Shown piece by piece: positions 1 through 64,000 of a stretch of 64,000 nucleotides of DNA. The position numbers and the translations under genes are program-made. The stretch is from Arboricoccus pini (GTDB lineage: Bacteria; Pseudomonadota; Alphaproteobacteria; Geminicoccales; Geminicoccaceae). The notes beneath the pieces were generated by a model. The model searched no databases and had not been told where the DNA came from. It saw only the letters and a list, made by a program, of their open reading frames with translations. The stretch is from contig NZ_FYEH01000002.1 of assembly GCF_900187945.1 (NCBI RefSeq), positions 124,001 to 188,000 on the forward strand, in the 5' to 3' direction. Position 1 is the stretch's first letter. Each line of letters starts with the position of its first letter.

Positions 1-965
1 CGAACCCCGGCACCGTTGTCGCGGATCTCGACCGTAATCGGCAGCTCCAGGCGTTCTGAACTATTCGGCACGCTCATGCGAAGGCCGTGCTGATATTGCG
101 TGGAAATCGTAATCTGGCCCGAATCTGCCGGAGCTGCCTCGGCCGCATTCTTAATCAGATTGAGGAATGCTTGAATCAGCCGGTCACGGTCACCCTCCAC
201 ATCCGGCAGCGACGGATCGTAGAGCTCGACGATGCGGTGGCTGCGTGCAAATCCATTCTCGGCGATCCGACGGACATGCTCGAGGACCTGATGGATATTC
301 ACGGGCTCTCTGGCGATCGTTCCAGGCTCCGCGAACTCCTCCATGCGGTCGACCAGATTGCAGATGCGGTCCGCCTCATCACAGATGAGCTTCACCAGGA
401 CCTTGTCGTCGTCTTCAATGTAGGGCTCGAGCAACTGCGCCGCACCTCGGATGCCCGAGAGTGGATTCTTGACCTCATGCGCCAGCGTCGCCGCCAGTGC
501 CGCCACAGACCGGCTCGATCCGCGATTGCCCAATTGCTGATCGAGGCGCCGTGCCATCGAACAGGGATGCAAAATAGCGAGAACCTGTCCCGGCGCTTCA
601 ATGATCGGTGTTAAATGGCTGTCAACGGTCATTGTCTCACCGCGCGCCAGCGCCAGTTCCACGGCATAATCGGAAATGGAGCTGCCGCTCTTCTGCACCT
701 GTCGTGCCAGATCGACGAGTTTTGCATGCGGGCCAAGAAAGCCCTCGATCGACCGCCCCTGCAGTGTAGTCCAACTCGCACGAAACAGATGCTCGGCCGC
801 CGGATTGGCGGCAATGAAATGCAGGTCGGAGTCGAGGGCGAAAACGGCGCTTGGGAGATTGCTCAGCATGATCTCCGAGCGCATCTCCGCACGTTCCACG
901 ACCGCGGCCGGGCGCCGCAACTGTGCATCCATGGAGTCGATTACCATCTGACCTGAGCTGCCCAT
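1..965 (-). CDS. ntrB: Nitrogen regulation sensor histidine kinase NtrB (GlnL), 3' end cut by window edge
   Basis: This is the sensor kinase that phosphorylates and dephosphorylates NtrC in response to nitrogen status signalled by PII. The 321 residues present read through without a stop to base 1. A PAS-like domain occupies about residues 30-135. The phospho-acceptor box LAHEVKNPLSGIRG follows, with the histidine at 163, then the N box LNLIKNAAEA (about 269-278) and the start of the G1 box, DNGAGV, where the sequence is cut. The HEVKNPLSGIRGAAQLLE string is specific to NtrB. An ATG at 947, preceded by AGGTCAG, is an alternative start. It is divergent from ispDF. The dusB gene that often precedes ntrB in this class is not here. 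The ATPase end of the catalytic domain, and presumably ntrC, lie outside the window. Confidence 0.93.
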   Translation of the reverse strand, partial: MGSSGQMVIDSMDAQLRRPAAVVERAEMRSEIMLSNLPSAVFALDSDLHFIAANPAAEHLFRASWTTLQGRSIEGFLGPHAKLVDLARQVQKSGSSISDYAVELALARGETMTVDSHLTPIIEAPGQVLAILHPCSMARRLDQQLGNRGSSRSVAALAATLAHEVKNPLSGIRGAAQLLEPYIEDDDKVLVKLICDEADRICNLVDRMEEFAEPGTIAREPVNIHQVLEHVRRIAENGFARSHRIVELYDPSLPDVEGDRDRLIQAFLNLIKNAAEAAPADSGQITISTQYQHGLRMSVPNSSERLELPITVEIRDNGAGV

Positions 966-972
966 TAGCTAA

Positions 973-990
973 GCATCAAAACAGTGATGC
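973..990. promoter_or_regulatory. Perfect inverted repeat GCATCA-N6-TGATGC upstream of ntrB
   Basis: Two 6-base arms flank AAACAG, 8 bases before the ntrB start, in the 121-base divergent gap with ispDF. It could be an operator or a leader hairpin. Its spacing is 3 bases longer than a classical NtrC site, so I do not call it one. TTGACC at 1016-1021 on the plus strand could be the -35 of ispDF, but no good -10 follows. Confidence 0.3.
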
Positions 991-1086
991 ACAACATTCA
1001 GGCAAGCTATAGGCGTTGACCTGGAGAGCAACAAGAGGAATGAGCTTGAGGAGAAGCACAGTTTTGCGCGGCAGCCATCTTCCGCT

Positions 1087-2265
1087 ATGATCACAGTCGG
1101 AAAATCATTGAATCGAAGCCCTTTGACCACCATCGCCCTCATCGTTGCCGGCGGCAGCGGCAATCGCTTTGGCGGTGCGTTTCCCAAGCAATATGTGGAC
1201 CTTGACGGGGTCCCTATCCTACGGCGGACGGCGCAGGCGTTCATCTCACATCCTGCAATCAGTCGGGTCCTCGTCGTCATCGGGCCGGGCCATGACGAGT
1301 TCTATCGGCGGGCCTGCGGCGATCTCGACCTGTTGCCTCCCGTGACAGGCGGCGCGGATCGCCAGGCATCGGTTCATCGCGGCTTGGAGGCGGTTGCCCA
1401 TCTCGGCGCGCAACAGATTCTCATCCATGACGGGGCTCGGCCATTTGTTTCGCGGACGCTGATCGATCGAGTGCTCAATGGACTAAACGGGCGGCAAGCG
1501 GTCGTACCCGTCCTGCCGGTTACGGACACGTTGCGACGTTTTGCGGATGGCATCGCTGTGGGGGAGATCGCACGAGATGGTCTCTATCGCATGCAAACCC
1601 CGCAGGGATTCGATTTTGCCATGATTCTAAAGGCGCATCGTGCCCATGCCGGTCGCGCGCTGACGGATGATGCGGCGCTTGCCGCCGTAGCGGGAGTGGA
1701 TGTGCATATGACTGAAGGTGACCTCGCGAACGTCAAGATAACAACCGTGGACGATCTGGCTGCACGTAGGCCGGATTGGCTGACGCTCACGGGTCAGGGT
1801 TTCGACGTGCATCGCCTGGTCCCGGATCGACCCCTTTGGCTCTGCGGAGTCGAGATCCCCTTCGAACTCGGCCTGGCCGGTCATTCCGATGCCGATGTCG
1901 GCCTGCACGCACTGACAGACGCTATTTTGGGAGCGATTGGCGCCGGCGATATCGGCGTCCATTTTCCGCCCACGGACGAGCGATGGCGCAACGTCGATTC
2001 GGCGATCTTTCTGGCGCGAGCGCTCGAAATGGCCGGCGAACAGGGAGGACGCCTCGTTCATGTCGACATTACGATCATTGGCGAGCGACCGAAGATCGGC
2101 CCTCATAGAGCAGCTATCCTGTCGCGGCTCTCTCAACTGCTCGGACTCGAGCCCGATCGTATCGGTTTAAAGGCCACGACGACCGAGGGCCTTGGCTTTA
2201 CCGGCCGGGGCGAAGGACTGGCAGCTCAGGCGGTGGCGACGTTGATACTAAGGAACAGATCATGA
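1087..2265 (+). CDS. ispDF: Bifunctional IspD/IspF enzyme of the MEP isoprenoid pathway
   Basis: This fused enzyme makes CDP-methylerythritol from MEP and CTP (IspD) and cyclises the phosphorylated product to MEcPP (IspF). The 392 residues match the fused alphaproteobacterial form. The IspD half begins with the CTP-binding loop LIVAGGSGNRFGG (about 18-30) and has HDGARPF near 118. The IspF half starts near 235 with GQGFDVHRL and carries the zinc motif DADVGLHALTDAI and the C-terminal TTTEGLGFTGRGEG. The two intermediate steps (IspE and others) are encoded elsewhere. The last codons overlap the next gene in an ATGA junction, suggesting translational coupling. No convincing Shine-Dalgarno precedes the ATG at 1087, but no better start exists before the conserved loop. 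Confidence 0.96.
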   Translation: MITVGKSLNRSPLTTIALIVAGGSGNRFGGAFPKQYVDLDGVPILRRTAQAFISHPAISRVLVVIGPGHDEFYRRACGDLDLLPPVTGGADRQASVHRGLEAVAHLGAQQILIHDGARPFVSRTLIDRVLNGLNGRQAVVPVLPVTDTLRRFADGIAVGEIARDGLYRMQTPQGFDFAMILKAHRAHAGRALTDDAALAAVAGVDVHMTEGDLANVKITTVDDLAARRPDWLTLTGQGFDVHRLVPDRPLWLCGVEIPFELGLAGHSDADVGLHALTDAILGAIGAGDIGVHFPPTDERWRNVDSAIFLARALEMAGEQGGRLVHVDITIIGERPKIGPHRAAILSRLSQLLGLEPDRIGLKATTTEGLGFTGRGEGLAAQAVATLILRNRS

Positions 2266-2744
2266 GCCCGGATAACGAGGAGCTTTGCCGCTCTCTCCTC
2301 GCCCGGTGTCGGGCCCGTCACTGGACGCTGGCAACGGCCGAGAGCTGTACTGGCGGTCTGATCATCGCGCGATTGACCGATTTCGCCGGCTCTAGCGACG
2401 TCATCGATCGTGGTTTTGTAACCTACAGCAATGCCGCCAAGACCGAGATGCTGGGTGTGGATGCCACCCTCATCGCCAGCCTTGGCGCCGTCAGTAAAGA
2501 GGTGGCATGCGCCATGGCTGCGGGCGCACGCCGAACCGCTGCCGTCGATCTCGCCATCGCCGTCACCGGCATAGCTGGGCCAGGCGGCGGATCTCCGGCC
2601 AAACCGGTTGGGACGGTCTTCTTCGGCATTGCCACGCCGAGCGGCATTGAGGACGACCATCAAGTTTTTGCCGGCGATCGATCGACTATTCGAGCATCAA
2701 CGCTCGACCATGCCCTAAAGCTGGCCCTTCGCGCTTGCGGTTAA
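2262..2744 (+). CDS. pncC: CinA C-terminal domain protein (nicotinamide-nucleotide amidohydrolase, PncC)
   Basis: This 160-residue stand-alone CinA C-terminal domain is predicted to deamidate nicotinamide mononucleotide to nicotinate mononucleotide in NAD recycling. Diagnostic motifs are ATAESCTGGL (about 22-31, catalytic serine), FVTYSNAAKTEMLGV, and TGIAGPGGG with the following PVGTVFFGIA. The start overlaps the ispDF stop by four bases, so the two are probably co-translated. It faces the coq10-like gene; the 61 bases between them hold only a weak GTTGC/GCAAC stem. The matching N-terminal CinA domain is encoded separately at 43701-44456. Whether the two proteins cooperate cannot be read from sequence. 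Confidence 0.93.
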   Translation: MSPDNEELCRSLLARCRARHWTLATAESCTGGLIIARLTDFAGSSDVIDRGFVTYSNAAKTEMLGVDATLIASLGAVSKEVACAMAAGARRTAAVDLAIAVTGIAGPGGGSPAKPVGTVFFGIATPSGIEDDHQVFAGDRSTIRASTLDHALKLALRACG

Positions 2745-2805
2745 GACGCGATAGCGCGCTTCACGAGGTTGCTTCTCCGCCCCTGCAACGCGTTAAAGGG
2801 GACAG

Positions 2806-3261
2806 CTAGACGGTGGCATGGCCAATCGACGGGCCATAGAGTTCGTTGGCCCGCTCCTCGAAAGCGCGCACCATACGCTGGACGGCCTCGTTGAAGAGCA
2901 AACCGATCAGCCCCTGCAAGATGCGTGATTTGAACTCAAAATCGACGAAGAAATCGACGATGCAGCCGCCCTCCCCGTCCTCTTCGAAACGCCAGCGGTT
3001 TTTCAAATAACGAAAGGGTCCGTCGATATATTCGACGTCGATCTGCCTTGGGTGGTCGAGAACGACTTTGGAGGTGAAGCGCTCGCGATAGACCTTGAAG
3101 GAGACGATGAGGTCGGCGAAGAAGACATCACCTTGGCGTCGGGTGATCCTGCAGGCTTTGCACCACGGCAGAAACTCCGGGTATTTATCCACTTCGGCGA
3201 CGACGTTGAAAACCTGCTCCGGCGTGTAAGGCAGGCGCCTCTTCTCACTATGAACTGGCAT
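2806..3261 (-). CDS. Coenzyme Q-binding COQ10 / RatA-family START-domain protein
   Basis: A 151-residue SRPBCC/START-like protein of the Coq10/RatA family. In mitochondria and alphaproteobacteria this family binds ubiquinone and supports respiratory function; the E. coli relative RatA was described as a ribosome-binding toxin. Sequence support: the N-terminal YTPEQVFNVVAEVDKYPEFLPWC, a central FADLIVSFKVYRERFTSKV, and the DFFVDFEFKSRILQGLIG helix. It follows lipA with a TGATG junction (its ATG shares bases with the lipA stop), so it is likely the last gene of the pdh-lipA operon. The position next to pyruvate dehydrogenase and lipoate synthesis fits a respiratory role better than a toxin role; that is inference. 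No antitoxin partner is adjacent. Confidence 0.88.
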   Translation of the reverse strand: MPVHSEKRRLPYTPEQVFNVVAEVDKYPEFLPWCKACRITRRQGDVFFADLIVSFKVYRERFTSKVVLDHPRQIDVEYIDGPFRYLKNRWRFEEDGEGGCIVDFFVDFEFKSRILQGLIGLLFNEAVQRMVRAFEERANELYGPSIGHATV

Positions 3262-4220
3262 CAGACAAGCGCGGCCGTCGACACGTCAGGAACGAGGCCG
3301 CCAAGGACTCTCTCGCGGGCTTCCCGCAATCGAGCGAAATCGTCGCCGGCATGATAAGAGGAGCGCGTGAGCGGCGAGGCCGAGACCAGCAGGAACGCCT
3401 TCGCCCGCGCCATCCTGGCATAGGATTCGAAATCTGCCGGCGGGACGAAGCGCTCGACCTTGTGATGACGCGGCGTCGGCTGGAGATACTGACCGATGGT
3501 CAAGAAATCGATCTCGGCTGAACGCATGTCGTCCATGACCTGGAAAATCTCGCGCCGCTCTTCGCCCAGCCCTACCATCAGGCCCGATTTTGTGAAGATG
3601 TGCGGATCCAATTCCTTCACCCGCTGCAGCAGGCGCAGCGAATGGAAATAGCGGGCACCCGGCCTGACGGTCCGATAAAGGCGCGGCACCGTTTCGAGAT
3701 TGTGATTGTAGACGTCCGGTTTTGCCTCGACGACGATTTCGAGCGCACCCTTTTTCCGCAGGAAGTCAGGGGTCAGGATCTCGATCGTGGTTGCCGGTGA
3801 CGCGGCACGGAGCGCGGAAATGCAGCGCGCGAACTGCCTGGCACCGCCATCCGGCAGATCGTCACGATCCACCGAGGTGATGACCACATGCTCCAAGCCC
3901 ATCTCGGCGATGGCCTCGGCCAAATGCTGCGGCTCCAGGGGATCGACGGCACGTGGCATGCCTGTCTTGACGTTGCAGAACGCACAGGCCCGGGTACAAG
4001 TATCTCCCAGAATCATTACCGTCGCGTGCTTCTTTTGCCAGCACTCGCCAATGTTGGGGCAAGCGGCCTCCTCACAGACCGTGTGCAGCCCTTTCTCACG
4101 CATCAGCCGGCGCGTGGCATGGTAGCCTGCGGAGACGGGCGCCTTGACCCTGATCCAGTCCGGCTTCTTGCGGGTAGCTGGTGTCTGGACGTGCGGCGGG
4201 GTGATCGTGAGCGTAGCCAT
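3261..4220 (-). CDS. lipA: Lipoyl synthase LipA (radical SAM)
   Basis: LipA inserts two sulfur atoms into octanoyl groups on the lipoyl domains of 2-oxoacid dehydrogenases. I use the ATG at 4220 (319 residues), just after the lpdA stop; an upstream in-frame ATG at 4256 would overlap lpdA. Cysteines 49, 54 and 60 ([12 protein letters not shown]) bind the auxiliary cluster. Cysteines 75, 79 and 82 (CTRACAFC) bind the SAM cluster. The C-terminal RSSY motif ([13 protein letters not shown]) supplies the conserved serine. Placement directly after the pyruvate dehydrogenase genes, whose E1-beta and E2 both carry lipoyl domains, links maturation to its substrate. lipB is not in the window. Confidence 0.97.
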
Positions 4221-4224
4221 GGCT

Positions 4225-5625
4225 TCAGAAGTGGATGGCACGACCGTAAGCGTCAAGCGCCGACTCGTGCATCATCTCGGAGAGCGTGGGATGGGGGAAG
4301 ATCGTGTTGAAAAGATCTTCCTCGGTGGCCTCCATGGTCCGGGCGATCACATAGCCCTGAATCAATTCGGTGACTTCGGCACCCACCATGTGGGCACCCA
4401 GCAACTCGCCGGACTTGGCATCGAAGATGGTCTTCACCATGCCCTCGGGCTCGCCAAGGGCGATCGCCTTGCCGTTGCCGATAAAAGGAAAGCGACCGAC
4501 CTTGACCTCGTAACCGGCATCCTTGGCCGCCTTCTCGGTCAACCCGACACTTGCGACCTGCGGCGTGCAATACGTACAGCCCGGGATTTTGGTCACATCC
4601 AACGTGTGCACGTGCTCAAGGCCGGCGATCTTCTCGACGCACATGACGCCTTCGTGGCTGGCCTTGTGCGCCAGCCACGGTGCGCCGACGATATCGCCGA
4701 TCGCGTAGATGCCGGGCTCGTCCGTGCGGCAGTATTGGTCAACGACGATGTGAGTCCGATCGACCTTCACCTTCGTCGTCTCAAGGCCGAGATTCTCGAC
4801 ATTGCCGACGATTCCCACCGCCATGATCACACGATCAACCTGGATCTTCTCGGCCTTGCCGTCGACCTCGATCGAGGCCGTCACCGAGTCGGTGCCTTTC
4901 TCCAACGCCTTGAGTGCGACGCCAGCGCGAATCTTGATGCCGCGCTTCTCGAACTGCTTGTGCGCGAAGGCCGAGATTTCCTCATCCTCAACCGGCAGGA
5001 CACGTGGCAGCGCTTCGACCACGGTCACATCGACGCCCATTGAGCGATAGAAGCTCGCGAACTCGATGCCGATCGCGCCCGATCCCACGACCAACAGCGA
5101 TTTCGGCATGACCTGGGGCACCAATGCTTCGCGATAGGTCCAGATCAGCTTGCCGTCGGCCTCGAGGCCCGGCAACTGGCGGGCCCGGGCTCCAGTGGCC
5201 AGGATGATATACTTGGCCTTGACCTGGCTCTGGCCACCGGCCTTGAGTTCGACTGCGAGCGTGCCCTGGCCCGCAAGCCTGGCGGTACCTTCAATGACGG
5301 TGACCTTGTTCTTCTTCAAGAGGTGGGCCACGCCCCTTGAGAGCTGGTTGGCCACCTGCCGTGAACGCTTGACGACCGCTGCGGTATCGAAGCGGATATT
5401 GTCCGCCTCCAGGCCGAAATCCTTGAGATGGTGCAGCGTGTCCATGATGTCGGCCGAGCGGAGCAGGGCCTTTGTCGGAATGCAGCCCCAGTTCAGGCAG
5501 ATACCGCCCAACTGATCACGTTCGACCAGAGCTGCCTTCATCCCGAGTTGTGCCGCTCGAATCGCGGCGACATAGCCGCCAGGTCCGCCGCCGACGACCA
5601 CGAGGTCGAATGTTTGTTCGGCCAT
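4225..5625 (-). CDS. lpdA: Dihydrolipoyl dehydrogenase (E3)
   Basis: This FAD enzyme reoxidises dihydrolipoamide of the pyruvate dehydrogenase complex, passing electrons to NAD. The chosen ATG at 5625 gives 466 residues, the usual E3 length. An open frame extends 51 codons further but those residues are not conserved. It shows the FAD-binding [18 protein letters not shown] (about 8-25), the redox-active pair C43/C48 in [13 protein letters not shown], an NAD-binding [14 protein letters not shown], and the C-terminal HPTLSE catalytic His-Glu. It lies 79 bases after pdhC, with a stem-loop in the gap, and 4 bases before lipA. A start at 5640 (MVEKN) is possible. Confidence 0.97.
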
Positions 5626-5646
5626 GTTTTTCTCAACCATTCCATT

Positions 5647-5672
5647 AGCTTGAGCAATGCGGCTCGCAAGCT
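5647..5672 (-). other. Intergenic stem-loop between pdhC and lpdA
   Basis: AGCTTG (5647-5652) pairs with CAAGCT (5667-5672), and an inner AGC pairs with GCT after a two-base bulge. It sits in the 79-base gap 22 bases upstream of the lpdA start. It has no T-tract, so it is more likely an mRNA processing or stability element than a terminator. Confidence 0.35.
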
Positions 5673-5704
5673 GCATCGACACTTCGCTATTTGCCTCGCG
5701 GTCC

Positions 5705-7069
5705 CTAGAGCAGCAGTGAAAGGGGCTCTTCGACGAGCTTCTTGAATTCCGCCAGGAATTCGGCACCGAGAGCACCATCCACGACCCGGTGATCGACGGA
5801 CAGCGTTACCGTCATCATCGTCGCGATCTTGATCTCGCTGCCGACGACAATGGCGCGCTTTTCACCGGCGCCGACGGCGAGGATGCAGGCTTGCGGCGGA
5901 TTGATGACCGCTGCGAATTCACGAATGCCGAACATGCCAAGATTGGAGATGGAAAAACCGCCACCCTGGAATTCCTCAGGCTTGAGCTTGCCCTCGCGGG
6001 CCCGCTTGGCCAGGTCCTTCATCTCGTTCGAGATCGTCGCCAGGCCTTTCTGATCGGCCTTTTTGACGATCGGCGTGATCAGGCCACCTTCGATCGCCAC
6101 GGCCACCGAGACGTCGATATCCTTGAAGCGAAAGACCTTGTCGCCACCCCAGGCGGCATTGGCGTCAGGCTTGCGCTTCAAGGCCACGGCCACGGCCTTG
6201 ATGACGAAATCGTTGACCGACAGCTTATAGTCGGCGCCAGCACGCCCATTCAGCGTCGCCCGCATGTCCATCAGCGCATCAAGATTGACGTCGATCGTCA
6301 GATAGAAATGCGGGATCGTCTGCTTCGACTGTGTCAGCCGCTTGGCGATCGTCTTGCGCATTGTGTTGAGCTGAATGACGTCATGCGGCGCGCTCGGTAC
6401 CTCGATCGGTGCCGCGACCGACTCGGCCACGTCCGCCGCCCTCGCCGGCGCTGGACTTGCCGCTGCCGGTGCAGAGGGTGCGGCCTGCACAGGCGTACCC
6501 TTTTCGGCAGCCTCAATATCGGCCTTGACGATCCGCCCGTGCGGTCCGCTGCCCTTGAGCCCGGAAAGGTCGATCTTGGCAGCTGCCGCGAGACGCTTTG
6601 CCAGCGGGCTGGCAAAAATCCGTCCGCCACCGTCGCTTTGCGGGATGCTGGCGGATGACGGAGACAGATCGGCCCCTCCCGTGCGGCCATCATCCTTTGG
6701 CGCGTCGGCGACTTCCGCCGCCACGGCCTTGGCGGGCGCGGATGCCGGTGGCGTCGACGGGACCGAACTGGCCTCAGGCTTTTCCGACGTGCTGCTCCCT
6801 GCCGAATTCAGGGTAGCGGGATCTTCGCCATCCTCGAGCAGAAGGCCGATCACCTCATTGACCTTGACCCCCTCGGTACCCTCGGGAACGACGATCTTGC
6901 CGAGCTTGCCCTCGTCGACGGCTTCGAACTCCATCGTCGCCTTGTCGGTCTCGATCTCGGCGATGATGTCGCCGGACTTGACCTCGTCACCCTCCTTCTT
7001 GAGCCAGCGCGCGAGGTTGCCCTCCGTCATCGTCGGCGACAGAGCAGGCATCAAAATCTTGATGGGCAT
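5705..7069 (-). CDS. pdhC: Pyruvate dehydrogenase E2, dihydrolipoyllysine acetyltransferase
   Basis: The E2 core transfers acetyl from lipoamide to CoA. The 454 residues hold one lipoyl domain (about 1-80, lipoylated K43 in ETDKATMEF), a flexible Ala/Pro linker, a peripheral subunit-binding domain (about 150-187, [16 protein letters not shown]), a second linker, and the catalytic domain. That domain ends with [16 protein letters not shown], where His and Asp are the acetyltransfer residues. The first about 66 codons are nearly identical in DNA to those of pdhB (see the repeat entries). Order pdhA-pdhB-pdhC-lpdA is the standard alphaproteobacterial operon; the gap to pdhB is 22 bases. Confidence 0.97.
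6859..7057. repeat. Lipoyl-domain direct repeat, copy in pdhC
   Basis: These 199 bases match 8291-8489 in the same orientation without gaps, with only about 11 differences by eye, most of them synonymous. They encode most of the lipoyl domain of E2. The similarity stops at the linker, so the unit is the domain rather than the gene. Confidence 0.9.
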
Positions 7070-7091
7070 GACGTTGTTCTCGTTCTGCTGG

Positions 7092-8501
7092 TCAGTCGCG
7101 GTAACAGACGGCCTTGACGGCCGCGACGATATCTTCGACCTGCGGCACTGCCAGCTTTTCGAGATTGGCCGCGTAGGGCATGGGCACGTCCTTGCCCGTC
7201 ACGCGGGCGACGGGCGCATCGAGATAATCGAAGGCATGCTCCATCATCTGGGCACAAAGCTCCGAGCCGATGCCTGATTGCGGCCAGCCCTCTTCCACCG
7301 AGACGAGACGGTTCGTTTTCTTAACGGATTTGACGATCGTCTCGACGTCGAGGGGGCGGATCGTGCGCAGATCGATGATCTCGGCGTCGATCCCTTCCTT
7401 GGCCAATAGCTCAGCCGCCTCGAGGATGCGAGCCAGCATCAGCGAGAAGCCGGTAAGGGTGACATCCTTGCCCTGGCGCAGCAGCTTCGCCTTGCCGATC
7501 GGCACGACATAATCGTCGAGTTTCGGCACCTCGAAGCTATGACCGTAGAGAACCTCATTCTCGAGGAAGATCACGGGATTGGGATCGCGGATCGCCGCCT
7601 TCAAAAGACCCTTGGCATCGGCCGCACTATAGGGAGCCACGACCTTCAGTCCCGGCACGTGGCTGAACCAGGAACTGTATTCCTGGCTGTGCTGGGCGGC
7701 TACACGTGCCGCCGCTCCATTGGGACCGCGAAAGACGATGGGGGCACCCATCTGGCCGCCTGCCATATAGAGAGTCTTAGCGGCGGAATTGATGATCTGG
7801 TCCATGGCCTGCATGCCAAAGTTCCAGGTCATGAATTCGACGATGGGCCGTAGACCCGCCATCGCGGCACCGACGCCAAGGCCGGCAAAGCCATGCTCCG
7901 TGATCGGCGTGTCGATAACTCGCTTATCGCCGAACTCCTCGAGCAGGCCCTGGCTGACCTTGTAGGCGCCCTGATACTGCGCGACCTCCTCGCCCATGAG
8001 GAAAACATCGGGGTCGCGCCGCATCTCCTCGGCCATGGCATCGCGAAGCGCTTCACGAACCGTCATCGTGACCATCTCGGTCCCTTCGGGAACGTCGGGC
8101 TCGACGGGCTGCGGGCTTTGCTGTGGGAGGGCGGCGCTATCGCCGGCGGGCTTTTTCTCCCCGGCTGGCGCATCAACCTTCTTTACGCTTGCCTCGGCTG
8201 ATACCAAGGACTCGGATGACTTGCCATTGGGCTGGGAAGTAGCCGAACCGTCAGTCTCATCATCGCCAAGCAAGGTGGCGATCGGCGTGTTGACCTTGAC
8301 CCCCTCGGTACCTTCGGGAACGAGGATCTTGCCGAGCTTGCCCTCGTCAACGGCCTCGAATTCCATCGTCGCCTTGTCGGTCTCGATCTCGGCGATGATG
8401 TCGCCGGATTTGACCTCGTCACCCTCTTTCTTGAGCCAGCGCGCGAGGTTGCCCTCCGTCATCGTCGGGGACAGTGCCGGCATCAGAATTTCGGTGGGCA
8501 T
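7092..8501 (-). CDS. pdhB: Pyruvate dehydrogenase E1 component subunit beta, with N-terminal lipoyl domain
   Basis: E1-beta pairs with PdhA to decarboxylate pyruvate with thiamine diphosphate. The ATG at 8501 (469 residues) is preceded seven bases upstream by AGGAGG, which settles the start against a longer frame to 8558. Residues 1-80 form a lipoyl domain (K43 in ETDKATMEF), followed by a Ser/Pro/Ala linker. The transketolase-like beta subunit begins near 145 ([21 protein letters not shown]) and includes [17 protein letters not shown] and [17 protein letters not shown]. An E1-beta with its own lipoyl domain is known from alphaproteobacteria such as rhizobia and Zymomonas. The lipoyl DNA closely matches that of pdhC. 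Confidence 0.97.
8291..8489. repeat. Lipoyl-domain direct repeat, copy in pdhB
   Basis: Second copy of the 199-base unit at 6859-7057, spaced 1432 bases away in the same orientation. It encodes the lipoyl domain of E1-beta. Two direct repeats this similar can recombine or undergo gene conversion. Confidence 0.9.
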
Positions 8502-8576
8502 GCGTAGCCTCCTGGAAAAGAGCGACCCTTGGACCCGAACCAATGGCGGGTCGAGCAAACACGAACGGGACTGGAC

Positions 8577-9632
8577 TTAGGCATCGATCAGGATGTCGGT
8601 CCAAAGCTCCTTCGCGTCAGGCTCAGGGCTTTCCTGCGCGAACTTCGCCGCGTCATTGACGATGTCGCGAATTTCCTTGTCGATCGACTTGAAGCTGTCC
8701 TCGTCGCCGTGGCCGCCATCGATGATGAGCTTGCGCAGCCGATCGATCGGGTCATGCCGCTCGCGCATCTCCTGGACTTCCTCGCGCGTGCGGTACTTAC
8801 CGGGGTCGGACATCGAGTGACCACGATAGCGATAGGTCAGGGCCTCGAGAATGAAGGGACCGCTGCCTTCACGAATATGGGCCATGGCCGTTCCAGCGGC
8901 TTCCTTGACGGCCAGGACGTCCATGCCATCCACCTGTTCGCCAGGAATGCCGTAGGCGCTGCCGCGATGACAAAGATCGGGCGTGGCCGAGGCTCGCTGG
9001 ACCGAAGTGCCCATGGCGTAGCGATTATTCTCGATCACGTAGAGGATAGGCAACTTCCAGAGAGCCGCCATGTTGAAGCTCTCATAGACTTGGCCCTGAT
9101 TAACCGCTCCATCGCCCAAGTAGCAGACGCAAAGCCCGCCATCGCCGCGATATTTATGCGCGAAGGCAATGCCAGATCCCAAAGGCACCTGGGCGGCTAC
9201 GATGCCGTGGCCGCCATAAAATTTCTTTTCCTTGGCGAACATGTGCATCGAGCCGCCTTTGCCTTTGGAGTAGCCGGCAGCCCGTCCCGTCAGTTCCGCC
9301 ATGACCCCTTTGGGGTCCATGCCCTTCACCAGCATGTGGCCATGATCGCGATAACCCGTGATCATCGAATCGCGGTCTTCAAGCTGGGTCTGGATGCCCA
9401 CGGCAACGGCTTCCTGGCCGATGTAGAGATGGCAAAAACCGCCGATCATCCCCATGCCGTAGAGTTGGCCAGCCTTTTCCTCGAAGCGCCGCACCAAAAG
9501 CATCTGCCGGTACATGGCCAGCAAGGCTTCTGTCGACGGCGTCTGGCCTGCGGCTTTCGCCGGCGTTTGGCGACTGGCCGTATTTCTCTTCGAGCGCGTC
9601 GTTGAGGAGCTGGTTGGCTTGGCACTGCTCAT
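8577..9632 (-). CDS. pdhA: Pyruvate dehydrogenase E1 component subunit alpha
   Basis: The 351 residues form the thiamine-diphosphate-binding alpha subunit of pyruvate dehydrogenase. The TPP motif runs from GDGAVNQGQVYESFNMA to VIENNRYAMGT. Other conserved stretches are MLLVRRFEEKAGQLYGMG and YRYRGHSMSDPGKYRTREEV. The first about 35 residues (Ser/Thr/Lys-rich, ending in QTPSTEALLAMY) are a low-complexity extension common in alphaproteobacterial PdhA. A GAGGA lies 12 bases before the ATG. It is first in the pdh group and 241 bases after ftsB, so a promoter for pdhA probably lies in that gap, although I could not identify one with confidence. Confidence 0.97.
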   Translation of the reverse strand: MSSAKPTSSSTTRSKRNTASRQTPAKAAGQTPSTEALLAMYRQMLLVRRFEEKAGQLYGMGMIGGFCHLYIGQEAVAVGIQTQLEDRDSMITGYRDHGHMLVKGMDPKGVMAELTGRAAGYSKGKGGSMHMFAKEKKFYGGHGIVAAQVPLGSGIAFAHKYRGDGGLCVCYLGDGAVNQGQVYESFNMAALWKLPILYVIENNRYAMGTSVQRASATPDLCHRGSAYGIPGEQVDGMDVLAVKEAAGTAMAHIREGSGPFILEALTYRYRGHSMSDPGKYRTREEVQEMRERHDPIDRLRKLIIDGGHGDEDSFKSIDKEIRDIVNDAAKFAQESPEPDAKELWTDILIDA

Positions 9633-9725
9633 GCGGCGAGCTTTCCTCTGTCTTGGGCGTTTGGCCGGAGAGGTGCGCGCCCTTCAAGGTCACCGCGCCT
9701 CCACGATCGTTCGCTATCTTGGGCG

Positions 9726-9741
9726 GCGATCTCGCGATCGC
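9726..9741 (-). other. Inverted repeat GCGATC-TCGC-GATCGC in the pdhA upstream region
   Basis: Six-base perfect arms with a 4-base loop lie about 94 bases before pdhA in the 241-base ftsB-pdhA gap (9633-9873). The gap also holds a weak CGGAT/ATCCG hairpin (near 9812-9830) and an AT-richer stretch near 9755-9775 that may contain a promoter. No other feature was recognised there. Confidence 0.25.
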
Positions 9742-9873
9742 ACGTCATGTCCAGCTAATTACACGAAACGATATAGCGGCAGATAGGCGCAGTTTGCATG
9801 GGCGGCAGACCCGGATGGGGCTTTTATCCGTCGCATTTTAATGACGTCCCGCCAGATCGCCTCGGGAACGCTG

Positions 9874-10256
9874 CTAGCGCGCCTGGTCGCCATGGGCGTC
9901 ACTCGGCACGACGATTTCTTCGCCCCGGGCGATATAGCCAAGCTCGCGCAGCTTTTCCTCGAGCAGGTCGGGGTCAGCGCGATCCGGTTGCAGCGCCGTC
10001 ACCTTGGCCTGCAGGTCATCGATCTGGCCGTTGAGTTCCGCGAGCTCGGTCTTATTCGCTTCGAGCTCGCGGCTCTTATCGACCCAGGCGAGCGCACCGC
10101 GCTCGCCATGAATCCCATGATAGGCAAAATAGATCAGAAGGAGGAACGCGCCCAGAAGATGCCAATGACGGCGAAGCCAGCGTTTCGTCATATGCATCGC
10201 CAAAGCCCCTCCGGCACCCGCCATTTCGACGAGGCGTTCCCCGATCTGGCTTATCA

Positions 10257-10257
<1 letters not shown>
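9874..10257 (-). CDS. ftsB: FtsB/DivIC-family septum formation initiator protein
   Basis: A 127-residue bitopic membrane protein of the FtsB/DivIC family, which bridges FtsL and FtsQ in the divisome. It has a short cytoplasmic N-terminus, one membrane segment (about 32-46, HLLGAFLLLIYFAYHG), then a periplasmic coiled coil (about 60-95, SRELEANKTELAELNGQIDD) and a C-terminal LREKLGYI-like motif (EEKLRELGYIARGEEIVV). The start uses a TGATG junction with the eno stop, implying coupling; an internal Met at about 21 is possible because most FtsB proteins are about 100 residues. ftsB downstream of eno is conserved in many Gram-negatives, which supports the call despite low sequence conservation. 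Confidence 0.88.
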
Positions 10258-12411
<2,154 letters not shown>

Positions 12412-12412
12412 G

Positions 12413-14047
<1,635 letters not shown>

Positions 14048-14087
14048 TTAGGGCTTCCTTGCAAGGAGTTCGACAAAGCCGCGGCGA

Positions 14088-14477
14088 TCACTGTGCCACT
14101 GGCGCCTGGGGGCCGGAAGAAGGTGCTGCTGGCTGTGGTGCAGGAGCGGCCGTCGAGGGCTTCTGCGTCGCGTTGCCTTCCGGCGCCGCTGGTGCCGGAG
14201 CGGCGGCCGGACCGGCCGGAAGCTCGTCGAGCAAGGAGCGGGTGCGCGGCGTATGGCCGGCGAAGATCGCCAAGGCGAGGCTGGTGGCGATGAAGAGGGC
14301 CGCCAGGATGGCGGTCGTCCGTGTCAGGAGATTGGCCGTGCTGCGTCCGGTCATGACGCCGCCCATGTTGCTGCCGCCAAGGCCGCCGAGGGCGCCTCCC
14401 TCGCTTCGTTGGATCAGGATCACGCCGACCAGCGCGGCCGCGATGACGATGTGAATGACAAGGAAGATCGCTGACAT
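14088..14477 (-). CDS. secG: Preprotein translocase subunit SecG
   Basis: SecG is the small accessory subunit of the SecYEG channel. From the ATG at 14477 it has 129 residues (a TTG at 14519 would add 14). Two membrane segments are visible, about 3-20 (IFLVIHIVIAAALVGVILI) and about 48-68 (TAILAALFIATSLALAIF), joined by the family's Gly-rich loop with GGALGGLGGSNMGGVMTGR. The C-terminal 45 residues form an Ala/Pro/Gln-rich tail, usual for alphaproteobacterial SecG. It sits between tpiA and pyrG, a widely conserved order that supports the identification. Confidence 0.93.
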   Translation of the reverse strand: MSAIFLVIHIVIAAALVGVILIQRSEGGALGGLGGSNMGGVMTGRSTANLLTRTTAILAALFIATSLALAIFAGHTPRTRSLLDELPAGPAAAPAPAAPEGNATQKPSTAAPAPQPAAPSSGPQAPVAQ

Positions 14478-14540
14478 GGACTTAACGTTTACCACGAGAT
14501 GAAGGGCAAGCGATGACAAAAGCCGGGCAGGTCCAATGCA

Positions 14541-15281
14541 CTATTGTCCTGCCTGGAAGATCCGCACGAAGCTCTCGGCATCCAGGCTCGCACCGCCGAC
14601 AAGTACGCCGTCGACGCCTTCGAGCGCGAGGATGGCCGCCGCGTTCTCCGCTTTTACGGAGCCGCCGTAAAGGATCGGAATGCGACTTTCCCTGCCAAAA
14701 ATGGCATCGAGCCGTTCGCGCACAAAGGCGTGGGCCGAAACGATGTCGGATTCTGAGGGTGTTTTGCCAGTGCCGATTGCCCAGACCGGCTCGTAAGCCA
14801 CGACCAGTTTGCTGACGTCGCTGCCACGCGGCATGCTGCCATCGATCTGCCGACGCAGGACCGCATCACGCCGCCCGGCGGTGCGTTCATCATCCGTCTC
14901 GCCGATGCAGATAACCGTCAGCAGATCCGCACGTGCCGATGCCTCAGCCTTGCCCCAGACGTCGGCGTCCGCCTCACCCAGGCCATGGCGGCATTCGGAA
15001 TGGCCAAGGAGGACGGCCGTTCCGCCGACGTCCTTGATCATCGGCGCACTGATCGAGCCTGTGAAGGCACCGAAATCTTCGCTGTGAGCGTTTTGAGCGC
15101 CGACGATGACGTTGCTGCCCTCAACCGCCAAGATCACCTCGCGGAGAATGGTGGCTGGCGGAAAGATCCCGAGCGTGCCTTTGCCGGGAGCGGTGGCGAC
15201 AGCGCGCGCGAGCGCCAGACCGTCTTCGCGCAGGCCATTCATCTTCCAATTCCCGAACACGATCGGCCTCTCAAGACTCAT
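14541..15281 (-). CDS. tpiA: Triosephosphate isomerase
   Basis: TpiA interconverts dihydroxyacetone phosphate and glyceraldehyde 3-phosphate. The 246 residues show the N-terminal FGNWKMNGLREDG, the catalytic histidine region VLLGHSECRHGLGE, the catalytic glutamate in VVAYEPVWAIGTGKTPSE, and ILYGGSVKAENA with GVLVGGASLDAESF. AAGGGA lies 6 bases before the ATG. It heads the minus-strand run tpiA-secG-pyrG-kdsA-eno-ftsB and is divergent from ppiD; a candidate promoter lies at 15322-15345. Confidence 0.98.
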   Translation of the reverse strand: MSLERPIVFGNWKMNGLREDGLALARAVATAPGKGTLGIFPPATILREVILAVEGSNVIVGAQNAHSEDFGAFTGSISAPMIKDVGGTAVLLGHSECRHGLGEADADVWGKAEASARADLLTVICIGETDDERTAGRRDAVLRRQIDGSMPRGSDVSKLVVAYEPVWAIGTGKTPSESDIVSAHAFVRERLDAIFGRESRIPILYGGSVKAENAAAILALEGVDGVLVGGASLDAESFVRIFQAGQ

Positions 15282-15321
15282 TGCCGTCCCTTAGCTTGTC
15301 CTGGATTCGCTGCGAGTCCGT

Positions 15322-15345
15322 ATCATAAGGGAGATGTCCTATGCT
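15322..15345 (-). promoter_or_regulatory. Candidate tpiA promoter with ATAGGACA...CCTTAT motif
   Basis: On the minus strand, ATAGGACA is followed four bases later by CCTTAT and a -10-like TATGAT (15322-15327), about 40 bases before the tpiA ATG. No consensus -35 is present. The same ATAGGACA-N5-CCTTAT arrangement occurs in the promoter at 33936-33964. It overlaps an 8-base inverted repeat, GGGAGATG (15329-15336) with CATCTCCC (15361-15368). The rest of the 224-base tpiA-ppiD gap shows nothing I can name. Confidence 0.38.
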
Positions 15346-15505
15346 AGCTCGCGGGCGGCCCATCTCCCGCTCGCTGACGCTAGGAGCCCTTGCGGTTGTG
15401 CGGCTGGACATCGCCTTCTATGCTCCGCCGCCGCTCGATCGGCTTTGAATCCGCCGATCCGCTGCGACCTTCGCCCCTTCGCTCTTTGCTCCTCCGGATG
15501 TCGTC

Positions 15506-17395
15506 ATGCTCGATGCTCTGCGCAGCCGCGCCTCAAGCTGGGTCGTTAAGATCCTTCTTTTGCTTTTGGTAGTCAGCTTCGTGATCTGGGGCATTGGTGA
15601 CGTGTTCCGCGGCGATACGTCGACGGACGTCGTTGCCAAGGTTGATGGACTGCCGGTGCGCGCGCCCCTGGTCGAGCGCGAAGCCCGCCAACAAATGAAC
15701 CAGTTGCAGCAGCAGATGGGCGGCAAGTTGCCGCCTACCCCCGCCATCATGAACAGCCTGCGTCAGCAAGCGCTGAACTCGGCGATCGCCAGGCGGCTGC
15801 TCGATGCCCATGCGGCGGATCTGGGCCTTGTCGTCCCGGACGAGCTGCTGGTCCAGACGGTTCGCCAGGAGCCGAGCTTCCAAGATCAAGGCGGCTTCAA
15901 CCGTCCCCAATTCGAGGCCTATCTCCAGCAGGTAGGCTTTACCGAGACGGACTTCTTCGAGCAGCTGCGTGGCGACATCCTGCGCGGCGACCTCGTAGGC
16001 GCGCTGACCGCTGGCGCACGCAGCGCCAAGGCCGCCGCGCAGGTACTGGCAGCCTATCAGAACGAGAAGCGTGCCGGTCGCGCACTGATCGTCGAGAATA
16101 GCGCGATGCAGGTGCCGGAGCCCGACGATGCGACGCTCAGCACCTATCTCGAGGCGAACAAGAATCGCTATCAGGCTCCCGAATACCGACGGGTCGAGAT
16201 TGCAATCGCCGATGCCCAGAGCCTGGCCAGCGAGCAGCAGATCAGCGAGGCCGACGCTAAGACCTATTATGATGCCAATCTCGCGAAATTCACCAAGCCG
16301 GAGACGCGAACGGCCGAGCAGTTGCTCGCGTCCGACTCGGCAACACTCGAAGAGGCAGGACGCCAGATTGCTGCAGGCAAGAGCCCGTCCGAGGTCGCCC
16401 AGGCGCTGAAGGACAAGGGCGTCAGCTACGCAACGCTCGGCCCGGTAGCCAAAGGCCAACTTCCCGAAAAATTGGATACCTCCATCTGGGGCCTACAACT
16501 CCAGGGCGTTAGCTCACCAGTGGAAGATTCTTTTGGCTGGCATCTTATCAAGCTGACGGCAATCGAGCCTGAGATCGTCACGCCCTTTGATCAGGCAAAG
16601 GCCCAGATCGAAAAGGATCTGGCGCTGCGGCATGCGAGTGAGCAATTGCCCGAGATCACCAACCAGCTTGACGACGCGCTAGGCGGGGGCGCCAGTCTCG
16701 CCGACGCGGCGGCACGCGCTGGCCTCCAAGTGCAAAAAATCGCTGCCGTGGACCGTAACGGCCAGGCACCGGACGGCTCGAAGATTGTGACCCCCACCCT
16801 AGATAAGCGCATGCTCGACGAGATCTTCGCCACAGGCGAAGGGCAGACCTCCCTTTTGATCACCGACAATGACGGGCGCTATTTCGTCGTCAGCGTTTCC
16901 GCGATCCAGCCGCCGCGCACCAAGACGCTGGCAGAGGCCCGCGACGAACTCGTCAAGGATTGGCGGCAGCAACAGGCAAGCGACGCGGCGCAAAAGCTGG
17001 CGGCGGCCCTTCTGGACAAGGCCAAGACGGGTGAATCGCTCGAGGCGCTAGCCGCCGAGAACCCTGGTACACGCCTCGATGCGCTCCCGCTTACGGCGCG
17101 CACCCCGCCGAAGGATGCCCCTCCAGCCCCAGAGGCAACGCCCGCACTCTTCGATGCCAGCAAAGGCAAGCCCGTCGACCACGTGGTACCTGTGCAGGGC
17201 GGCAGCGCCGTCGTGGTGCTGGACAATATCGAAGCGGCCGATCCCAAGACGGACCTGAAGCCAATCCTGGACGGCCAGACCGCCGGCCTCGCCAACGACC
17301 TTATCCAGGACTACGAGGCGGCACTGCGGCAACGCTACGCGATCCAAACCTATCCCCAGGCAATGGCTGCGTTGATGCAGCGTTCGGAGCCCTAG
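15506..17395 (+). CDS. ppiD: PpiD-type periplasmic folding chaperone (SurA_N / parvulin PPIase)
   Basis: A 629-residue membrane-anchored periplasmic chaperone that helps newly secreted outer-membrane proteins fold. A single N-terminal membrane anchor spans about 12-31 (WVVKILLLLLVVSFVIWGIG), followed by a SurA_N-like region with the typical RQQALNSAIARRLLDAHA and FNRPQFEAYLQQVGFTETDF. The parvulin domain lies around 255-365 (QLLASDSATLEEAGRQI, then FGWHLIKLT), and a long C-terminal helical domain follows. It precedes trpE by 5 bases, an arrangement conserved in several alphaproteobacteria although the functions are unrelated. The parvulin core looks degenerate, as in many PpiD proteins, so isomerase activity is uncertain. 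Confidence 0.9.
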   Translation: MLDALRSRASSWVVKILLLLLVVSFVIWGIGDVFRGDTSTDVVAKVDGLPVRAPLVEREARQQMNQLQQQMGGKLPPTPAIMNSLRQQALNSAIARRLLDAHAADLGLVVPDELLVQTVRQEPSFQDQGGFNRPQFEAYLQQVGFTETDFFEQLRGDILRGDLVGALTAGARSAKAAAQVLAAYQNEKRAGRALIVENSAMQVPEPDDATLSTYLEANKNRYQAPEYRRVEIAIADAQSLASEQQISEADAKTYYDANLAKFTKPETRTAEQLLASDSATLEEAGRQIAAGKSPSEVAQALKDKGVSYATLGPVAKGQLPEKLDTSIWGLQLQGVSSPVEDSFGWHLIKLTAIEPEIVTPFDQAKAQIEKDLALRHASEQLPEITNQLDDALGGGASLADAAARAGLQVQKIAAVDRNGQAPDGSKIVTPTLDKRMLDEIFATGEGQTSLLITDNDGRYFVVSVSAIQPPRTKTLAEARDELVKDWRQQQASDAAQKLAAALLDKAKTGESLEALAAENPGTRLDALPLTARTPPKDAPPAPEATPALFDASKGKPVDHVVPVQGGSAVVVLDNIEAADPKTDLKPILDGQTAGLANDLIQDYEAALRQRYAIQTYPQAMAALMQRSEP

Positions 17396-17400
17396 ACGCC

Positions 17401-18906
17401 GTGCTGGTGCAACCCTCCCGCGATTCGTTCATTGCCGCCTTTGAGGCCGGTAGACCCCAGGTGCTCTGGACCACCCTGGTGGCCGACCTTGAGACGCCCG
17501 TCTCGGCCATGATCAAGCTGGCCGATGGCCAACCCTACAGTTTCCTTTTGGAGAGCGTCGAGGGCGGCGCCAGCCGGGGGCGCTATTCGATCATCGGCAC
17601 AAAGCCCGATCTCGTCTGGCGCGCCAGGGGCAACCGGGCGGAGATCAATCGCCGCGTGCGTGCGGATCGCTTGGCCTTCGTGCCCGAGGAAGGCGACACC
17701 CTGGCCAGCCTCCGCCGCCTGATCGCGGAATCGCAAATCGAGTTGCCTGCCGAACTGCCGCCGCCCGCCGCCGGTCTGTTTGGCCATATGGGCTACGACA
17801 TGGTCCGGCTCATGGAGCGCCTGCCCGAGCTGACCGAAGATCGTCTGGGCCTGCCGGATGCCGTCTTCATCCGGCCTGGGATCATTGCAGTCTTCGATAC
17901 GATCAAGGACAGCGTGGCGGTGGTCACGCCCGTCTACCCGGATCCTGGAATCAGTGCTGCCGATGCCTATGATCGCGCGCGCGAGCGGCTGGCGGATGCG
18001 ACCGGCAGCTTCGATCGCGGCATCCCCTCCTCGGCCGGACCGACGCCGGGGCCGGTCGGCCAGCCGCAGGCGAACATGACCCGGGCGGCGTATCATGCTG
18101 CCGTCGCCAAAGCGAAGGCGTATATCGCGGCTGGCGACATCTTTCAGCTGGTGCCGTCCCAGCGCTTCGAGCTGTCGTTCGACCTACCGCCTTTTGCCCT
18201 TTACCGGGCGCTTCGCCGCCTCAATCCATCGCCCTTCCTCTTCTTTCTCGATCTTGATGGCTACGCGCTGGTCGGCTCCAGCCCGGAAATTCTCGTCCGT
18301 CTGCGCGATGGGAAAGTCACGATCCGACCTTTGGCCGGCACCCGCAGACGCGGTGAGACCAAGGCCGAGGACGAGGCCCTCGAACGCGATCTGCTGGCCG
18401 ATCCCAAGGAATTGGCGGAGCATCTGATGCTCCTTGATCTGGGCCGCAACGATGTGGGTCGGGTTGCCAAGGTCGGTACCGTCAAGGTTACCGAGAAGAT
18501 GGTCGTCGAGCATTACAGCCATGTGATGCACATCGTGTCCAACGTGGAGGGCATGATCCGACCGGAGTTCGACGCTCTCTCCGCCTTGATCGCGGGATTT
18601 CCGGCCGGAACGGTGTCAGGCGCTCCCAAAGTGCGGGCGATGGAGATCATCGAGGAACTCGAGCCCGAACGGCGGGGCTTTTATGCCGGCATGGTCGGTT
18701 ATTTTGCCGCTGATGGCTCGATGGATAACTGCATCGCGTTGCGCACGGCCCTCGTCAAAGACGGCAAGATGTATGTCCAGGCGGGCGGTGGCGTCGTGGC
18801 CGACAGCGATCCCGAGGCGGAATATCAAGAAAGCCTCAACAAAGCGCGCGCGCTCCTGCGGGCCGCCGAAGAAGCGGTGCGATTCGCCAGTCGCGGCCGA
18901 AGCTAG
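17401..18906 (+). CDS. trpE: Anthranilate synthase component I
   Basis: TrpE makes anthranilate from chorismate with ammonia from TrpG. The 501 residues start at a GTG (17401) five bases after ppiD. The chorismate-binding domain shows VPSQRFELSF, LAGTRRRGETKAEDEALERD, LDLGRNDVGRVAKVGTVKV, and FPAGTVSGAPKVRAMEIIEE. The N-terminal SFLLESVEGGASRGRYSIIG carries the tryptophan-feedback motif (LLES). The partner trpG is 1.3 kb downstream, on the far side of an opposite-strand gene. The trpE stop overlaps the 3' end of that convergent gene by four bases. I see no leader peptide or attenuator before trpE. Confidence 0.97.
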   Translation: MLVQPSRDSFIAAFEAGRPQVLWTTLVADLETPVSAMIKLADGQPYSFLLESVEGGASRGRYSIIGTKPDLVWRARGNRAEINRRVRADRLAFVPEEGDTLASLRRLIAESQIELPAELPPPAAGLFGHMGYDMVRLMERLPELTEDRLGLPDAVFIRPGIIAVFDTIKDSVAVVTPVYPDPGISAADAYDRARERLADATGSFDRGIPSSAGPTPGPVGQPQANMTRAAYHAAVAKAKAYIAAGDIFQLVPSQRFELSFDLPPFALYRALRRLNPSPFLFFLDLDGYALVGSSPEILVRLRDGKVTIRPLAGTRRRGETKAEDEALERDLLADPKELAEHLMLLDLGRNDVGRVAKVGTVKVTEKMVVEHYSHVMHIVSNVEGMIRPEFDALSALIAGFPAGTVSGAPKVRAMEIIEELEPERRGFYAGMVGYFAADGSMDNCIALRTALVKDGKMYVQAGGGVVADSDPEAEYQESLNKARALLRAAEEAVRFASRGRS

Positions 18907-20159
18907 CGCTGACCCGACGCTGCGGCGACGCGCTCCGCCTCGGCACAGGCCATCGCCGCATCGCCGGCCTTCGCGTGCTGGCAGCGGCGGACATCGATAA
19001 GGTCGGTGGCGCTGACGAAAATAGCCTGGCCTCGCATCGTCTTCAGCCAGGTCTCAAGCGCGGCCAGCGTCGCGGGATGGGGGTGGCCGATCGCAAGTGC
19101 GCTGCCGCGGCGCTGGGCAATTCGCCAGGTCTCGTCGAGTTGCGCCATGATGGCGCTGGCCGACTGCTGGTTATCGAGAAAGACGTCCCGTGCGGTCGTG
19201 GGCATGCCCATCGACAGAGCGCTTGCCTCGGCAACGGATGCAGCGGAAGTCTTGCTGTCCACGAACGCCATCTGCCGGCGGTCGAGCTCGCCCAGGACGA
19301 TGCGCATGGCATGCGCGTTGGCCGTCAAGCGACTGCCCATGTGATTATTGGCCCCGACCGCGCCCGGCACTCGGCCGAGCGCCCAGGCCGTGCGGGCGCG
19401 CAGTTCCTCGTCGCTCAGCGAGCTTAGGAGGGCCTTCGGGCCGGGATCGGCCTTTCCTTCCGGCTCCATCTGCAGATGCACGAAAACCGCGTGGCCGGCG
19501 GCCCGCGCGTCGCCGGCCAGCTTCGCCGTCTCCTTGCCATAGGGAAGGAAGGCCAGCGTCACCGGTGCCGGCAGCCTGATGACTCGCCTGGCGGCAGGAA
19601 TATCCAGCCCAACATCATCGATGATGATGGCGATGACGGGCTTGCGCGCCTGGCTCTGTCGCGTCTCCGGGTTGTCGCTCGGTGCCACCGGCGGCAATGC
19701 GGCTGTGGTCACGTCAGGACGGGGCTTAGGCTCGGCCAGCGGTGCGGCGGGCTGTTCGGGAACGGTGCGGGCCTGAGTGGGGGGCTCTGCCGGGGGCTGC
19801 TCCTCCATTTGCCGTGTCGCCGGTCCTGGAGCCGCCTGGCGCAGGCTCGGCAGGGGCTCGGTGCGCGCAGTCGCAGCATCGCGCAACGCCCGCTCGGCAT
19901 GGCCGGCCACCCAGTGATATGTCCCGTAGAGGCCGCCCCCCACGACCAGGAGGGCGACCGCGACGATGGCCAGACGCCGCCAGTCGAAGGCGGCCAACAG
20001 GCTGAGCCATGCCTTGCGACGTGCCGGGCGACGCGATCGTGACCCGCTCTTTCGCTTGCGATTGGCCGGTCGGCCACCTTTAACGGCCAAGGCTGCCTCC
20101 GAGCGCAAGGATGGGAGCAAGGGCCATCTCGGCCGGCGGCGTCTCGCTCTTGACGCCAC
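18903..20159 (-). CDS. Divergent polysaccharide deacetylase family protein (YibQ-like)
   Basis: A 418-residue protein of the divergent polysaccharide deacetylase family, predicted to face the periplasm. It opens at a GTG with a very basic N-terminus (about 1-60), one membrane anchor (about 62-85, [23 protein letters not shown]), then a Pro/Ala-rich linker. The catalytic-type domain begins near 173 with [14 protein letters not shown] and includes [40 protein letters not shown], and [17 protein letters not shown]. The substrate of this family is not established. It is inserted convergently between trpE and trpG, although this family usually sits near a carboxyl-terminal protease gene. The start is uncertain because the basic leader may be shorter. 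Confidence 0.88.
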
Positions 20160-20226
20160 ACGGTGCTGGGGTCTTCTTAGGCCCCTCGTTCGAGATCAAC
20201 CGCTTATCCTTCCGGGTGGGGCAGCA

Positions 20227-20811
20227 ATGCTTCTTCTGATCGACAATTATGACAGTTTCACCTGGAACTTGTACCACTACCTGGGCGAGCTCGGTGGCGA
20301 GGTCGAGGTCCAGCGCAACGACCAGCTGACCGTCCAGGAAGCCCTGGCACGAAGGCCTTCCGCCATCGTCGTCTCGCCCGGCCCCTGCGACCCGGACCGT
20401 GCCGGCATCTCTCTCCCGTTGATCCGCGCCGCCATCGGTCGTTGCCCTATTCTGGGAGTGTGCCTCGGCCATCAGGCTATCGCCCAGGCCTTCGGCGCCA
20501 GCATCGTCAGGGCACCCCTTCCGATGCATGGGAAGATCAGCCAGATCGAACACGATTCGACTGGTCTTTTCAAGGGATTGCCCTCGCCTATTGAGGCAAC
20601 ACGTTACCATTCTCTTTGTGCCGCGCCCGCAACCATACCCGATGAGCTCGTCGTCAACGCGCGCAGTCAGGACGGTGTGATCATGGGCCTGCGCCACAAA
20701 TCCTTGCCGATCCATGGCGTCCAGTTCCATCCCGAGAGCATCGAGACACACCAGGGCAAGGCTCTTTTGCGCAACTTCATTGCGTTGCTCCCCGCCCTGG
20801 AGGCGGCGTGA
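20227..20811 (+). CDS. trpG: Anthranilate synthase component II (glutamine amidotransferase)
   Basis: TrpG releases ammonia from glutamine for TrpE. The ATG at 20227, preceded by GGTGGGG, gives the expected 194 residues starting [15 protein letters not shown]. The open frame extends further upstream, but that part overlaps the opposite gene's coding sequence and is not conserved. Catalytic C79 lies in [15 protein letters not shown], and the His/Glu pair in [23 protein letters not shown] forms the oxyanion strand. It overlaps trpD at a GTGA junction, so trpG-trpD-trpC are coupled. A possible second role with PabB in folate synthesis cannot be excluded. Confidence 0.97.
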
Positions 20812-21857
20812 GCGAGGCGCGCCCCGACGGCCTTGCTCGCTTCAAGCAAATCGTCGGCATGGCGGCGCAAGGCCAGCCACTTTCCTTCGAGGTCGCGCGG
20901 GAGGCCTTCGATCTGATGATGGCCGGCGAGGCGACGCCAGCGCAGATTGCCGGTCTGCTCATGGCCATGCGCGTGCGCGGCGAATCGGTTGACGAAATGA
21001 CGGCTGGGGCCATGGCCATGCGCGAGCGCATGCTCCGGCTGAAGGCGCCCGCCGATGCGATCGACGTCGTCGGCACGGGTGGCGATGCCGCCGGGACGTT
21101 CAATATCTCGACGGCATCGGCCTTCGTCATTGCCGGGGCCGGCGTGACGGTCGCCAAACATGGCAACCGCAATCTTTCCTCCCGCAGCGGTTCGGCCGAC
21201 GTCCTGATCGCCTTGGGCGTCAATATCGACTGCCCCTTTCCCCAGATCGAACGGGCCATAGCCGAGGCGGGGCTCGGCTTCATGATGGCGCCGCGGCATC
21301 ATGGCGCCATGCGGCATGTGGCTGGACCGCGCTCGGAACTCGGTACGCGCACCATTTTCAACCTCCTGGGCCCATTGACCAATCCGGCGGGCGTGCGCCG
21401 CCAACTGGTCGGCGTATTCGCGCCCGAATGGGTCGAGCCGGTAGCCCGGGCCCTGGCCAAGCTCGGCAGCGAGCGCGCCTGGGTCGTCCACGGGCTTGAC
21501 GGTCTGGACGAGTTGACGACGACGGGATCGAGTCTGGTCACGTCTTGGGACGGACAGCGGTTCGAGACATTCGAGGTGACGCCGGAGGATGCAGGCCTGA
21601 TGCGGGCCAGGCCAGAGGATCTGAAAGGCGGTGACCCGACCTTCAATGCAAAGGCCATCCGGGCCATGCTGGCGGGTGAGCCCGGGCCGTTGCGGGATGC
21701 GGCGGTCATGGGCGCAGCCGGTGCCCTCGTGGTAGCTGGCCGGGCGACCTCCCTACGCGAAGGAGCCGAGCTCGCGGCCCAATCGATCGCGAGCGGGCGG
21801 GCCCGTCACGCATTGAATGTCCTTGTCGAGATCTCTCGAGCGGAATCAGCAAATTGA
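20808..21857 (+). CDS. trpD: Anthranilate phosphoribosyltransferase
   Basis: TrpD joins anthranilate to PRPP, the second step of tryptophan synthesis. The 349 residues begin at a GTG overlapping the trpG stop. The PRPP-binding [18 protein letters not shown] (about 86-103) and [17 protein letters not shown] are the family signatures. The N-terminal helical domain has [20 protein letters not shown]. The end overlaps trpC in TTGA. Length and motifs are complete, and nothing suggests decay. Confidence 0.97.
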
Positions 21858-22657
21858 GCGACGTTCTTAATGAGATAGTTGAGCGCAAACGGCAGCATGT
21901 TGAAGCCCGCAAGGCGGCTGTGCCGCTTACAATGGTGAGCGAGCAGGCGAAGACTGCTTCGGCGCCGCGCGGCTTTGCCTCAGCCCTTAGGGCAAGCGAT
22001 CGGTGCGGCCGGCTCGCCTTGATCGCGGAAATCAAGAAGGCCTCGCCCTCAAAAGGCCTGATACGGCCCGACTTCGATCCGCCTGCCCTTGCCAGGGCCT
22101 ATGCGGCGGGGGGCGCCTCCTGCCTTTCGATCCTGACCGACGAGCCCTATTTTCAAGGAAGCGACGCGTATTTGGTGGCGGCGCGCACGGCCGTGAATTT
22201 GCCCGTCCTTCGCAAGGACTTCATGATCGATCCTTATCAGGTGGTCGAGGCACGCGCGCTGGGTGCGGACTGCATTCTTTTGATCATGGCGGCTCTGAGC
22301 GACCAGACGGCCGTCGAACTAGTGTCTCTGGCTCGGACCCACGGCATGGATGTCCTGGTCGAGGTTCATGACGCCGTCGAACTGGAGCGCGCGCTTCGTC
22401 TGGACGCGCCAATGATCGGCATAAATAACCGTAATCTCAAGACCTTGCAGGTCGATCTTGCAGTAACCGAAGCGCTAGCCCCGCTGGTACCACCCGATCG
22501 CTTGCTGGTGGCTGAGAGCGGCCTCTATGCCCACACCGATCTGATCCGGATGCAGGCCGTGGGAGCCAAGGCCTTCCTCATCGGCGAGTCGCTCATGCGC
22601 CAGAACGACGTCACTGCCGCCACCCGCGCCATTCTAGGCATCGAGGCGGCGGCATGA
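21854..22657 (+). CDS. trpC: Indole-3-glycerol phosphate synthase
   Basis: TrpC closes the indole ring from the carboxyphenylamino-deoxyribulose intermediate. The 267 residues start at TTG within the trpD stop. Visible motifs are [21 protein letters not shown] (catalytic lysine), [53 protein letters not shown], and [12 protein letters not shown]. It is a stand-alone TrpC with no TrpF fusion; trpF, trpB and trpA are not in the window. It is coupled to moaC by an ATGA junction. Confidence 0.97.
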
Positions 22658-23232
22658 TCCGCCCGCCAGGCTCCCCGGCCCTTCGCGCGCCCTCGTTCGA
22701 TCGTGCCATCGAATCGCGGCAGGCAGACCATGAGTCCGACACGGGCCTAGCGGCCGCCGACGGCTTCACCCATTTGGATGATGTCGGCAATGCCACCATG
22801 GTCGACGTCTCGGCCAAAGCCGTCACCGCGAGGACGGCCACCGCGCGGGGTCTTGTGCGAATGGCTCCCGAGACGGTCGCGCGGATCGCCGCGCGCGGCT
22901 TTGCCAAGGGCGACGTTCTCAGTATCGCCCAACTGGCCGGCATCATGGGCGCCAAGCGCACGGCTGACCTCATCCCTCTTTGCCATCCGCTCGGGCTCGA
23001 GAAAGTCGAGTTGCGGCTGGAACTGATCGAGGAGCCACCCTCTGTCGCCATCGAGGCGACCTGCCAGGTCACAGCGAAGACGGGGGTCGAGATGGAAGCG
23101 CTCACCGCCGTGACGGTGGCAGCACTGACGATCTACGACATGTGCAAGGCGGTCGATCGCAGCATGATCCTTACCGATGTCCGATTGACGCGAAAGACAG
23201 GCGGTCGTTCCGGTACGTTTGAGGCCGCCTGA
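22654..23232 (+). CDS. moaC: Cyclic pyranopterin monophosphate synthase MoaC
   Basis: MoaC completes cyclic pyranopterin monophosphate formation in molybdenum cofactor synthesis. Of 192 residues, the conserved part begins near 38 ([19 protein letters not shown]), followed by [15 protein letters not shown] and [28 protein letters not shown], which hold the active-site residues. The first about 35 residues have no counterpart in typical 160-residue MoaC. They are retained here because the ATG overlaps the trpC stop in the same style as the upstream genes, and no clear alternative start is available. moaA is not present in the window. Confidence 0.95.
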
Positions 23233-23233
23233 G

Positions 23234-24442
23234 ATGTTGGCCGTAACCGAGGCACGCCAACGCATCGTCAGCAGGTTGACCACCGTTTCCGGCGAGTGGG
23301 TGCCGCTCGATCTGGGACTGGACCGTGTGCTGGCCGGCGATCTCGTGGCCAGGCGGACACAACCTCCGGGAGCTGTCTCGGCCATGGACGGCTATGCTGT
23401 TCGCGCCGCCGAAATCGTACCGGGGCAGTGGCTGAACATCGCTGGCGAGAACCGAGCCGGTCACCAGGCGGTGGAAGCGCTGCCGTCAAACGCGGTTGCC
23501 CGCATTTTCACTGGCGCCTTGCTGCCCGAGGATGCCGATGCGGTCATGCTCCAGGAGAATGCCGATCGGGACGGCGACCGGGTGCGTTTCAGTGAGGCCG
23601 CGCGAACAGCACAGTTCGTACGGCCTCGTGGGCTCGATTTTACAGAAGGCTGGAAGGGACTGCTCGCTGGAACCCTCCTGGGGCCCCGCCAGCTCGGCCT
23701 TGCCGCGGCAATGGGACACGCGATCCTTCCGGTGCGACGCCGACCGCGAATAGCGATCCTAGCGACCGGCGACGAGGTCAAGCGTCCGGGCGAATTTTTG
23801 CGGCAAGGCGATGTATTGAGCTCGAACGCCACGACGCTCGCGGCGCTGTTGCGTCGCTGGGGGGCGGAACCGGTCGATCTTGGCGTCGCGGCCGACGATG
23901 AGCAGGATCTCGATCGGGCCGTTGCCCAGGCGGAACGCTGCGACATGCTGGTAACGTCCGGGGGCGCCTCGGTCGGCGAGCACGATCTGGTCTCGAGCTC
24001 GCTGACGCGGCGGGGCCTGGAGCTGGATTTCTGGAAAATCGCCATGCGCCCCGGCAAGCCCATGATGTTTGGCCGCCTTGGCGATTGCTCGGTCCTTGGC
24101 CTGCCCGGCAACCCCGTCTCGGCCACCGTCTGTGCCACCTTGTTCCTGCGCGCCGCGGTCCGGCGCCTCCTTGGACAGGATACCGCCCTTCCGGAGACCA
24201 AGGCCATCGCCGCAACGCCCCTTCCCGCCAACGATCAGCGCGAAGATTATCTGCGTGCCCGTTTCGTTGGCATCGATCCCGCGACCGGGCTGCCCCTTGT
24301 CCAAGTGGCCGAGCGGCAGGATAGCTCGATGTTCGCCGTCCTCTCCCAGGCGGACTGCCTTATCATCCGGCCTGCCTTCGCCGAGCCTGCCCCTCAAGGT
24401 ACGTCGGTGACAATCGTCAACCTGCGGGCGGCAGGCGTCTGA
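23234..24442 (+). CDS. moeA: Molybdopterin molybdenumtransferase MoeA
   Basis: MoeA inserts molybdate into adenylated molybdopterin. I choose the ATG at 23234, one base after the moaC stop (402 residues); a TTG at 23219 would overlap moaC. Motifs: SAMDGYAVRAAE near the N-terminus, the domain-III string ILATGDEVKRPGE, LVTSGGASVGEHDLV, RPGKPMMFGRLGD, and GLPGNPVSATVCATLFL. The C-terminal domain IV is complete. trpGDC-moaC-moeA-lexA is a familiar alphaproteobacterial gene order. Confidence 0.96.
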   Translation: MLAVTEARQRIVSRLTTVSGEWVPLDLGLDRVLAGDLVARRTQPPGAVSAMDGYAVRAAEIVPGQWLNIAGENRAGHQAVEALPSNAVARIFTGALLPEDADAVMLQENADRDGDRVRFSEAARTAQFVRPRGLDFTEGWKGLLAGTLLGPRQLGLAAAMGHAILPVRRRPRIAILATGDEVKRPGEFLRQGDVLSSNATTLAALLRRWGAEPVDLGVAADDEQDLDRAVAQAERCDMLVTSGGASVGEHDLVSSSLTRRGLELDFWKIAMRPGKPMMFGRLGDCSVLGLPGNPVSATVCATLFLRAAVRRLLGQDTALPETKAIAATPLPANDQREDYLRARFVGIDPATGLPLVQVAERQDSSMFAVLSQADCLIIRPAFAEPAPQGTSVTIVNLRAAGV

Positions 24443-24456
24443 ACCCTCGCGGGCCG

Positions 24457-24484
24457 TTGACAAAAAAGAGAACTAAAGTAGAAC
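24457..24484 (+). promoter_or_regulatory. lexA promoter with alphaproteobacterial SOS box
   Basis: TTGACA at 24457-24462 is a consensus -35. Sixteen bases on, TAGAAC (24479-24484) can serve as -10. The direct repeat GAAC-N7-GAAC (24470-24484) is the LexA operator of Alphaproteobacteria (GTTC-N7-GTTC on the other strand). The operator covers the spacer and -10, as expected for autorepression of lexA. Confidence 0.87.
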
Positions 24485-24533
24485 GATGGACGTGAGCCTC
24501 GTGTAGGATCAAGACGCCGGAGGGAGGTCGGAC

Positions 24534-25310
24534 GTGCTGACTCAGCGTCAGCTCCAGTTGCTTCGCTACATCCAAAAAAGTCAGGCGCAGCACGGAGTGC
24601 CGCCTTCTTTTGAAGAAATGCGCTGCGCGCTGAAGCTTCAGTCTAAATCCGGGATTCACCGTCTGATCTCTGGCCTCGAGGAACGCGGCTATATCCGCCG
24701 GCTGCCCCATCGCGCCCGCGCATTGGAGATTCTTCGCCTGCCTGAGGATGTGGCCGCCGGACATCGCGAGGCCGAGACGCTCTCGCCGGACCGGTCGCCC
24801 GAGCGGGAGCGCCCCGCTCCCGAAACCAAAGGTCGCAGGGGACGACGTGCGTCGACGCGTTCCAATGTGGTCTGGGGCACGTTCGAGGGCATGAAGCGTC
24901 GACCTTTGCTGGCGGGCGGTGACGGCCACTCGGCGATACCCATTTATGGTCGTATCGCGGCCGGGACACCGATCGAGGCTTTGGCCGAAGGCGCGGAAAC
25001 CATCAGTGTTCCGGAAATGATGATCGGCGACGGGCAGCATTACGTGCTCGAGGTCGTCGGCGATTCGATGATCGACGCCGGTATCTTCAACGGTGATTTC
25101 GTCGTGATCAAGCAAGGCGAAACAGCTGATTCCGGCGACATCGTCGTCGCCCTGATCGACGACAAGGAAGTCACGTTGAAGCGCTTGCGCAAGAAGGGCG
25201 CTTCGATCGCGCTCGAAGCTGCCAACGCACTCTACGAGACCCGGATTTTCAATAGCAGCCAGGTCAAGGTCCAAGGTAAGCTCGTGGGCCTGCTCCGCCG
25301 CTATCGGTGA
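24534..25310 (+). CDS. lexA: SOS repressor LexA
   Basis: LexA represses DNA-damage genes and self-cleaves when RecA is activated. The GTG at 24534 has GGGAGG six bases upstream. The 258 residues hold a winged helix DNA-binding domain (about 1-72, LTQRQLQLLRYIQKSQ, with SKSGIHRLISGLEERGYI as recognition region), a linker, and an S24 peptidase domain. The Ala-Gly cleavage site is in YGRIAAGTPIEA, the catalytic serine in VVGDSMIDAGIFNGD, and the lysine in KEVTLKRLRKK. It is somewhat longer than E. coli LexA because of the linker. An SOS box in its promoter indicates autoregulation. It converges with the glycerophosphodiesterase gene, their 3' ends overlapping by ten bases. Confidence 0.97.
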   Translation: MLTQRQLQLLRYIQKSQAQHGVPPSFEEMRCALKLQSKSGIHRLISGLEERGYIRRLPHRARALEILRLPEDVAAGHREAETLSPDRSPERERPAPETKGRRGRRASTRSNVVWGTFEGMKRRPLLAGGDGHSAIPIYGRIAAGTPIEALAEGAETISVPEMMIGDGQHYVLEVVGDSMIDAGIFNGDFVVIKQGETADSGDIVVALIDDKEVTLKRLRKKGASIALEAANALYETRIFNSSQVKVQGKLVGLLRRYR

Positions 25311-26089
25311 TCGACGGCAGGCAGGATAAGGTCCGGAACGTCGGTGATGATGGAAGCCGCTCCGGCTTTTAAAAATGCCGAGGCGCAAGAAGGATCGTTG
25401 ACCGTGTACAGGAGCACAGGCACGCCCTCTGCCGCGATAGAGGCGACCTCTTCGGGTGCCGTCTTTTCGTGCCACGCATGCAGGCTGGTGCAGCCAAGTT
25501 CCTGCATAAGCGATGCCCAGTTCGCGGGAACTTCTTCGACCAGGAGTCCGTAGGCCAAGGCGGGCGCGGTTGCTCGCGCTTCCGTCAGCGCCGTCTTGGA
25601 AAAGCTGGAGATCAAGAGATCCGGTCCTATGGCGGGCCAGGAATCCGCCAGGATTTGGGCTACGGCATGTGCCGTTTGCCGCTCGTGGCCAGGAACAGGT
25701 TTGATCTCGACATTCGCCGCCAGGTGAAGATCGATCAAAATATCGATGGCTTCCTTGAATGTCGGGACGCGCTCGTTCGCGAACGCGGCACTGAAGTAGC
25801 CGCCGGCGTCAAGTTTGGAGAGTTCGGCCAGAGTGATCGCCGCCGTCGAGCCCTGTCCGTTTGTCGTGCGATCGAGCGTATCGTCATGCATCAGTACAGG
25901 CACACCATCGGCGGTCAGCATGACGTCGAATTCGACCCAGGTGGCCCCGAGTTCGGCCGCTTTGCGCAGGCCGGCAAGAGTGTTTTCAGGTGCGCGCGCA
26001 CGTGCGCCGCGGTGGCCGACGACCTTGGCCAGACCAGGCATTGCCGGACGCGATCCGGGTCGCCAGGCTTCCCATCCTTCCTTAGCCAT
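25301..26089 (-). CDS. Glycerophosphodiester phosphodiesterase (UgpQ/GlpQ family)
   Basis: A 262-residue cytoplasmic-type GDPD that would hydrolyse glycerophosphodiesters to glycerol 3-phosphate and an alcohol. The ATG at 26089 has AAGGAG nine bases before it; upstream in-frame codons are not conserved. The catalytic region reads VVGHRGARARAPENTLAG (the HRG and PENT motifs), then WVEFDVMLTADGVPVLMHDDTLDRTTNG, with the metal-binding Glu/Asp and second His. VEIKPVPG supplies another metal ligand, and the C-terminal YTVNDPSCASAFLKAG is typical. There is no signal peptide, which favours UgpQ over periplasmic GlpQ. No ugp transporter genes are adjacent. Confidence 0.92.
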   Translation of the reverse strand: MAKEGWEAWRPGSRPAMPGLAKVVGHRGARARAPENTLAGLRKAAELGATWVEFDVMLTADGVPVLMHDDTLDRTTNGQGSTAAITLAELSKLDAGGYFSAAFANERVPTFKEAIDILIDLHLAANVEIKPVPGHERQTAHAVAQILADSWPAIGPDLLISSFSKTALTEARATAPALAYGLLVEEVPANWASLMQELGCTSLHAWHEKTAPEEVASIAAEGVPVLLYTVNDPSCASAFLKAGAASIITDVPDLILPAVDHR

Positions 26090-26237
26090 GGGATGCATCT
26101 CCTTAAGGGCGCAAGGCCCGCTGCCGCGGTCTCGTTTCAAACGGCACGGATCCTTACGATCACCCCGCGACGCTGGCAATCAAGGGGTCGGCCTTTGATT
26201 GCCAGAACAGATAGGGCGCCATGCGAACTGGACAGGG

Positions 26238-28469
26238 ATGGTGACAGAGCTGGTCGAGGGCCAGGAGAGCGCCAGGGAGCAACAGGGAACGTTCCTGACG
26301 GGCACGGTCGAGAAGGTCGCATTTCGCAACGCTGAGACCGGCTACACTGTGCTCCGCCTGCGCACGGCCATCATGCCCGATCTGCAGACGCTCGTCGGTC
26401 GTCTGCAGCCATTGCGACCAGGCGATCTCGTGCGCGCCACGGGCACATGGAAGGACGACAAGGCCTGGGGGCGCCAATTCGAGGCATCCGAAGCCGATAT
26501 CGTGGCGTCCGACGTCAATGCCGGAATCGAAGCCTACCTTGCTTCAGGTGTCGTGCCCGGGATCGGCGAGGAACTCGCAAAGCGGGTGGCGCTCCATTTC
26601 GGCGAGAAGCTGGCCGATGTCCTGGCAACGCGCCCCGAACGCTTGCAGGAGGTCCAGGGGATCGGCGCCACACTGGCGACGCGCATCGCCGACGCCTGGC
26701 AGCGCGAGGACAAGCAGCGCAATCTCATGGTGTTCTTCCATGGCAACGGGCTGGGGCCGGCCAAGGCCCGCGCCATCATCGAAGCCTATGGCGAGGAAGC
26801 AATCGCCAAGGTCAGCGACGACCCCTACGCTCTGGCGCGCGACGTGCGCGGCTTCGGATTCAGCTCAGCCGACGATGTGGCCCGCCGCCTTGGCATAGCG
26901 CCGGACGCTTCGGTGCGACTTGTGGCGGCTTTGGAAGAGGCCATGCGGCAGGCAGCCGACGCCGGTCACACCGCTGTGCCGAAAGCCATTCTCCTCGCCG
27001 ACGCCGCCCAGTTGCTCGCGCTGCCCCGGGACGCGATCGAGCCCGCTTTCGAGAGCGCTATCCGGCTGGGTCTGCTCCGGGCGGAGGGCGAGAATGGTCA
27101 ACAGATCCAGCTTGCAGCGCTGGCGGATGCGGAAGATACAATCGCGCGGCGACTTGGCGCCATCGGCAGCTCGCCCTCCGCCTGGGCAGCCCGACTGGAT
27201 CCGACTGGCGCGCTCGCCGCTGCCGATCGCTCGCTCGGTGTGGAATTGGCGCCTACCCAGCGGGAAGCCGTCAAAGTCGCCTTGTCGGCCAAGATCACGA
27301 TCATCACCGGTGGGCCCGGCACCGGTAAGACGACGCTGGTGCGGGCCATTCTGGCCGCGATCGACAGCCTGGCCGCACGTGCTGGCGAATCGACCGTGAG
27401 GGTAGCGCTGGCGGCACCAACAGGTCGGGCGGCAAAGCGCCTTACCGAAAGCACGGGCGTTGAAGCCAAGACGCTGCATCGCCTGCTCGAGGCCGATCCC
27501 GGACGTGGCTTTCGCCGGCATGCCGGACGGCCGCTCGAGGTGGATCTTCTGGTGTGCGACGAGATGTCGATGGTAGACACCAACCTCATGGCGGCCCTTC
27601 TCGACGCCCTGCCGGACGACGCGGCACTGCTGCTCGTCGGCGATGCTGATCAGCTACCCTCCGTCGGCCCGGGCCAGGTCCTGGACGACCTGATCCGATC
27701 GGGGCGCGTACCCACGATCCGCCTCACCGAGATTTTCCGCCAGGCCTCCCAGAGCGCCATCGTCACGAATGCCCATGCGATCAACGAGGGGCGCCTGCCC
27801 CGTTTCCTTCACCGGGACGACGAGCTAGGCGATTTCTACGGCATTCGAGCCGATACGCCGGAGGCAGTGCGGGAGCGTCTGGTCGAGCTGGTGGCGAAAC
27901 GAATTCCCCAGCGCTTTGGCCTCGATCCCTGGACTGATGTGCAGGTGCTCTCGCCTATGAATCGGGGGCCGCTCGGAACACAGGCCCTCAATGCAGTGCT
28001 CCGCCAGTGCCTCAATCCCGAGCCGATCGCCACCGTCGAGCGTGGTGACATCGTCTTTGCGGTCGGCGACAAGGTGATGCAGATCGAGAATGATTATGAC
28101 CGGGAAGTATATAATGGCGATCTCGGCCGGGTAACGGCGATCGATCGACAGGCTCGCACGCTGCGGGCGATCATCGATAGCCGCGAGCTCCTCTACACCT
28201 TCTCTGACCTCTCGGCCCTGGCCCCGGCCTATGCCGTGACCATTCACAAGGCGCAGGGTTCGGAATATCCAGCAGTCGTCCTGGCCCTCGGGCGCCAGCA
28301 CGGGCGGATGCTGCGCCGGCGGCTGCTCTATACCGCGATTACGCGAGCACGCCGGCTAGTCGTCATCGTCGGCGATTATCAAGCGCTCGAACGAGCCGTC
28401 CACGACGTCGGCGAGAATGGTCGGCGGACGTTGTTGATCGACAAATTCAAGCAGAAGGACCCAGTATGA
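26238..28469 (+). CDS. RecD2-type ATP-dependent DNA helicase
   Basis: A superfamily 1B 5'-3' helicase of the RecD-like (RecD2) family, about 743 residues from the ATG at 26238 (a TTG at 26199 is possible). An N-terminal OB-like part (GTFLTGTVEKVAFRNAETGY) is followed by helix-hairpin-helix repeats (PGIGEELAKRVALHFGEKL and VQGIGATLATRIADAW). The motor begins with Walker A GGPGTGKTTL (about 358-367), then Walker B VCDEMSMVD, LVGDADQLPSVGPG, and the C-terminal YAVTIHKAQGSEYPAVVL and YTAITRARRLVVIVG. Such N-terminally extended proteins work without RecBC. recB and recC are not here. The stop overlaps the next start in ATGA. Confidence 0.92.
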   Translation: MVTELVEGQESAREQQGTFLTGTVEKVAFRNAETGYTVLRLRTAIMPDLQTLVGRLQPLRPGDLVRATGTWKDDKAWGRQFEASEADIVASDVNAGIEAYLASGVVPGIGEELAKRVALHFGEKLADVLATRPERLQEVQGIGATLATRIADAWQREDKQRNLMVFFHGNGLGPAKARAIIEAYGEEAIAKVSDDPYALARDVRGFGFSSADDVARRLGIAPDASVRLVAALEEAMRQAADAGHTAVPKAILLADAAQLLALPRDAIEPAFESAIRLGLLRAEGENGQQIQLAALADAEDTIARRLGAIGSSPSAWAARLDPTGALAAADRSLGVELAPTQREAVKVALSAKITIITGGPGTGKTTLVRAILAAIDSLAARAGESTVRVALAAPTGRAAKRLTESTGVEAKTLHRLLEADPGRGFRRHAGRPLEVDLLVCDEMSMVDTNLMAALLDALPDDAALLLVGDADQLPSVGPGQVLDDLIRSGRVPTIRLTEIFRQASQSAIVTNAHAINEGRLPRFLHRDDELGDFYGIRADTPEAVRERLVELVAKRIPQRFGLDPWTDVQVLSPMNRGPLGTQALNAVLRQCLNPEPIATVERGDIVFAVGDKVMQIENDYDREVYNGDLGRVTAIDRQARTLRAIIDSRELLYTFSDLSALAPAYAVTIHKAQGSEYPAVVLALGRQHGRMLRRRLLYTAITRARRLVVIVGDYQALERAVHDVGENGRRTLLIDKFKQKDPV

Positions 28470-29251
28470 CCGAAGACGATCTGAACCGGCGGATGCAGGT
28501 GGCTATCCAGGCCATTCGCGATGGCGGCCGCGTGGCCCTCGATTATTTTCATCGCCGGGGCGAATTGAAGGTCGAGGCCAAGGGCGTCCAGGACCTCGTC
28601 AGCCAGGCGGATCGTGAGGTCGAGACGCTGATCCGCGAGCGCATCGCCCAATCCTTTCCCGACGACATGGTGCTGGGCGAAGAGCATGGCGGCCAGCTGG
28701 CCCCCAGCCTTTGGATCACCGACCCCATCGACGGTACCGCCAATTTCCTGCGTGGCCTGCCCTATTGGTCGATGGTCCTGGCTTTCATCGTCGACGAGCA
28801 AACCGAGCTCGCTTTGACCTATGATCCCGTCCACGACGAGCTTTTCACGGCCAGACGCGGCCATGGCGCCTTTCGGAACGACAAGCCCATCAAGGTCTCG
28901 GCTAGAACCGAGACCGCCACGGCCTGTATCGGCCTCAGCTACACATTCAAGACGCCAGCCGAGCGCTACGAGACGCTCGTGAGCAACATTCTCGATCTCA
29001 AGCTCGACCACCGCCGCATGGGGTCGAGCGCCCTTTCTCTTTGTCACGTCGCCGATGGCAGACTGGACGCGCACGCCGTCCTGACCTGCTCGTCCTGGGA
29101 CGTGATCGCCGGCCTTGCCATCGTCAAGGAAGCCGGCGGTCGCGCCACCGACTACACGGATGGCGCGACCCTGCTTGAAACGCGCGCCGTGGCCGCAGCG
29201 ACGCCCGGCATCGCCGATGCCATCGCCGCCGCCAGCGGGATCAAGCTTTAG
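28466..29251 (+). CDS. Inositol monophosphatase family protein
   Basis: A 261-residue Mg-dependent phosphatase of the inositol monophosphatase/CysQ family. The metal-binding motifs are complete: LGEEHGG (about 71-77), DPIDGTANFLRGLP (about 85-98), and SSWDVIAGLAIVKEAGG near the C-terminus. It could act on inositol phosphate, fructose-1,6-bisphosphate, histidinol phosphate or PAP; family motifs alone do not separate these. GSSALSLCHVADGRLDAH resembles SuhB/ImpA-type members more than CysQ. It is coupled to the RecD2 gene by a four-base overlap. Its 3' end overlaps convergent sufE by eleven bases. Confidence 0.9.
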   Translation: MTEDDLNRRMQVAIQAIRDGGRVALDYFHRRGELKVEAKGVQDLVSQADREVETLIRERIAQSFPDDMVLGEEHGGQLAPSLWITDPIDGTANFLRGLPYWSMVLAFIVDEQTELALTYDPVHDELFTARRGHGAFRNDKPIKVSARTETATACIGLSYTFKTPAERYETLVSNILDLKLDHRRMGSSALSLCHVADGRLDAHAVLTCSSWDVIAGLAIVKEAGGRATDYTDGATLLETRAVAAATPGIADAIAAASGIKL

Positions 29252-29684
29252 CCGCCTGGCCGAATCCCTCGGCGAACTGGCGCACCCGGTTGACCATGGC
29301 ATAGAGCCCGTTCGAACGACCGGGCGTGATCAGGCGACCCAGGCCGATCGCCTCGAACACGTCCGGCGGGTTCGCCAGGATCTCCGCCGGCAACCGCTTG
29401 TCGTAGAGCCGCAGCACCAGAGCCACGAGCCCTTTGGAGATGATGGCATCGCTGTCGGCACGAAGGGCCAGGCGACCGCTCGCCGGATCAAGCTCGGCCG
29501 TCATCCAGACCTGGCTCTGGCAGCCGCGAACGAGGTTCGCCGCGATCTTCTGCTCATCGGGCATGGGCTTTAGTTCCTTCCCAAGCTCGATGATGAACTC
29601 GTATTTGTCACGCGTATCCTCAAGGAGGGCGAAATCGTCCTCGATGCGCTTTTGTTCGCCCGCAATCGAATCCGCCTGATCCAT
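29241..29684 (-). CDS. sufE: Cysteine desulfuration protein SufE
   Basis: SufE accepts sulfur from the cysteine desulfurase SufS for Fe-S cluster assembly. The ATG at 29684, preceded closely by GGAGGGAG, gives 147 residues; an upstream ATG at 29717 would overlap pdeM. The persulfide cysteine is in NLVRGCQSQVWM (C55 with this start). KYEFIIELGKELKPMPDEQK before it, and the C-terminal LGRLITPGRSNGLYAMV, are typical of the family. It lies 16 bases after pdeM and shares its strand. No other suf genes are close. Confidence 0.95.
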   Translation of the reverse strand: MDQADSIAGEQKRIEDDFALLEDTRDKYEFIIELGKELKPMPDEQKIAANLVRGCQSQVWMTAELDPASGRLALRADSDAIISKGLVALVLRLYDKRLPAEILANPPDVFEAIGLGRLITPGRSNGLYAMVNRVRQFAEGFGQAAKA

Positions 29685-29700
29685 GCTCCCCTCCTGCTCC

Positions 29701-30450
29701 TCAGCCATGCCGGACACCCAGTCGCAAATGGCGGATCACATCCATGCGCGGACTGGGGGGCTCCGCCAGCAATTGATGATGTGCCAGGCGGAACACCCGG
29801 TCCTTGCCCAGCAGGTAGGCGTCGTAGCCGCCGGCAAAAAGGCCGCTGACGTCGTCGTCCAGCGCATTCAGACCGCCCGTGTAGCTGCCAAAGGCAGGAA
29901 GCACGAGTCTGGACCCGTCGCTGAGAAAACAAGGTCGCCGCAAGCGCAGGCGCGTCCCTTGCGCCAGGGCCTTGGGATGAAGATGCCCGGCGATCTCGAA
30001 TCCGCTTTCCATCGTCGTCGGGCCCGGCTTTGGCACGTGCCGGCAGACGAGATCGCCATCGACGAAGACGGCCAACGCCTCGCCGGCCAGCCCTTCGGGC
30101 GGCAGGGGGTCATGATTGCCGCTGATCCAGATCCACCGACCCTTGCCACAGAGCGACTGCAATAATCGTCGCTCCATCGCCGGCAGGCTCAGATGCCCCT
30201 TGGCGTCATGAAAGGCATCACCCAGGCTGACGACCACCGAGGGCCGAAGCCGCGTGATCAGCGCCTCCAGCCGATGCAGCGTGGCCGCCGTGTCGTAGGG
30301 CGGCAGCAGAAGACCGCGACGAGCAAAGGCGCTTCCGGTCTCCAGATGCAGGTCTGCCACGACCAACAGGCCGCTGGCCTCGCAAAAGGCGGCCCCCGAT
30401 GGATCGAGGATCAACGACCGGGTGCCCAGCTCTATCCGTACCGCCGTCAT
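29701..30450 (-). CDS. pdeM: Ligase-associated DNA damage response endonuclease PdeM
   Basis: A 249-residue calcineurin-like metallophosphoesterase of the PdeM group, predicted to act on DNA alongside an Lhr-like helicase. The five phosphoesterase motifs are visible: VVADLHLETGSA, SLGDAFHDAKG, WISGNHDPLP, and the later H motifs (CRHVPKPGP, EIAGHLHPKA). It overlaps the helicase gene upstream by four bases, the association that names the family. The usual ATP-dependent DNA ligase and exonuclease of this cluster are not within the window. The biochemical role is inferred from gene association rather than strong direct evidence. Confidence 0.93.
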   Translation of the reverse strand: MTAVRIELGTRSLILDPSGAAFCEASGLLVVADLHLETGSAFARRGLLLPPYDTAATLHRLEALITRLRPSVVVSLGDAFHDAKGHLSLPAMERRLLQSLCGKGRWIWISGNHDPLPPEGLAGEALAVFVDGDLVCRHVPKPGPTTMESGFEIAGHLHPKALAQGTRLRLRRPCFLSDGSRLVLPAFGSYTGGLNALDDDVSGLFAGGYDAYLLGKDRVFRLAHHQLLAEPPSPRMDVIRHLRLGVRHG

Positions 30451-32996
30451 GAACGCCTCGAACGCGAGCGGCCGGCCCCGCCGACGCGATGCGGGCGCTC
30501 GCCCCGTTCCTTGACGATGGGCTCCAGTCCGCTTTGCGCCTCGACGTGACGAGCCGCCGCCGCCTCGCCCATCGCCTCCTCGACCAGCTCCGTCACGATC
30601 TCATCCAGATCTTCGTCCACGCCATCGCCCTGCACCGACTCCTTGCCGATGCTGGCGATGATCGAGATGGCAAAGGGTGAAATCCGTTTGCATCGCACAT
30701 GCCTGATGCGGCCTTGCACCTCGGTCAGGAGGTCAGACAGCCGCCGAATATCGGTGAGCCCGGCAGCAGCCTCGACGCGCGCAGCCTGCAGCAAGATGTG
30801 ATCCGGTTCGTAGCGGCGAAGGACATCATAGATCAGATCGGCATTGAAGTTCACCTGCCGACCCGTCTTCTCCTGGCCTGGATGACGCCGCTCGATCAGA
30901 CCGGCGACCACCGCGCAATTTCTGAAAGTCCGCTTGATCAAGGAACTCTCGGCCATCCATTCCTCAAGATCGTCACCCAGCAGATCGACGGCAAAGAGCG
31001 GCGCAATGTCTAAAATCGGGTTGAGACCCCAGACGGCGATACAATAATCCGAGCCGACGAACCCACGCGGCCGCAGCCCCAGCCGCTCCATCCGCCGCGT
31101 GATCAACATGCCAAGCGTCTGATGCGCGTTGCGGCCGGCATAGCAATAAGCGACGAGGAAATGCCTGCCATGGCGCTCGAAGGTCTCCACCAGCAATTCC
31201 TCACCGCCCGCGATCGCCGAATGCTCCTCCTGCGCCTCGATCCATTCCCGAACCACCGCCGGGAAACGCGGCCTGTGCTCAAGATCGTTTAGCATCGCCC
31301 GCACGCGATGGGCGAGCTCGGTCGTCAAAGGCAGCTTGCCGCCGGCATAAGCGGGGATCTTCGGCTCGGCCGCGCCCTTGGCCAAAGAGACGATGACCTC
31401 GTTCTCGCGAATAGCTTCAAAGCGCAGGATGCGGCCGGCAAAGAGGAACGTATCGCCCTGGGTCAGCAAGAGGACGAAATGCTCCTCGACCTCGCCAAGC
31501 CGGCGCCCGCGCGGCCCTAGGCGCACCCGCATCAGCGGCGCCTCGACGATCGTGCCGATATTCATCCGATATTGCCGCACCAGCCGGCGATCGACCAAGC
31601 CCCACCGGCCCTCCTTGTCCTGCGCCAGGCGATGATAGCGCTCATAGACCTGGAGCGCGTACCCGCCGGTCGCGGCGAAATCGAGGACGCGGTCGAATAC
31701 CGCGCGCGTCAGCCCCTGATAGGGGCCGGCCATTGTTACCTCGGCGAACAGGGCATCGGCGTCGAACGGGCCTGCACAGGCCGTACCGACGATATGTTGA
31801 GCCAACACGTCCAACGCGGCGATCGCCATCTGGCCACCATCGAGCTCGTGTTCGGCTACGGCCTCACGGGCGGCGATACACTCCAGGATCTCGAACCGGT
31901 TGGCGGGGATCAGGACCGCGCGGCTGGGCTCATCCAGGCGATGATTGGCGCGACCTATGCGCTGCACGAGACGTGCGGCTCCCTTGGGTGCGCCGACCTG
32001 GAGGACCAGATCGACGGCACCCCAGTCGATGCCGAGATCGAGCGAACTCGTGCAGATGACGGCACGCAGCCTGCCAGCGGCCATCGCCGCCTCGACGCGC
32101 CGCCGCTGCTCCACAGCAAGGCTGCCGTGATGGAGCGCGATCGGCAAATTCTCCTCGTTCAGCCGCCAGACAGCTCCAAAGCAAAGCTCTGCCTGCGCCC
32201 TTGTATTGACGAAGACGAGGCAGATGCGGGCCGCTCGGATATGCGCCAGGATATCCTTGGCAGCGAAGGTGGCCATGTGACCGGCCCAGGGCACGTGGCC
32301 GTCGGGGACATGGATCTCGATCTCCGGCGGCGCTCCCGCCTCGCCCTCCACGAGCGCCACGCTCGCGGGTACCGGCGAGAGGAACCGCCGCAGCGTCGAC
32401 GGGCTGGCGACGGTCGCCGACAGGCCGACGAACCTTGCCGCCGGCGCCAACCGCCGCAGCCGTGCCAGACCCAGCGAAAGAAGGCTGCCGCGCTTATTGT
32501 CGGCAATGGCGTGCAGCTCATCGAGCACCACCGCCTTGAGGCCACCGAAAAAATCGCTGGCATCCTCGTAGGAGAGAAGCAGCGCCAGGCTCTCAGGAGT
32601 CGTCAAAAGAATATCCGGCGGACTCCGGCGCAGCCTAGCCCGGCGATTGGCTGGCGTGTCGCCTGTGCGAATGCCGGTCGTGACGTCCAGCCCCATCTCG
32701 CCGATGGGCTGCTCGAGATTGCGGCCGACATCGGTGGTCAGTGCCTTGAGTGGCGAAACATAGAGCGTGTGCACCCGCCGCTTGACGCGGGGCGGCATGG
32801 CGGCAAGCTCGATCAGGCTGGGCAGGAAGCCGGCCAGCGTCTTGCCGCCGCCCGTGGGCGCCACCAGCATGGCGTCCCGCCCGGCCTCCGCCAGCTCGAT
32901 CATACGCGCCTGATGCGCACGCAGACGCCAGCCCCGGCTTGCAAGCCAGCGATCGAAAGGGTCAGGAAGGACCATTGGCGTCGACGGATCGTCCAT
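30447..32996 (-). CDS. Ligase-associated DNA damage response DEXH-box helicase (Lhr-like)
   Basis: An 849-residue superfamily 2 helicase of the Lhr-core type. The ATG at 32996 (MDDPSTPM) is chosen because upstream codons precede the conserved start and would overlap the previous gene. RecA-like domain 1 has the Q-motif region and Walker A VAPTGGGKTLAGFLPSL, TTPESLALLLS, the DEXH motif VVLDELHAIADNKRG, and SAT in FVGLSATVAS. Domain 2 has HHGSLAVEQRRRVE, CTSSLDLGIDWGAVD, and LVQRIGRANHRLDE. Winged-helix and Lhr-specific C-terminal domains follow. It is coupled to pdeM by a four-base overlap. In this family the helicase is thought to act in repair with a dedicated ligase and exonuclease. Confidence 0.93.
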   Translation of the reverse strand: MDDPSTPMVLPDPFDRWLASRGWRLRAHQARMIELAEAGRDAMLVAPTGGGKTLAGFLPSLIELAAMPPRVKRRVHTLYVSPLKALTTDVGRNLEQPIGEMGLDVTTGIRTGDTPANRRARLRRSPPDILLTTPESLALLLSYEDASDFFGGLKAVVLDELHAIADNKRGSLLSLGLARLRRLAPAARFVGLSATVASPSTLRRFLSPVPASVALVEGEAGAPPEIEIHVPDGHVPWAGHMATFAAKDILAHIRAARICLVFVNTRAQAELCFGAVWRLNEENLPIALHHGSLAVEQRRRVEAAMAAGRLRAVICTSSLDLGIDWGAVDLVLQVGAPKGAARLVQRIGRANHRLDEPSRAVLIPANRFEILECIAAREAVAEHELDGGQMAIAALDVLAQHIVGTACAGPFDADALFAEVTMAGPYQGLTRAVFDRVLDFAATGGYALQVYERYHRLAQDKEGRWGLVDRRLVRQYRMNIGTIVEAPLMRVRLGPRGRRLGEVEEHFVLLLTQGDTFLFAGRILRFEAIRENEVIVSLAKGAAEPKIPAYAGGKLPLTTELAHRVRAMLNDLEHRPRFPAVVREWIEAQEEHSAIAGGEELLVETFERHGRHFLVAYCYAGRNAHQTLGMLITRRMERLGLRPRGFVGSDYCIAVWGLNPILDIAPLFAVDLLGDDLEEWMAESSLIKRTFRNCAVVAGLIERRHPGQEKTGRQVNFNADLIYDVLRRYEPDHILLQAARVEAAAGLTDIRRLSDLLTEVQGRIRHVRCKRISPFAISIIASIGKESVQGDGVDEDLDEIVTELVEEAMGEAAAARHVEAQSGLEPIVKERGERPHRVGGAGRSRSRRS

Positions 32997-33100
32997 AGGC
33001 GCCCTGATGTAGCGGCCGGCGATGCGACGTCGAGTCCTATTCGCCCTCACCTGAACGCTTCGGGTCCAAGGTAAGCATGCGGGCGAGATCAAGCGCCGCC

Positions 33101-33928
33101 TCAAGGATCGAAGGCGGTCACAGCCTGGTAGGTGAAGCGGTGCCGCGGCCTGACTTGCGGCGGTGCGGGATGCGCCGCCCGCAATGGCTCCGGCCCGGAC
33201 TCGGGAGGCGGACGCTTCGGCGAGCGCTGGAGCCAGTCCCGCCGAAGCGCAACCCAGGCCCCGCGAAGGATATCGCCCAGCTCGTCCTCGGGCGGCAATG
33301 GGAGGAGGATATCGGCCTCCTCGATGAGGGCAGCGCCACGGCGGTGGCGACCCTTGGACGCCGCCATCAAGGCGGCCGCTTCGGCCAGGCGCACCAGCCT
33401 CGCAACCAGGCGTGTCTCGCTACGTTCGCCGTTGCCTTCGTGGCGCAGCAGGAGCACGGGATCAGTCGGCAAGGCTGCCGGCGCCGGCTTCAGCACGCGC
33501 GGCGAATGAACCAGACGGCGCGGCACCAGCGAGCCCATCCCTCGCTCCATCGCGGCCAGGAAGGGATCGAGAAGGCAGGCCACGGGATCGCGCAGGGCAA
33601 GCAGCTTGGCCATGCCATAGATGATCGCCAAGGGGTCGAGACGGCGGACGGCGCTGACAAAAAGGATGAGCACGATCCGTCGCAGCCGATGCTCGCGCAG
33701 CGCGTCTCCCGCGCGGGCCAGGGCGCGATAGTGATCGAGCAACGCCTTGAAGGCGAGGTCGCTCAAAAGGTCCGTGATCGTCCCGACCGATACCCCTTCG
33801 AGTTCGGCCACATGCTCGACCGCGACGCCGCCCGCCAATCTCTTGGCGACGCGGCGGCGATTGGCGCCATGCGCGTAGGGGCGGCAGCGGCGCGCTGCAT
33901 GCGTGGAGGTGGTGGGCGCGACATTCAC
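33101..33928 (-). CDS. Uncharacterised helix-turn-helix protein, probably translated from a leaderless mRNA
   Basis: I do not recognise this family. The frame is open from a TTG at 33964, but that codon lies in the -35 element. The GTG at 33928 coincides with the predicted transcription start, giving 275 residues. Near the N-terminus, RRRVAKRLAGGVAVEHVAEL followed by GVSVGTITDLLSDLAFKALL looks like a helix-turn-helix. The middle (RRIVLILFVSAVRRLDPLAIIYGMAK) is hydrophobic and helical. The C-terminal third is charged and ends in a Pro/Arg-rich tail. The opposite strand also has a long open frame (33077-33961) with the His/Gln/Arg-rich composition of an antisense shadow. The gene may be co-transcribed with the Lhr-like helicase 104 bases downstream. 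Confidence 0.6.
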   Translation of the reverse strand: MNVAPTTSTHAARRCRPYAHGANRRRVAKRLAGGVAVEHVAELEGVSVGTITDLLSDLAFKALLDHYRALARAGDALREHRLRRIVLILFVSAVRRLDPLAIIYGMAKLLALRDPVACLLDPFLAAMERGMGSLVPRRLVHSPRVLKPAPAALPTDPVLLLRHEGNGERSETRLVARLVRLAEAAALMAASKGRHRRGAALIEEADILLPLPPEDELGDILRGAWVALRRDWLQRSPKRPPPESGPEPLRAAHPAPPQVRPRHRFTYQAVTAFDP

Positions 33929-33935
33929 GCCGCCC

Positions 33936-33964
33936 ACTATAAGGATTTGTGTCCTATATGACAA
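33936..33964 (-). promoter_or_regulatory. Strong sigma-70-type promoter with a near-palindrome in its spacer
   Basis: On the minus strand TTGTCA (33959-33964) and TATAGT (33936-33941) are separated by exactly 17 bases. The spacer plus -10 forms a near-palindrome, TATAGGA-N6-TCCTTATA (33938-33958), a likely repressor site. The expected transcription start falls on or next to the GTG at 33928, implying a leaderless message. The motif ATAGGACA...CCTTAT recurs upstream of tpiA. Confidence 0.65.
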
Positions 33965-34019
33965 TGATCTTTTCGGCCCGATTGCGCGGCACCCGACAGG
34001 AGCCAGCGGATCAGGACGA

Positions 34020-34035
34020 AGGCCCGGAAAGGCCT
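34020..34035 (-). terminator. Weak stem-loop directly after atpC
   Basis: AGGCC and GGCCT arms flank a six-base loop, starting 3 bases after the atpC stop. There is no T-tract, so it may be a 3' stabilising hairpin or a weak terminator for the atp operon. Confidence 0.3.
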
Positions 34036-34038
34036 ACT

Positions 34039-34461
34039 TCAATGCGAGGGGTTATCCAGCACCTCGAGCCTGGTCTCAGCCACCTTGACGGCCGTCTCGA
34101 GACGCTGCCGCTCGGTTTCACCCGCGTCCTTGGTGTCAGCCAGATCATCGCGCGCGTCGGCAAGCGCACGCTCGGCGCTCGCCCGATCGATCTCTTCAAG
34201 GGGCTCTGCAGCCTCGGCCAGGACGATGCATCCCCGCTCGTTCACCTCGGCGAATCCTCCGGCCACGAAGATGCGCTTCTTGGGCGTGGTTCCCTCGAAG
34301 GTCGTGATGATGCCGGGATTGAGCAGGGCCACCAGGGGCGCGTGCTCGGGCAGCACGCCGAACTCGCCCTCGGCGCCCGGCAGCGTCACCATGTCGACTT
34401 CCTCGCTGGCCAGCACCCGCTCGGGCGAGACCAGCTCGAGGATCACCTTGTTCTCGGCCAT
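34039..34461 (-). CDS. atpC: ATP synthase F1 subunit epsilon
   Basis: The epsilon subunit (140 residues) forms part of the central stalk and can inhibit ATP hydrolysis. The N-terminal beta-sandwich shows VILELVSPERVLASEEVDMV, PGAEGEFGVLPEHAPLVALL, and FVAGGFAEVNERGCIVLAE. The C-terminal two-helix hairpin is the regulatory part (ERALADARDDLADTKDAGET). It is last in atpHAGDC, 55 bases after atpD, with a perfect 10-base stem-loop in between. The Fo genes are elsewhere, as is usual in Alphaproteobacteria. Confidence 0.97.
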   Translation of the reverse strand: MAENKVILELVSPERVLASEEVDMVTLPGAEGEFGVLPEHAPLVALLNPGIITTFEGTTPKKRIFVAGGFAEVNERGCIVLAEAAEPLEEIDRASAERALADARDDLADTKDAGETERQRLETAVKVAETRLEVLDNPSH

Positions 34462-34487
34462 GCGGCAAGCATCCTGATAGAAAGGGA

Positions 34488-34511
34488 GGATCCAGGGGCG
34501 GCCCTGGATCC
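34488..34511 (-). other. Perfect 10-base-pair stem-loop between atpD and atpC
   Basis: GGATCCAGGG (34488-34497) and CCCTGGATCC (34502-34511) pair perfectly around a 4-base loop, beginning 5 bases after the atpD stop. It has no T-tract. Its likely role is protecting the atpD 3' end or dividing expression between atpD and atpC. Confidence 0.75.
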
Positions 34512-34516
34512 GACAA

Positions 34517-36064
<1,548 letters not shown>

Positions 36065-36079
36065 CTAAACGGCGGTCAT

Positions 36080-36096
36080 GGCCGGATGATCCGGCC
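36080..36096 (-). other. Stem-loop 3 in the atpG-atpD gap
   Basis: GGCCGGA (36080-36086) and TCCGGCC (36090-36096) pair perfectly across TGA, 16 bases after the atpG stop. It is the strongest of the three and could protect the 3' end of an atpHAG segment. Confidence 0.6.
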
Positions 36097-36112
36097 CACG
36101 CCTACCCGACGA

Positions 36113-37003
36113 TCAAACGGCCTCGGCACCGGAGATGATCTCGATCAGCTCCTTGGTGATCTGGGCCTGACGCTGGCGATTATAACGCAAGGACAGACTA
36201 TTTATCATGTCGCCCGCGTTGCGCGTCGCATTGTCCATGGCCACCATGCGCGCGCCTTGCTCGCTTGCGGCATTCTCAAGGAGCGCGCGGAAGATCTGCA
36301 CGCCGATATTGCGCGGCAGCAGCTCGTTCAAAATCGCTTCCTCGCCGGGTTCGAACTCGTAGATCGCCTGTGGCTCGGCGGCCTCGGACTGCTCCTCGAC
36401 GACGGGCAGTTCGACCGGGATCAGGGCCTTGAAGGTCAGGACCTGGGTGACGGCCGACTTGAACTGATTGAAGACCAAGGTCGCCACGTCGAAGGCGCCC
36501 TGCTCGAAGAGATCGAGAATCTTGTCGGCGATCAGCTTGGAATCGGCGAACTCCAGCCGGCGCTTGCCGACCACGCCATCGACATGCTCGACCATGAGGT
36601 CGCCATAATCGCGCCTGAGAAGGTCGCGCGCCTTACGGCCGATCGTCAAAAGTTTGACTTCCTTGCCCTGGCTACGCAGCTCCGCGATCCTTCGCCTGGT
36701 GCCGCGAATGATCGAGCTGTTGAAGGCGCCGCAAAGCCCGCGATCGCCAGTGGCGACGACAAGAAGATGGACGTCGTCCTTGCCGGTGCCGACCAGGAGC
36801 GGCGAGAGGCCGGGCTGGCCCGCCATCGCGCCGCCGACATTGGCCAGGAGCGCGGTCATCTTCTCGGCAAACGGCCTTGCCGCCTCCGCCTGCTCCTGCG
36901 CCCGTTTCAGCTTGGAAGCCGCCACGAGCTTCATGGCACTCGTGATCTTGCGGGTCTGCTTGACGCTGTTGATGCGGACGCGGAGGTCCTTGAGGCTGGC
37001 CAT
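36113..37003 (-). CDS. atpG: ATP synthase F1 subunit gamma
   Basis: The gamma subunit (296 residues) is the rotating shaft inside the alpha3-beta3 ring. The N-terminal helix shows [20 protein letters not shown] and [19 protein letters not shown]. The central [17 protein letters not shown] is the family signature, and the C-terminal helix has [18 protein letters not shown] and [19 protein letters not shown]. It lies 11 bases after atpA. The 135-base gap to atpD is the largest inside the operon and holds three stem-loops. Confidence 0.98.
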
Positions 37004-37014
37004 GCGCTAGCGCC

Positions 37015-38550
37015 TCAGGCGAAGTTCTTGACGAAGGCTTCGAGGACGCCCTTCAGCTTTTCCTCGTTCTCCTTCGAGAGCTGGCCCGTGGTCCGGATCG
37101 CCTCGATCAGCTCGCCCTGGCTTGATCGCACCTGTTCCAGCAACTGGTGCTCGAACTTGCCCACATCGGCCACCTTGATGCCATCTAGATACCCATTGAC
37201 GCCGGCATAGATGACGACGACCTGCTCCTCGTTGGTCAAGGGCTGGTATTGCGGCTGCTTCAGAAGCTCGGTCATGCGCGCGCCCCGGTTGAGCAGACGC
37301 TGCGTCGACGCATCGAGGTCCGAGCTGAACTGGGCGAAGGCCGCCATCTCGCGATACTGCGCCAAGTCCAGCTTGATCTTGCCGGCCACCTGCTTCATCG
37401 CCTTGGTCTGGGCCGCCGAGCCCACGCGGCTGACCGAGAGGCCGACATTCACCGCCGGGCGGATGCCCTGGTAGAAGAGCGTCGTCTCCAGGAAGATCTG
37501 GCCATCGGTGATCGAGATCACGTTGGTCGGGATATAGGCCGAAACGTCGTTGGCCTGCGTCTCGACGATCGGCAGCGCCGTCAGCGAGCCCGCCCCGCGC
37601 TCGTCGCTGAGCTTGGCGGCACGCTCGAGCAGGCGCGAATGGAGGTAGAAAACGTCGCCCGGGAACGCCTCACGGCCCGGCGGGCGGCGCAGCAGGAGCG
37701 ACATCTGGCGATAGGCTGTCGCCTGCTTGGAGAGATCGTCATAGACGATGACGGCATGCATGCCGTTGTCGCGGAAATACTCGCCCATGGCGCAGCCGGC
37801 ATAAGGCGCCAGGAACTGCAGGGGCGCGGCCTCGGAGGCCGTCGCCGCCACCACGATTGTATAGTCGAGCGCGCCCCGGTCCTGCAGCGACTTCACGATC
37901 TTGGCCACGGTGGAGCGCTTCTGGCCCACCGCCACATAGATGCAGAAGAGCTTTTTGGTGTCGTCGTCGCCGGCTGCGGCATTGACACCCTTCTGGTTCA
38001 AGAAGGCGTCGATGGCGATGGCGGACTTGCCCGTCTGGCGGTCGCCGATGATGAGCTCGCGCTGTCCGCGGCCGATCGGAATCAGCGCGTCCACGGCCTT
38101 GAGGCCGGTCAGCATCGGCTCGTGCACCGACTTGCGCGGAATGATGCCCGGCGCCTTAACGTCGACGACGCGTCGCTCGGCTGCCTCGATGGGGCCCTTA
38201 CCATCGATCGGATTGCCCAAGGCGTCGACGACGCGGCCCAGCATGCCCTTGCCGACCGGCACATCGACGATCGACTTGGTCCGCTTGACGGTACCGCCCT
38301 CACCGATCCCCGTGTCGTCGCCGAAGATCACGACGCCGACATTGTCGAGCTCGAGATTCAAGGCCATGCCACGCGTGCCGTCCTCGAACTCGACCATCTC
38401 GCCCGCCTGGACCTCGTCCAGGCCATAGACGCGGGCGATGCCATCGCCGACGGAAAGGACGCGTCCGACCTCGGCGACCTCGGCCCCGGTGTCGAAATGC
38501 TCGATCTGGCTTTTAAGGATGGCCGATATTTCTGCAGCGCGGATATCCAT
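37015..38550 (-). CDS. atpA: ATP synthase F1 subunit alpha
   Basis: The regulatory nucleotide-binding alpha subunit, 511 residues. The P-loop is [18 protein letters not shown]; other motifs are [46 protein letters not shown], and [23 protein letters not shown]. The arginine finger region is in [18 protein letters not shown]. Its ATG overlaps the atpH stop, so the two are coupled. Nothing is unusual. Confidence 0.98.
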
Positions 38551-39152
38551 CAGCCCACTCCTCTCATCGACAGCTCGAGGCCTTTAAGTTTGCTTTTCAA
38601 CGACGCATCAATCATTCGCGAACCCATGGTGACGACGAGCCCGCCAAGAAGACTGGGATCGACCGCCACGTCTAGATCGACCGTCTTGCCGGCATAAGCG
38701 GCAAGACTAGACTTCAGGGCCGCCAGATCCTTCGCGGGCAGCGGACTGGCCGTTACGACCCGTGCTTGCACCTGGCCGCGCTGCTCGGCCAGGCGCGTCA
38801 CGAAGGCCTGAGCGATTGAATCCAGCGAGTGCAGGCGGCGATGCGACGCCAGCACGCCCAGGAAGTTGCGGGTAAGGGCGGAAAAGGAAGCGGCCTCCGA
38901 CAATGCCGCCATCGCCTTTTCCTCGTCGCCGCGCGAAAGCGACGGATTGACCGTAAGTCGCTGCAGATCCTGGCTCCCAGCGAACATACGCCGCAGGCCC
39001 TCCAGATCGCTGGCCACCGCATCCAGTTCGCCATGCTGCTCGGCAAGCTCGAAGATTGCCGTCGCGTAGCGTGTCGCCAAGCCCGATGCGGCGGCTGAGT
39101 TGGCAGGCACTTGCTGCTGTTCCCCGTTTTCTTGTGACCTCGTCCGGCCCAT
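38550..39152 (-). CDS. atpH: ATP synthase F1 subunit delta
   Basis: The delta subunit (OSCP) joins F1 to the peripheral stalk. I start at the ATG at 39152 (200 residues, [14 protein letters not shown]), with AAGGG upstream; a longer frame to 39284 would run over the promoter-like region. The conserved part is [21 protein letters not shown] near 30-50, [21 protein letters not shown], and the C-terminal [27 protein letters not shown]. The N-terminal 20 residues are a polar extension. It is first of the atp genes here. Confidence 0.95.
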
Positions 39153-39200
39153 GGTGGCGCCCTTTTCATCAAAGCTGCCACACGAGCAAAAGCGGTGCGC

Positions 39201-39228
39201 AGATAACACACGGGTCATGTGCCCGCAA
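39201..39228 (-). promoter_or_regulatory. Possible atpHAGDC promoter
   Basis: On the minus strand TTGCGG (39223-39228) and TTATCT (39201-39206) are separated by 16 bases, about 50 bases before atpH. The -35 lies in one arm of the 11-base-pair hairpin at 39223-39255. The match to consensus is moderate. Confidence 0.35.
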
Positions 39229-39255
39229 GCGAACCACCTGCCCTTTCGCTTGCGG
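39223..39255 (-). terminator. Perfect 11-base-pair hairpin between cobB and atpH
   Basis: CCGCAAGCGAA (39223-39233) and TTCGCTTGCGG (39245-39255) pair perfectly across an 11-base loop, starting 25 bases after the cobB stop. No T-tract follows, so it may be a T-less terminator for cobB, a 3' stabiliser, or a structure controlling the atp promoter it overlaps. Confidence 0.55.
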
Positions 39256-39280
39256 CATGGTGGCCAAATCCGTGTCGGCG

Positions 39281-40015
39281 TCAACTTCCGATGAGCTGGT
39301 CGACCAGGGCCGGCACCGCTTCACTCGCGAGCCCCCGCCAATGTTCATCGAAGAAATCGCTGACGGCGCTGGCAAGAAGATTAACCTCGATTGACCAAGC
39401 ACCGGCGGCACGCGCCGCCTCGACGAATCCCGCCGCCGGGTAGACCTGCCCCGAGGTGCCGATCGCGATAAAAATTCCACACGTCTCGAGCGCCTTGTAA
39501 ATCCGACCGAGGCCGCGCGGCATCTCGCCGAACCAGACGACGTCAGGACGCAATGTGGCGATTGAGCCGCAGACGCCGCAGCAGCTCCGCACACTCAATT
39601 GCTCGTCCGCCGGACCGACCTCATCGCAGGCAAGGCAGCGCATCATGCCGAGTTGCCCGTGCATGTGCAGCGTCCTGACCATCCCCGCCCGCTCATGAAG
39701 ATCGTCCACGTTCTGGGTGACGAGCAGGAAGTCTCCCGTCCACGCCCGTTCCAGGCGCGCCAGAGCCAGATGGGCCGCATTGGGGGCGATGCCCGGTCCG
39801 GCCAGTTGTCGACGGCGTGCATTATAGAAGCGGTGCACGAGCTCGGGATCGTCCCTGAACGCCTCGGGGGTCGCCACCTCGTCGATCCGATGACCCTCCC
39901 AGAGGCCATCCGCTCCGCGAAACGTCGCCAGGCCCGATTCCGCCGAGATGCCGGCACCGGTAAGGACGACGATCGGCACATCCTTGCCAAGTCGACGACC
40001 GCGTTCGTTTCGCAC
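39281..40015 (-). CDS. cobB: NAD-dependent protein deacylase, CobB-type sirtuin
   Basis: A sirtuin that removes acyl groups from lysines using NAD. The GTG at 40015 has AGGGGAG five bases upstream (244 residues); the longer frame to 40093 is unlikely. Motifs: VVLTGAGISAESGLATFRG, TQNVDDLHERAG, catalytic histidine in HMHGQLG, and zinc cysteines CLAC and CGVC. FYNARRRQL contains the Tyr-x-x-Arg pair that in class III sirtuins (SIRT5, E. coli CobB) binds succinyl or malonyl groups, so desuccinylase activity is predicted. It lies upstream of the ATP synthase genes on the same strand, separated by a strong hairpin. Confidence 0.93.
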   Translation of the reverse strand: MRNERGRRLGKDVPIVVLTGAGISAESGLATFRGADGLWEGHRIDEVATPEAFRDDPELVHRFYNARRRQLAGPGIAPNAAHLALARLERAWTGDFLLVTQNVDDLHERAGMVRTLHMHGQLGMMRCLACDEVGPADEQLSVRSCCGVCGSIATLRPDVVWFGEMPRGLGRIYKALETCGIFIAIGTSGQVYPAAGFVEAARAAGAWSIEVNLLASAVSDFFDEHWRGLASEAVPALVDQLIGS

Positions 40016-40162
40016 CAGAACTCCCCTCGTCCCAACGCAAAGGACGACCCCGGCCCCACGCGAAGAACGCGGGACCACAAGAAAATAGACCACGCAGCTT
40101 AGACGCCTCGCAGCAATTTGCGAGATCCCATCAGGCGGACAGGACTTTCTTGGGGGATGACT

Positions 40163-40237
40163 TGGCTCCGGCGGTAGGACTCGAACCTACGACCCGACGG
40201 TTAACAGCCGTCTGCTCTACCACTGAGCTACGCCGGA
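40163..40237 (-). tRNA. tRNA-Asn (GTT)
   Basis: A 75-base cloverleaf including an encoded CCA. The acceptor stem TCCGGCG pairs with CGCCGGA. The anticodon loop CTGTTAA carries GTT on a GACGG/CCGTC stem, and the T arm is GTAGG-TTCGAGT-CCTAC. A -10-like TATGAC lies about 25 bases upstream (40261-40266), without a clear -35. Confidence 0.97.
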
Positions 40238-40352
40238 ACATCTCTCGTCTTCGGGCGCGGGTCATAGCAACCCTTGGCCCGCTCGGCTAGCCATGCGGTG
40301 ATGATTTTTCATCCGCATCGCCAGCACCGCTCCACTCGTCTCATTCGAGACC

Positions 40353-40426
40353 TGGAGGCCCGGGCCGGAATCGAACCGACGTACAAGGATTTGCAGTCCT
40401 CTGCATGACCACTCTGCCACCGGGCC
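40353..40426 (-). tRNA. tRNA-Cys (GCA)
   Basis: A 74-base cloverleaf with encoded CCA. The acceptor GGCCCGG pairs with CCGGGCC, the anticodon loop CTGCAAA gives GCA, and the T loop is TTCGATT. It is 115 bases upstream of tRNA-Asn on the same strand and has its own promoter-like sequence at 40443-40472. Confidence 0.97.
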
Positions 40427-40442
40427 GGTGTGAAGCGCGGCT

Positions 40443-40472
40443 TTCATAGGGGAGGCAGCACCGCGCGGTCAA
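40443..40472 (-). promoter_or_regulatory. Promoter of tRNA-Cys
   Basis: On the minus strand TTGACC (40467-40472) and TATGAA (40443-40448) are 18 bases apart. The predicted start is about 10 bases before the tRNA. Confidence 0.5.
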
Positions 40473-40508
40473 TGCACTGAGACCGCGTCCAGCCGCCCGG
40501 CGCAGCAA

Positions 40509-40538
40509 TTGCCCTTCCTTGCGCAACGCTTCTATATT
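40509..40538 (+). promoter_or_regulatory. Promoter of pcm
   Basis: TTGCCC (40509-40514) and TATATT (40533-40538) are 18 bases apart, with an expected start about 55 bases before the pcm ATG. The region is divergent from the tRNA genes. Confidence 0.5.
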
Positions 40539-40598
40539 GCGCCGGCGCCGGCGAGGCCGGTTTGCTCCGTTGCCAACCCGCAAGGTCGAGCTTCCCAC

Positions 40599-41252
40599 AT
40601 GTCCGATTATGCCGTCGCCCGCCGAAACATGGTCGAGAGCCAGCTCCGGACCAATCGGATCGACGACCCGGGCATCATCGAGGCCATGTTGACCATTCCA
40701 AGGGAGCTCTTCGTGCCGCCCGCGTTCAAGAGCGTGGCCTATACCGACGAGGATCTGGCCTTCGGCGATGGCCGCCGGCTGATCGAGCCCCTGGCACTGG
40801 CCAAGCTCCTGCAGAGCGCCGCCATCCGGCCGGACCAGACGGTCCTCGTGATCGGCTGCGACACGGGCTATGCCGCGGCCGTGGCCGGCCGTCTCGGCGC
40901 CAGCGTCCAGCTCTTGACCGAACGGCATGACGACACGACGGAGATCGATCGCCGCCTGAGGGATCTCGGAATCGACAATGTCAGCGTCGAGACCGGCAGA
41001 CTAAAAGAGGGCCTACCGGCAAAGGCACCTTTCGATGTCATTCTCCTTGCAGGCTCGGTGCGCGCGATCCCGAGCGAGCTGACACAGCAGCTCAAGGAGG
41101 GAGGGCGCCTCGCCTGCGTCGTTCAGGATGACCGAGCCGGTCGCGTCACCATTGCAACACGCGTGAATGGAACGATCGGCAAGGTAACGCCGTTCGACGC
41201 CTGGCTCCCTGAACTTGTCACATTCCGACCCGCGCCGAGCTTCGTCTTTTAA
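40599..41252 (+). CDS. pcm: Protein-L-isoaspartate O-methyltransferase family protein
   Basis: A SAM-dependent methyltransferase that repairs isoaspartyl residues in damaged proteins. The ATG at 40599 (MSDYAVARRNMVESQL) gives 217 residues, the usual length. Motifs: RIDDPGIIEAMLTIPRELFVPP, YTDEDLAFGDGRRLIEPLALAKLL, and the SAM-binding VLVIGCDTGYAAAVAGRLGA. Glycine motif I is slightly altered compared with the canonical G-x-G-x-G of the PIMT family (GCDTGY). This altered subfamily precedes tolC in many Alphaproteobacteria, and its repair activity there is not assured. Confidence 0.9.
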   Translation: MSDYAVARRNMVESQLRTNRIDDPGIIEAMLTIPRELFVPPAFKSVAYTDEDLAFGDGRRLIEPLALAKLLQSAAIRPDQTVLVIGCDTGYAAAVAGRLGASVQLLTERHDDTTEIDRRLRDLGIDNVSVETGRLKEGLPAKAPFDVILLAGSVRAIPSELTQQLKEGGRLACVVQDDRAGRVTIATRVNGTIGKVTPFDAWLPELVTFRPAPSFVF

Positions 41253-41272
41253 GATAACCAGGCTCAACCCCG

Positions 41273-41290
41273 ATGCGACATTAATGCGAC
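41273..41290. promoter_or_regulatory. Direct repeat ATGCGAC-N4-ATGCGAC upstream of tolC
   Basis: Two identical 7-base units repeat every 11 bases, the spacing used by OmpR/PhoB-type response regulators. They lie about 75 bases before tolC. They are enclosed by an inverted repeat CAACCCCG (41265-41272) and CGGGGTTG (41313-41320). Confidence 0.35.
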
Positions 41291-41364
41291 TCATCTCCAC
41301 GTTATCTATCTCCGGGGTTGCGCGAGAGTATCTCCGCTAGGCGAACTTCGCTAAGCGCCATTTG

Positions 41365-42759
41365 ATGAGCACCGGGCGCTTTTTGATCCTGATGACGTGC
41401 ATGTGGCTCGGCATATCGCCATGCGCTGCCGAGACACTCAGGGACGTGCTGCTCGACGCGATCGATGCCAATCCAGCACTGAAGAGCGCCAGGGAACGGG
41501 TGCGCGGCGCGCAAGCACTGGTCGACGCCGCCAAGGCCGGCGGGCGGCCTACCGTCTCCTTGAATTCGAGCGAAGGCATAAGCTATCTCGACGCCGACCG
41601 GCAGACGACGACGCTTGGCGCCACGCGACAGGCCCTGGTCGTTCGCCAGCCGTTGGTCTCCGGCGGCCAAATCACCGGCGACATTGAGCGCACCCAGGGC
41701 AATCTTAGAGCGGAACGCGCCAGGCTCCGCGATGCCGAACAGCAGATCCTGGCAACGGTGGCTGGTACCTACGCCGCCCTGATCCGCGATCGTGCTCTTC
41801 TCGCCCTGGCGACCGCCAAGGAAAAACGACTAAAACAAGCCTTCGACCAGACGCGGCTGCGCTTTCGCTTCGGCGATGTTACGATCACTGACATCGCGCA
41901 GGCGGAAACCCGCCTGGCCGGTGCCGCCCACGCGCAAGCCGTGGCCGAGGCGGGCGTGCAGGCGAGCGAAGCGGAATTCATGCGGCTGGTGGGACGGCCG
42001 CCGTCGCGGATTCTGCTGCCGCCGCCCGAAGCGCCGGGCCTGCCGCGCTCGCAGGCCGAGGCTGAAGGCCTGGCGCAGGATCATCCAAGCCTGGTCGCGA
42101 CCGCGAACGACGTCGATTCGGCAAGAGGGGCTCTGGCCGTCGCCAAAAGCGAGCGCCGCCCCAAGGTCGCACTCGAGACTCAATTGGCCTACGCGACCGA
42201 TCCGGATCGCTATACCGATCGGCAGACGGAGGCGTCCATAGGGGCTGTCGTCACCGTCCCGCTCTACCAGGGCGGTGGTGCCGCGGCGCGCGAACATGCG
42301 GCCCAGGCCGAACTGTCACGTCGCCGCTATGACCTGGAGGACCGTAGGCTGGCGGTCACGCTCAATGCCACGCAGGCTTGGCAGACCCTCATGCTGGCGC
42401 GAAGTTCCGTCAGGGCGCTGGAGATCCAGGCGCGTGCGGCAGAGATCGCCGCCGATGGCGTGCGGCACGAGGCGCTCATCGGCCTGCGGACGGTCCTGGA
42501 CGTCCTGGATGCGGAAAACGAGCTCTTGCGGCCCGCTCGGAACTGGTTCGCGCGCAAGCGGATCTTGTCACCGCGAGCTATGCGCTCCTGGCCGCCTCGG
42601 GCCGATTGGACGAGCGGGCTCTTGGCCTCGCCGCGGACTCCGATGCCGCTCCTTAATCCTCGCATCGTTAACCTTTTCGATATTCTTGGTATGTATCAAC
42701 GATCACAAGGCAAGTGCCTGTTCGCCCACTCCTTGCAGAACATTCTGGAGCCGTCATGA
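41365..42759 (+). CDS. tolC: TolC-family outer membrane efflux protein, frameshifted near its 3' end
   Basis: An outer-membrane efflux channel subunit. A signal peptide (FLILMTCMWLGISPCAAETL, about 6-24) precedes tandem OEP repeats: DVLLDAIDANPALKSARERV, ARLRDAEQQILATVAGTYAAL, and RLRFRFGDVTITDIAQAETRL in the first half, and VTVPLYQGGGAAAREHAAQAE and AEIAADGVRHEALIGLRTVL in the second. After ENELL at 42526-42528 the frame reads into non-homologous Arg/Trp/Pro-rich sequence ending at 42759. In the next frame, ARSELVRAQADLVTASYALLA (42531 onward) continues the family pattern and ends at TAA 42654-42656. Restoring one G after 42528 would give 430 residues. As sequenced, the last C-terminal helix is lost: either a genuine recent mutation or a one-base sequencing error. 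Confidence 0.88.
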   Translation: MSTGRFLILMTCMWLGISPCAAETLRDVLLDAIDANPALKSARERVRGAQALVDAAKAGGRPTVSLNSSEGISYLDADRQTTTLGATRQALVVRQPLVSGGQITGDIERTQGNLRAERARLRDAEQQILATVAGTYAALIRDRALLALATAKEKRLKQAFDQTRLRFRFGDVTITDIAQAETRLAGAAHAQAVAEAGVQASEAEFMRLVGRPPSRILLPPPEAPGLPRSQAEAEGLAQDHPSLVATANDVDSARGALAVAKSERRPKVALETQLAYATDPDRYTDRQTEASIGAVVTVPLYQGGGAAAREHAAQAELSRRRYDLEDRRLAVTLNATQAWQTLMLARSSVRALEIQARAAEIAADGVRHEALIGLRTVLDVLDAENELLRPARNWFARKRILSPRAMRSWPPRADWTSGLLASPRTPMPLLNPRIVNLFDILGMYQRSQGKCLFAHSLQNILEPS

Positions 42760-43418
42760 CCGATGAAAGCAACCGCGCGCCCTCGCGAGGCGCGCCGGTC
42801 CCGTCGATGGAAGACATCATGACGTCGATCCGCCGGATGATCGTCAACGAGCCGGAGGGTCAGTCGCCGGCACCGCCCGCACCAGCCCCCCGCCCCAGCA
42901 GCGTGCCCCAGGCAAAGCAGGACGAGGAGCTGCCCCGGCCGCAATTCCTGCGCGAGCGCAGCGAGCCGCAGCGGCCGCGGGAGACGGCGCCAATCCGTCC
43001 GGAGCCAAGCCCCCTGGAGCGGAGCGATAGCGAGATCCCCAGGCCCTCCTTCATCGCCAACCCTCCTCCTCAAGCGCTTGGCAGCCAGGCGGAATGGCGC
43101 GAGACACAGCCCGTGACGGTCACGCCTCCAGTCTCGACCGAGCCCGCCAATCCCACCGTCAAACCCGCGCCTTCAGCCCAGAATTCGGCGGATAACGGTC
43201 TCCTTTCCTCGGCAGCAGCCATGGCCAGCAGTTCCGCCTTCGCGCGCCTCCAGGAAGCGGTAGCCCCGACGCGAGCACGCGCGCCGTCGATCGACGAACT
43301 CGTCGTCGAGATGATGCGGCCAATGTTGAAGGACTGGCTGGATGCCAACCTGCCGCAGCTCGTCGAGCGCATCGTCGAAGAAGAGGTGGCCCGGCTGGTC
43401 AAGCGCGAAAGCCGCTAG
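42756..43418 (+). CDS. popZ: PopZ-like polar organising protein (DUF2497)
   Basis: A 220-residue protein of the PopZ/DUF2497 family, which in Caulobacter forms a polar hub that anchors the chromosome origin. The ATG at 42756 follows a GGAG. The N-terminal helix PSMEDIMTSIRRMIVNEPEG (about 12-31) is the conserved partner-binding part. A long Pro/Glu/Ala-rich disordered region (about 32-145) follows, then the C-terminal oligomerisation helices SIDELVVEMMRPMLKDWLD and LPQLVERIVEEEVARLVKR. Placement after tolC is conserved; valS, the usual next gene, is missing here. Whether it marks the pole in this organism is inference. Confidence 0.9.
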   Translation: MTDESNRAPSRGAPVPSMEDIMTSIRRMIVNEPEGQSPAPPAPAPRPSSVPQAKQDEELPRPQFLRERSEPQRPRETAPIRPEPSPLERSDSEIPRPSFIANPPPQALGSQAEWRETQPVTVTPPVSTEPANPTVKPAPSAQNSADNGLLSSAAAMASSSAFARLQEAVAPTRARAPSIDELVVEMMRPMLKDWLDANLPQLVERIVEEEVARLVKRESR

Positions 43419-43466
43419 CCAGGCTGCTGACTAATCGCAGCCGGAATGCCAGATGAACTTAGTGGA

Positions 43467-43480
43467 GGAACGCACGTTCC
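43467..43480. other. Palindrome GGAACG-CA-CGTTCC between popZ and tRNA-Leu
   Basis: Perfect 6-base arms lie 48 bases after popZ and 32 bases beyond the tRNA-Leu 3' end. It may be a weak bidirectional hairpin. No T-tract is present. Confidence 0.25.
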
Positions 43481-43512
43481 CCAGCATTGTCGGCCGGAGG
43501 CCCGGATCCATT

Positions 43513-43599
43513 TGGTGCCCGCTGCCGGACTCGAACCGGCACGCCCTTGAGGGCAACGGATTTTAAATCCGGTGCGTCTACCGATTTCGCCAAGCGGGC
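43513..43599 (-). tRNA. tRNA-Leu (TAA)
   Basis: An 87-base class II tRNA with encoded CCA. The acceptor GCCCGCT pairs with AGCGGGC. The anticodon loop on a CGGAT/ATCCG stem carries TAA, and a variable arm TGCCCTCAAGGGCG is followed by the T arm GCCGG-TTCGAGT-CCGGC. It converges with popZ. Confidence 0.97.
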
Positions 43600-43609
43600 A
43601 GCCGCGCGG

Positions 43610-43637
43610 ACCATAGCGTCGTCGGCCGGGGCCGCAA
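43610..43637 (-). promoter_or_regulatory. Promoter of tRNA-Leu
   Basis: On the minus strand TTGCGG (43632-43637) and TATGGT (43610-43615) are 16 bases apart, immediately upstream of the tRNA. Confidence 0.4.
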
Positions 43638-43700
43638 GGGGTGGAGGCCGATAGGTTTTTCAATCGGAGCCTTGCTTTGCCCCCCAGTTCTCCCTTGGCC

Positions 43701-44456
43701 TCAAAGCGGGGCCAGGCCCTGATCCTCGGCGGCAAACCCAATCTGGCGCGCAAGGTCAGCAAAGGCCAGAACCGCCGCCTCGATCGCCCTGGGGTCGGTG
43801 CCGCGAAAGACAATGGAGGTCTCCGGTCGGCCGTCCCGCTGTCCCGGATAGCTACCGATCTCGACGCTGCCATGGGTCGCTTGCAGCTGCCGCAGACCGT
43901 CAGCCAGGACACCCTCGGCCTCGTCGCAGACGACGGTCCGCGAGCGCAAGGGCTTGCCGCCCGTCAGCGTCGGGACGAGAAGATCGAGCATGGGTTGCAT
44001 AATGCGCGGCACGCCCGGCAGCACATGCACGTTACGAAGAACGAAGCCCGGCGCGGTCGAGACGGGATTGTCGATAAGGCTGGCACCTTGCGGGATGTCA
44101 GCCATGCGCAGCCTGGCGTCGTTGACCTTTTCGGGCGGGTAATAGGCACGCAGCCGCCGTTCCGCCTCCGCATTGCGCACGAGCGGCACATCGAATGCCC
44201 TGGCAATGCTGGCGGCCGTGATGTCGTCATGCGTCGGACCAATGCCGCCCGTCGTGAAGACATAGGTCGTGCTGGCGGCGAGTGCCCGCACCGCCTCGAT
44301 GATCCTGGCCTCGATATCTGGAACGATACGGGCCTCGGTCATGCGGATGCCGGCCGTACCCAGGACGCGGGCGATATAAGACAGATTGGCGTCGATGGTA
44401 CGGCCTGAGAGAATTTCGTTGCCGATGATGAGGAGCGATGCCGTCGGATTGCTCAA
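43701..44456 (-). CDS. CinA N-terminal-domain (MoaB/Mog-like) molybdopterin-binding family protein
   Basis: A 251-residue protein equivalent to the N-terminal half of CinA. Support: LLIIGNEILSGRTIDANLSY (about 8-27), VFTTGGIGPTHDDITAASIA (the GGxGPTxDD loop), and LPGVPRIMQPMLDLLVP. In full-length CinA this domain hydrolyses ADP-ribose-type substrates; the family name refers to similarity with molybdopterin-binding proteins. No C-terminal amidohydrolase domain is attached. That domain is a separate gene at 2262-2744. It is divergent from radC across 145 bases in which I recognise no promoter or operator. Confidence 0.92.
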   Translation of the reverse strand: MSNPTASLLIIGNEILSGRTIDANLSYIARVLGTAGIRMTEARIVPDIEARIIEAVRALAASTTYVFTTGGIGPTHDDITAASIARAFDVPLVRNAEAERRLRAYYPPEKVNDARLRMADIPQGASLIDNPVSTAPGFVLRNVHVLPGVPRIMQPMLDLLVPTLTGGKPLRSRTVVCDEAEGVLADGLRQLQATHGSVEIGSYPGQRDGRPETSIVFRGTDPRAIEAAVLAFADLARQIGFAAEDQGLAPL

Positions 44457-44601
44457 GCGCCTTCTCCAAAGCCCTGTGATGTCGAAGCTTCAATCCGGCC
44501 GCGACGATGGGCATGCTCGGCCAGCCGCAGGATTTCCTGCTGAATATCAACCAGAACGCGATTATCTCTTACGGGGACCAGCCTGATCCGAGAGCACCGC
44601 G

Positions 44602-45585
44602 ATGAACGATGCAGTATCCAGGGAGAACGTAGCGCGCAAGCTTGCGGATGTCGGTCTTTCGCTCGTCGAACGCGGCAATCAGTCGGGCGGCGTCGATCAC
44701 GTCATCGTCGGCGATACCTTCCCGCATCGCGAGCTGATCAAGCGGCTTGGCGGCCGTTGGAGCAGCAGCGACAAGCACTGGCGGCTGGTCGAGGGCTTTG
44801 CCGGACCCGGGCTGGCGGAAGCGCCCTTGCCTGGCCCGGGCGGCGGTCACTCCTGGGGCGGCAAGCATTATCATGGTCATCGGCGTAGGTTGCGCGATCG
44901 CTTCATCGAGACGTCGCCCGCGAGCCTCGCGGATTACGAGCTCTTGGAGCTCCTACTCTTCTTTTCCGTCCATCGCCGCGACACGAAGCCCATCGCCAAG
45001 GCGATGATCGAGCGCTTCGGCGGCCTTGGTGCCGCCCTGGCGGCGGAGCATGCCCGCTATGCCGAGATTCCAGGCCTCGAGCCGCCACGTGAGGAAGACG
45101 GCGACGAATGGACGAAGAACCGGACCGACGATCTGCATTTCACGTCCGTGCTCCTCAAGGCGGTGCATGAGACGATCGTGCGCGTCCTCAAGGAGCCCAT
45201 ACGCACGGCTACGCCGATCGCATCCTGGAGTGCTCTGACCGACTATCTCCAGGCCTCCATGGCGCATGGTGCGGCCGAACAATTCCGCATCCTCTTCCTC
45301 GATCGCAAGAACGGCCTGCTGCGTGACGAGGTCCAGAGTCGCGGCACCGTCGACCACACGCCACTCTATCCGCGCGAGGTGGTCAAGCGGGCACTGGAAC
45401 TCAGCGCATCGGCGATCATCATGGTCCACAATCATCCAAGCGGCGACCCGACGCCTTCCAAGGCCGACATCGAGATGACGCGGCAGGTGATCGAGGCGCT
45501 GGAGACGGTGGGCGTGCAAATGCACGACCATGTCATCGTCGGCAAGAATCGCCACTTGAGCTTCAAGGCGCAAAAGCTCATCTAG
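44602..45585 (+). CDS. radC: RadC-family JAB-domain protein with extra N-terminal domain
   Basis: The RadC core occupies about residues 95-327: a helix-hairpin-helix-like region (RLRDRFIETSPASLADYELLE, with LLFFSVHRRDTKPIAKAMIE) and the JAMM metalloprotease-like domain. The JAMM motif is VHNHPSGDPTPSKADIEMT, preceded by SRGTVDHTPLYPREVVKRAL. Residues 1-94 are not part of usual RadC (about 225 residues). They contain GDTFPHRELIKRLGGRWSSS followed by DKHWRLVEG, which resembles short Gly-Gly-x-Trp...Trp modules seen beside helicases and nucleases, and then a Gly/Pro linker. The role of RadC remains uncertain; despite the name, a direct DNA-repair function is not established. hrpB follows on the same strand after 48 bases. 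Confidence 0.9.
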   Translation: MNDAVSRENVARKLADVGLSLVERGNQSGGVDHVIVGDTFPHRELIKRLGGRWSSSDKHWRLVEGFAGPGLAEAPLPGPGGGHSWGGKHYHGHRRRLRDRFIETSPASLADYELLELLLFFSVHRRDTKPIAKAMIERFGGLGAALAAEHARYAEIPGLEPPREEDGDEWTKNRTDDLHFTSVLLKAVHETIVRVLKEPIRTATPIASWSALTDYLQASMAHGAAEQFRILFLDRKNGLLRDEVQSRGTVDHTPLYPREVVKRALELSASAIIMVHNHPSGDPTPSKADIEMTRQVIEALETVGVQMHDHVIVGKNRHLSFKAQKLI

Positions 45586-45633
45586 CGCGCTGACCGCCGC
45601 CGCGACCGGCGGCCCCCACCACCATGATGTCCG

Positions 45634-48069
45634 ATGCCGCCCTTCGATCTTCCCGTCGCCCCTGTCCTTCCGGAGCTGGTGGCCGCTCTGGAACGCGACC
45701 GCCGCGCCGTCCTCGTCGCCCCGCCCGGGGCCGGCAAGACGACGCTGGTCCCTTTGACCTTGATGCAGCAGCAATGGGTACAAGGTCGCATCCTCATGCT
45801 GGAGCCGCGCCGGGTGGCGACGCGTGCCGCGGCAAGGCGCATGTCGGCCCTGCTGGAGGAAGAGCCGGGCAAGCGGGTCGGCTGGACGACGCGCTTCGAG
45901 CGGGTGGGCTCGCTCCAGACCCGCGTCGAGGTGGTGACCGAAGGTATCTTTACCCGCCGAATCCAGGCCGATCCCACCCTCGAAGGTGTGGCCGTCATCA
46001 TCTTCGATGAATTTCATGAACGCTCGCTCGACGCCGATCTGGGCCTGGCCCTGGCAATCGAGGCCCAGCAAGCGCTAAGGCCCGATCTGGCCATCCTCGT
46101 CATGTCGGCAACGCTCGCGGCCTCGACGGTCTCGGCCCTCCTCGACGACGCGCCGGTCATCCGCTCCGAAGGGCGAAGCTTTCCCGTCACGCGGCATTAT
46201 CTGCCATCCCCCAAGGACCTGCCGCTGCCGGCACAGATAGCATCGGCCCTGCAAACGGCCCTGGCGATCGACGGCGGCGACATACTCTGCTTCCTGCCAG
46301 GCACTGCCGAAATTCGCCGGACCCGGATGGCGCTGGAAAGCGACCCGGCATACCGGGAGCTGGCCATCGTCCCTTTATATGGCGACCTGCCGCCGGCCCA
46401 GCAGGACCGGGCACTCCAAGGCGACTCGGAGGGCCGGCGCAAGATCATCCTCGCGACCGACATTGCCGAGACCTCGCTGACGATCGACGGCGTCTCGATC
46501 GTCATCGATGCCGGGCTCGCCCGCAAGCCCGCCTTCTCGCCCCGGACCGGCATGAGCCGCCTGGAGACCATAGAGGTCTCGCAAGCGGCAACCGAACAGC
46601 GTGCCGGCCGGGCCGGCCGGCAGCGTCCAGGTCACTGTTTTCGCCTTTGGGCCGAAGGCGCGCAGCGTCTACGCCCCGCCCATGATACGCCGGAGATGGA
46701 GCGCGCGGACCTTGCCCCTCTAGCCCTCGAGCTGGCTGCCTGGGGGGTACGTGGACCGGATGCGCTGCGCTGGTTGACGGCCCCGCCCACGGCGACCTGG
46801 GGACGGGCGATATCGACGCTGCGGTCACTTGGCGCCCTGGCAGAAGATGGCGGGATCACCCCGCATGGCAGCCGGATCCGCGCTTTACCCCTGCACCCTC
46901 GACTGGCCCACATGATCGTTCGCGCCGAAGAGCACGGCCTTGTGGGCACGGCAGTGGCGCTGGCGGCCCTCCTCTCCGCGCGCGATCCTTGGCGCCAGTC
47001 GCAGGACCCGGATCTCGGTCACCGTCTCGAACTCTGGCAGCAGGGCGGTGGCAACGCCGACAAGGGCGCTCTTAGGGAGTTGCAACGGGTCGCAGGCCAG
47101 ATCGCCAGGCTTGCCGGCCCCGCGCAGCCGATCGAACCGCAGCGCGCGGGCGAGGCGCTGGCCCTGGCCTATCCCGAACGCGTCGGTCAGGGTCGGGGTA
47201 AAAGCGGCAGTTTTCGTCTGGCAAACGGCCGTGGCGCCCGATTTGCCATGGGCACCCCCATGGCGGCGGCGCCTTGGATCGTCGCGGCCGACCTCGACGA
47301 CGGCGGCGCCGAGGCGCGCATCCATCTGGCGGCCGAAATTGCCTCGGATCGCCTGCAGCGCCTTTGTGCGGACGCCATCCGCGTCGAGGACGAAGTGGCC
47401 TTCGCCGCCGATACCGGCCGGATCGAGGCCACCCGGACGACCCGCCTTGGCACCATCGTCCTCCTTCAACAGCCCCTTTTGGACGTCGCACCGGAAGCGA
47501 TCACGGAGGCGCTCCTTCAGCATCTTCGCGACGAGGGACTCGAGGTGCTGCCCTGGACGAATGGCGCGAGGTCGCTGCTGGCCCGCTTGCGATTCGCCGC
47601 GCGCATGGAGAAGGGTCGCTGGCCCGCGACGGATGACGAGGCGCTCATGGCAAGCCTCGATACGTGGCTCGCACCCTATCTCGCAGGCCGCCGGAACTTC
47701 CTCAACATCGACATGGAGGCGGCCCTGGGCGGCCTGCTCAGCTGGGAGCAGCGTCAGGCCCTGGATCGCCTGGCACCCGCCGCCTGGCAGACGCCCGGCG
47801 GCCGCCAGCTACGGATCGATTATGAGGGCCCGCAACCCGTCATCGCCACGCGTCTGCAGGATCTTTTGGGTGTCGACAGCCACCCCTCGGTTGCCGGCGT
47901 CCCATTGAGCGTTCACCTGCTCTCACCCGCCCAACGACCGATTCAGGTGACCAGCGATCTGCCGCGCTTTTGGCGCGGCAGCTATGCCAAGATCCGCAAA
48001 GACCTGCGCGGCCGGTATCCTAAACACGACTGGCCCGAGGACCCGCTGGCGTCCGTGCGGGACAGATGA
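45634..48069 (+). CDS. hrpB: ATP-dependent helicase HrpB
   Basis: An 811-residue DEAH-box helicase of the HrpB family; its cellular substrate is not established. Motifs in order: VAPPGAGKTTLVPLTLMQQ (Walker A, about 28-46), LEPRRVATRAAARRMS, FDEFHERSLDADLGLAL (DEFH motif II), VMSATLAASTVS, ATDIAETSLTIDGVSIVIDA, and TEQRAGRAGRQRPG. The ratchet domain and HrpB-specific C-terminal domain end with LPRFWRGSYAKIRKDLRGRYPKH, the family's terminal signature. It converges with phoB across 20 bases without a terminator-like structure. Confidence 0.95.
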   Translation: MPPFDLPVAPVLPELVAALERDRRAVLVAPPGAGKTTLVPLTLMQQQWVQGRILMLEPRRVATRAAARRMSALLEEEPGKRVGWTTRFERVGSLQTRVEVVTEGIFTRRIQADPTLEGVAVIIFDEFHERSLDADLGLALAIEAQQALRPDLAILVMSATLAASTVSALLDDAPVIRSEGRSFPVTRHYLPSPKDLPLPAQIASALQTALAIDGGDILCFLPGTAEIRRTRMALESDPAYRELAIVPLYGDLPPAQQDRALQGDSEGRRKIILATDIAETSLTIDGVSIVIDAGLARKPAFSPRTGMSRLETIEVSQAATEQRAGRAGRQRPGHCFRLWAEGAQRLRPAHDTPEMERADLAPLALELAAWGVRGPDALRWLTAPPTATWGRAISTLRSLGALAEDGGITPHGSRIRALPLHPRLAHMIVRAEEHGLVGTAVALAALLSARDPWRQSQDPDLGHRLELWQQGGGNADKGALRELQRVAGQIARLAGPAQPIEPQRAGEALALAYPERVGQGRGKSGSFRLANGRGARFAMGTPMAAAPWIVAADLDDGGAEARIHLAAEIASDRLQRLCADAIRVEDEVAFAADTGRIEATRTTRLGTIVLLQQPLLDVAPEAITEALLQHLRDEGLEVLPWTNGARSLLARLRFAARMEKGRWPATDDEALMASLDTWLAPYLAGRRNFLNIDMEAALGGLLSWEQRQALDRLAPAAWQTPGGRQLRIDYEGPQPVIATRLQDLLGVDSHPSVAGVPLSVHLLSPAQRPIQVTSDLPRFWRGSYAKIRKDLRGRYPKHDWPEDPLASVRDR

Positions 48070-48089
48070 GGCGAAGCGAGCAGGCCGTC

Positions 48090-48803
48090 CTAATGGGCCG
48101 ATTCGGCGAATTTATGGTCGAGCGAATAACCCTCGGCGCGAACGGTGCGCAGAAGGTCGGCTTCGTCGTCGCCGTTCAGCGCTCGACGCAACCGGCGCAC
48201 GGTCGCATCGACCGTGCGCAGCTCAATGTCGAGCTCACCGCCCCAGACCCTGTCCAACAGGGCCGAGCGGCTGAAGACGCGGCCAGGATTCTCGAGAAGA
48301 TGCCGCAACAGCCGGAACTCGGTCGGCGAGAGATGGATCTCGCGATCGCGCCTGAACACGCGATGTGCCGTCAGGTCCATGCGCAGGTCATGGAATGACA
48401 GGATCTGGTCCGTGAAGGCCGGCCGCACGCGGCGCAGCACGGCACGGATGCGGGCGATGAGCTCGGCCGGCGAGAACGGCTTGGTGATATAGTCGTCAGC
48501 CCCGGTATCGAGGCCACGCAGCCTGTCAGGCTCCTCGCCGCGGGCCGTCAGCATGATGATCGGCATGCTCGCCGTCTCGCTGCGGCGGCGAAGCTGGCGA
48601 CAGATCTCGATACCGGAAAGCTGGGGCAGCATCCAATCGAGCAGGACGAGGTCTGGTTCACGCTCGGCTATGAGGGTCAGAGCCTCCTCGCCGTCATAAG
48701 CCTGCATGGTCTCGAAGTCGGCCGCTCGCAGATTATAGGCCAGGAGCTTCTGCAATGCCGCTTCGTCCTCGACGATCAGGATCAAGGGCCTGCTCATCGT
48801 CAA
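48090..48803 (-). CDS. phoB: Phosphate regulon response regulator PhoB
   Basis: An OmpR-family regulator (237 residues) phosphorylated by PhoR under phosphate limitation. Receiver domain: acidic pocket E12/D13 (LIVEDEAAL), phospho-acceptor D56 (LVLLDWMLPQ), and the switch lysine in ADDYITKPFSP. The winged-helix output domain runs from about 135 and has HLSPTEFRLLRHLLENPGRV and LRTVDATVRRLRRALNGDD. It is last in phoR-pstSCAB-phoU-phoB, overlapping phoU by four bases. Its binding site (Pho box) is before pstS. In this order PhoB would be expressed from its own target promoter, giving positive feedback. Confidence 0.96.
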   Translation of the reverse strand: MTMSRPLILIVEDEAALQKLLAYNLRAADFETMQAYDGEEALTLIAEREPDLVLLDWMLPQLSGIEICRQLRRRSETASMPIIMLTARGEEPDRLRGLDTGADDYITKPFSPAELIARIRAVLRRVRPAFTDQILSFHDLRMDLTAHRVFRRDREIHLSPTEFRLLRHLLENPGRVFSRSALLDRVWGGELDIELRTVDATVRRLRRALNGDDEADLLRTVRAEGYSLDHKFAESAH

Positions 48804-49498
48804 TCGCGCCTTGGCTGATTGATAGAGGAACCAAGCATCATGTAGTTGATCTTCTCAGCTATATTGGTCGCGTGGTCGCCGATGCGCTCGAGGTTCTTGG
48901 CGATGAAAAGAAGATCGATGCACTGGCTGATCCTGCGGGGATCCTCCAGCATGTAGGTGATGAGCTCGCGGAACAGGCTGGTATAGTTGCGGTCCAGTTC
49001 CTGATCGCGGTTCCAGACGTCCGTTGCCTTCTCGACATCGCGATCGACAAAGGCGTCCAGCACGTCCTTGACCATGCCAATGGCCTGCTCGCTGATGCGA
49101 CGGACCTGGTTCATCGCCGCAAACTCGGGATGATCCGCAAGGCGCTGCGCCCGCTTGGCGATCGAGACGGCATAATCGCTGGTGCGCTCGAGATCGTTGC
49201 TGATCTTGAGCGCCATAGTGATGATCCGCAGATCTACCGCCATGGGCTGGCGCATCGCCAGGATGCGGATGACGTCCTGATCGATCTCCTCCTCGAAATG
49301 ATCGACCTCCTTGTCGCGCTCAATGACCCGCGAGGCGCTGACGATATCGCGATTGACCAGCGCTTCGACGGCATCGGCCACCTGTCGCTCGGCAAAGCCG
49401 CCCATCTGGATGATCTTGGACGTCAGGCCGTTCATGTCGTCGTCGAATGACTGGACGATATGCTTGGCGCCCGAAGGATCAGCTGCCTGATTTACCAT
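48800..49498 (-). CDS. phoU: Phosphate transport system regulatory protein PhoU
   Basis: PhoU (232 residues) conveys the PstSCAB transport state to PhoR and dampens phosphate uptake. It consists of two similar three-helix bundles with the metal-cluster motif pairs: VIERDKEVDHFEEEIDQDVIR in the first repeat and LERTSDYAVSIAKRA following it, then LERIGDHATNIAEKINYM in the second. The start is preceded by a GAGAGCTCTC palindrome with the ribosome site. It lies 19 bases after pstB and overlaps phoB. Confidence 0.96.
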   Translation of the reverse strand: MVNQAADPSGAKHIVQSFDDDMNGLTSKIIQMGGFAERQVADAVEALVNRDIVSASRVIERDKEVDHFEEEIDQDVIRILAMRQPMAVDLRIITMALKISNDLERTSDYAVSIAKRAQRLADHPEFAAMNQVRRISEQAIGMVKDVLDAFVDRDVEKATDVWNRDQELDRNYTSLFRELITYMLEDPRRISQCIDLLFIAKNLERIGDHATNIAEKINYMMLGSSINQPRRD

Positions 49499-49517
49499 GA
49501 GAGCTCTCCCTCGAGCC

Positions 49518-50330
49518 TTAGCCGAAACGGCCAGTGATATAATCCTGGGTGCGTTTCTCGCGCGGATTGGTGAAAACCTGCTGTGTCGGCGAGAATTCGA
49601 TCAACTGCCCCAGATACATGAAGGCGGTGTAGTCGGAGGTACGCGCCGCCTGCTGCATGTTATGGGTAACAATGGCGATCGTATAATCCTGCTTCAGCTC
49701 GTCGATGAGTTCCTCGATCTTGGCCGTCGAGATCGGGTCGAGTGCCGAGCATGGCTCATCGAGCAGGATGACCTCTGGCTTGACGGCAACGCTGCGCGCG
49801 ATGCAAAGGCGCTGCTGCTGACCGCCCGAGAGCCCGAGACCGCTTTGATGCAGCTTGTCCTTGACCTCGTCCCACAAGGCGGCCCGACGCAACGCCGCCT
49901 CGATCCGGCCGTCGAGCTCCAACTTGGAAAGCTTCTCGTAGAGCCGGATGCCGAAGGCGACATTATCATAGATCGACATTGGGAAGGGCGTCGGCTTTTG
50001 AAACACCATGCCGATACGGGCCCGAAGGAGATTGAGGTCCTGGCCGGGGGCCAAGATATTCTCGCCGTCAAAGAGAACCTCACCCTCAGCCCGCAGCTTC
50101 GGGTAGAGGTCATAAATGCGGTTCAAGACACGCAGAAGGGTGGACTTGCCGCAGCCGGAGGGGCCGATGAAGGCCGTGACCTTGCCTGTCTGCAGCTTGA
50201 GGTTGATGTCCTTCAGCGCATGGAACTTATCATAGAAGAAATTCAGATTGCGGATGTCGATCTTGGCACTCAGGGCGGCGTCGACATTGCTTGGCTGGCC
50301 CGTGGCCAAAGATGCCAGTTCGGCGTTCAT
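49518..50330 (-). CDS. pstB: Phosphate ABC transporter ATP-binding protein PstB
   Basis: The ATPase (270 residues) powering high-affinity phosphate import. Walker A is [18 protein letters not shown], the Q-loop is in [20 protein letters not shown], the signature motif [16 protein letters not shown], Walker [18 protein letters not shown], and the switch histidine in [11 protein letters not shown]. Five bases separate it from pstA. The first 22 residues precede the conserved start and may be a short extension. Confidence 0.97.
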
Positions 50331-50335
50331 GAGTT

Positions 50336-51223
50336 CTAGTTCCCCTTGCTTGTCAGGGCTGCCAGGCCGCGAGCTGCGATGTTCAACGCCAGGATGGCGA
50401 CGGTGATGAGCAGCGAGCCGCCCCAGGCAAGTCGCTGCCAGTCCTCATAGGGACTGAGCGCCATCTGGAAGATCGCTACCGGCAGATTGGCCATCGGCGC
50501 GTTCATGTCGCTGCTCCAGAACGAGAAGAAACCGCTTCCGCCGAATTGATTGTTCAGGGAGGTGAAGAGAAGCGGCGCCGTCTCGCCGCTGATCCGCGCG
50601 ATGGCCAGGAGCACGCCTGTGATCATGCCGTTGCGCGCGGCCTTGTAGGCAATGAACGCCACCACCTTCCATCGCGGCGCGCCCAATGCCGCCGCGGCCT
50701 CGCGCAGGCCGGTCGGCACGAGATTGAGCATGTCCTCGGAGGTCCGCACGACGACCGGGATGACGAGAAAGGACAGAGCGAGCGATCCGGCCCAACCCGA
50801 GAAATGCCCGACCTGCAGGACGAAGATGACGTAGACAAAGAGGCCGATAATGATCGAGGGCGCGGAAAGGAGGATGTCGTTGATGAAGCGGATCACTGAG
50901 GCCAGGACCGACTTCTTGCCGTACTCGGCCAGGTAGGTACCAGCCATGATGCCGATTGGCGTACCGACAAGCGTAGCGATGAGCGTCATGGCAAGGCTGC
51001 CGATAATGGCATTGGCGAGCCCGCCGGCACTTCCCGGTGCGGGCGTATTCTGCGTGAAAATCGCAAGATCGATCGCCGAGAAGCCGTTCCAGAACAAGGT
51101 TCCAAGAATGGCAAAGAGCCAGAACAGGCCAAAGACGGCGGCACCCATGGCCAACAGCATCGCGACGAAGTTGGTGCTTCGGCGCCTGGCATAAAGGCTC
51201 TTCGAGAGGGAGGTCGCTGCCAT
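50336..51223 (-). CDS. pstA: Phosphate ABC transporter permease PstA
   Basis: The inner-membrane permease partner of PstC, 295 residues with about six membrane segments. The first is at about 19-41 ([19 protein letters not shown]); others include [20 protein letters not shown] and [20 protein letters not shown]. The coupling loop is [20 protein letters not shown], the EAA motif that contacts PstB. It is separated from pstC by two bases. Confidence 0.96.
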
Positions 51224-51225
51224 GC

Positions 51226-52260
51226 TCAGCCTCCAGCCTTCTTGTCCATGCGCATCAGCATCAGCCTTGCGAGCACCAGGACGAAGAACGTGATCACGAA
51301 GAGGATCAGCCCCAAGCCGATCAGGGCGCTGGTATAGAGGTCGCCCACGGCCTCGGTGAACTCATTGGCAATCGAAGCCGAGATCGTCGTGCCGGGCGCC
51401 AGGATCGAGTTGCTGATCCGATGCGCGTTGCCAATGACGAAGGTGATGGCCATGGTTTCGCCAAGCGCGCGCCCAAGCCCAAGCATGACCCCGCCCGTCA
51501 CGCCCACGCGAGAGTAGGGAAGCACGATCCTGCTCACCACCTCCCAGGTGGTAGCACCCAGCCCGTAGGCCGATTCCTTCAGCATTGGCGGCACCGTCTC
51601 GAAAACATCGCGCGTCACGGACGTGATGAAGGGCAGGATCATGATCGCCAGAATGATCCCGGCCGTAAGGATCCCGATACCGTAAGGAGGCCCCTTGAAG
51701 AGCGAGCCTATGAGGGGCAGCGGCCCTAGCCCCTTGATCAGGAAGGGCTGGATATAAAGCTGCATGAAGGGCGCGAAGACGAAGAGGCCCCATATGCCGT
51801 AGATGATACTGGGAATACCCGCCAGAAGCTCGATGGCGATGCCGATCGGCCGCTTCAAGCCGCGAGGGCAAAGCTCGGTGATGAAGATCGCAATGCCGAA
51901 GCTCACCGGTACGCCGATCAGAAGGGCGATGGCCGAGGTCACAAGCGTACCGTAGATCGGCGCCAGCGCACCGAACTGCTCGGTGACCGGGTTCCAGATC
52001 TCGGTCGTGATGAAGCCCAGACCGAATGTGGCGAAGGCAGGCCAGGCCCCATCGATCAAGGAAGCCATGATGCTGCCCAGAATGACCAGAACAAGGAGGG
52101 CAAAGCCGAGCGTCAAATAATAAAAGATCGAATCCTGCGCCTGCTGGCGCTTGGCAAAGGCGGGGGTGATGCCGCGTTCGGCGATTCCGCCCTTCGTTCC
52201 ATCGCGATGGTTAAGGAAAGCTCGAGCCATGATGGTTCCGGATGAAATGGGGCGATCCAT
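51226..52260 (-). CDS. pstC: Phosphate ABC transporter permease PstC
   Basis: The second phosphate permease subunit (344 residues from 52260, or 334 from the ATG at 52230). It has a first membrane segment at about 46-70 ([20 protein letters not shown]) and further segments such as [20 protein letters not shown] and [19 protein letters not shown]. The EAA loop is [20 protein letters not shown]. The likely ribosome site for the 52260 start, AAGGA, lies within a stem-loop at 52265-52294, which suggests limited translation relative to pstS. The choice between the two starts is open. Confidence 0.95.
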
Positions 52261-52264
52261 CGAT

Positions 52265-52294
52265 ACCGCATCCTTCGATCATGAAAGATGCGGT
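52265..52294 (-). other. Stem-loop in the pstS-pstC gap, overlapping the pstC ribosome site
   Basis: ACCGCATC (52265-52272) pairs perfectly with GATGCGGT (52287-52294). After one mismatch, TTC pairs with GAA, closing a 6-base loop. On the transcript the 3' arm includes AAGGATGCGGT, immediately upstream of the pstC ATG at 52260. This can stabilise pstS mRNA and hold back pstC translation. Confidence 0.6.
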
Positions 52295-52323
52295 GCCAAG
52301 GCAGACCCTTGATCGTTCGACGG

Positions 52324-53340
52324 TCAGTTGACCTTGATCGAGCCCTGCCAGAGTTCCTCGACGGATTTCACGACGGCGGGCGGCATCGGCACGTAGTCCA
52401 GTCCATCGGCCAGCGCGCCACCCTTCTCAAAGGCCCAGCGGAAAAAACTGATCGCTGCCTTCGCCGCGGCTGGATCTTTGGGTTCTTTGGGCATCAGGAT
52501 GAACGAAGCACCCGTGATGGGCCAGCTATCGGCCCCCGGCTGATTGGTGAGAATGAGATAGTAACCCGGGGCCGATTTCCAGTCCGCATTGGCTGCGGCA
52601 GCGGCAAAGGCCTTGGAATCGGGCTCTACGGCCTTGCCCGCGCTGTTCATCAACTTGGCGAACGTCATCTTGTTCTGCTTGACGTAGGCATATTCGACAT
52701 AGCCGATGCTACCCTGCGTCTGACGCACCATGTTGGCTACGCCTTCATTACCCTTGGCGCCGATGCCGGCTGGCCACTGTACCGAGGCGTTGGCACCGAC
52801 GTTCTTGGCGAACGCATCGTCGGTCTGGGAGAGGAAGGTTGTGAAGAGGAAATTGGTGCCCGAGCCATCGGAGCGATAAACGGGCGCGATCGCAATATCC
52901 GGCAGGTTCACGCCCTTGTTCAGAGCGGCGATCTGCGGATCGTTCCAACTCGTGATGTTACCCAGATAGATCTCGGCGATCGTATGACCGTCCAGCGTGA
53001 TGCCGCCAGGCTGGATGCCCGGAAGATTCACGGCCGGCACGGCGCCGCCCATGATCTGCGGCCACTGCACGAGACCGTTTTTCTCGAGATCCTCGCTCTT
53101 CATCGGCGCGTCAGAGGCACCGAAGGTCACCGTTCGCGCGATGATCTGCTTGATGCCGCCCCCGGAACCGATCGACTGATAGTTCATGCCAACACCGGTC
53201 TCGGCCTTATACGCCTCGGCCCACTTCGCATAGACGGGATAGGGAAAGGTGGCACCGGCACCAGAAATATCGGTCGCCTGGGCCAAGCCGGCGCTGATGG
53301 TCAACAATGCACCAGCCAAGGCGCCGCTCAAGGTACGCAT
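52324..53340 (-). CDS. pstS: Phosphate-binding periplasmic protein PstS
   Basis: The periplasmic phosphate receptor of the Pst importer, 338 residues. The ATG at 53340, with GGAG nine bases upstream, starts a clear signal peptide (MRTLSGALAGALLTISAGLA, cleavage probably after AQA). The mature protein begins with TDISGAGATFPYPVYAKWAE and contains phosphate-contacting stretches GSGGGIKQII, FGASDAPMKSEDL, and APVYRSDGSGTNFLFTTFLS. The longer open frame to 53724 runs through phoR and is rejected. Its promoter carries a Pho box at 53426-53454. Confidence 0.97.
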   Translation of the reverse strand: MRTLSGALAGALLTISAGLAQATDISGAGATFPYPVYAKWAEAYKAETGVGMNYQSIGSGGGIKQIIARTVTFGASDAPMKSEDLEKNGLVQWPQIMGGAVPAVNLPGIQPGGITLDGHTIAEIYLGNITSWNDPQIAALNKGVNLPDIAIAPVYRSDGSGTNFLFTTFLSQTDDAFAKNVGANASVQWPAGIGAKGNEGVANMVRQTQGSIGYVEYAYVKQNKMTFAKLMNSAGKAVEPDSKAFAAAAANADWKSAPGYYLILTNQPGADSWPITGASFILMPKEPKDPAAAKAAISFFRWAFEKGGALADGLDYVPMPPAVVKSVEELWQGSIKVN

Positions 53341-53425
53341 GAGCCATCTCCGTTCGATTGCGAGAGAACCGCGGCGGCCGCGGCTCGGGTTCGCCGTTCT
53401 TCTGTGCCGCCGTCGCGCTGTCTCT

Positions 53426-53454
53426 ATGACGGTTATGTGATGGTTTCGTGATTG
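53426..53454 (-). promoter_or_regulatory. Pho box of three 7-base repeats, inside the 3' end of phoR
   Basis: Read on the minus strand: CAATCAC-GAAA-CCATCAC-ATAA-CCGTCAT, three units every 11 bases, each related to the PhoB consensus CTGTCAT (the last matches 6 of 7). It lies 86 bases before the pstS ATG and overlaps the last codons and stop of phoR (53433). No good -10 is evident. A GC-rich hairpin CCGCGGC-G-GCCGCGG (53369-53383) follows in the pstS leader. Confidence 0.7.
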
Positions 53455-54899
53455 TACTCGGAGATTATCGCGGCCTTCGCCGGATCGCCGATATCGGCCA
53501 GCGGCAGGAAGATCGAAAAACAACTCCCCAGGCCAAGTCGGCTCTCGATACGGAGGTGACCCTGATGGCGACGGACGATGTGCTTGACGATCGCCAGACC
53601 GAGCCCGGTGCCGCCGATCTTGCGCGAACGTGCCTTGTCCACGCGGTAGAAGCGCTCCGTGAGCCGTCCCAGATGCTCTGGTGGGATGCCCTCGCCATGA
53701 TCGGTGATGGCGATCTCCAGGCATGGCCGCCCCGTCAAGGGACCGACATCGCCCTCGGCTCGCGCCAGGTGGCGGAGCGTGACGTCGACCGGCCGGCCGG
53801 CACCGTATTTGAGCGCGTTGTCGACCAGATTGAAAACCATCTGGTGGAGCTGATCGTGATCCGCCCTGACGGGTGGCAGCGTTCGCTCGGCTGAAACTGG
53901 CGTCAGGCTCAGGTGCGAGTTCACCTCCCTGGCCGTCTTGCGCAGCCGGTCGATCACCTCCTCGACGACGGCTTGCGCATCGAGGCTCGCTTCCGGTTGC
54001 TGGTTGGCCGCGACTTCGATCTTCGAGAGGGACAATAGATCGTCGATGAGCCGCTGCATGCGTCGCGCCTCGTCGGCCATCATCTCAAGGAACATCTCCC
54101 GGGCCGCTGCGTCGTCCTTAGCCGGGCCTTGCAGCGTTTCGGTGATGCCAATTATCGAGGCTAGAGGCGTACGGATCTCGTGGCTGGCATTGGCGACGAA
54201 GTCCGATCGCATGCGCTCGATTAGAACATGCTCCGACTGTTCCCGCAGGGCAAGGAGGACGCCTGGCAGGCCATTGCGCAGCGAAATCGGCATGACGCGG
54301 GCTATGAACTGCTTGCCGCGATCCAAGGTCGGACTAAAGGCCACATTGTTGGCGCTGCCTGTTCCGATGGCCGCGTCGACTGCCGCCAGGACACCCGGAT
54401 CGCGAATGGCCCGGGTGAGCGGAAGCCCGTTCAAGCGCACGCCGAAGGCGCGATCGGCCGCCGGATTGGCGAGATCGATCGCCCGATGGCGATCGACGAC
54501 CAGGATCGGGTCCAAGATGCCGGCCACGATCGTGGCGAGGCTTCGCTCCTGACGTCTCAGCCGCCGGCCGCGATCGGCCAGAAGCTCTGCCATATCGGCG
54601 ATCGAGCGCGCCACGAAGCGAAGGGGACCATGCAGATTGGGGGCGGCCGACGCACGCTCGCTCCCGTCATCCAGCAACGGTTCGCTTGTGACCAGGTCGT
54701 TCAGCCAGTCGAGGAGACGGCTGGCATCGCGCCCGCGCCTGCGTGCATGCACACAGGCAAGGACGATCAGAAGGACGACGCCCAGTCCGATCCCGACGGC
54801 CAGATGGGCAGCGCCCGTGACGAGAACGGCCAGGAGCGCCAGCAGGCCCGGCAGGGCGATAAGGATTGCCTCGAGGACGACGAGACGCCAGGAGCGCAT
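53433..54899 (-). CDS. phoR: Phosphate regulon sensor histidine kinase PhoR
   Basis: The sensor kinase (488 residues) for PhoB. Two N-terminal membrane segments (about 8-48, LEAILIALPGLLALLAVLV, then AVGIGLGVVLLIVLACV) leave almost no periplasmic domain, as in E. coli PhoR. A PAS domain follows at about 118-230 (LDPILVVDRHRAIDLANPAA). The phospho-acceptor is in DFVANASHEIRTPLASI. The ATPase domain shows MVFNLVDNALKYGAG (N box), ITDHGEGIPPEHLGRLTERF, and RKIGGTGLGLAIVKHIV. GAGAGG lies seven bases before the ATG, which is only 19 bases after the acetoacetyl-CoA synthetase stop. Its last six codons form part of the pstS Pho box. Confidence 0.95.
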   Translation of the reverse strand: MRSWRLVVLEAILIALPGLLALLAVLVTGAAHLAVGIGLGVVLLIVLACVHARRRGRDASRLLDWLNDLVTSEPLLDDGSERASAAPNLHGPLRFVARSIADMAELLADRGRRLRRQERSLATIVAGILDPILVVDRHRAIDLANPAADRAFGVRLNGLPLTRAIRDPGVLAAVDAAIGTGSANNVAFSPTLDRGKQFIARVMPISLRNGLPGVLLALREQSEHVLIERMRSDFVANASHEIRTPLASIIGITETLQGPAKDDAAAREMFLEMMADEARRMQRLIDDLLSLSKIEVAANQQPEASLDAQAVVEEVIDRLRKTAREVNSHLSLTPVSAERTLPPVRADHDQLHQMVFNLVDNALKYGAGRPVDVTLRHLARAEGDVGPLTGRPCLEIAITDHGEGIPPEHLGRLTERFYRVDKARSRKIGGTGLGLAIVKHIVRRHQGHLRIESRLGLGSCFSIFLPLADIGDPAKAAIISEYNHETIT

Positions 54900-54918
54900 G
54901 ACCCGCCTCTCTCAGCAG

Positions 54919-56865
54919 TCAGTGCGCCAGTTCCGGACGGTCCTTGAAGAAGGCCAACACGTCCGGGTTGGCCAAAGCCTCCGTGTTCTTGACCGGGCGG
55001 CCATGGACGACGTCCCGCACCGCGATCTCGGTGATCTTGCCGCTCATCGTGCGCGGGATATCGTCGACCGCCAGGATGCGTGCCGGCACGTGGCGCGGCG
55101 TCGCGTTCTCCCTGATCCGGGCCTTGATCTTGGACTCGAGATCGCTCGTCAGCGCGGTTCCGTCCTTGAGCTTGACGAAGAGGATCACGCGCACGTCGCC
55201 CTCCCAATCCTGGCCGACGCAGATCGCCTCCTGCACCTCGTCGATGCCCTCGACCTGGCGGTAGATCTCGGCTGTCCCGATGCGAACGCCACCAGGGTTG
55301 AGCACGGCGTCGGAGCGCCCGAGGATGATGATCCCGTCATGCTGGGTGAGCTCGGCATAGTCGCCATGACACCAGATGCCCGGGAAGTTGGCGAAATAGC
55401 TGGCATGATAGCGGCTGCCGTCCGGGTCGTTCCAGAAGGCCACCGGCATGGAGGGAAAGGGCCGCGTGCAGACCAGTTCGCCCCGCTCGCCCCTGACGGC
55501 GCGACCCTCGGCATTCCAGACCTCGACGGCCATGCCAAGGCCGCGCATCTGCAGCTCGCCAGCGAAGACCGGTCCGGCGGGATTGCCCAGGGCGAAACAA
55601 CCCAGGATATCGGTACCCCCGGAGATCGATGAGAGCTGGAGATCCCTCTTGACGTTGGCATAGACCCACTCGAAGGCCTCCGGCACCAGCGGCGACCCGG
55701 TCGACAGAACGGCCCGCAACCGGTCCAGCGCATGCCGATCCCTCGGCGCATAATCGGCCTTGCGCAGCGCGTCGATATATTTGGCGGAGGTGCCGAACAC
55801 CGAGACTTCCTCTTCCTCGGCGATCCGCCAGAGCACAGAGGCGTCACGATGGAAAGGCGAACCGTCGAAGAGCACCAGGGTCGCCTGGCTGGCGAGCGCG
55901 CCCACCAGCCAGTTCCACATCATCCAGCCACAGGTCGTGAAATAAAACACACGCTCGCCCGGCCGGATATCGCTATGGAGCCGATGCTCGCGAATAAGAT
56001 TCAAGAGAACACCGCCCTGGCCATGGACGATGGCCTTGGGCGTCCCCGTGGTGCCCGAGGAGTACATGATGACGAGTGGATGATCGAAGGGAAGCTCGGC
56101 AAAGCTCAGTGGGCCGGGGTCAGCCGAGAGATAATTCTCCCAACGGACGGCGCCAGGCAGTGAGGGCGGCATGGCCTCGCGATCGAGATAAGGCACCATG
56201 ACGATCCGCACGAGCGCTGGCAGCTCTGCCGCCACCGCTTTGACCTTGGCGCCGATATCGATGCGCTTGCCGGCATAATGATAGCCATCGACTGTGATCA
56301 GGACCTTGGGCTCGATCTGTCCGAACCGGTCGAGCACACCGCGCACGCCGAAATCGGGCGAGCAGGACGACCAGATGGCGCCAAGCGACGACGTTGCCAG
56401 ATGCGCGATGATCGTCTCCGGCAGATTGGGCAGATATCCTGCCACGCGATCGCCGACATCGACGCCATCGGCCTTCAAGGCGGCCGCCAATGCCGTCACC
56501 TGTGCCCGAAGCTGCGCCCAGGACAATTGGCGGCGCAAGCCGTTCTCGCCACGAAAGATCAGGGCTGGCGTGTCGTCATCGCGACGCAGGAGATTGCGGG
56601 CGAAGTTCAATCGCGCGCCAGTGAACCAGCGCGCATCGCGCATATGCGTACCTTCGACCAGGGCCTCCTCGTAAGGCGCTTCCGATTGGACCTCGCCCAG
56701 CCGCCAGATGTCCTGCCAGAAGGCGGAGGCGTTATGAACCGACCAATGCCAGAGATCGGTGATAGCGCTATCGCCGTTAAAGCCATGCGCCTGCGCAAAG
56801 GCCATGATCTGTGTCCCTTGCGCCCGCACGGCATCCGGTCGCCACAAGGGTTGATCGCTCATCAT
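54919..56865 (-). CDS. Acetoacetate--CoA ligase (acetoacetyl-CoA synthetase)
   Basis: A 648-residue ANL-family adenylating enzyme that activates acetoacetate to acetoacetyl-CoA, linking ketone bodies and PHB-derived acetoacetate to central metabolism. The acetoacetyl-CoA synthetase pattern is clear: LWHWSVHNASAFWQDIW and LNFARNLLRRDDDTPALIF at the N-terminus, LATSSLGAIWSSCSPDFG, the phosphate loop MYSSGTTGTPKAIVHGQGG, CGWMMWNWLVGALASQATL, SISGGTDILGCFALGNP, and the C-terminal NPGGVRIGTAEIYRQVEGID with catalytic lysine in IPRTMSGKITEIAVRD. Two ATGs are tandem at the start. It is separated from phoR by 19 bases on the same strand. Confidence 0.93.
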   Translation of the reverse strand: MMSDQPLWRPDAVRAQGTQIMAFAQAHGFNGDSAITDLWHWSVHNASAFWQDIWRLGEVQSEAPYEEALVEGTHMRDARWFTGARLNFARNLLRRDDDTPALIFRGENGLRRQLSWAQLRAQVTALAAALKADGVDVGDRVAGYLPNLPETIIAHLATSSLGAIWSSCSPDFGVRGVLDRFGQIEPKVLITVDGYHYAGKRIDIGAKVKAVAAELPALVRIVMVPYLDREAMPPSLPGAVRWENYLSADPGPLSFAELPFDHPLVIMYSSGTTGTPKAIVHGQGGVLLNLIREHRLHSDIRPGERVFYFTTCGWMMWNWLVGALASQATLVLFDGSPFHRDASVLWRIAEEEEVSVFGTSAKYIDALRKADYAPRDRHALDRLRAVLSTGSPLVPEAFEWVYANVKRDLQLSSISGGTDILGCFALGNPAGPVFAGELQMRGLGMAVEVWNAEGRAVRGERGELVCTRPFPSMPVAFWNDPDGSRYHASYFANFPGIWCHGDYAELTQHDGIIILGRSDAVLNPGGVRIGTAEIYRQVEGIDEVQEAICVGQDWEGDVRVILFVKLKDGTALTSDLESKIKARIRENATPRHVPARILAVDDIPRTMSGKITEIAVRDVVHGRPVKNTEALANPDVLAFFKDRPELAH

Positions 56866-56946
56866 CGACGGCCTTTCGCGTGTCTGCCTCTTGAACCGGG
56901 TTGGTCATACCGCCCGATCGGTCGTTGCCTCGAGTTTATGGAGAGT

Positions 56947-56972
56947 CGCGGCCGCTGGAAACTCCGGCCGCG
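56947..56972 (-). terminator. GC-rich 8-base-pair hairpin after the LprI-like gene
   Basis: CGCGGCCG (56947-56954) and CGGCCGCG (56965-56972) pair perfectly across a 10-base loop, 13 bases beyond the stop of the small secreted protein gene. No T-tract follows, so termination efficiency is uncertain. Confidence 0.4.
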
Positions 56973-56985
56973 CGAGGGAAGGAAT

Positions 56986-57381
56986 CTAGCGCAGCTTCTT
57001 TGTCAGCTCGACGACATCTTTGGTGTAGGCATCGATAAGGCGCCGACGACAGAGGCTCCCGGCATAAGGCGCGTCATCCTGACCGCTGGCGGCCTTCGCC
57101 TCGAGTTCGCACTCCGCGCCCGCAAACGCAGTCCAATGCGTCTGCATTTCCTGAAGGTCCGACGACATTTGCCGTCGCGTCGCCTTGATCGTCTGCTTGG
57201 CGATCTGCGCTTTCAAGGTCCTCAGCCGCGCGGCGAGTTCGACCTCGGCGTCCTTGGTGCTTCGCTCAATACAGGCCGCGGCATCGGAAGGCTTGGTCAG
57301 CAGATCCAGGCACGCTTCCGCCTGCGCCGGATCGGCGGAACCAAGGAGCGTCACCATCGCCAATACTACCAGATAACGCAT
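56986..57381 (-). CDS. Small secreted LprI-like (DUF1311) protein
   Basis: A 131-residue protein with a signal peptide (RYLVVLAMVTLLGSADPAQA, cleavage before EACLD). The mature part is helical and Lys/Gln-rich and has four cysteines (24, 37, about 90 and 110), enough for two disulfides. WTAFAGAECELEA followed by GSLCRRRLIDAYTKDVVELT resembles the LprI/DUF1311 pattern, in which a Cys-Trp-Cys arrangement precedes Leu-Ile-Arg helices. Members include a mycobacterial lysozyme inhibitor, but most are uncharacterised. It lies 11 bases downstream of parC on the same strand. Family assignment is moderate. Confidence 0.68.
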   Translation of the reverse strand: MRYLVVLAMVTLLGSADPAQAEACLDLLTKPSDAAACIERSTKDAEVELAARLRTLKAQIAKQTIKATRRQMSSDLQEMQTHWTAFAGAECELEAKAASGQDDAPYAGSLCRRRLIDAYTKDVVELTKKLR

Positions 57382-57392
57382 GCGCCGGCGTC

Positions 57393-59642
57393 TTACTCGA
57401 ATCGATGGTGGCGTGGGAAACCGCGCGGTGCCAGCCGGCCGCTGCCGGCCCGCTTGCCCATATAACCCTGCAGGTCGTTCACGCGTCGAGTCTGCCCAGG
57501 CGGACCGAAGGTAAGCCCCTCATCGGCCTGGAACGTCTTGATGTCGGCGAGTTCGCCATCCTTCATGCGCATGATCAAGACCCCCTTGCCTCGGGCCATG
57601 ATCGGCAACTCCTCCAGCGGAAAGACGAGGAGTTTGTGGTTGGTGGCCGTTACCGCGACCATGTCGCCTCGCACCGGGACGGCGAAATCGAGCTTCAGGC
57701 CCTGGTCGAGATTGACGACCTGGCGACCGGTCTTGGTCTGGGCCAACAACTCCTTCTCGACCGCCTGGAAGCCCCGGCCGTCCTTGGTGGCCAGAATGAG
57801 ACGCCCCTCCGGCTCGTGAATGCGCGCCGCGACGATCTCCACGCCGCGGGCAATGTCGACGAATAACGTCAAGGGTTCGCCCTGCCCGCGGCCGCCGGGC
57901 AGCCGGTCGACACCGATGGTGAAGACCTTGCCATCCGTGGTCAGCAGCAGGAGCTTGTCGCTCGTCTGGGAATGGAGCAGGAACCGCTCGCCGTCGCCCT
58001 CTTTGTACTTGACCTCGGCCGATGCCTCGAGATGCCCGCGCATGGCCCGGATCCAGCCCTTGGCCGAGAGCACCACGGTGACAGGGAAACGTTCGACGGG
58101 AAGGTCGATGATCTCGGCCGAGACCGTCGGTGCCGAGCCCAGCTCCGTGCGTCGACGGCCGAGCTCGCCGCTACCAAAGGCTTTCTTCGTTGCCAGGATC
58201 TGCTCGCGCAACCGGCCCCGCCTCAAGCCCTCGTCGGCCAGCAGCGCCTGCAGATCGGCCTGCTCGTCCCGGAGCTTCTTGGCCTCACCCTGGAGCTCCA
58301 TCTCCTCGAGCCGGCGCAGATTGCGCAACCGGAGATTAAGGATCGCCTCGGCCTGCCGGTCGGTCAACTCGAAGGCGGCGATAAGTGCTGCCTTGGGCTC
58401 GTCTTCCTCGCGAATGATCTGAATAACGCGATCGAGATCGAGGAAAGCCTTGAGATAGCCTTCCAGTACCTCCAGCCGATCGGCGATCTTGCCCAGCCGG
58501 AATTCCGTTCGCCGGATGAGAACGACCATCCGGTGGTCGAGGAAGCTCTGCAAGATCTCGGCGATGCCCATGACGCGGGGCACGCCCTGCGCATCGAGCA
58601 CGTTCATATTCAAGGATAGGCGCACCTCGAGCTCGGACGCCTTGAAGACTTGCTCCATCAAGGCATCGGCTGGGATGGTCCGTGCACGCGGGACAAGGAT
58701 GAGCCGGACCGTATCCGCGGATTCGTCGCGCAGATCTTGAAGAAGCGGCAGCTTCTTGGCGGCAAACAACTCGGCCAGGCGCTCAAGCAGGCGGGATTTC
58801 TGCACGAGATAGGGGATCTCGGTAATGACCACCTGGTAGAGCCCGTGCGGCAGCTCCTCTCTTTCCCACTTGGCTCGCAGGCGAAGCGAACCACGCCCCG
58901 TCCGATAAGCGGCGGCGATCAGTTCCGGACTATCGATGAGAACGCCCCCTGTCGGCAGGTCCGGTCCCTTGATATGCGCCATCAACTCCTCAACCGAGGG
59001 CAGTTCCCCGGCTTTGCGCTTGAGCATCCAGGCCAACGCGTCCAGGAGCTCGCCCGCATTGTGCGGCGGGATGTTGGTGGCCATGCCGACGGCAATACCG
59101 GCGGCGCCATTCGCCAGAAGGTTGGGAAATGCCGCTGGCAATACAACGGGCTCGGTTTCGCTGCCGTCGTAGGTGTCGCGAAAATCGACGGCGTTCTCGT
59201 CGATTCCTTCAAGAAGCGCCATGGCAACGTCGGTCAGCCGCGCCTCGGTGTAGCGCATCGCCGCCGGGTTATCGCCGTCGATATTGCCGAAATTGCCCTG
59301 GCCATCCACGAGCGGGTAGCGTTGGGCAAAGCTCTGCGCGAGACGCACCATGGCATCATAGACGGCGGTGTCACCATGTGGATGGAACTTACCGATCACA
59401 TCGCCGACGACACGCGCGCATTTTTTGTAACCAGAGGCTGGGTCCAGGCGCAACTCGCGCATCGCGTAGAGGAGCCGCCGCTGGACGGGCTTTAGCCCGT
59501 CGCGCACGTCCGGAAGCGAGCGGGAGGTGATCGTCGAGAGTGCGTAGGCAAGATAGCGCTCGGAAAGCGCGTCCTTGAGGTTGACGGGGCGGATGTCCCC
59601 GCCCTCGGGGCCCCCGCTACCGGCGTTGGCCGCTCGACTCAT
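57393..59642 (-). CDS. parC: DNA topoisomerase IV subunit A
   Basis: ParC (749 residues) breaks and rejoins DNA to decatenate daughter chromosomes with ParE. The N-terminal [21 protein letters not shown] and [20 protein letters not shown] are the quinolone-determining region side. [20 protein letters not shown] and [20 protein letters not shown] follow, with the active-site tyrosine in the latter. The C-terminal half holds beta-pinwheel repeats ([39 protein letters not shown]). The shorter C-terminal domain and absence of a GyrA box favour ParC over GyrA. It overlaps recO by four bases. Confidence 0.96.
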
Positions 59643-60397
59643 GCTCCATCTTCCCTTGCGTCATCGGTGGCATCCAGGCGCGCCTGCCATAGACTGACGA
59701 AACGGTCGCGCGCCAGGGGCAACGGCTTGTCGACCGGCCCCACGATATGCCGGTCGAGAAAGAAGCCTGCAAGCCGTAGACCGTCGGCGATGCCCTGCCG
59801 ATCCGCCGGTACCGGCAGAACGAGAAAGCTCGGCAGGCGAAGGAGCCGATCGGCATAGGTGCCGGCAGCTGCCATCGTCACGGCCTTGCCGGTGCGCGGC
59901 GATACGAAGGCCAGGCCCTCGCTCTCGCCCGTGACGGCGCAGACATCGAGCTCCAGGCCAAAGCCGAGCTCGGCCAAAAGCAACAGCTCGAAACGCACAT
60001 AAGCCTCGGGCCAGGCCGCGTCGCCGGTCAGCCGCTCGAGAAGCGTCAGCAAAGCCGCGAAGAGCCGAGGGTGTGGATCACGTTCCGGCAGCGCCTCATC
60101 GACCATGGCGCATGCCCCGGCCGCGGCCGCGAGCCGCAAGGGATCGTCCAGGAGGCCGGCCGCATACAGGCGTACCGGCTCCAAGGCGAAATGGCCCAGA
60201 TGATCAACAATCCTGGCCTTCCAGACCGCCTCGAGACGATTGCCGGCCTGAAGCAGCGGTCCAAGCCGCCGGCCACCACCGCCCCTGACCAGACCCATAT
60301 GGCGGCCATGCTCGAAGGTCATCAGGGCCAGGATCGCGTCATTCTCGCCGTGTCGACGACTGGAAAGAACGATACCCTCGTCGCGCCATTCGATCAT
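59639..60397 (-). CDS. recO: DNA repair protein RecO
   Basis: RecO (252 residues) helps load RecA onto SSB-coated DNA in the RecFOR pathway. The N-terminal OB fold shows [20 protein letters not shown] and [20 protein letters not shown]. The helical domain has [20 protein letters not shown] and the C-terminal [29 protein letters not shown]. The zinc cysteines of some RecO proteins are missing, which is normal in Alphaproteobacteria. It lies 12 bases after era, in the conserved rnc-era-recO order. Confidence 0.95.
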
Positions 60398-60409
60398 CGA
60401 TGGCGCGTG

Positions 60410-61348
60410 TCAGGAATTAAAATCGAGCCCCAGCTCGCGATAGCGCTCTGGATCCTCGGTCCAGCGCTCACGGACCTTGACGAAGAGAAAAAGGTGGACG
60501 CGGCACTCCAGGTTGCGCTCGATCTCCTTGCGCGCGGCTTCGCCGATGGCCTTGATCTGGCGCCCTCCCTTGCCGAGCACAATGGCTTTTTGACTATCGC
60601 GCTGGACATAGATCGTCTGGTCAATCCTGACCTCGCCCGTGTCAGTATTCTCGTTCCAGGCTTCGGTCTCGACGGTAATGCTGTAGGGCAATTCCTGGTT
60701 GAGTTTCAAAAAGATCTGCTCGCGTGTCAACTCGGCAGCCAGTGCCCTGCTCGACAAATCCGACAGCTGATCCTCGGGGAAGAGCCAGGGTTCTTCCGGC
60801 AACCTTCGACCGATATCGGCCAGCAGATCGGGAACACCATGGCCCTCCAGCGCCGAGACCAGGAAGGTCGCGACGAAGGGCACGCGCTCATTCGCGGCCT
60901 TGATCAGCGGCAGGAGCTTGGGCTGTTCGACGAGATCGATCTTGTTGATGGCAACGATGGCGGGCGTGCTTGCCTTGGCGATCCCATCCAGGACGCGCAT
61001 GGTATCGCCGTCCAGTCCCTTGCGGGCGTCCACCACGGCCACGACCAGATCCGCCTCCGCCGCTCCGGCCCAAGCCGCCTGGACCATCGCCCGTTCCAGG
61101 CGACGGCTCTCATGCGGCTCGAAGATGCCGGGCGTATCGACGAAGACAAGTTGCGCGTCGCCAGCGATCGCAATGCCGATCACCCGGCGGCGCGTGGTCT
61201 GCACCTTGGGTGAGACGATCGAGACCTTGGTTCCAACCAAGCGATTGAGGAGACTCGACTTGCCGGCATTGGGAGCGCCCAGCAGTGCCACGAAGCCCGC
61301 CCGAGTTGAGGCTGGCGCGCCGGAAGCAGCCGTATCCGGGATGGTCAT
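60410..61348 (-). CDS. era: GTPase Era
   Basis: Era is an essential GTPase that binds 16S rRNA during 30S maturation. The 312 residues hold the G1 motif ALLGAPNAGKSSLLNRLVG (about 23-41), TTRRRVIGIAI (G2), VDTPGIF (G3), INKID (G4) and VSALEG (G5), followed by a C-terminal KH domain with VYVQRDSQKAIVLGKGGRQIK and IGEAARKEIERNL. Residues 1-20 are a short extension. It overlaps rnc by four bases. Confidence 0.97.
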   Translation of the reverse strand: MTIPDTAASGAPASTRAGFVALLGAPNAGKSSLLNRLVGTKVSIVSPKVQTTRRRVIGIAIAGDAQLVFVDTPGIFEPHESRRLERAMVQAAWAGAAEADLVVAVVDARKGLDGDTMRVLDGIAKASTPAIVAINKIDLVEQPKLLPLIKAANERVPFVATFLVSALEGHGVPDLLADIGRRLPEEPWLFPEDQLSDLSSRALAAELTREQIFLKLNQELPYSITVETEAWNENTDTGEVRIDQTIYVQRDSQKAIVLGKGGRQIKAIGEAARKEIERNLECRVHLFLFVKVRERWTEDPERYRELGLDFNS

Positions 61349-62070
61349 GCGTTCTTGGCCTTCTGGTTGGCGGCCTCGGTTAGATGATCGATCAACTTTT
61401 GTGCCGCAGCCTGCTCGGCACGCCGCTTCGAACTGCCCTCCGCCGTCGCGGGCCGCTCGCTGCCGACTTTAACGCGAATACGAAACAAAGGCGCGTGCGC
61501 CGGCCCCTGCGTCTCGAGGACAGTGTAGGAAGGAAGGTCCATGCCGCGTTCGAGCGCCCATTCCTGCAACGCCATCTTAGGATCGCGCGGTGGATCGGCC
61601 ATGGCCGCCACGCGCTTCTCCCAATGGCTCAGGATGAAACGACGCGCCGCCTCGATGCCCCCGTCCGTATAGATCGCACCGATCAAAGCCTCGCAAAGAT
61701 CCGCCTGCATCTTGTGGCTAAACTGCGCGCTGCCCGAAGTGAGCGAACCGTCGGTGACCAGCCAACGGCCGAGATTGAGTTCAGTGGCGATCTCGGCCAA
61801 CGTCACCGTACTGACCAGCACCTGAGAGCGACTGGTCAAGGCCCCTTCGCTGGCCTTCGGGTATTGGCTAAGAAGGATCTCGGCGATGATCAGACCCAGG
61901 ACGCGATCACCCAGGAATTCGAGCCGCTGATTATTGCCCGTCGCGGACTTGGACTGCCCCCTGCCCGCTCGGCGCTCCCGCCCGGCAGAGCTCGCATGCG
62001 TGAGCGCCGCCCGCAGCAGATCGCGGTCGCTGAAGCGATAGCCGATGATCGTTTCGATTTCTTGTGACAA
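61345..62070 (-). CDS. rnc: Ribonuclease III
   Basis: RNase III (241 residues) cuts double-stranded RNA, including rRNA precursors. The catalytic signature is NQRLEFLGDRVLGLIIAEIL (about 46-65) with ALIGAIYTDGGIEAARRFI as the second acidic cluster. The dsRNA-binding domain (about 163-232) shows DPKMALQEWALERGMDLPSY and SSKRRAEQAAAQKLIDHL. A basic insert, GRERRAGRGQSKSATG, precedes the signature. It is coupled to era and follows lepB by 84 bases. Confidence 0.97.
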   Translation of the reverse strand: MSQEIETIIGYRFSDRDLLRAALTHASSAGRERRAGRGQSKSATGNNQRLEFLGDRVLGLIIAEILLSQYPKASEGALTSRSQVLVSTVTLAEIATELNLGRWLVTDGSLTSGSAQFSHKMQADLCEALIGAIYTDGGIEAARRFILSHWEKRVAAMADPPRDPKMALQEWALERGMDLPSYTVLETQGPAHAPLFRIRVKVGSERPATAEGSSKRRAEQAAAQKLIDHLTEAANQKAKNA

Positions 62071-62154
62071 GGGTCCGTTCGTCCGAAGCCCATCAGGGCA
62101 AAATCGCCGCCGATGGCCTACCGGGACATATGACGGCGCTGGAGTTAAAGCTCG

Positions 62155-62907
62155 CTAGCGAATAATCGAGAACAAACGATCATAGCGGATCGCGGTCGGC
62201 CAGGTCCAGGGCATGAACAGATCAGCCGTGCCATCCACCGAGAAAAACAGAATATCGGCACGACCGATAAGATTCTCGATAGGAACGTAACCGACCTCGT
62301 TGGTGCGCGAGTCCAAGGAATTGTCGCGATTGTCGCCCATGGCAAACACATGACCGGGCGGAACCTCGAAGACACCGGTATTGTCGAGCGGACCGTTCGG
62401 CGTGATATCGAGAATATAGTGCTGACGGCCGTTGGGCAGTGTCTCGATAAGCCGCTGGGCCGTGATCGTCCGCCCGTCGATCGATTCGTCGAACGTGCCG
62501 GCGGCCTGGAGTTCAACAGGCTTGCCGTTAATGTTGAGAACGCCGTTCAGCACCTGGATCTTGTCGCCGGGAAGTCCAACGATGCGCTTGATATAGTCCG
62601 TCTTGCCATCGGACGGCAGCTTGAAGACGGCAACGTCACCGCGCTCCGGCACCCGTCCGAACAGGCGTCCTTGGAAAAGCGGCAGACTGAGCGGCAGAGA
62701 GAAATGGCTATAGCCATAAGAAAATTTGGAAACGAACAGGTAGTCGCCCACGAGCAAAGTGGGCTTCATCGAACCTGAGGGGATATTGAAGGGCTCGTAG
62801 GCCACCGTGCGCACGGCGAGCGCGATGATGATAGCATAGACGAGAGTCTTGACGGTTTCGAGCACACCGCCGCGTTTACGGTCGGCGACGCTTAGGGATT
62901 TTTGCAT
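62155..62907 (-). CDS. lepB: Signal peptidase I
   Basis: LepB cleaves signal peptides at the inner membrane. The ATG at 62907 (MQKSLSVADRKRGG) gives 250 residues; the longer frame to 63036 is not conserved. One membrane anchor (about 20-36, TVKTLVYAIIIALAVRTVAY) precedes the catalytic serine in FNIPSGSMKPTLLVGDYLFV. The lysine is in DYIKRIVGLPGDKI, and the C-terminal box is VFAMGDNRDNSLDSRTN. It serves exported proteins such as PstS and TolC encoded here. The order acpS-lepB-rnc-era-recO is typical of the class. Confidence 0.97.
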   Translation of the reverse strand: MQKSLSVADRKRGGVLETVKTLVYAIIIALAVRTVAYEPFNIPSGSMKPTLLVGDYLFVSKFSYGYSHFSLPLSLPLFQGRLFGRVPERGDVAVFKLPSDGKTDYIKRIVGLPGDKIQVLNGVLNINGKPVELQAAGTFDESIDGRTITAQRLIETLPNGRQHYILDITPNGPLDNTGVFEVPPGHVFAMGDNRDNSLDSRTNEVGYVPIENLIGRADILFFSVDGTADLFMPWTWPTAIRYDRLFSIIR

Positions 62908-62929
62908 ACTGGTCGTACGTCCAACTACC

Positions 62930-62958
62930 ACCGGGCCGGTAGGCGGTGCATCACCGCC
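62930..62958. promoter_or_regulatory. Two adjacent inverted repeats upstream of lepB
   Basis: ACCGG-G-CCGGT (62930-62940) and GGCGGTG-CAT-CACCGCC (62942-62958) lie 23-51 bases before the lepB ATG. They may be leader hairpins or operators. The remainder of the 260-base acpS-lepB gap shows nothing recognisable. Confidence 0.3.
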
Positions 62959-63167
62959 GCGCGAAGAACCGGTTCCACATCGAGCATGACCTGTCACGAC
63001 CAGAGGCCGACGGCAAGCCGGCGGCCCGCGCGTCATCGGGGCGATGCGGAGATTAGATCACGCGCGATCGGCAAACAAGCAACCCAACCGGCGAGATTCC
63101 CGACTGGCTACACCATCGCGAGGCCGTCGGGTGCCTTCCCTCAGGGACCGGAGAGAGGCATGACGAC

Positions 63168-63566
63168 TCAAATCGGCAGTGCGCTGATGATGACGATGGC
63201 TTGTGCCAAGGGAGGCTCGTCCGTCAGCGTCAGCTCGATCGAGGCTCGCATGCCAGGCGGCGTCAGCGCTTCCAGGCGGGTCAGCGCGCCGCCGGTGAGG
63301 ACCAGGGTAGGTTTGCCGCCGGGCAAGTTGACGACCCCGATGTCACGCCAGAAAACGCCACGCGCCAAGCCGGTGCCCAGTGCCTTGGCACCGGCCTCCT
63401 TGGCAGCGTAGCGCTTGGCGTAGGATTCCGCCCGCGTCGCCCGTGCATCGCTCTTGGCCCTCTCGATATCGGTGAAGCACCGTAGCGTGAAACGTTCGCC
63501 GAACCGTGCAAGCGTCTGCTCGATCCGCCTGATGTCGACAAGATCGGTGCCGATGCCAATGATCAT
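63168..63566 (-). CDS. acpS: Holo-[acyl-carrier-protein] synthase
   Basis: AcpS attaches phosphopantetheine from CoA to acyl carrier protein. The 132 residues begin with [20 protein letters not shown] (Mg-binding Asp) and contain the second motif [19 protein letters not shown], with the catalytic Glu-Lys region. [21 protein letters not shown] and the C-terminal [14 protein letters not shown] complete the fold. It lies 18 bases after the ComM-like gene. The pdxJ gene, often adjacent, is not seen. Confidence 0.96.
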
Positions 63567-63584
63567 TAAGCAAATCCGCTTTGT

Positions 63585-64000
63585 TTAAGGTCGACCCAAC
63601 CCGGCTGAGCTGCGGCGAAAGCTGATGGCCTCGGCCAGATGCGCCTTACCAATATCTGGGGAGCCCGCAAGATCGGCAATCGTGCGGGCCACGCGCAAGA
63701 TCCGATGATAGCCGCGTGCCGAAAGATGCAATGTATCCGAGGCACGACGCAAAAGGAGGCGACAGTGTTCGTCGAGCATGGCGATGTTATCCAAGACTTG
63801 CCCTTCGGCTTCGCTGTTGGTGCGAAGCCGGGCGGCCCCCAGTGCCTGGAAGCGGTCGGCCTGGACGAGACGGGCTTTGAGCACGCGTGCCGCGATTTCG
63901 GCCGAACCTTCGGCGGGCGGCGGCAGATCGAGATCCGCGGATCCGACCGCCCGGACATCGACGCTGATGTCGAACCGGTCGAGAAGCGGACCCGAAATCC
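63585..64000 (-). CDS. ComM/YifB-type Mg-chelatase-like ATPase, C-terminal part only
   Basis: The C-terminal 137 residues of a YifB/ComM-family AAA+ ATPase; the remainder lies beyond the window's right edge. The reading opens with ISGPLLDRFDISVDVRAV, the sensor-type signature of the Mg-chelatase family, and continues with the C-terminal helical domain, where LHLSARGYHRILRVARTIAD and DIGKAHLAEAISFRRSS are typical. ComM helicases promote branch migration during natural transformation. Only family membership is supported here. Confidence 0.93.
   Translation of the reverse strand, partial: ISGPLLDRFDISVDVRAVGSADLDLPPPAEGSAEIAARVLKARLVQADRFQALGAARLRTNSEAEGQVLDNIAMLDEHCRLLLRRASDTLHLSARGYHRILRVARTIADLAGSPDIGKAHLAEAISFRRSSAGLGRP

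Follow-up and report, generated by a model that had tools for sequence, protein, structure and literature searches.

A probable early tolC pseudogene between pcm and popZ in Arboricoccus pini, and signs of repeated loss of the linked copy in Geminicoccaceae

The window analyzed here is a 64,000-nucleotide stretch of the Arboricoccus pini genome. It carries a tolC gene flanked by a pcm-like gene and popZ (Table 1), in the same order and on the same strand as in the pcm-tolC-popZ arrangement of Alphaproteobacteria. Among the matches listed, a pcm match and a popZ match both lie near tolC in 74 of 109 homologous loci, a set made up of 29 loci from Geminicoccaceae genomes and 80 others that includes some contigs twice (for example, L080 and L011). 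The window differs from this arrangement in that its tolC is frame-broken, and tolC is missing or reduced to a fragment in five other Geminicoccaceae genomes. As read, the tolC open reading frame (ORF) starts with the ATG at 41365 (or the TTG at 41362) and ends with a TGA that overlaps the popZ ATG (42756-42758) as ATGA, an overlap already described in an earlier note on this DNA. Upstream of pcm are genes for tRNA-Asn (40163-40237) and tRNA-Cys (40353-40426); downstream of popZ, a tRNA-Leu (taa) gene occupies 43513-43599 on the reverse strand.

Table 1 Features of the pcm-tolC-popZ locus (positions in the window)
Feature	Position	Strand	Evidence or remark
pcm-like gene, protein-L-isoaspartate O-methyltransferase	40599..41252	+	NF001453, E 2.8e-35, 121.8 bits (below the cut-off of 188); upstream neighbour of tolC
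tolC, 388 codons fitting the TolC family	41365..42528	+	PF02321, E 1.1e-46; TIGR01844 profile 2-374
Frame-break site, two bases where relatives carry one codon	42529..42530	+	Alignment and TIGR01844 matches
Other-frame TolC tail, 41 residues and stop	42531..42656	+	TIGR01844 profile 375-407; shuffle test
As-read tail, 76 residues unlike TolC, stop TGA 42757-42759	42529..42759	+	ORF reading; homologue comparison
popZ (PopZ/DUF2497 family)	42756..43418	+	PF10691, E 2.9e-23; NF052660, E 1.5e-30, 107.7 bits (below the cut-off of 125)

The earlier note had claimed a one-base shift of the tolC frame near the C-terminus, and the family comparison confirms it. TIGR01844, a model of 414 positions, matches residues 22-389 of the as-read protein with its positions 2-374, and the separate translation of the other-frame tail takes up the model directly at the next position (E 0.005 for 41 residues). 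In five aligned relatives, one residue stands between the ELL that ends at 42528 in the window and the AR.. that begins at 42531, while the window has two bases there. The window tolC is one base short relative to the family. The fit to TolC extends to base 42528 as had been claimed, with a count of 388 codons from the ATG and not 387. The proposal of a missing G is sound as to the shortfall of one base, and the lost base may have been a G. A search of 42400-42760 for repeats that could have caused the base loss found none.

The two possible tails differ sharply in their likeness to TolC. Against 103 distinct homologue C-termini, the other-frame tail reached a mean score of 60.8, and 200 shuffles of the same tail gave a mean of 21.5 (sd 1.9, maximum 31.9). 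The as-read tail scored 20.8 against the same ends, which is the level of its own shuffles (20.3) and shows no likeness. The idea of a conserved as-read tail was rejected on these scores. The tail had been described as 78 unrelated residues, of which the lack of relation stands and the length is corrected to 76. Homologues sharing the as-read C-terminus, named beforehand as counter-evidence, were looked for and none occurs among the 103 distinct ends. Over the tail, the codon score is +3.7 in the other frame, -6.7 in the as-read one (first 42 codons) and -13.0 in the third. The first 388 codons of tolC contain no stop and score 0.14 per codon (genome mean 0.13), which suggests that the gene was under selection until lately.

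Among the matches listed, the frame runs on for at least 56 residues beyond the matched part in 108 of the 109 homologous loci, and the exception, L020, reaches its contig end after 41 residues. The other-frame tail of the window stops 41 residues after the break, shorter than the shortest (56) of the 108 homologues with a complete end. It is TolC-like to about residue 33, after which its final residues match no family column, and the last conserved block of the family, about YDPxxHYxxVRxxWFG, is missing even in this frame. The block is also missing from L196, an open linked copy of a relative, and thus its absence alone is no sign of decay. Nor is it seen in the final 75 residues of L195 and L197. 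One unlinked TolC, L034 (G012:C472), has an ORF that continues for 418 residues of unrelated sequence past the matched part, and this long extension is perhaps another lost stop or frame break.

Compared with the TolC family (TIGR01844; OEP, PF02321; E. coli TolC, PDB 1EK9), the window gene shares the 388 fitting codons and keeps at least most of both OEP repeats, together with the gating residues. It differs in that the frame is lost within helix H8, the final block is missing, and the as-read protein scores 216.6 bits, below the curated TIGR01844 cut-off of 225.15. Residues 288-389 align to residues 280-381 of the E. coli TolC chains. By the offset of this alignment, R375, D379 and D382 correspond to the E. 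coli gate residues R367, D371 and D374, and all three are invariant in the homologue alignment A2. The break at residue 388 corresponds to about residue 380 of E. coli TolC, past D371 and D374 of the gate. The as-read protein was modelled with AlphaFold2 from 14 sequences (mean pLDDT 77.4, pTM 0.65). In this model, H7 spans residues 304-371 and H8 residues 377-408, which places the break twelve residues into H8, and the pLDDT is below 50 over residues 401-464. A set of four long coiled-coil helices, with the last returning to the equatorial domain, is not seen in the predicted model. An excerpt of PMC8277102 states that E. coli TolC requires Leu412, in the C-terminal equatorial part, to work, and an excerpt of PMC7396618 makes a similar statement on this part. 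The position of Leu412 falls beyond the break in the window. Because the frame is lost before the end of H8 and before this position, there are good grounds to infer from the alignment and the model that the as-read protein would not be a working channel.

A second tolC, which the earlier note had proposed to look for, is present and intact. The genome encodes four OEP proteins, including the window copy, and the TolC at C8:275 kb scores 315.7 bits, above the TIGR01844 cut-off. It departs from 2 of 56 conserved columns, compared with 13 of 56 for the window copy. In the tolC tree, it groups with the unlinked TolCs of Geminicoccaceae, whereas the window copy falls among the pcm-linked copies (17-row set, support 100/99). 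The genes of the two further outer-membrane efflux proteins map to C8:188 kb and C12:154 kb, where the adjoining ORFs resemble efflux adaptors by eye. The earlier note had expected that loss of the last coiled-coil helix would disrupt the channel. Most of this helix is indeed lost from the as-read protein; however, harm to the cell need not follow from harm to the window channel, because an intact second TolC is present. Such harm would be softened further, since two more outer-membrane efflux proteins are encoded and several relatives lack tolC at this locus.

To compare evolutionary rates, pcm was used as the control gene, as it was for the family tree. In a comparison with 76 other loci that carry both genes, 13 of the 61 tolC columns conserved at the 90% level are broken in the window, and 28 of the 98 at the 80% level, while the most broken by any of the other 76 tolC rows is 8 and 16, respectively. 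The window pcm breaks none of its conserved columns in the same comparison (0/31 and 0/44). The window's end branch measures 1.25 in the tolC tree, where it exceeds that of every other row among the 62 listed, and 0.52 in the pcm tree. The rows of these column counts and of both trees are best hits, and thus the sample leaned towards conserved copies. We then added the linked copies of eight more Geminicoccaceae genomes, which the choice of best hits had skipped, giving 91 rows with the window. In this enlarged set, the window breaks 9 of 51 and 24 of 90 columns, while L197, L195, L196 and L199 break 18, 16, 11 and 9 of the 51 columns and 37, 34, 25 and 27 of the 90, all four above the window at the second level. 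These four fast relatives all have open frames and span two genera (g5 and g8), with L197, L195 and L196 coming from one genus. Fast evolution is therefore not peculiar to the window, and the idea that the window copy alone is under relaxed constraint is weakened by these equally or more divergent copies. Two other copies, L034 and L202, owe their high column counts to gaps only.

To follow the linked tolC across the family, 31 Geminicoccaceae genomes were sorted by the positions of tolC, pcm and popZ and by inspection of the intervals, the genus of the window being represented by this genome only. The linked tolC is open in 21 genomes (including L020 and L202, which are cut by a contig end), absent in four, a fragment in one and frame-broken in one, the window; four genomes (G005, G010, G028 and G029) fall outside these classes. 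In the genomes without it, G003 (L191), G004 (L190), G011 (L194) and G027 (L193), pcm and popZ are adjacent, with 467, 525, 223 and 70 bases, respectively, separating the pcm match from the first popZ start. These intervals are too short for a tolC, and every TolC found in the four genomes is encoded at another place. The fragment, in G018, has an internal stop and lies between pcm and popZ at L192 1329-1613, with a weak match (E 3.5e-6). A further weak collinear tolC match at L192 1069-1143 extends these remains to 1069-1613. The nearest match of the fragment is a TolC elsewhere in the same genome (L021), at 33% identity. The G018 genome is 8.5 Mb in size with 7% contamination, and its fragment therefore counts less as evidence. 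In the pcm tree, a single-gene tree in which several forks are weak, G003 with G004, G011 with G027, and G018 occupy three places, the last beside genomes that keep tolC. These three places suggest at least three losses of the linked tolC apart from the window.

A frame broken by a single base raises the question of whether tolC is open in the organism and the deposited sequence has lost one base by error. The difference is indeed a single base, the other-frame tail is still TolC-like and the best-scoring of the three frames as coding sequence, tolC has no other stop or break, and 108 of the 109 homologous loci, among the matches listed, are open. A base-calling error would look the same in one assembly. 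However, 42348-42653 holds no base run of five or more, and the sole run of four in 42490-42560 is the AAAA at 42515. We also scanned the codons of the window and a further 400 kb (464 kb in total, 11% of the genome), with a two-strand scan in place of a single-strand version that was too noisy (201 calls). At the lenient setting, 42 calls were made, and in only 3 of them do both frames stay open over a stretch of at least 20 codons spanning the junction, namely tolC, an IS5 transposase (L079) and a phage Rha gene (L072). Three such calls in 464 kb do not point to an assembly with many indels. Most of the other lenient calls resemble boundaries between adjacent genes, as judged from full translations for the seven in the window and for L072 and L079, and from short ends otherwise. 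A stricter setting called the transposase and the Rha gene and passed over tolC because its tail is short, so that other breaks with short tails would also be missed. Moreover, the tolC losses in other Geminicoccaceae genomes are not sequencing errors of this genome. We regard an error in the deposited sequence as unlikely. On priors about assemblies and pseudogenes, a real mutation is favoured over an assembly error by a clear but not overwhelming degree. As to the two other calls, the IS5-family transposase (L079:6652-7418) extends over two frames whose halves match one family model. A split of this kind would be expected of a programmed-shift element or of a dead copy. The phage Rha-family regulator (L072:5695-6276) shows a codon-based frame switch at its 3' end.

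Two further readings would keep the gene functional. Slipping ribosomes or RNA polymerase might make full-length TolC from the broken frame, and both frames are open over 42348-42653, so that a slip would meet no stop. However, neither an XXXYYYZ heptamer nor a base run of five or more occurs in this stretch. The RNA that follows the break (42529-42600) folds no more stably than its shuffles (z 0.12, with 95 of 200 as good), and a shift is needed in none of the 108 homologous loci, among the matches listed, whose ends are complete. A programmed frameshift was rejected, as slippery heptamer, base run, RNA structure and two-frame relative are all lacking, and slippage has a negligible probability in our assessment. 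Alternatively, the exchange of its C-terminus could have made the as-read protein a new, functional form whose translation is linked to that of popZ by the ATGA overlap. The overlap is real but could easily arise by chance, since every frame in that one register of three that has stayed open until the ATGA of the popZ start must end at it. The as-read tail itself has no likeness to homologues, a negative coding score over its first 42 codons and low predicted confidence, which makes a functional new form very improbable.

We therefore consider it likely that the tolC of this conserved pcm-tolC-popZ order has been disabled by a real one-base loss and is an early pseudogene of a dispensable copy. 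Selection on the linked tolC may have relaxed because the other TolC covers its work, and the base was probably lost in the organism rather than in sequencing. The as-read protein probably lacks what is needed to close the helical barrel of the channel trimer, and would be inactive or degraded. Like a frameshifted pseudogene of a redundant paralogue, the window tolC has a one-base break, an intact paralogue elsewhere and faster evolution than its neighbour gene. With one break only and no stop in its first 388 codons, it would be a very early pseudogene, if real.

As a single locus, this is ordinary gene decay, and the family-wide pattern is more interesting. In annotation, it would be wrong to call the as-read protein a working TolC or to take its 76-residue tail for a conserved domain. 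Channels of the TolC type work with many pumps, and their loss is often considered difficult. We see about an even chance that, in Geminicoccaceae, the linked TolC is a semi-redundant channel that is shed repeatedly, with the stages of its loss found side by side. The stages, on which our judgement is just as evenly balanced, would be copies that are open and conserved, open and fast-evolving, frame-broken as in the window, reduced to a fragment, and gone. Repeated loss of one of two TolC copies from the conserved site next to popZ would demonstrate that the presence of a second copy releases the first from selection, and Geminicoccaceae would, if this is true, provide a natural series for the handing over of channel work to a second copy.
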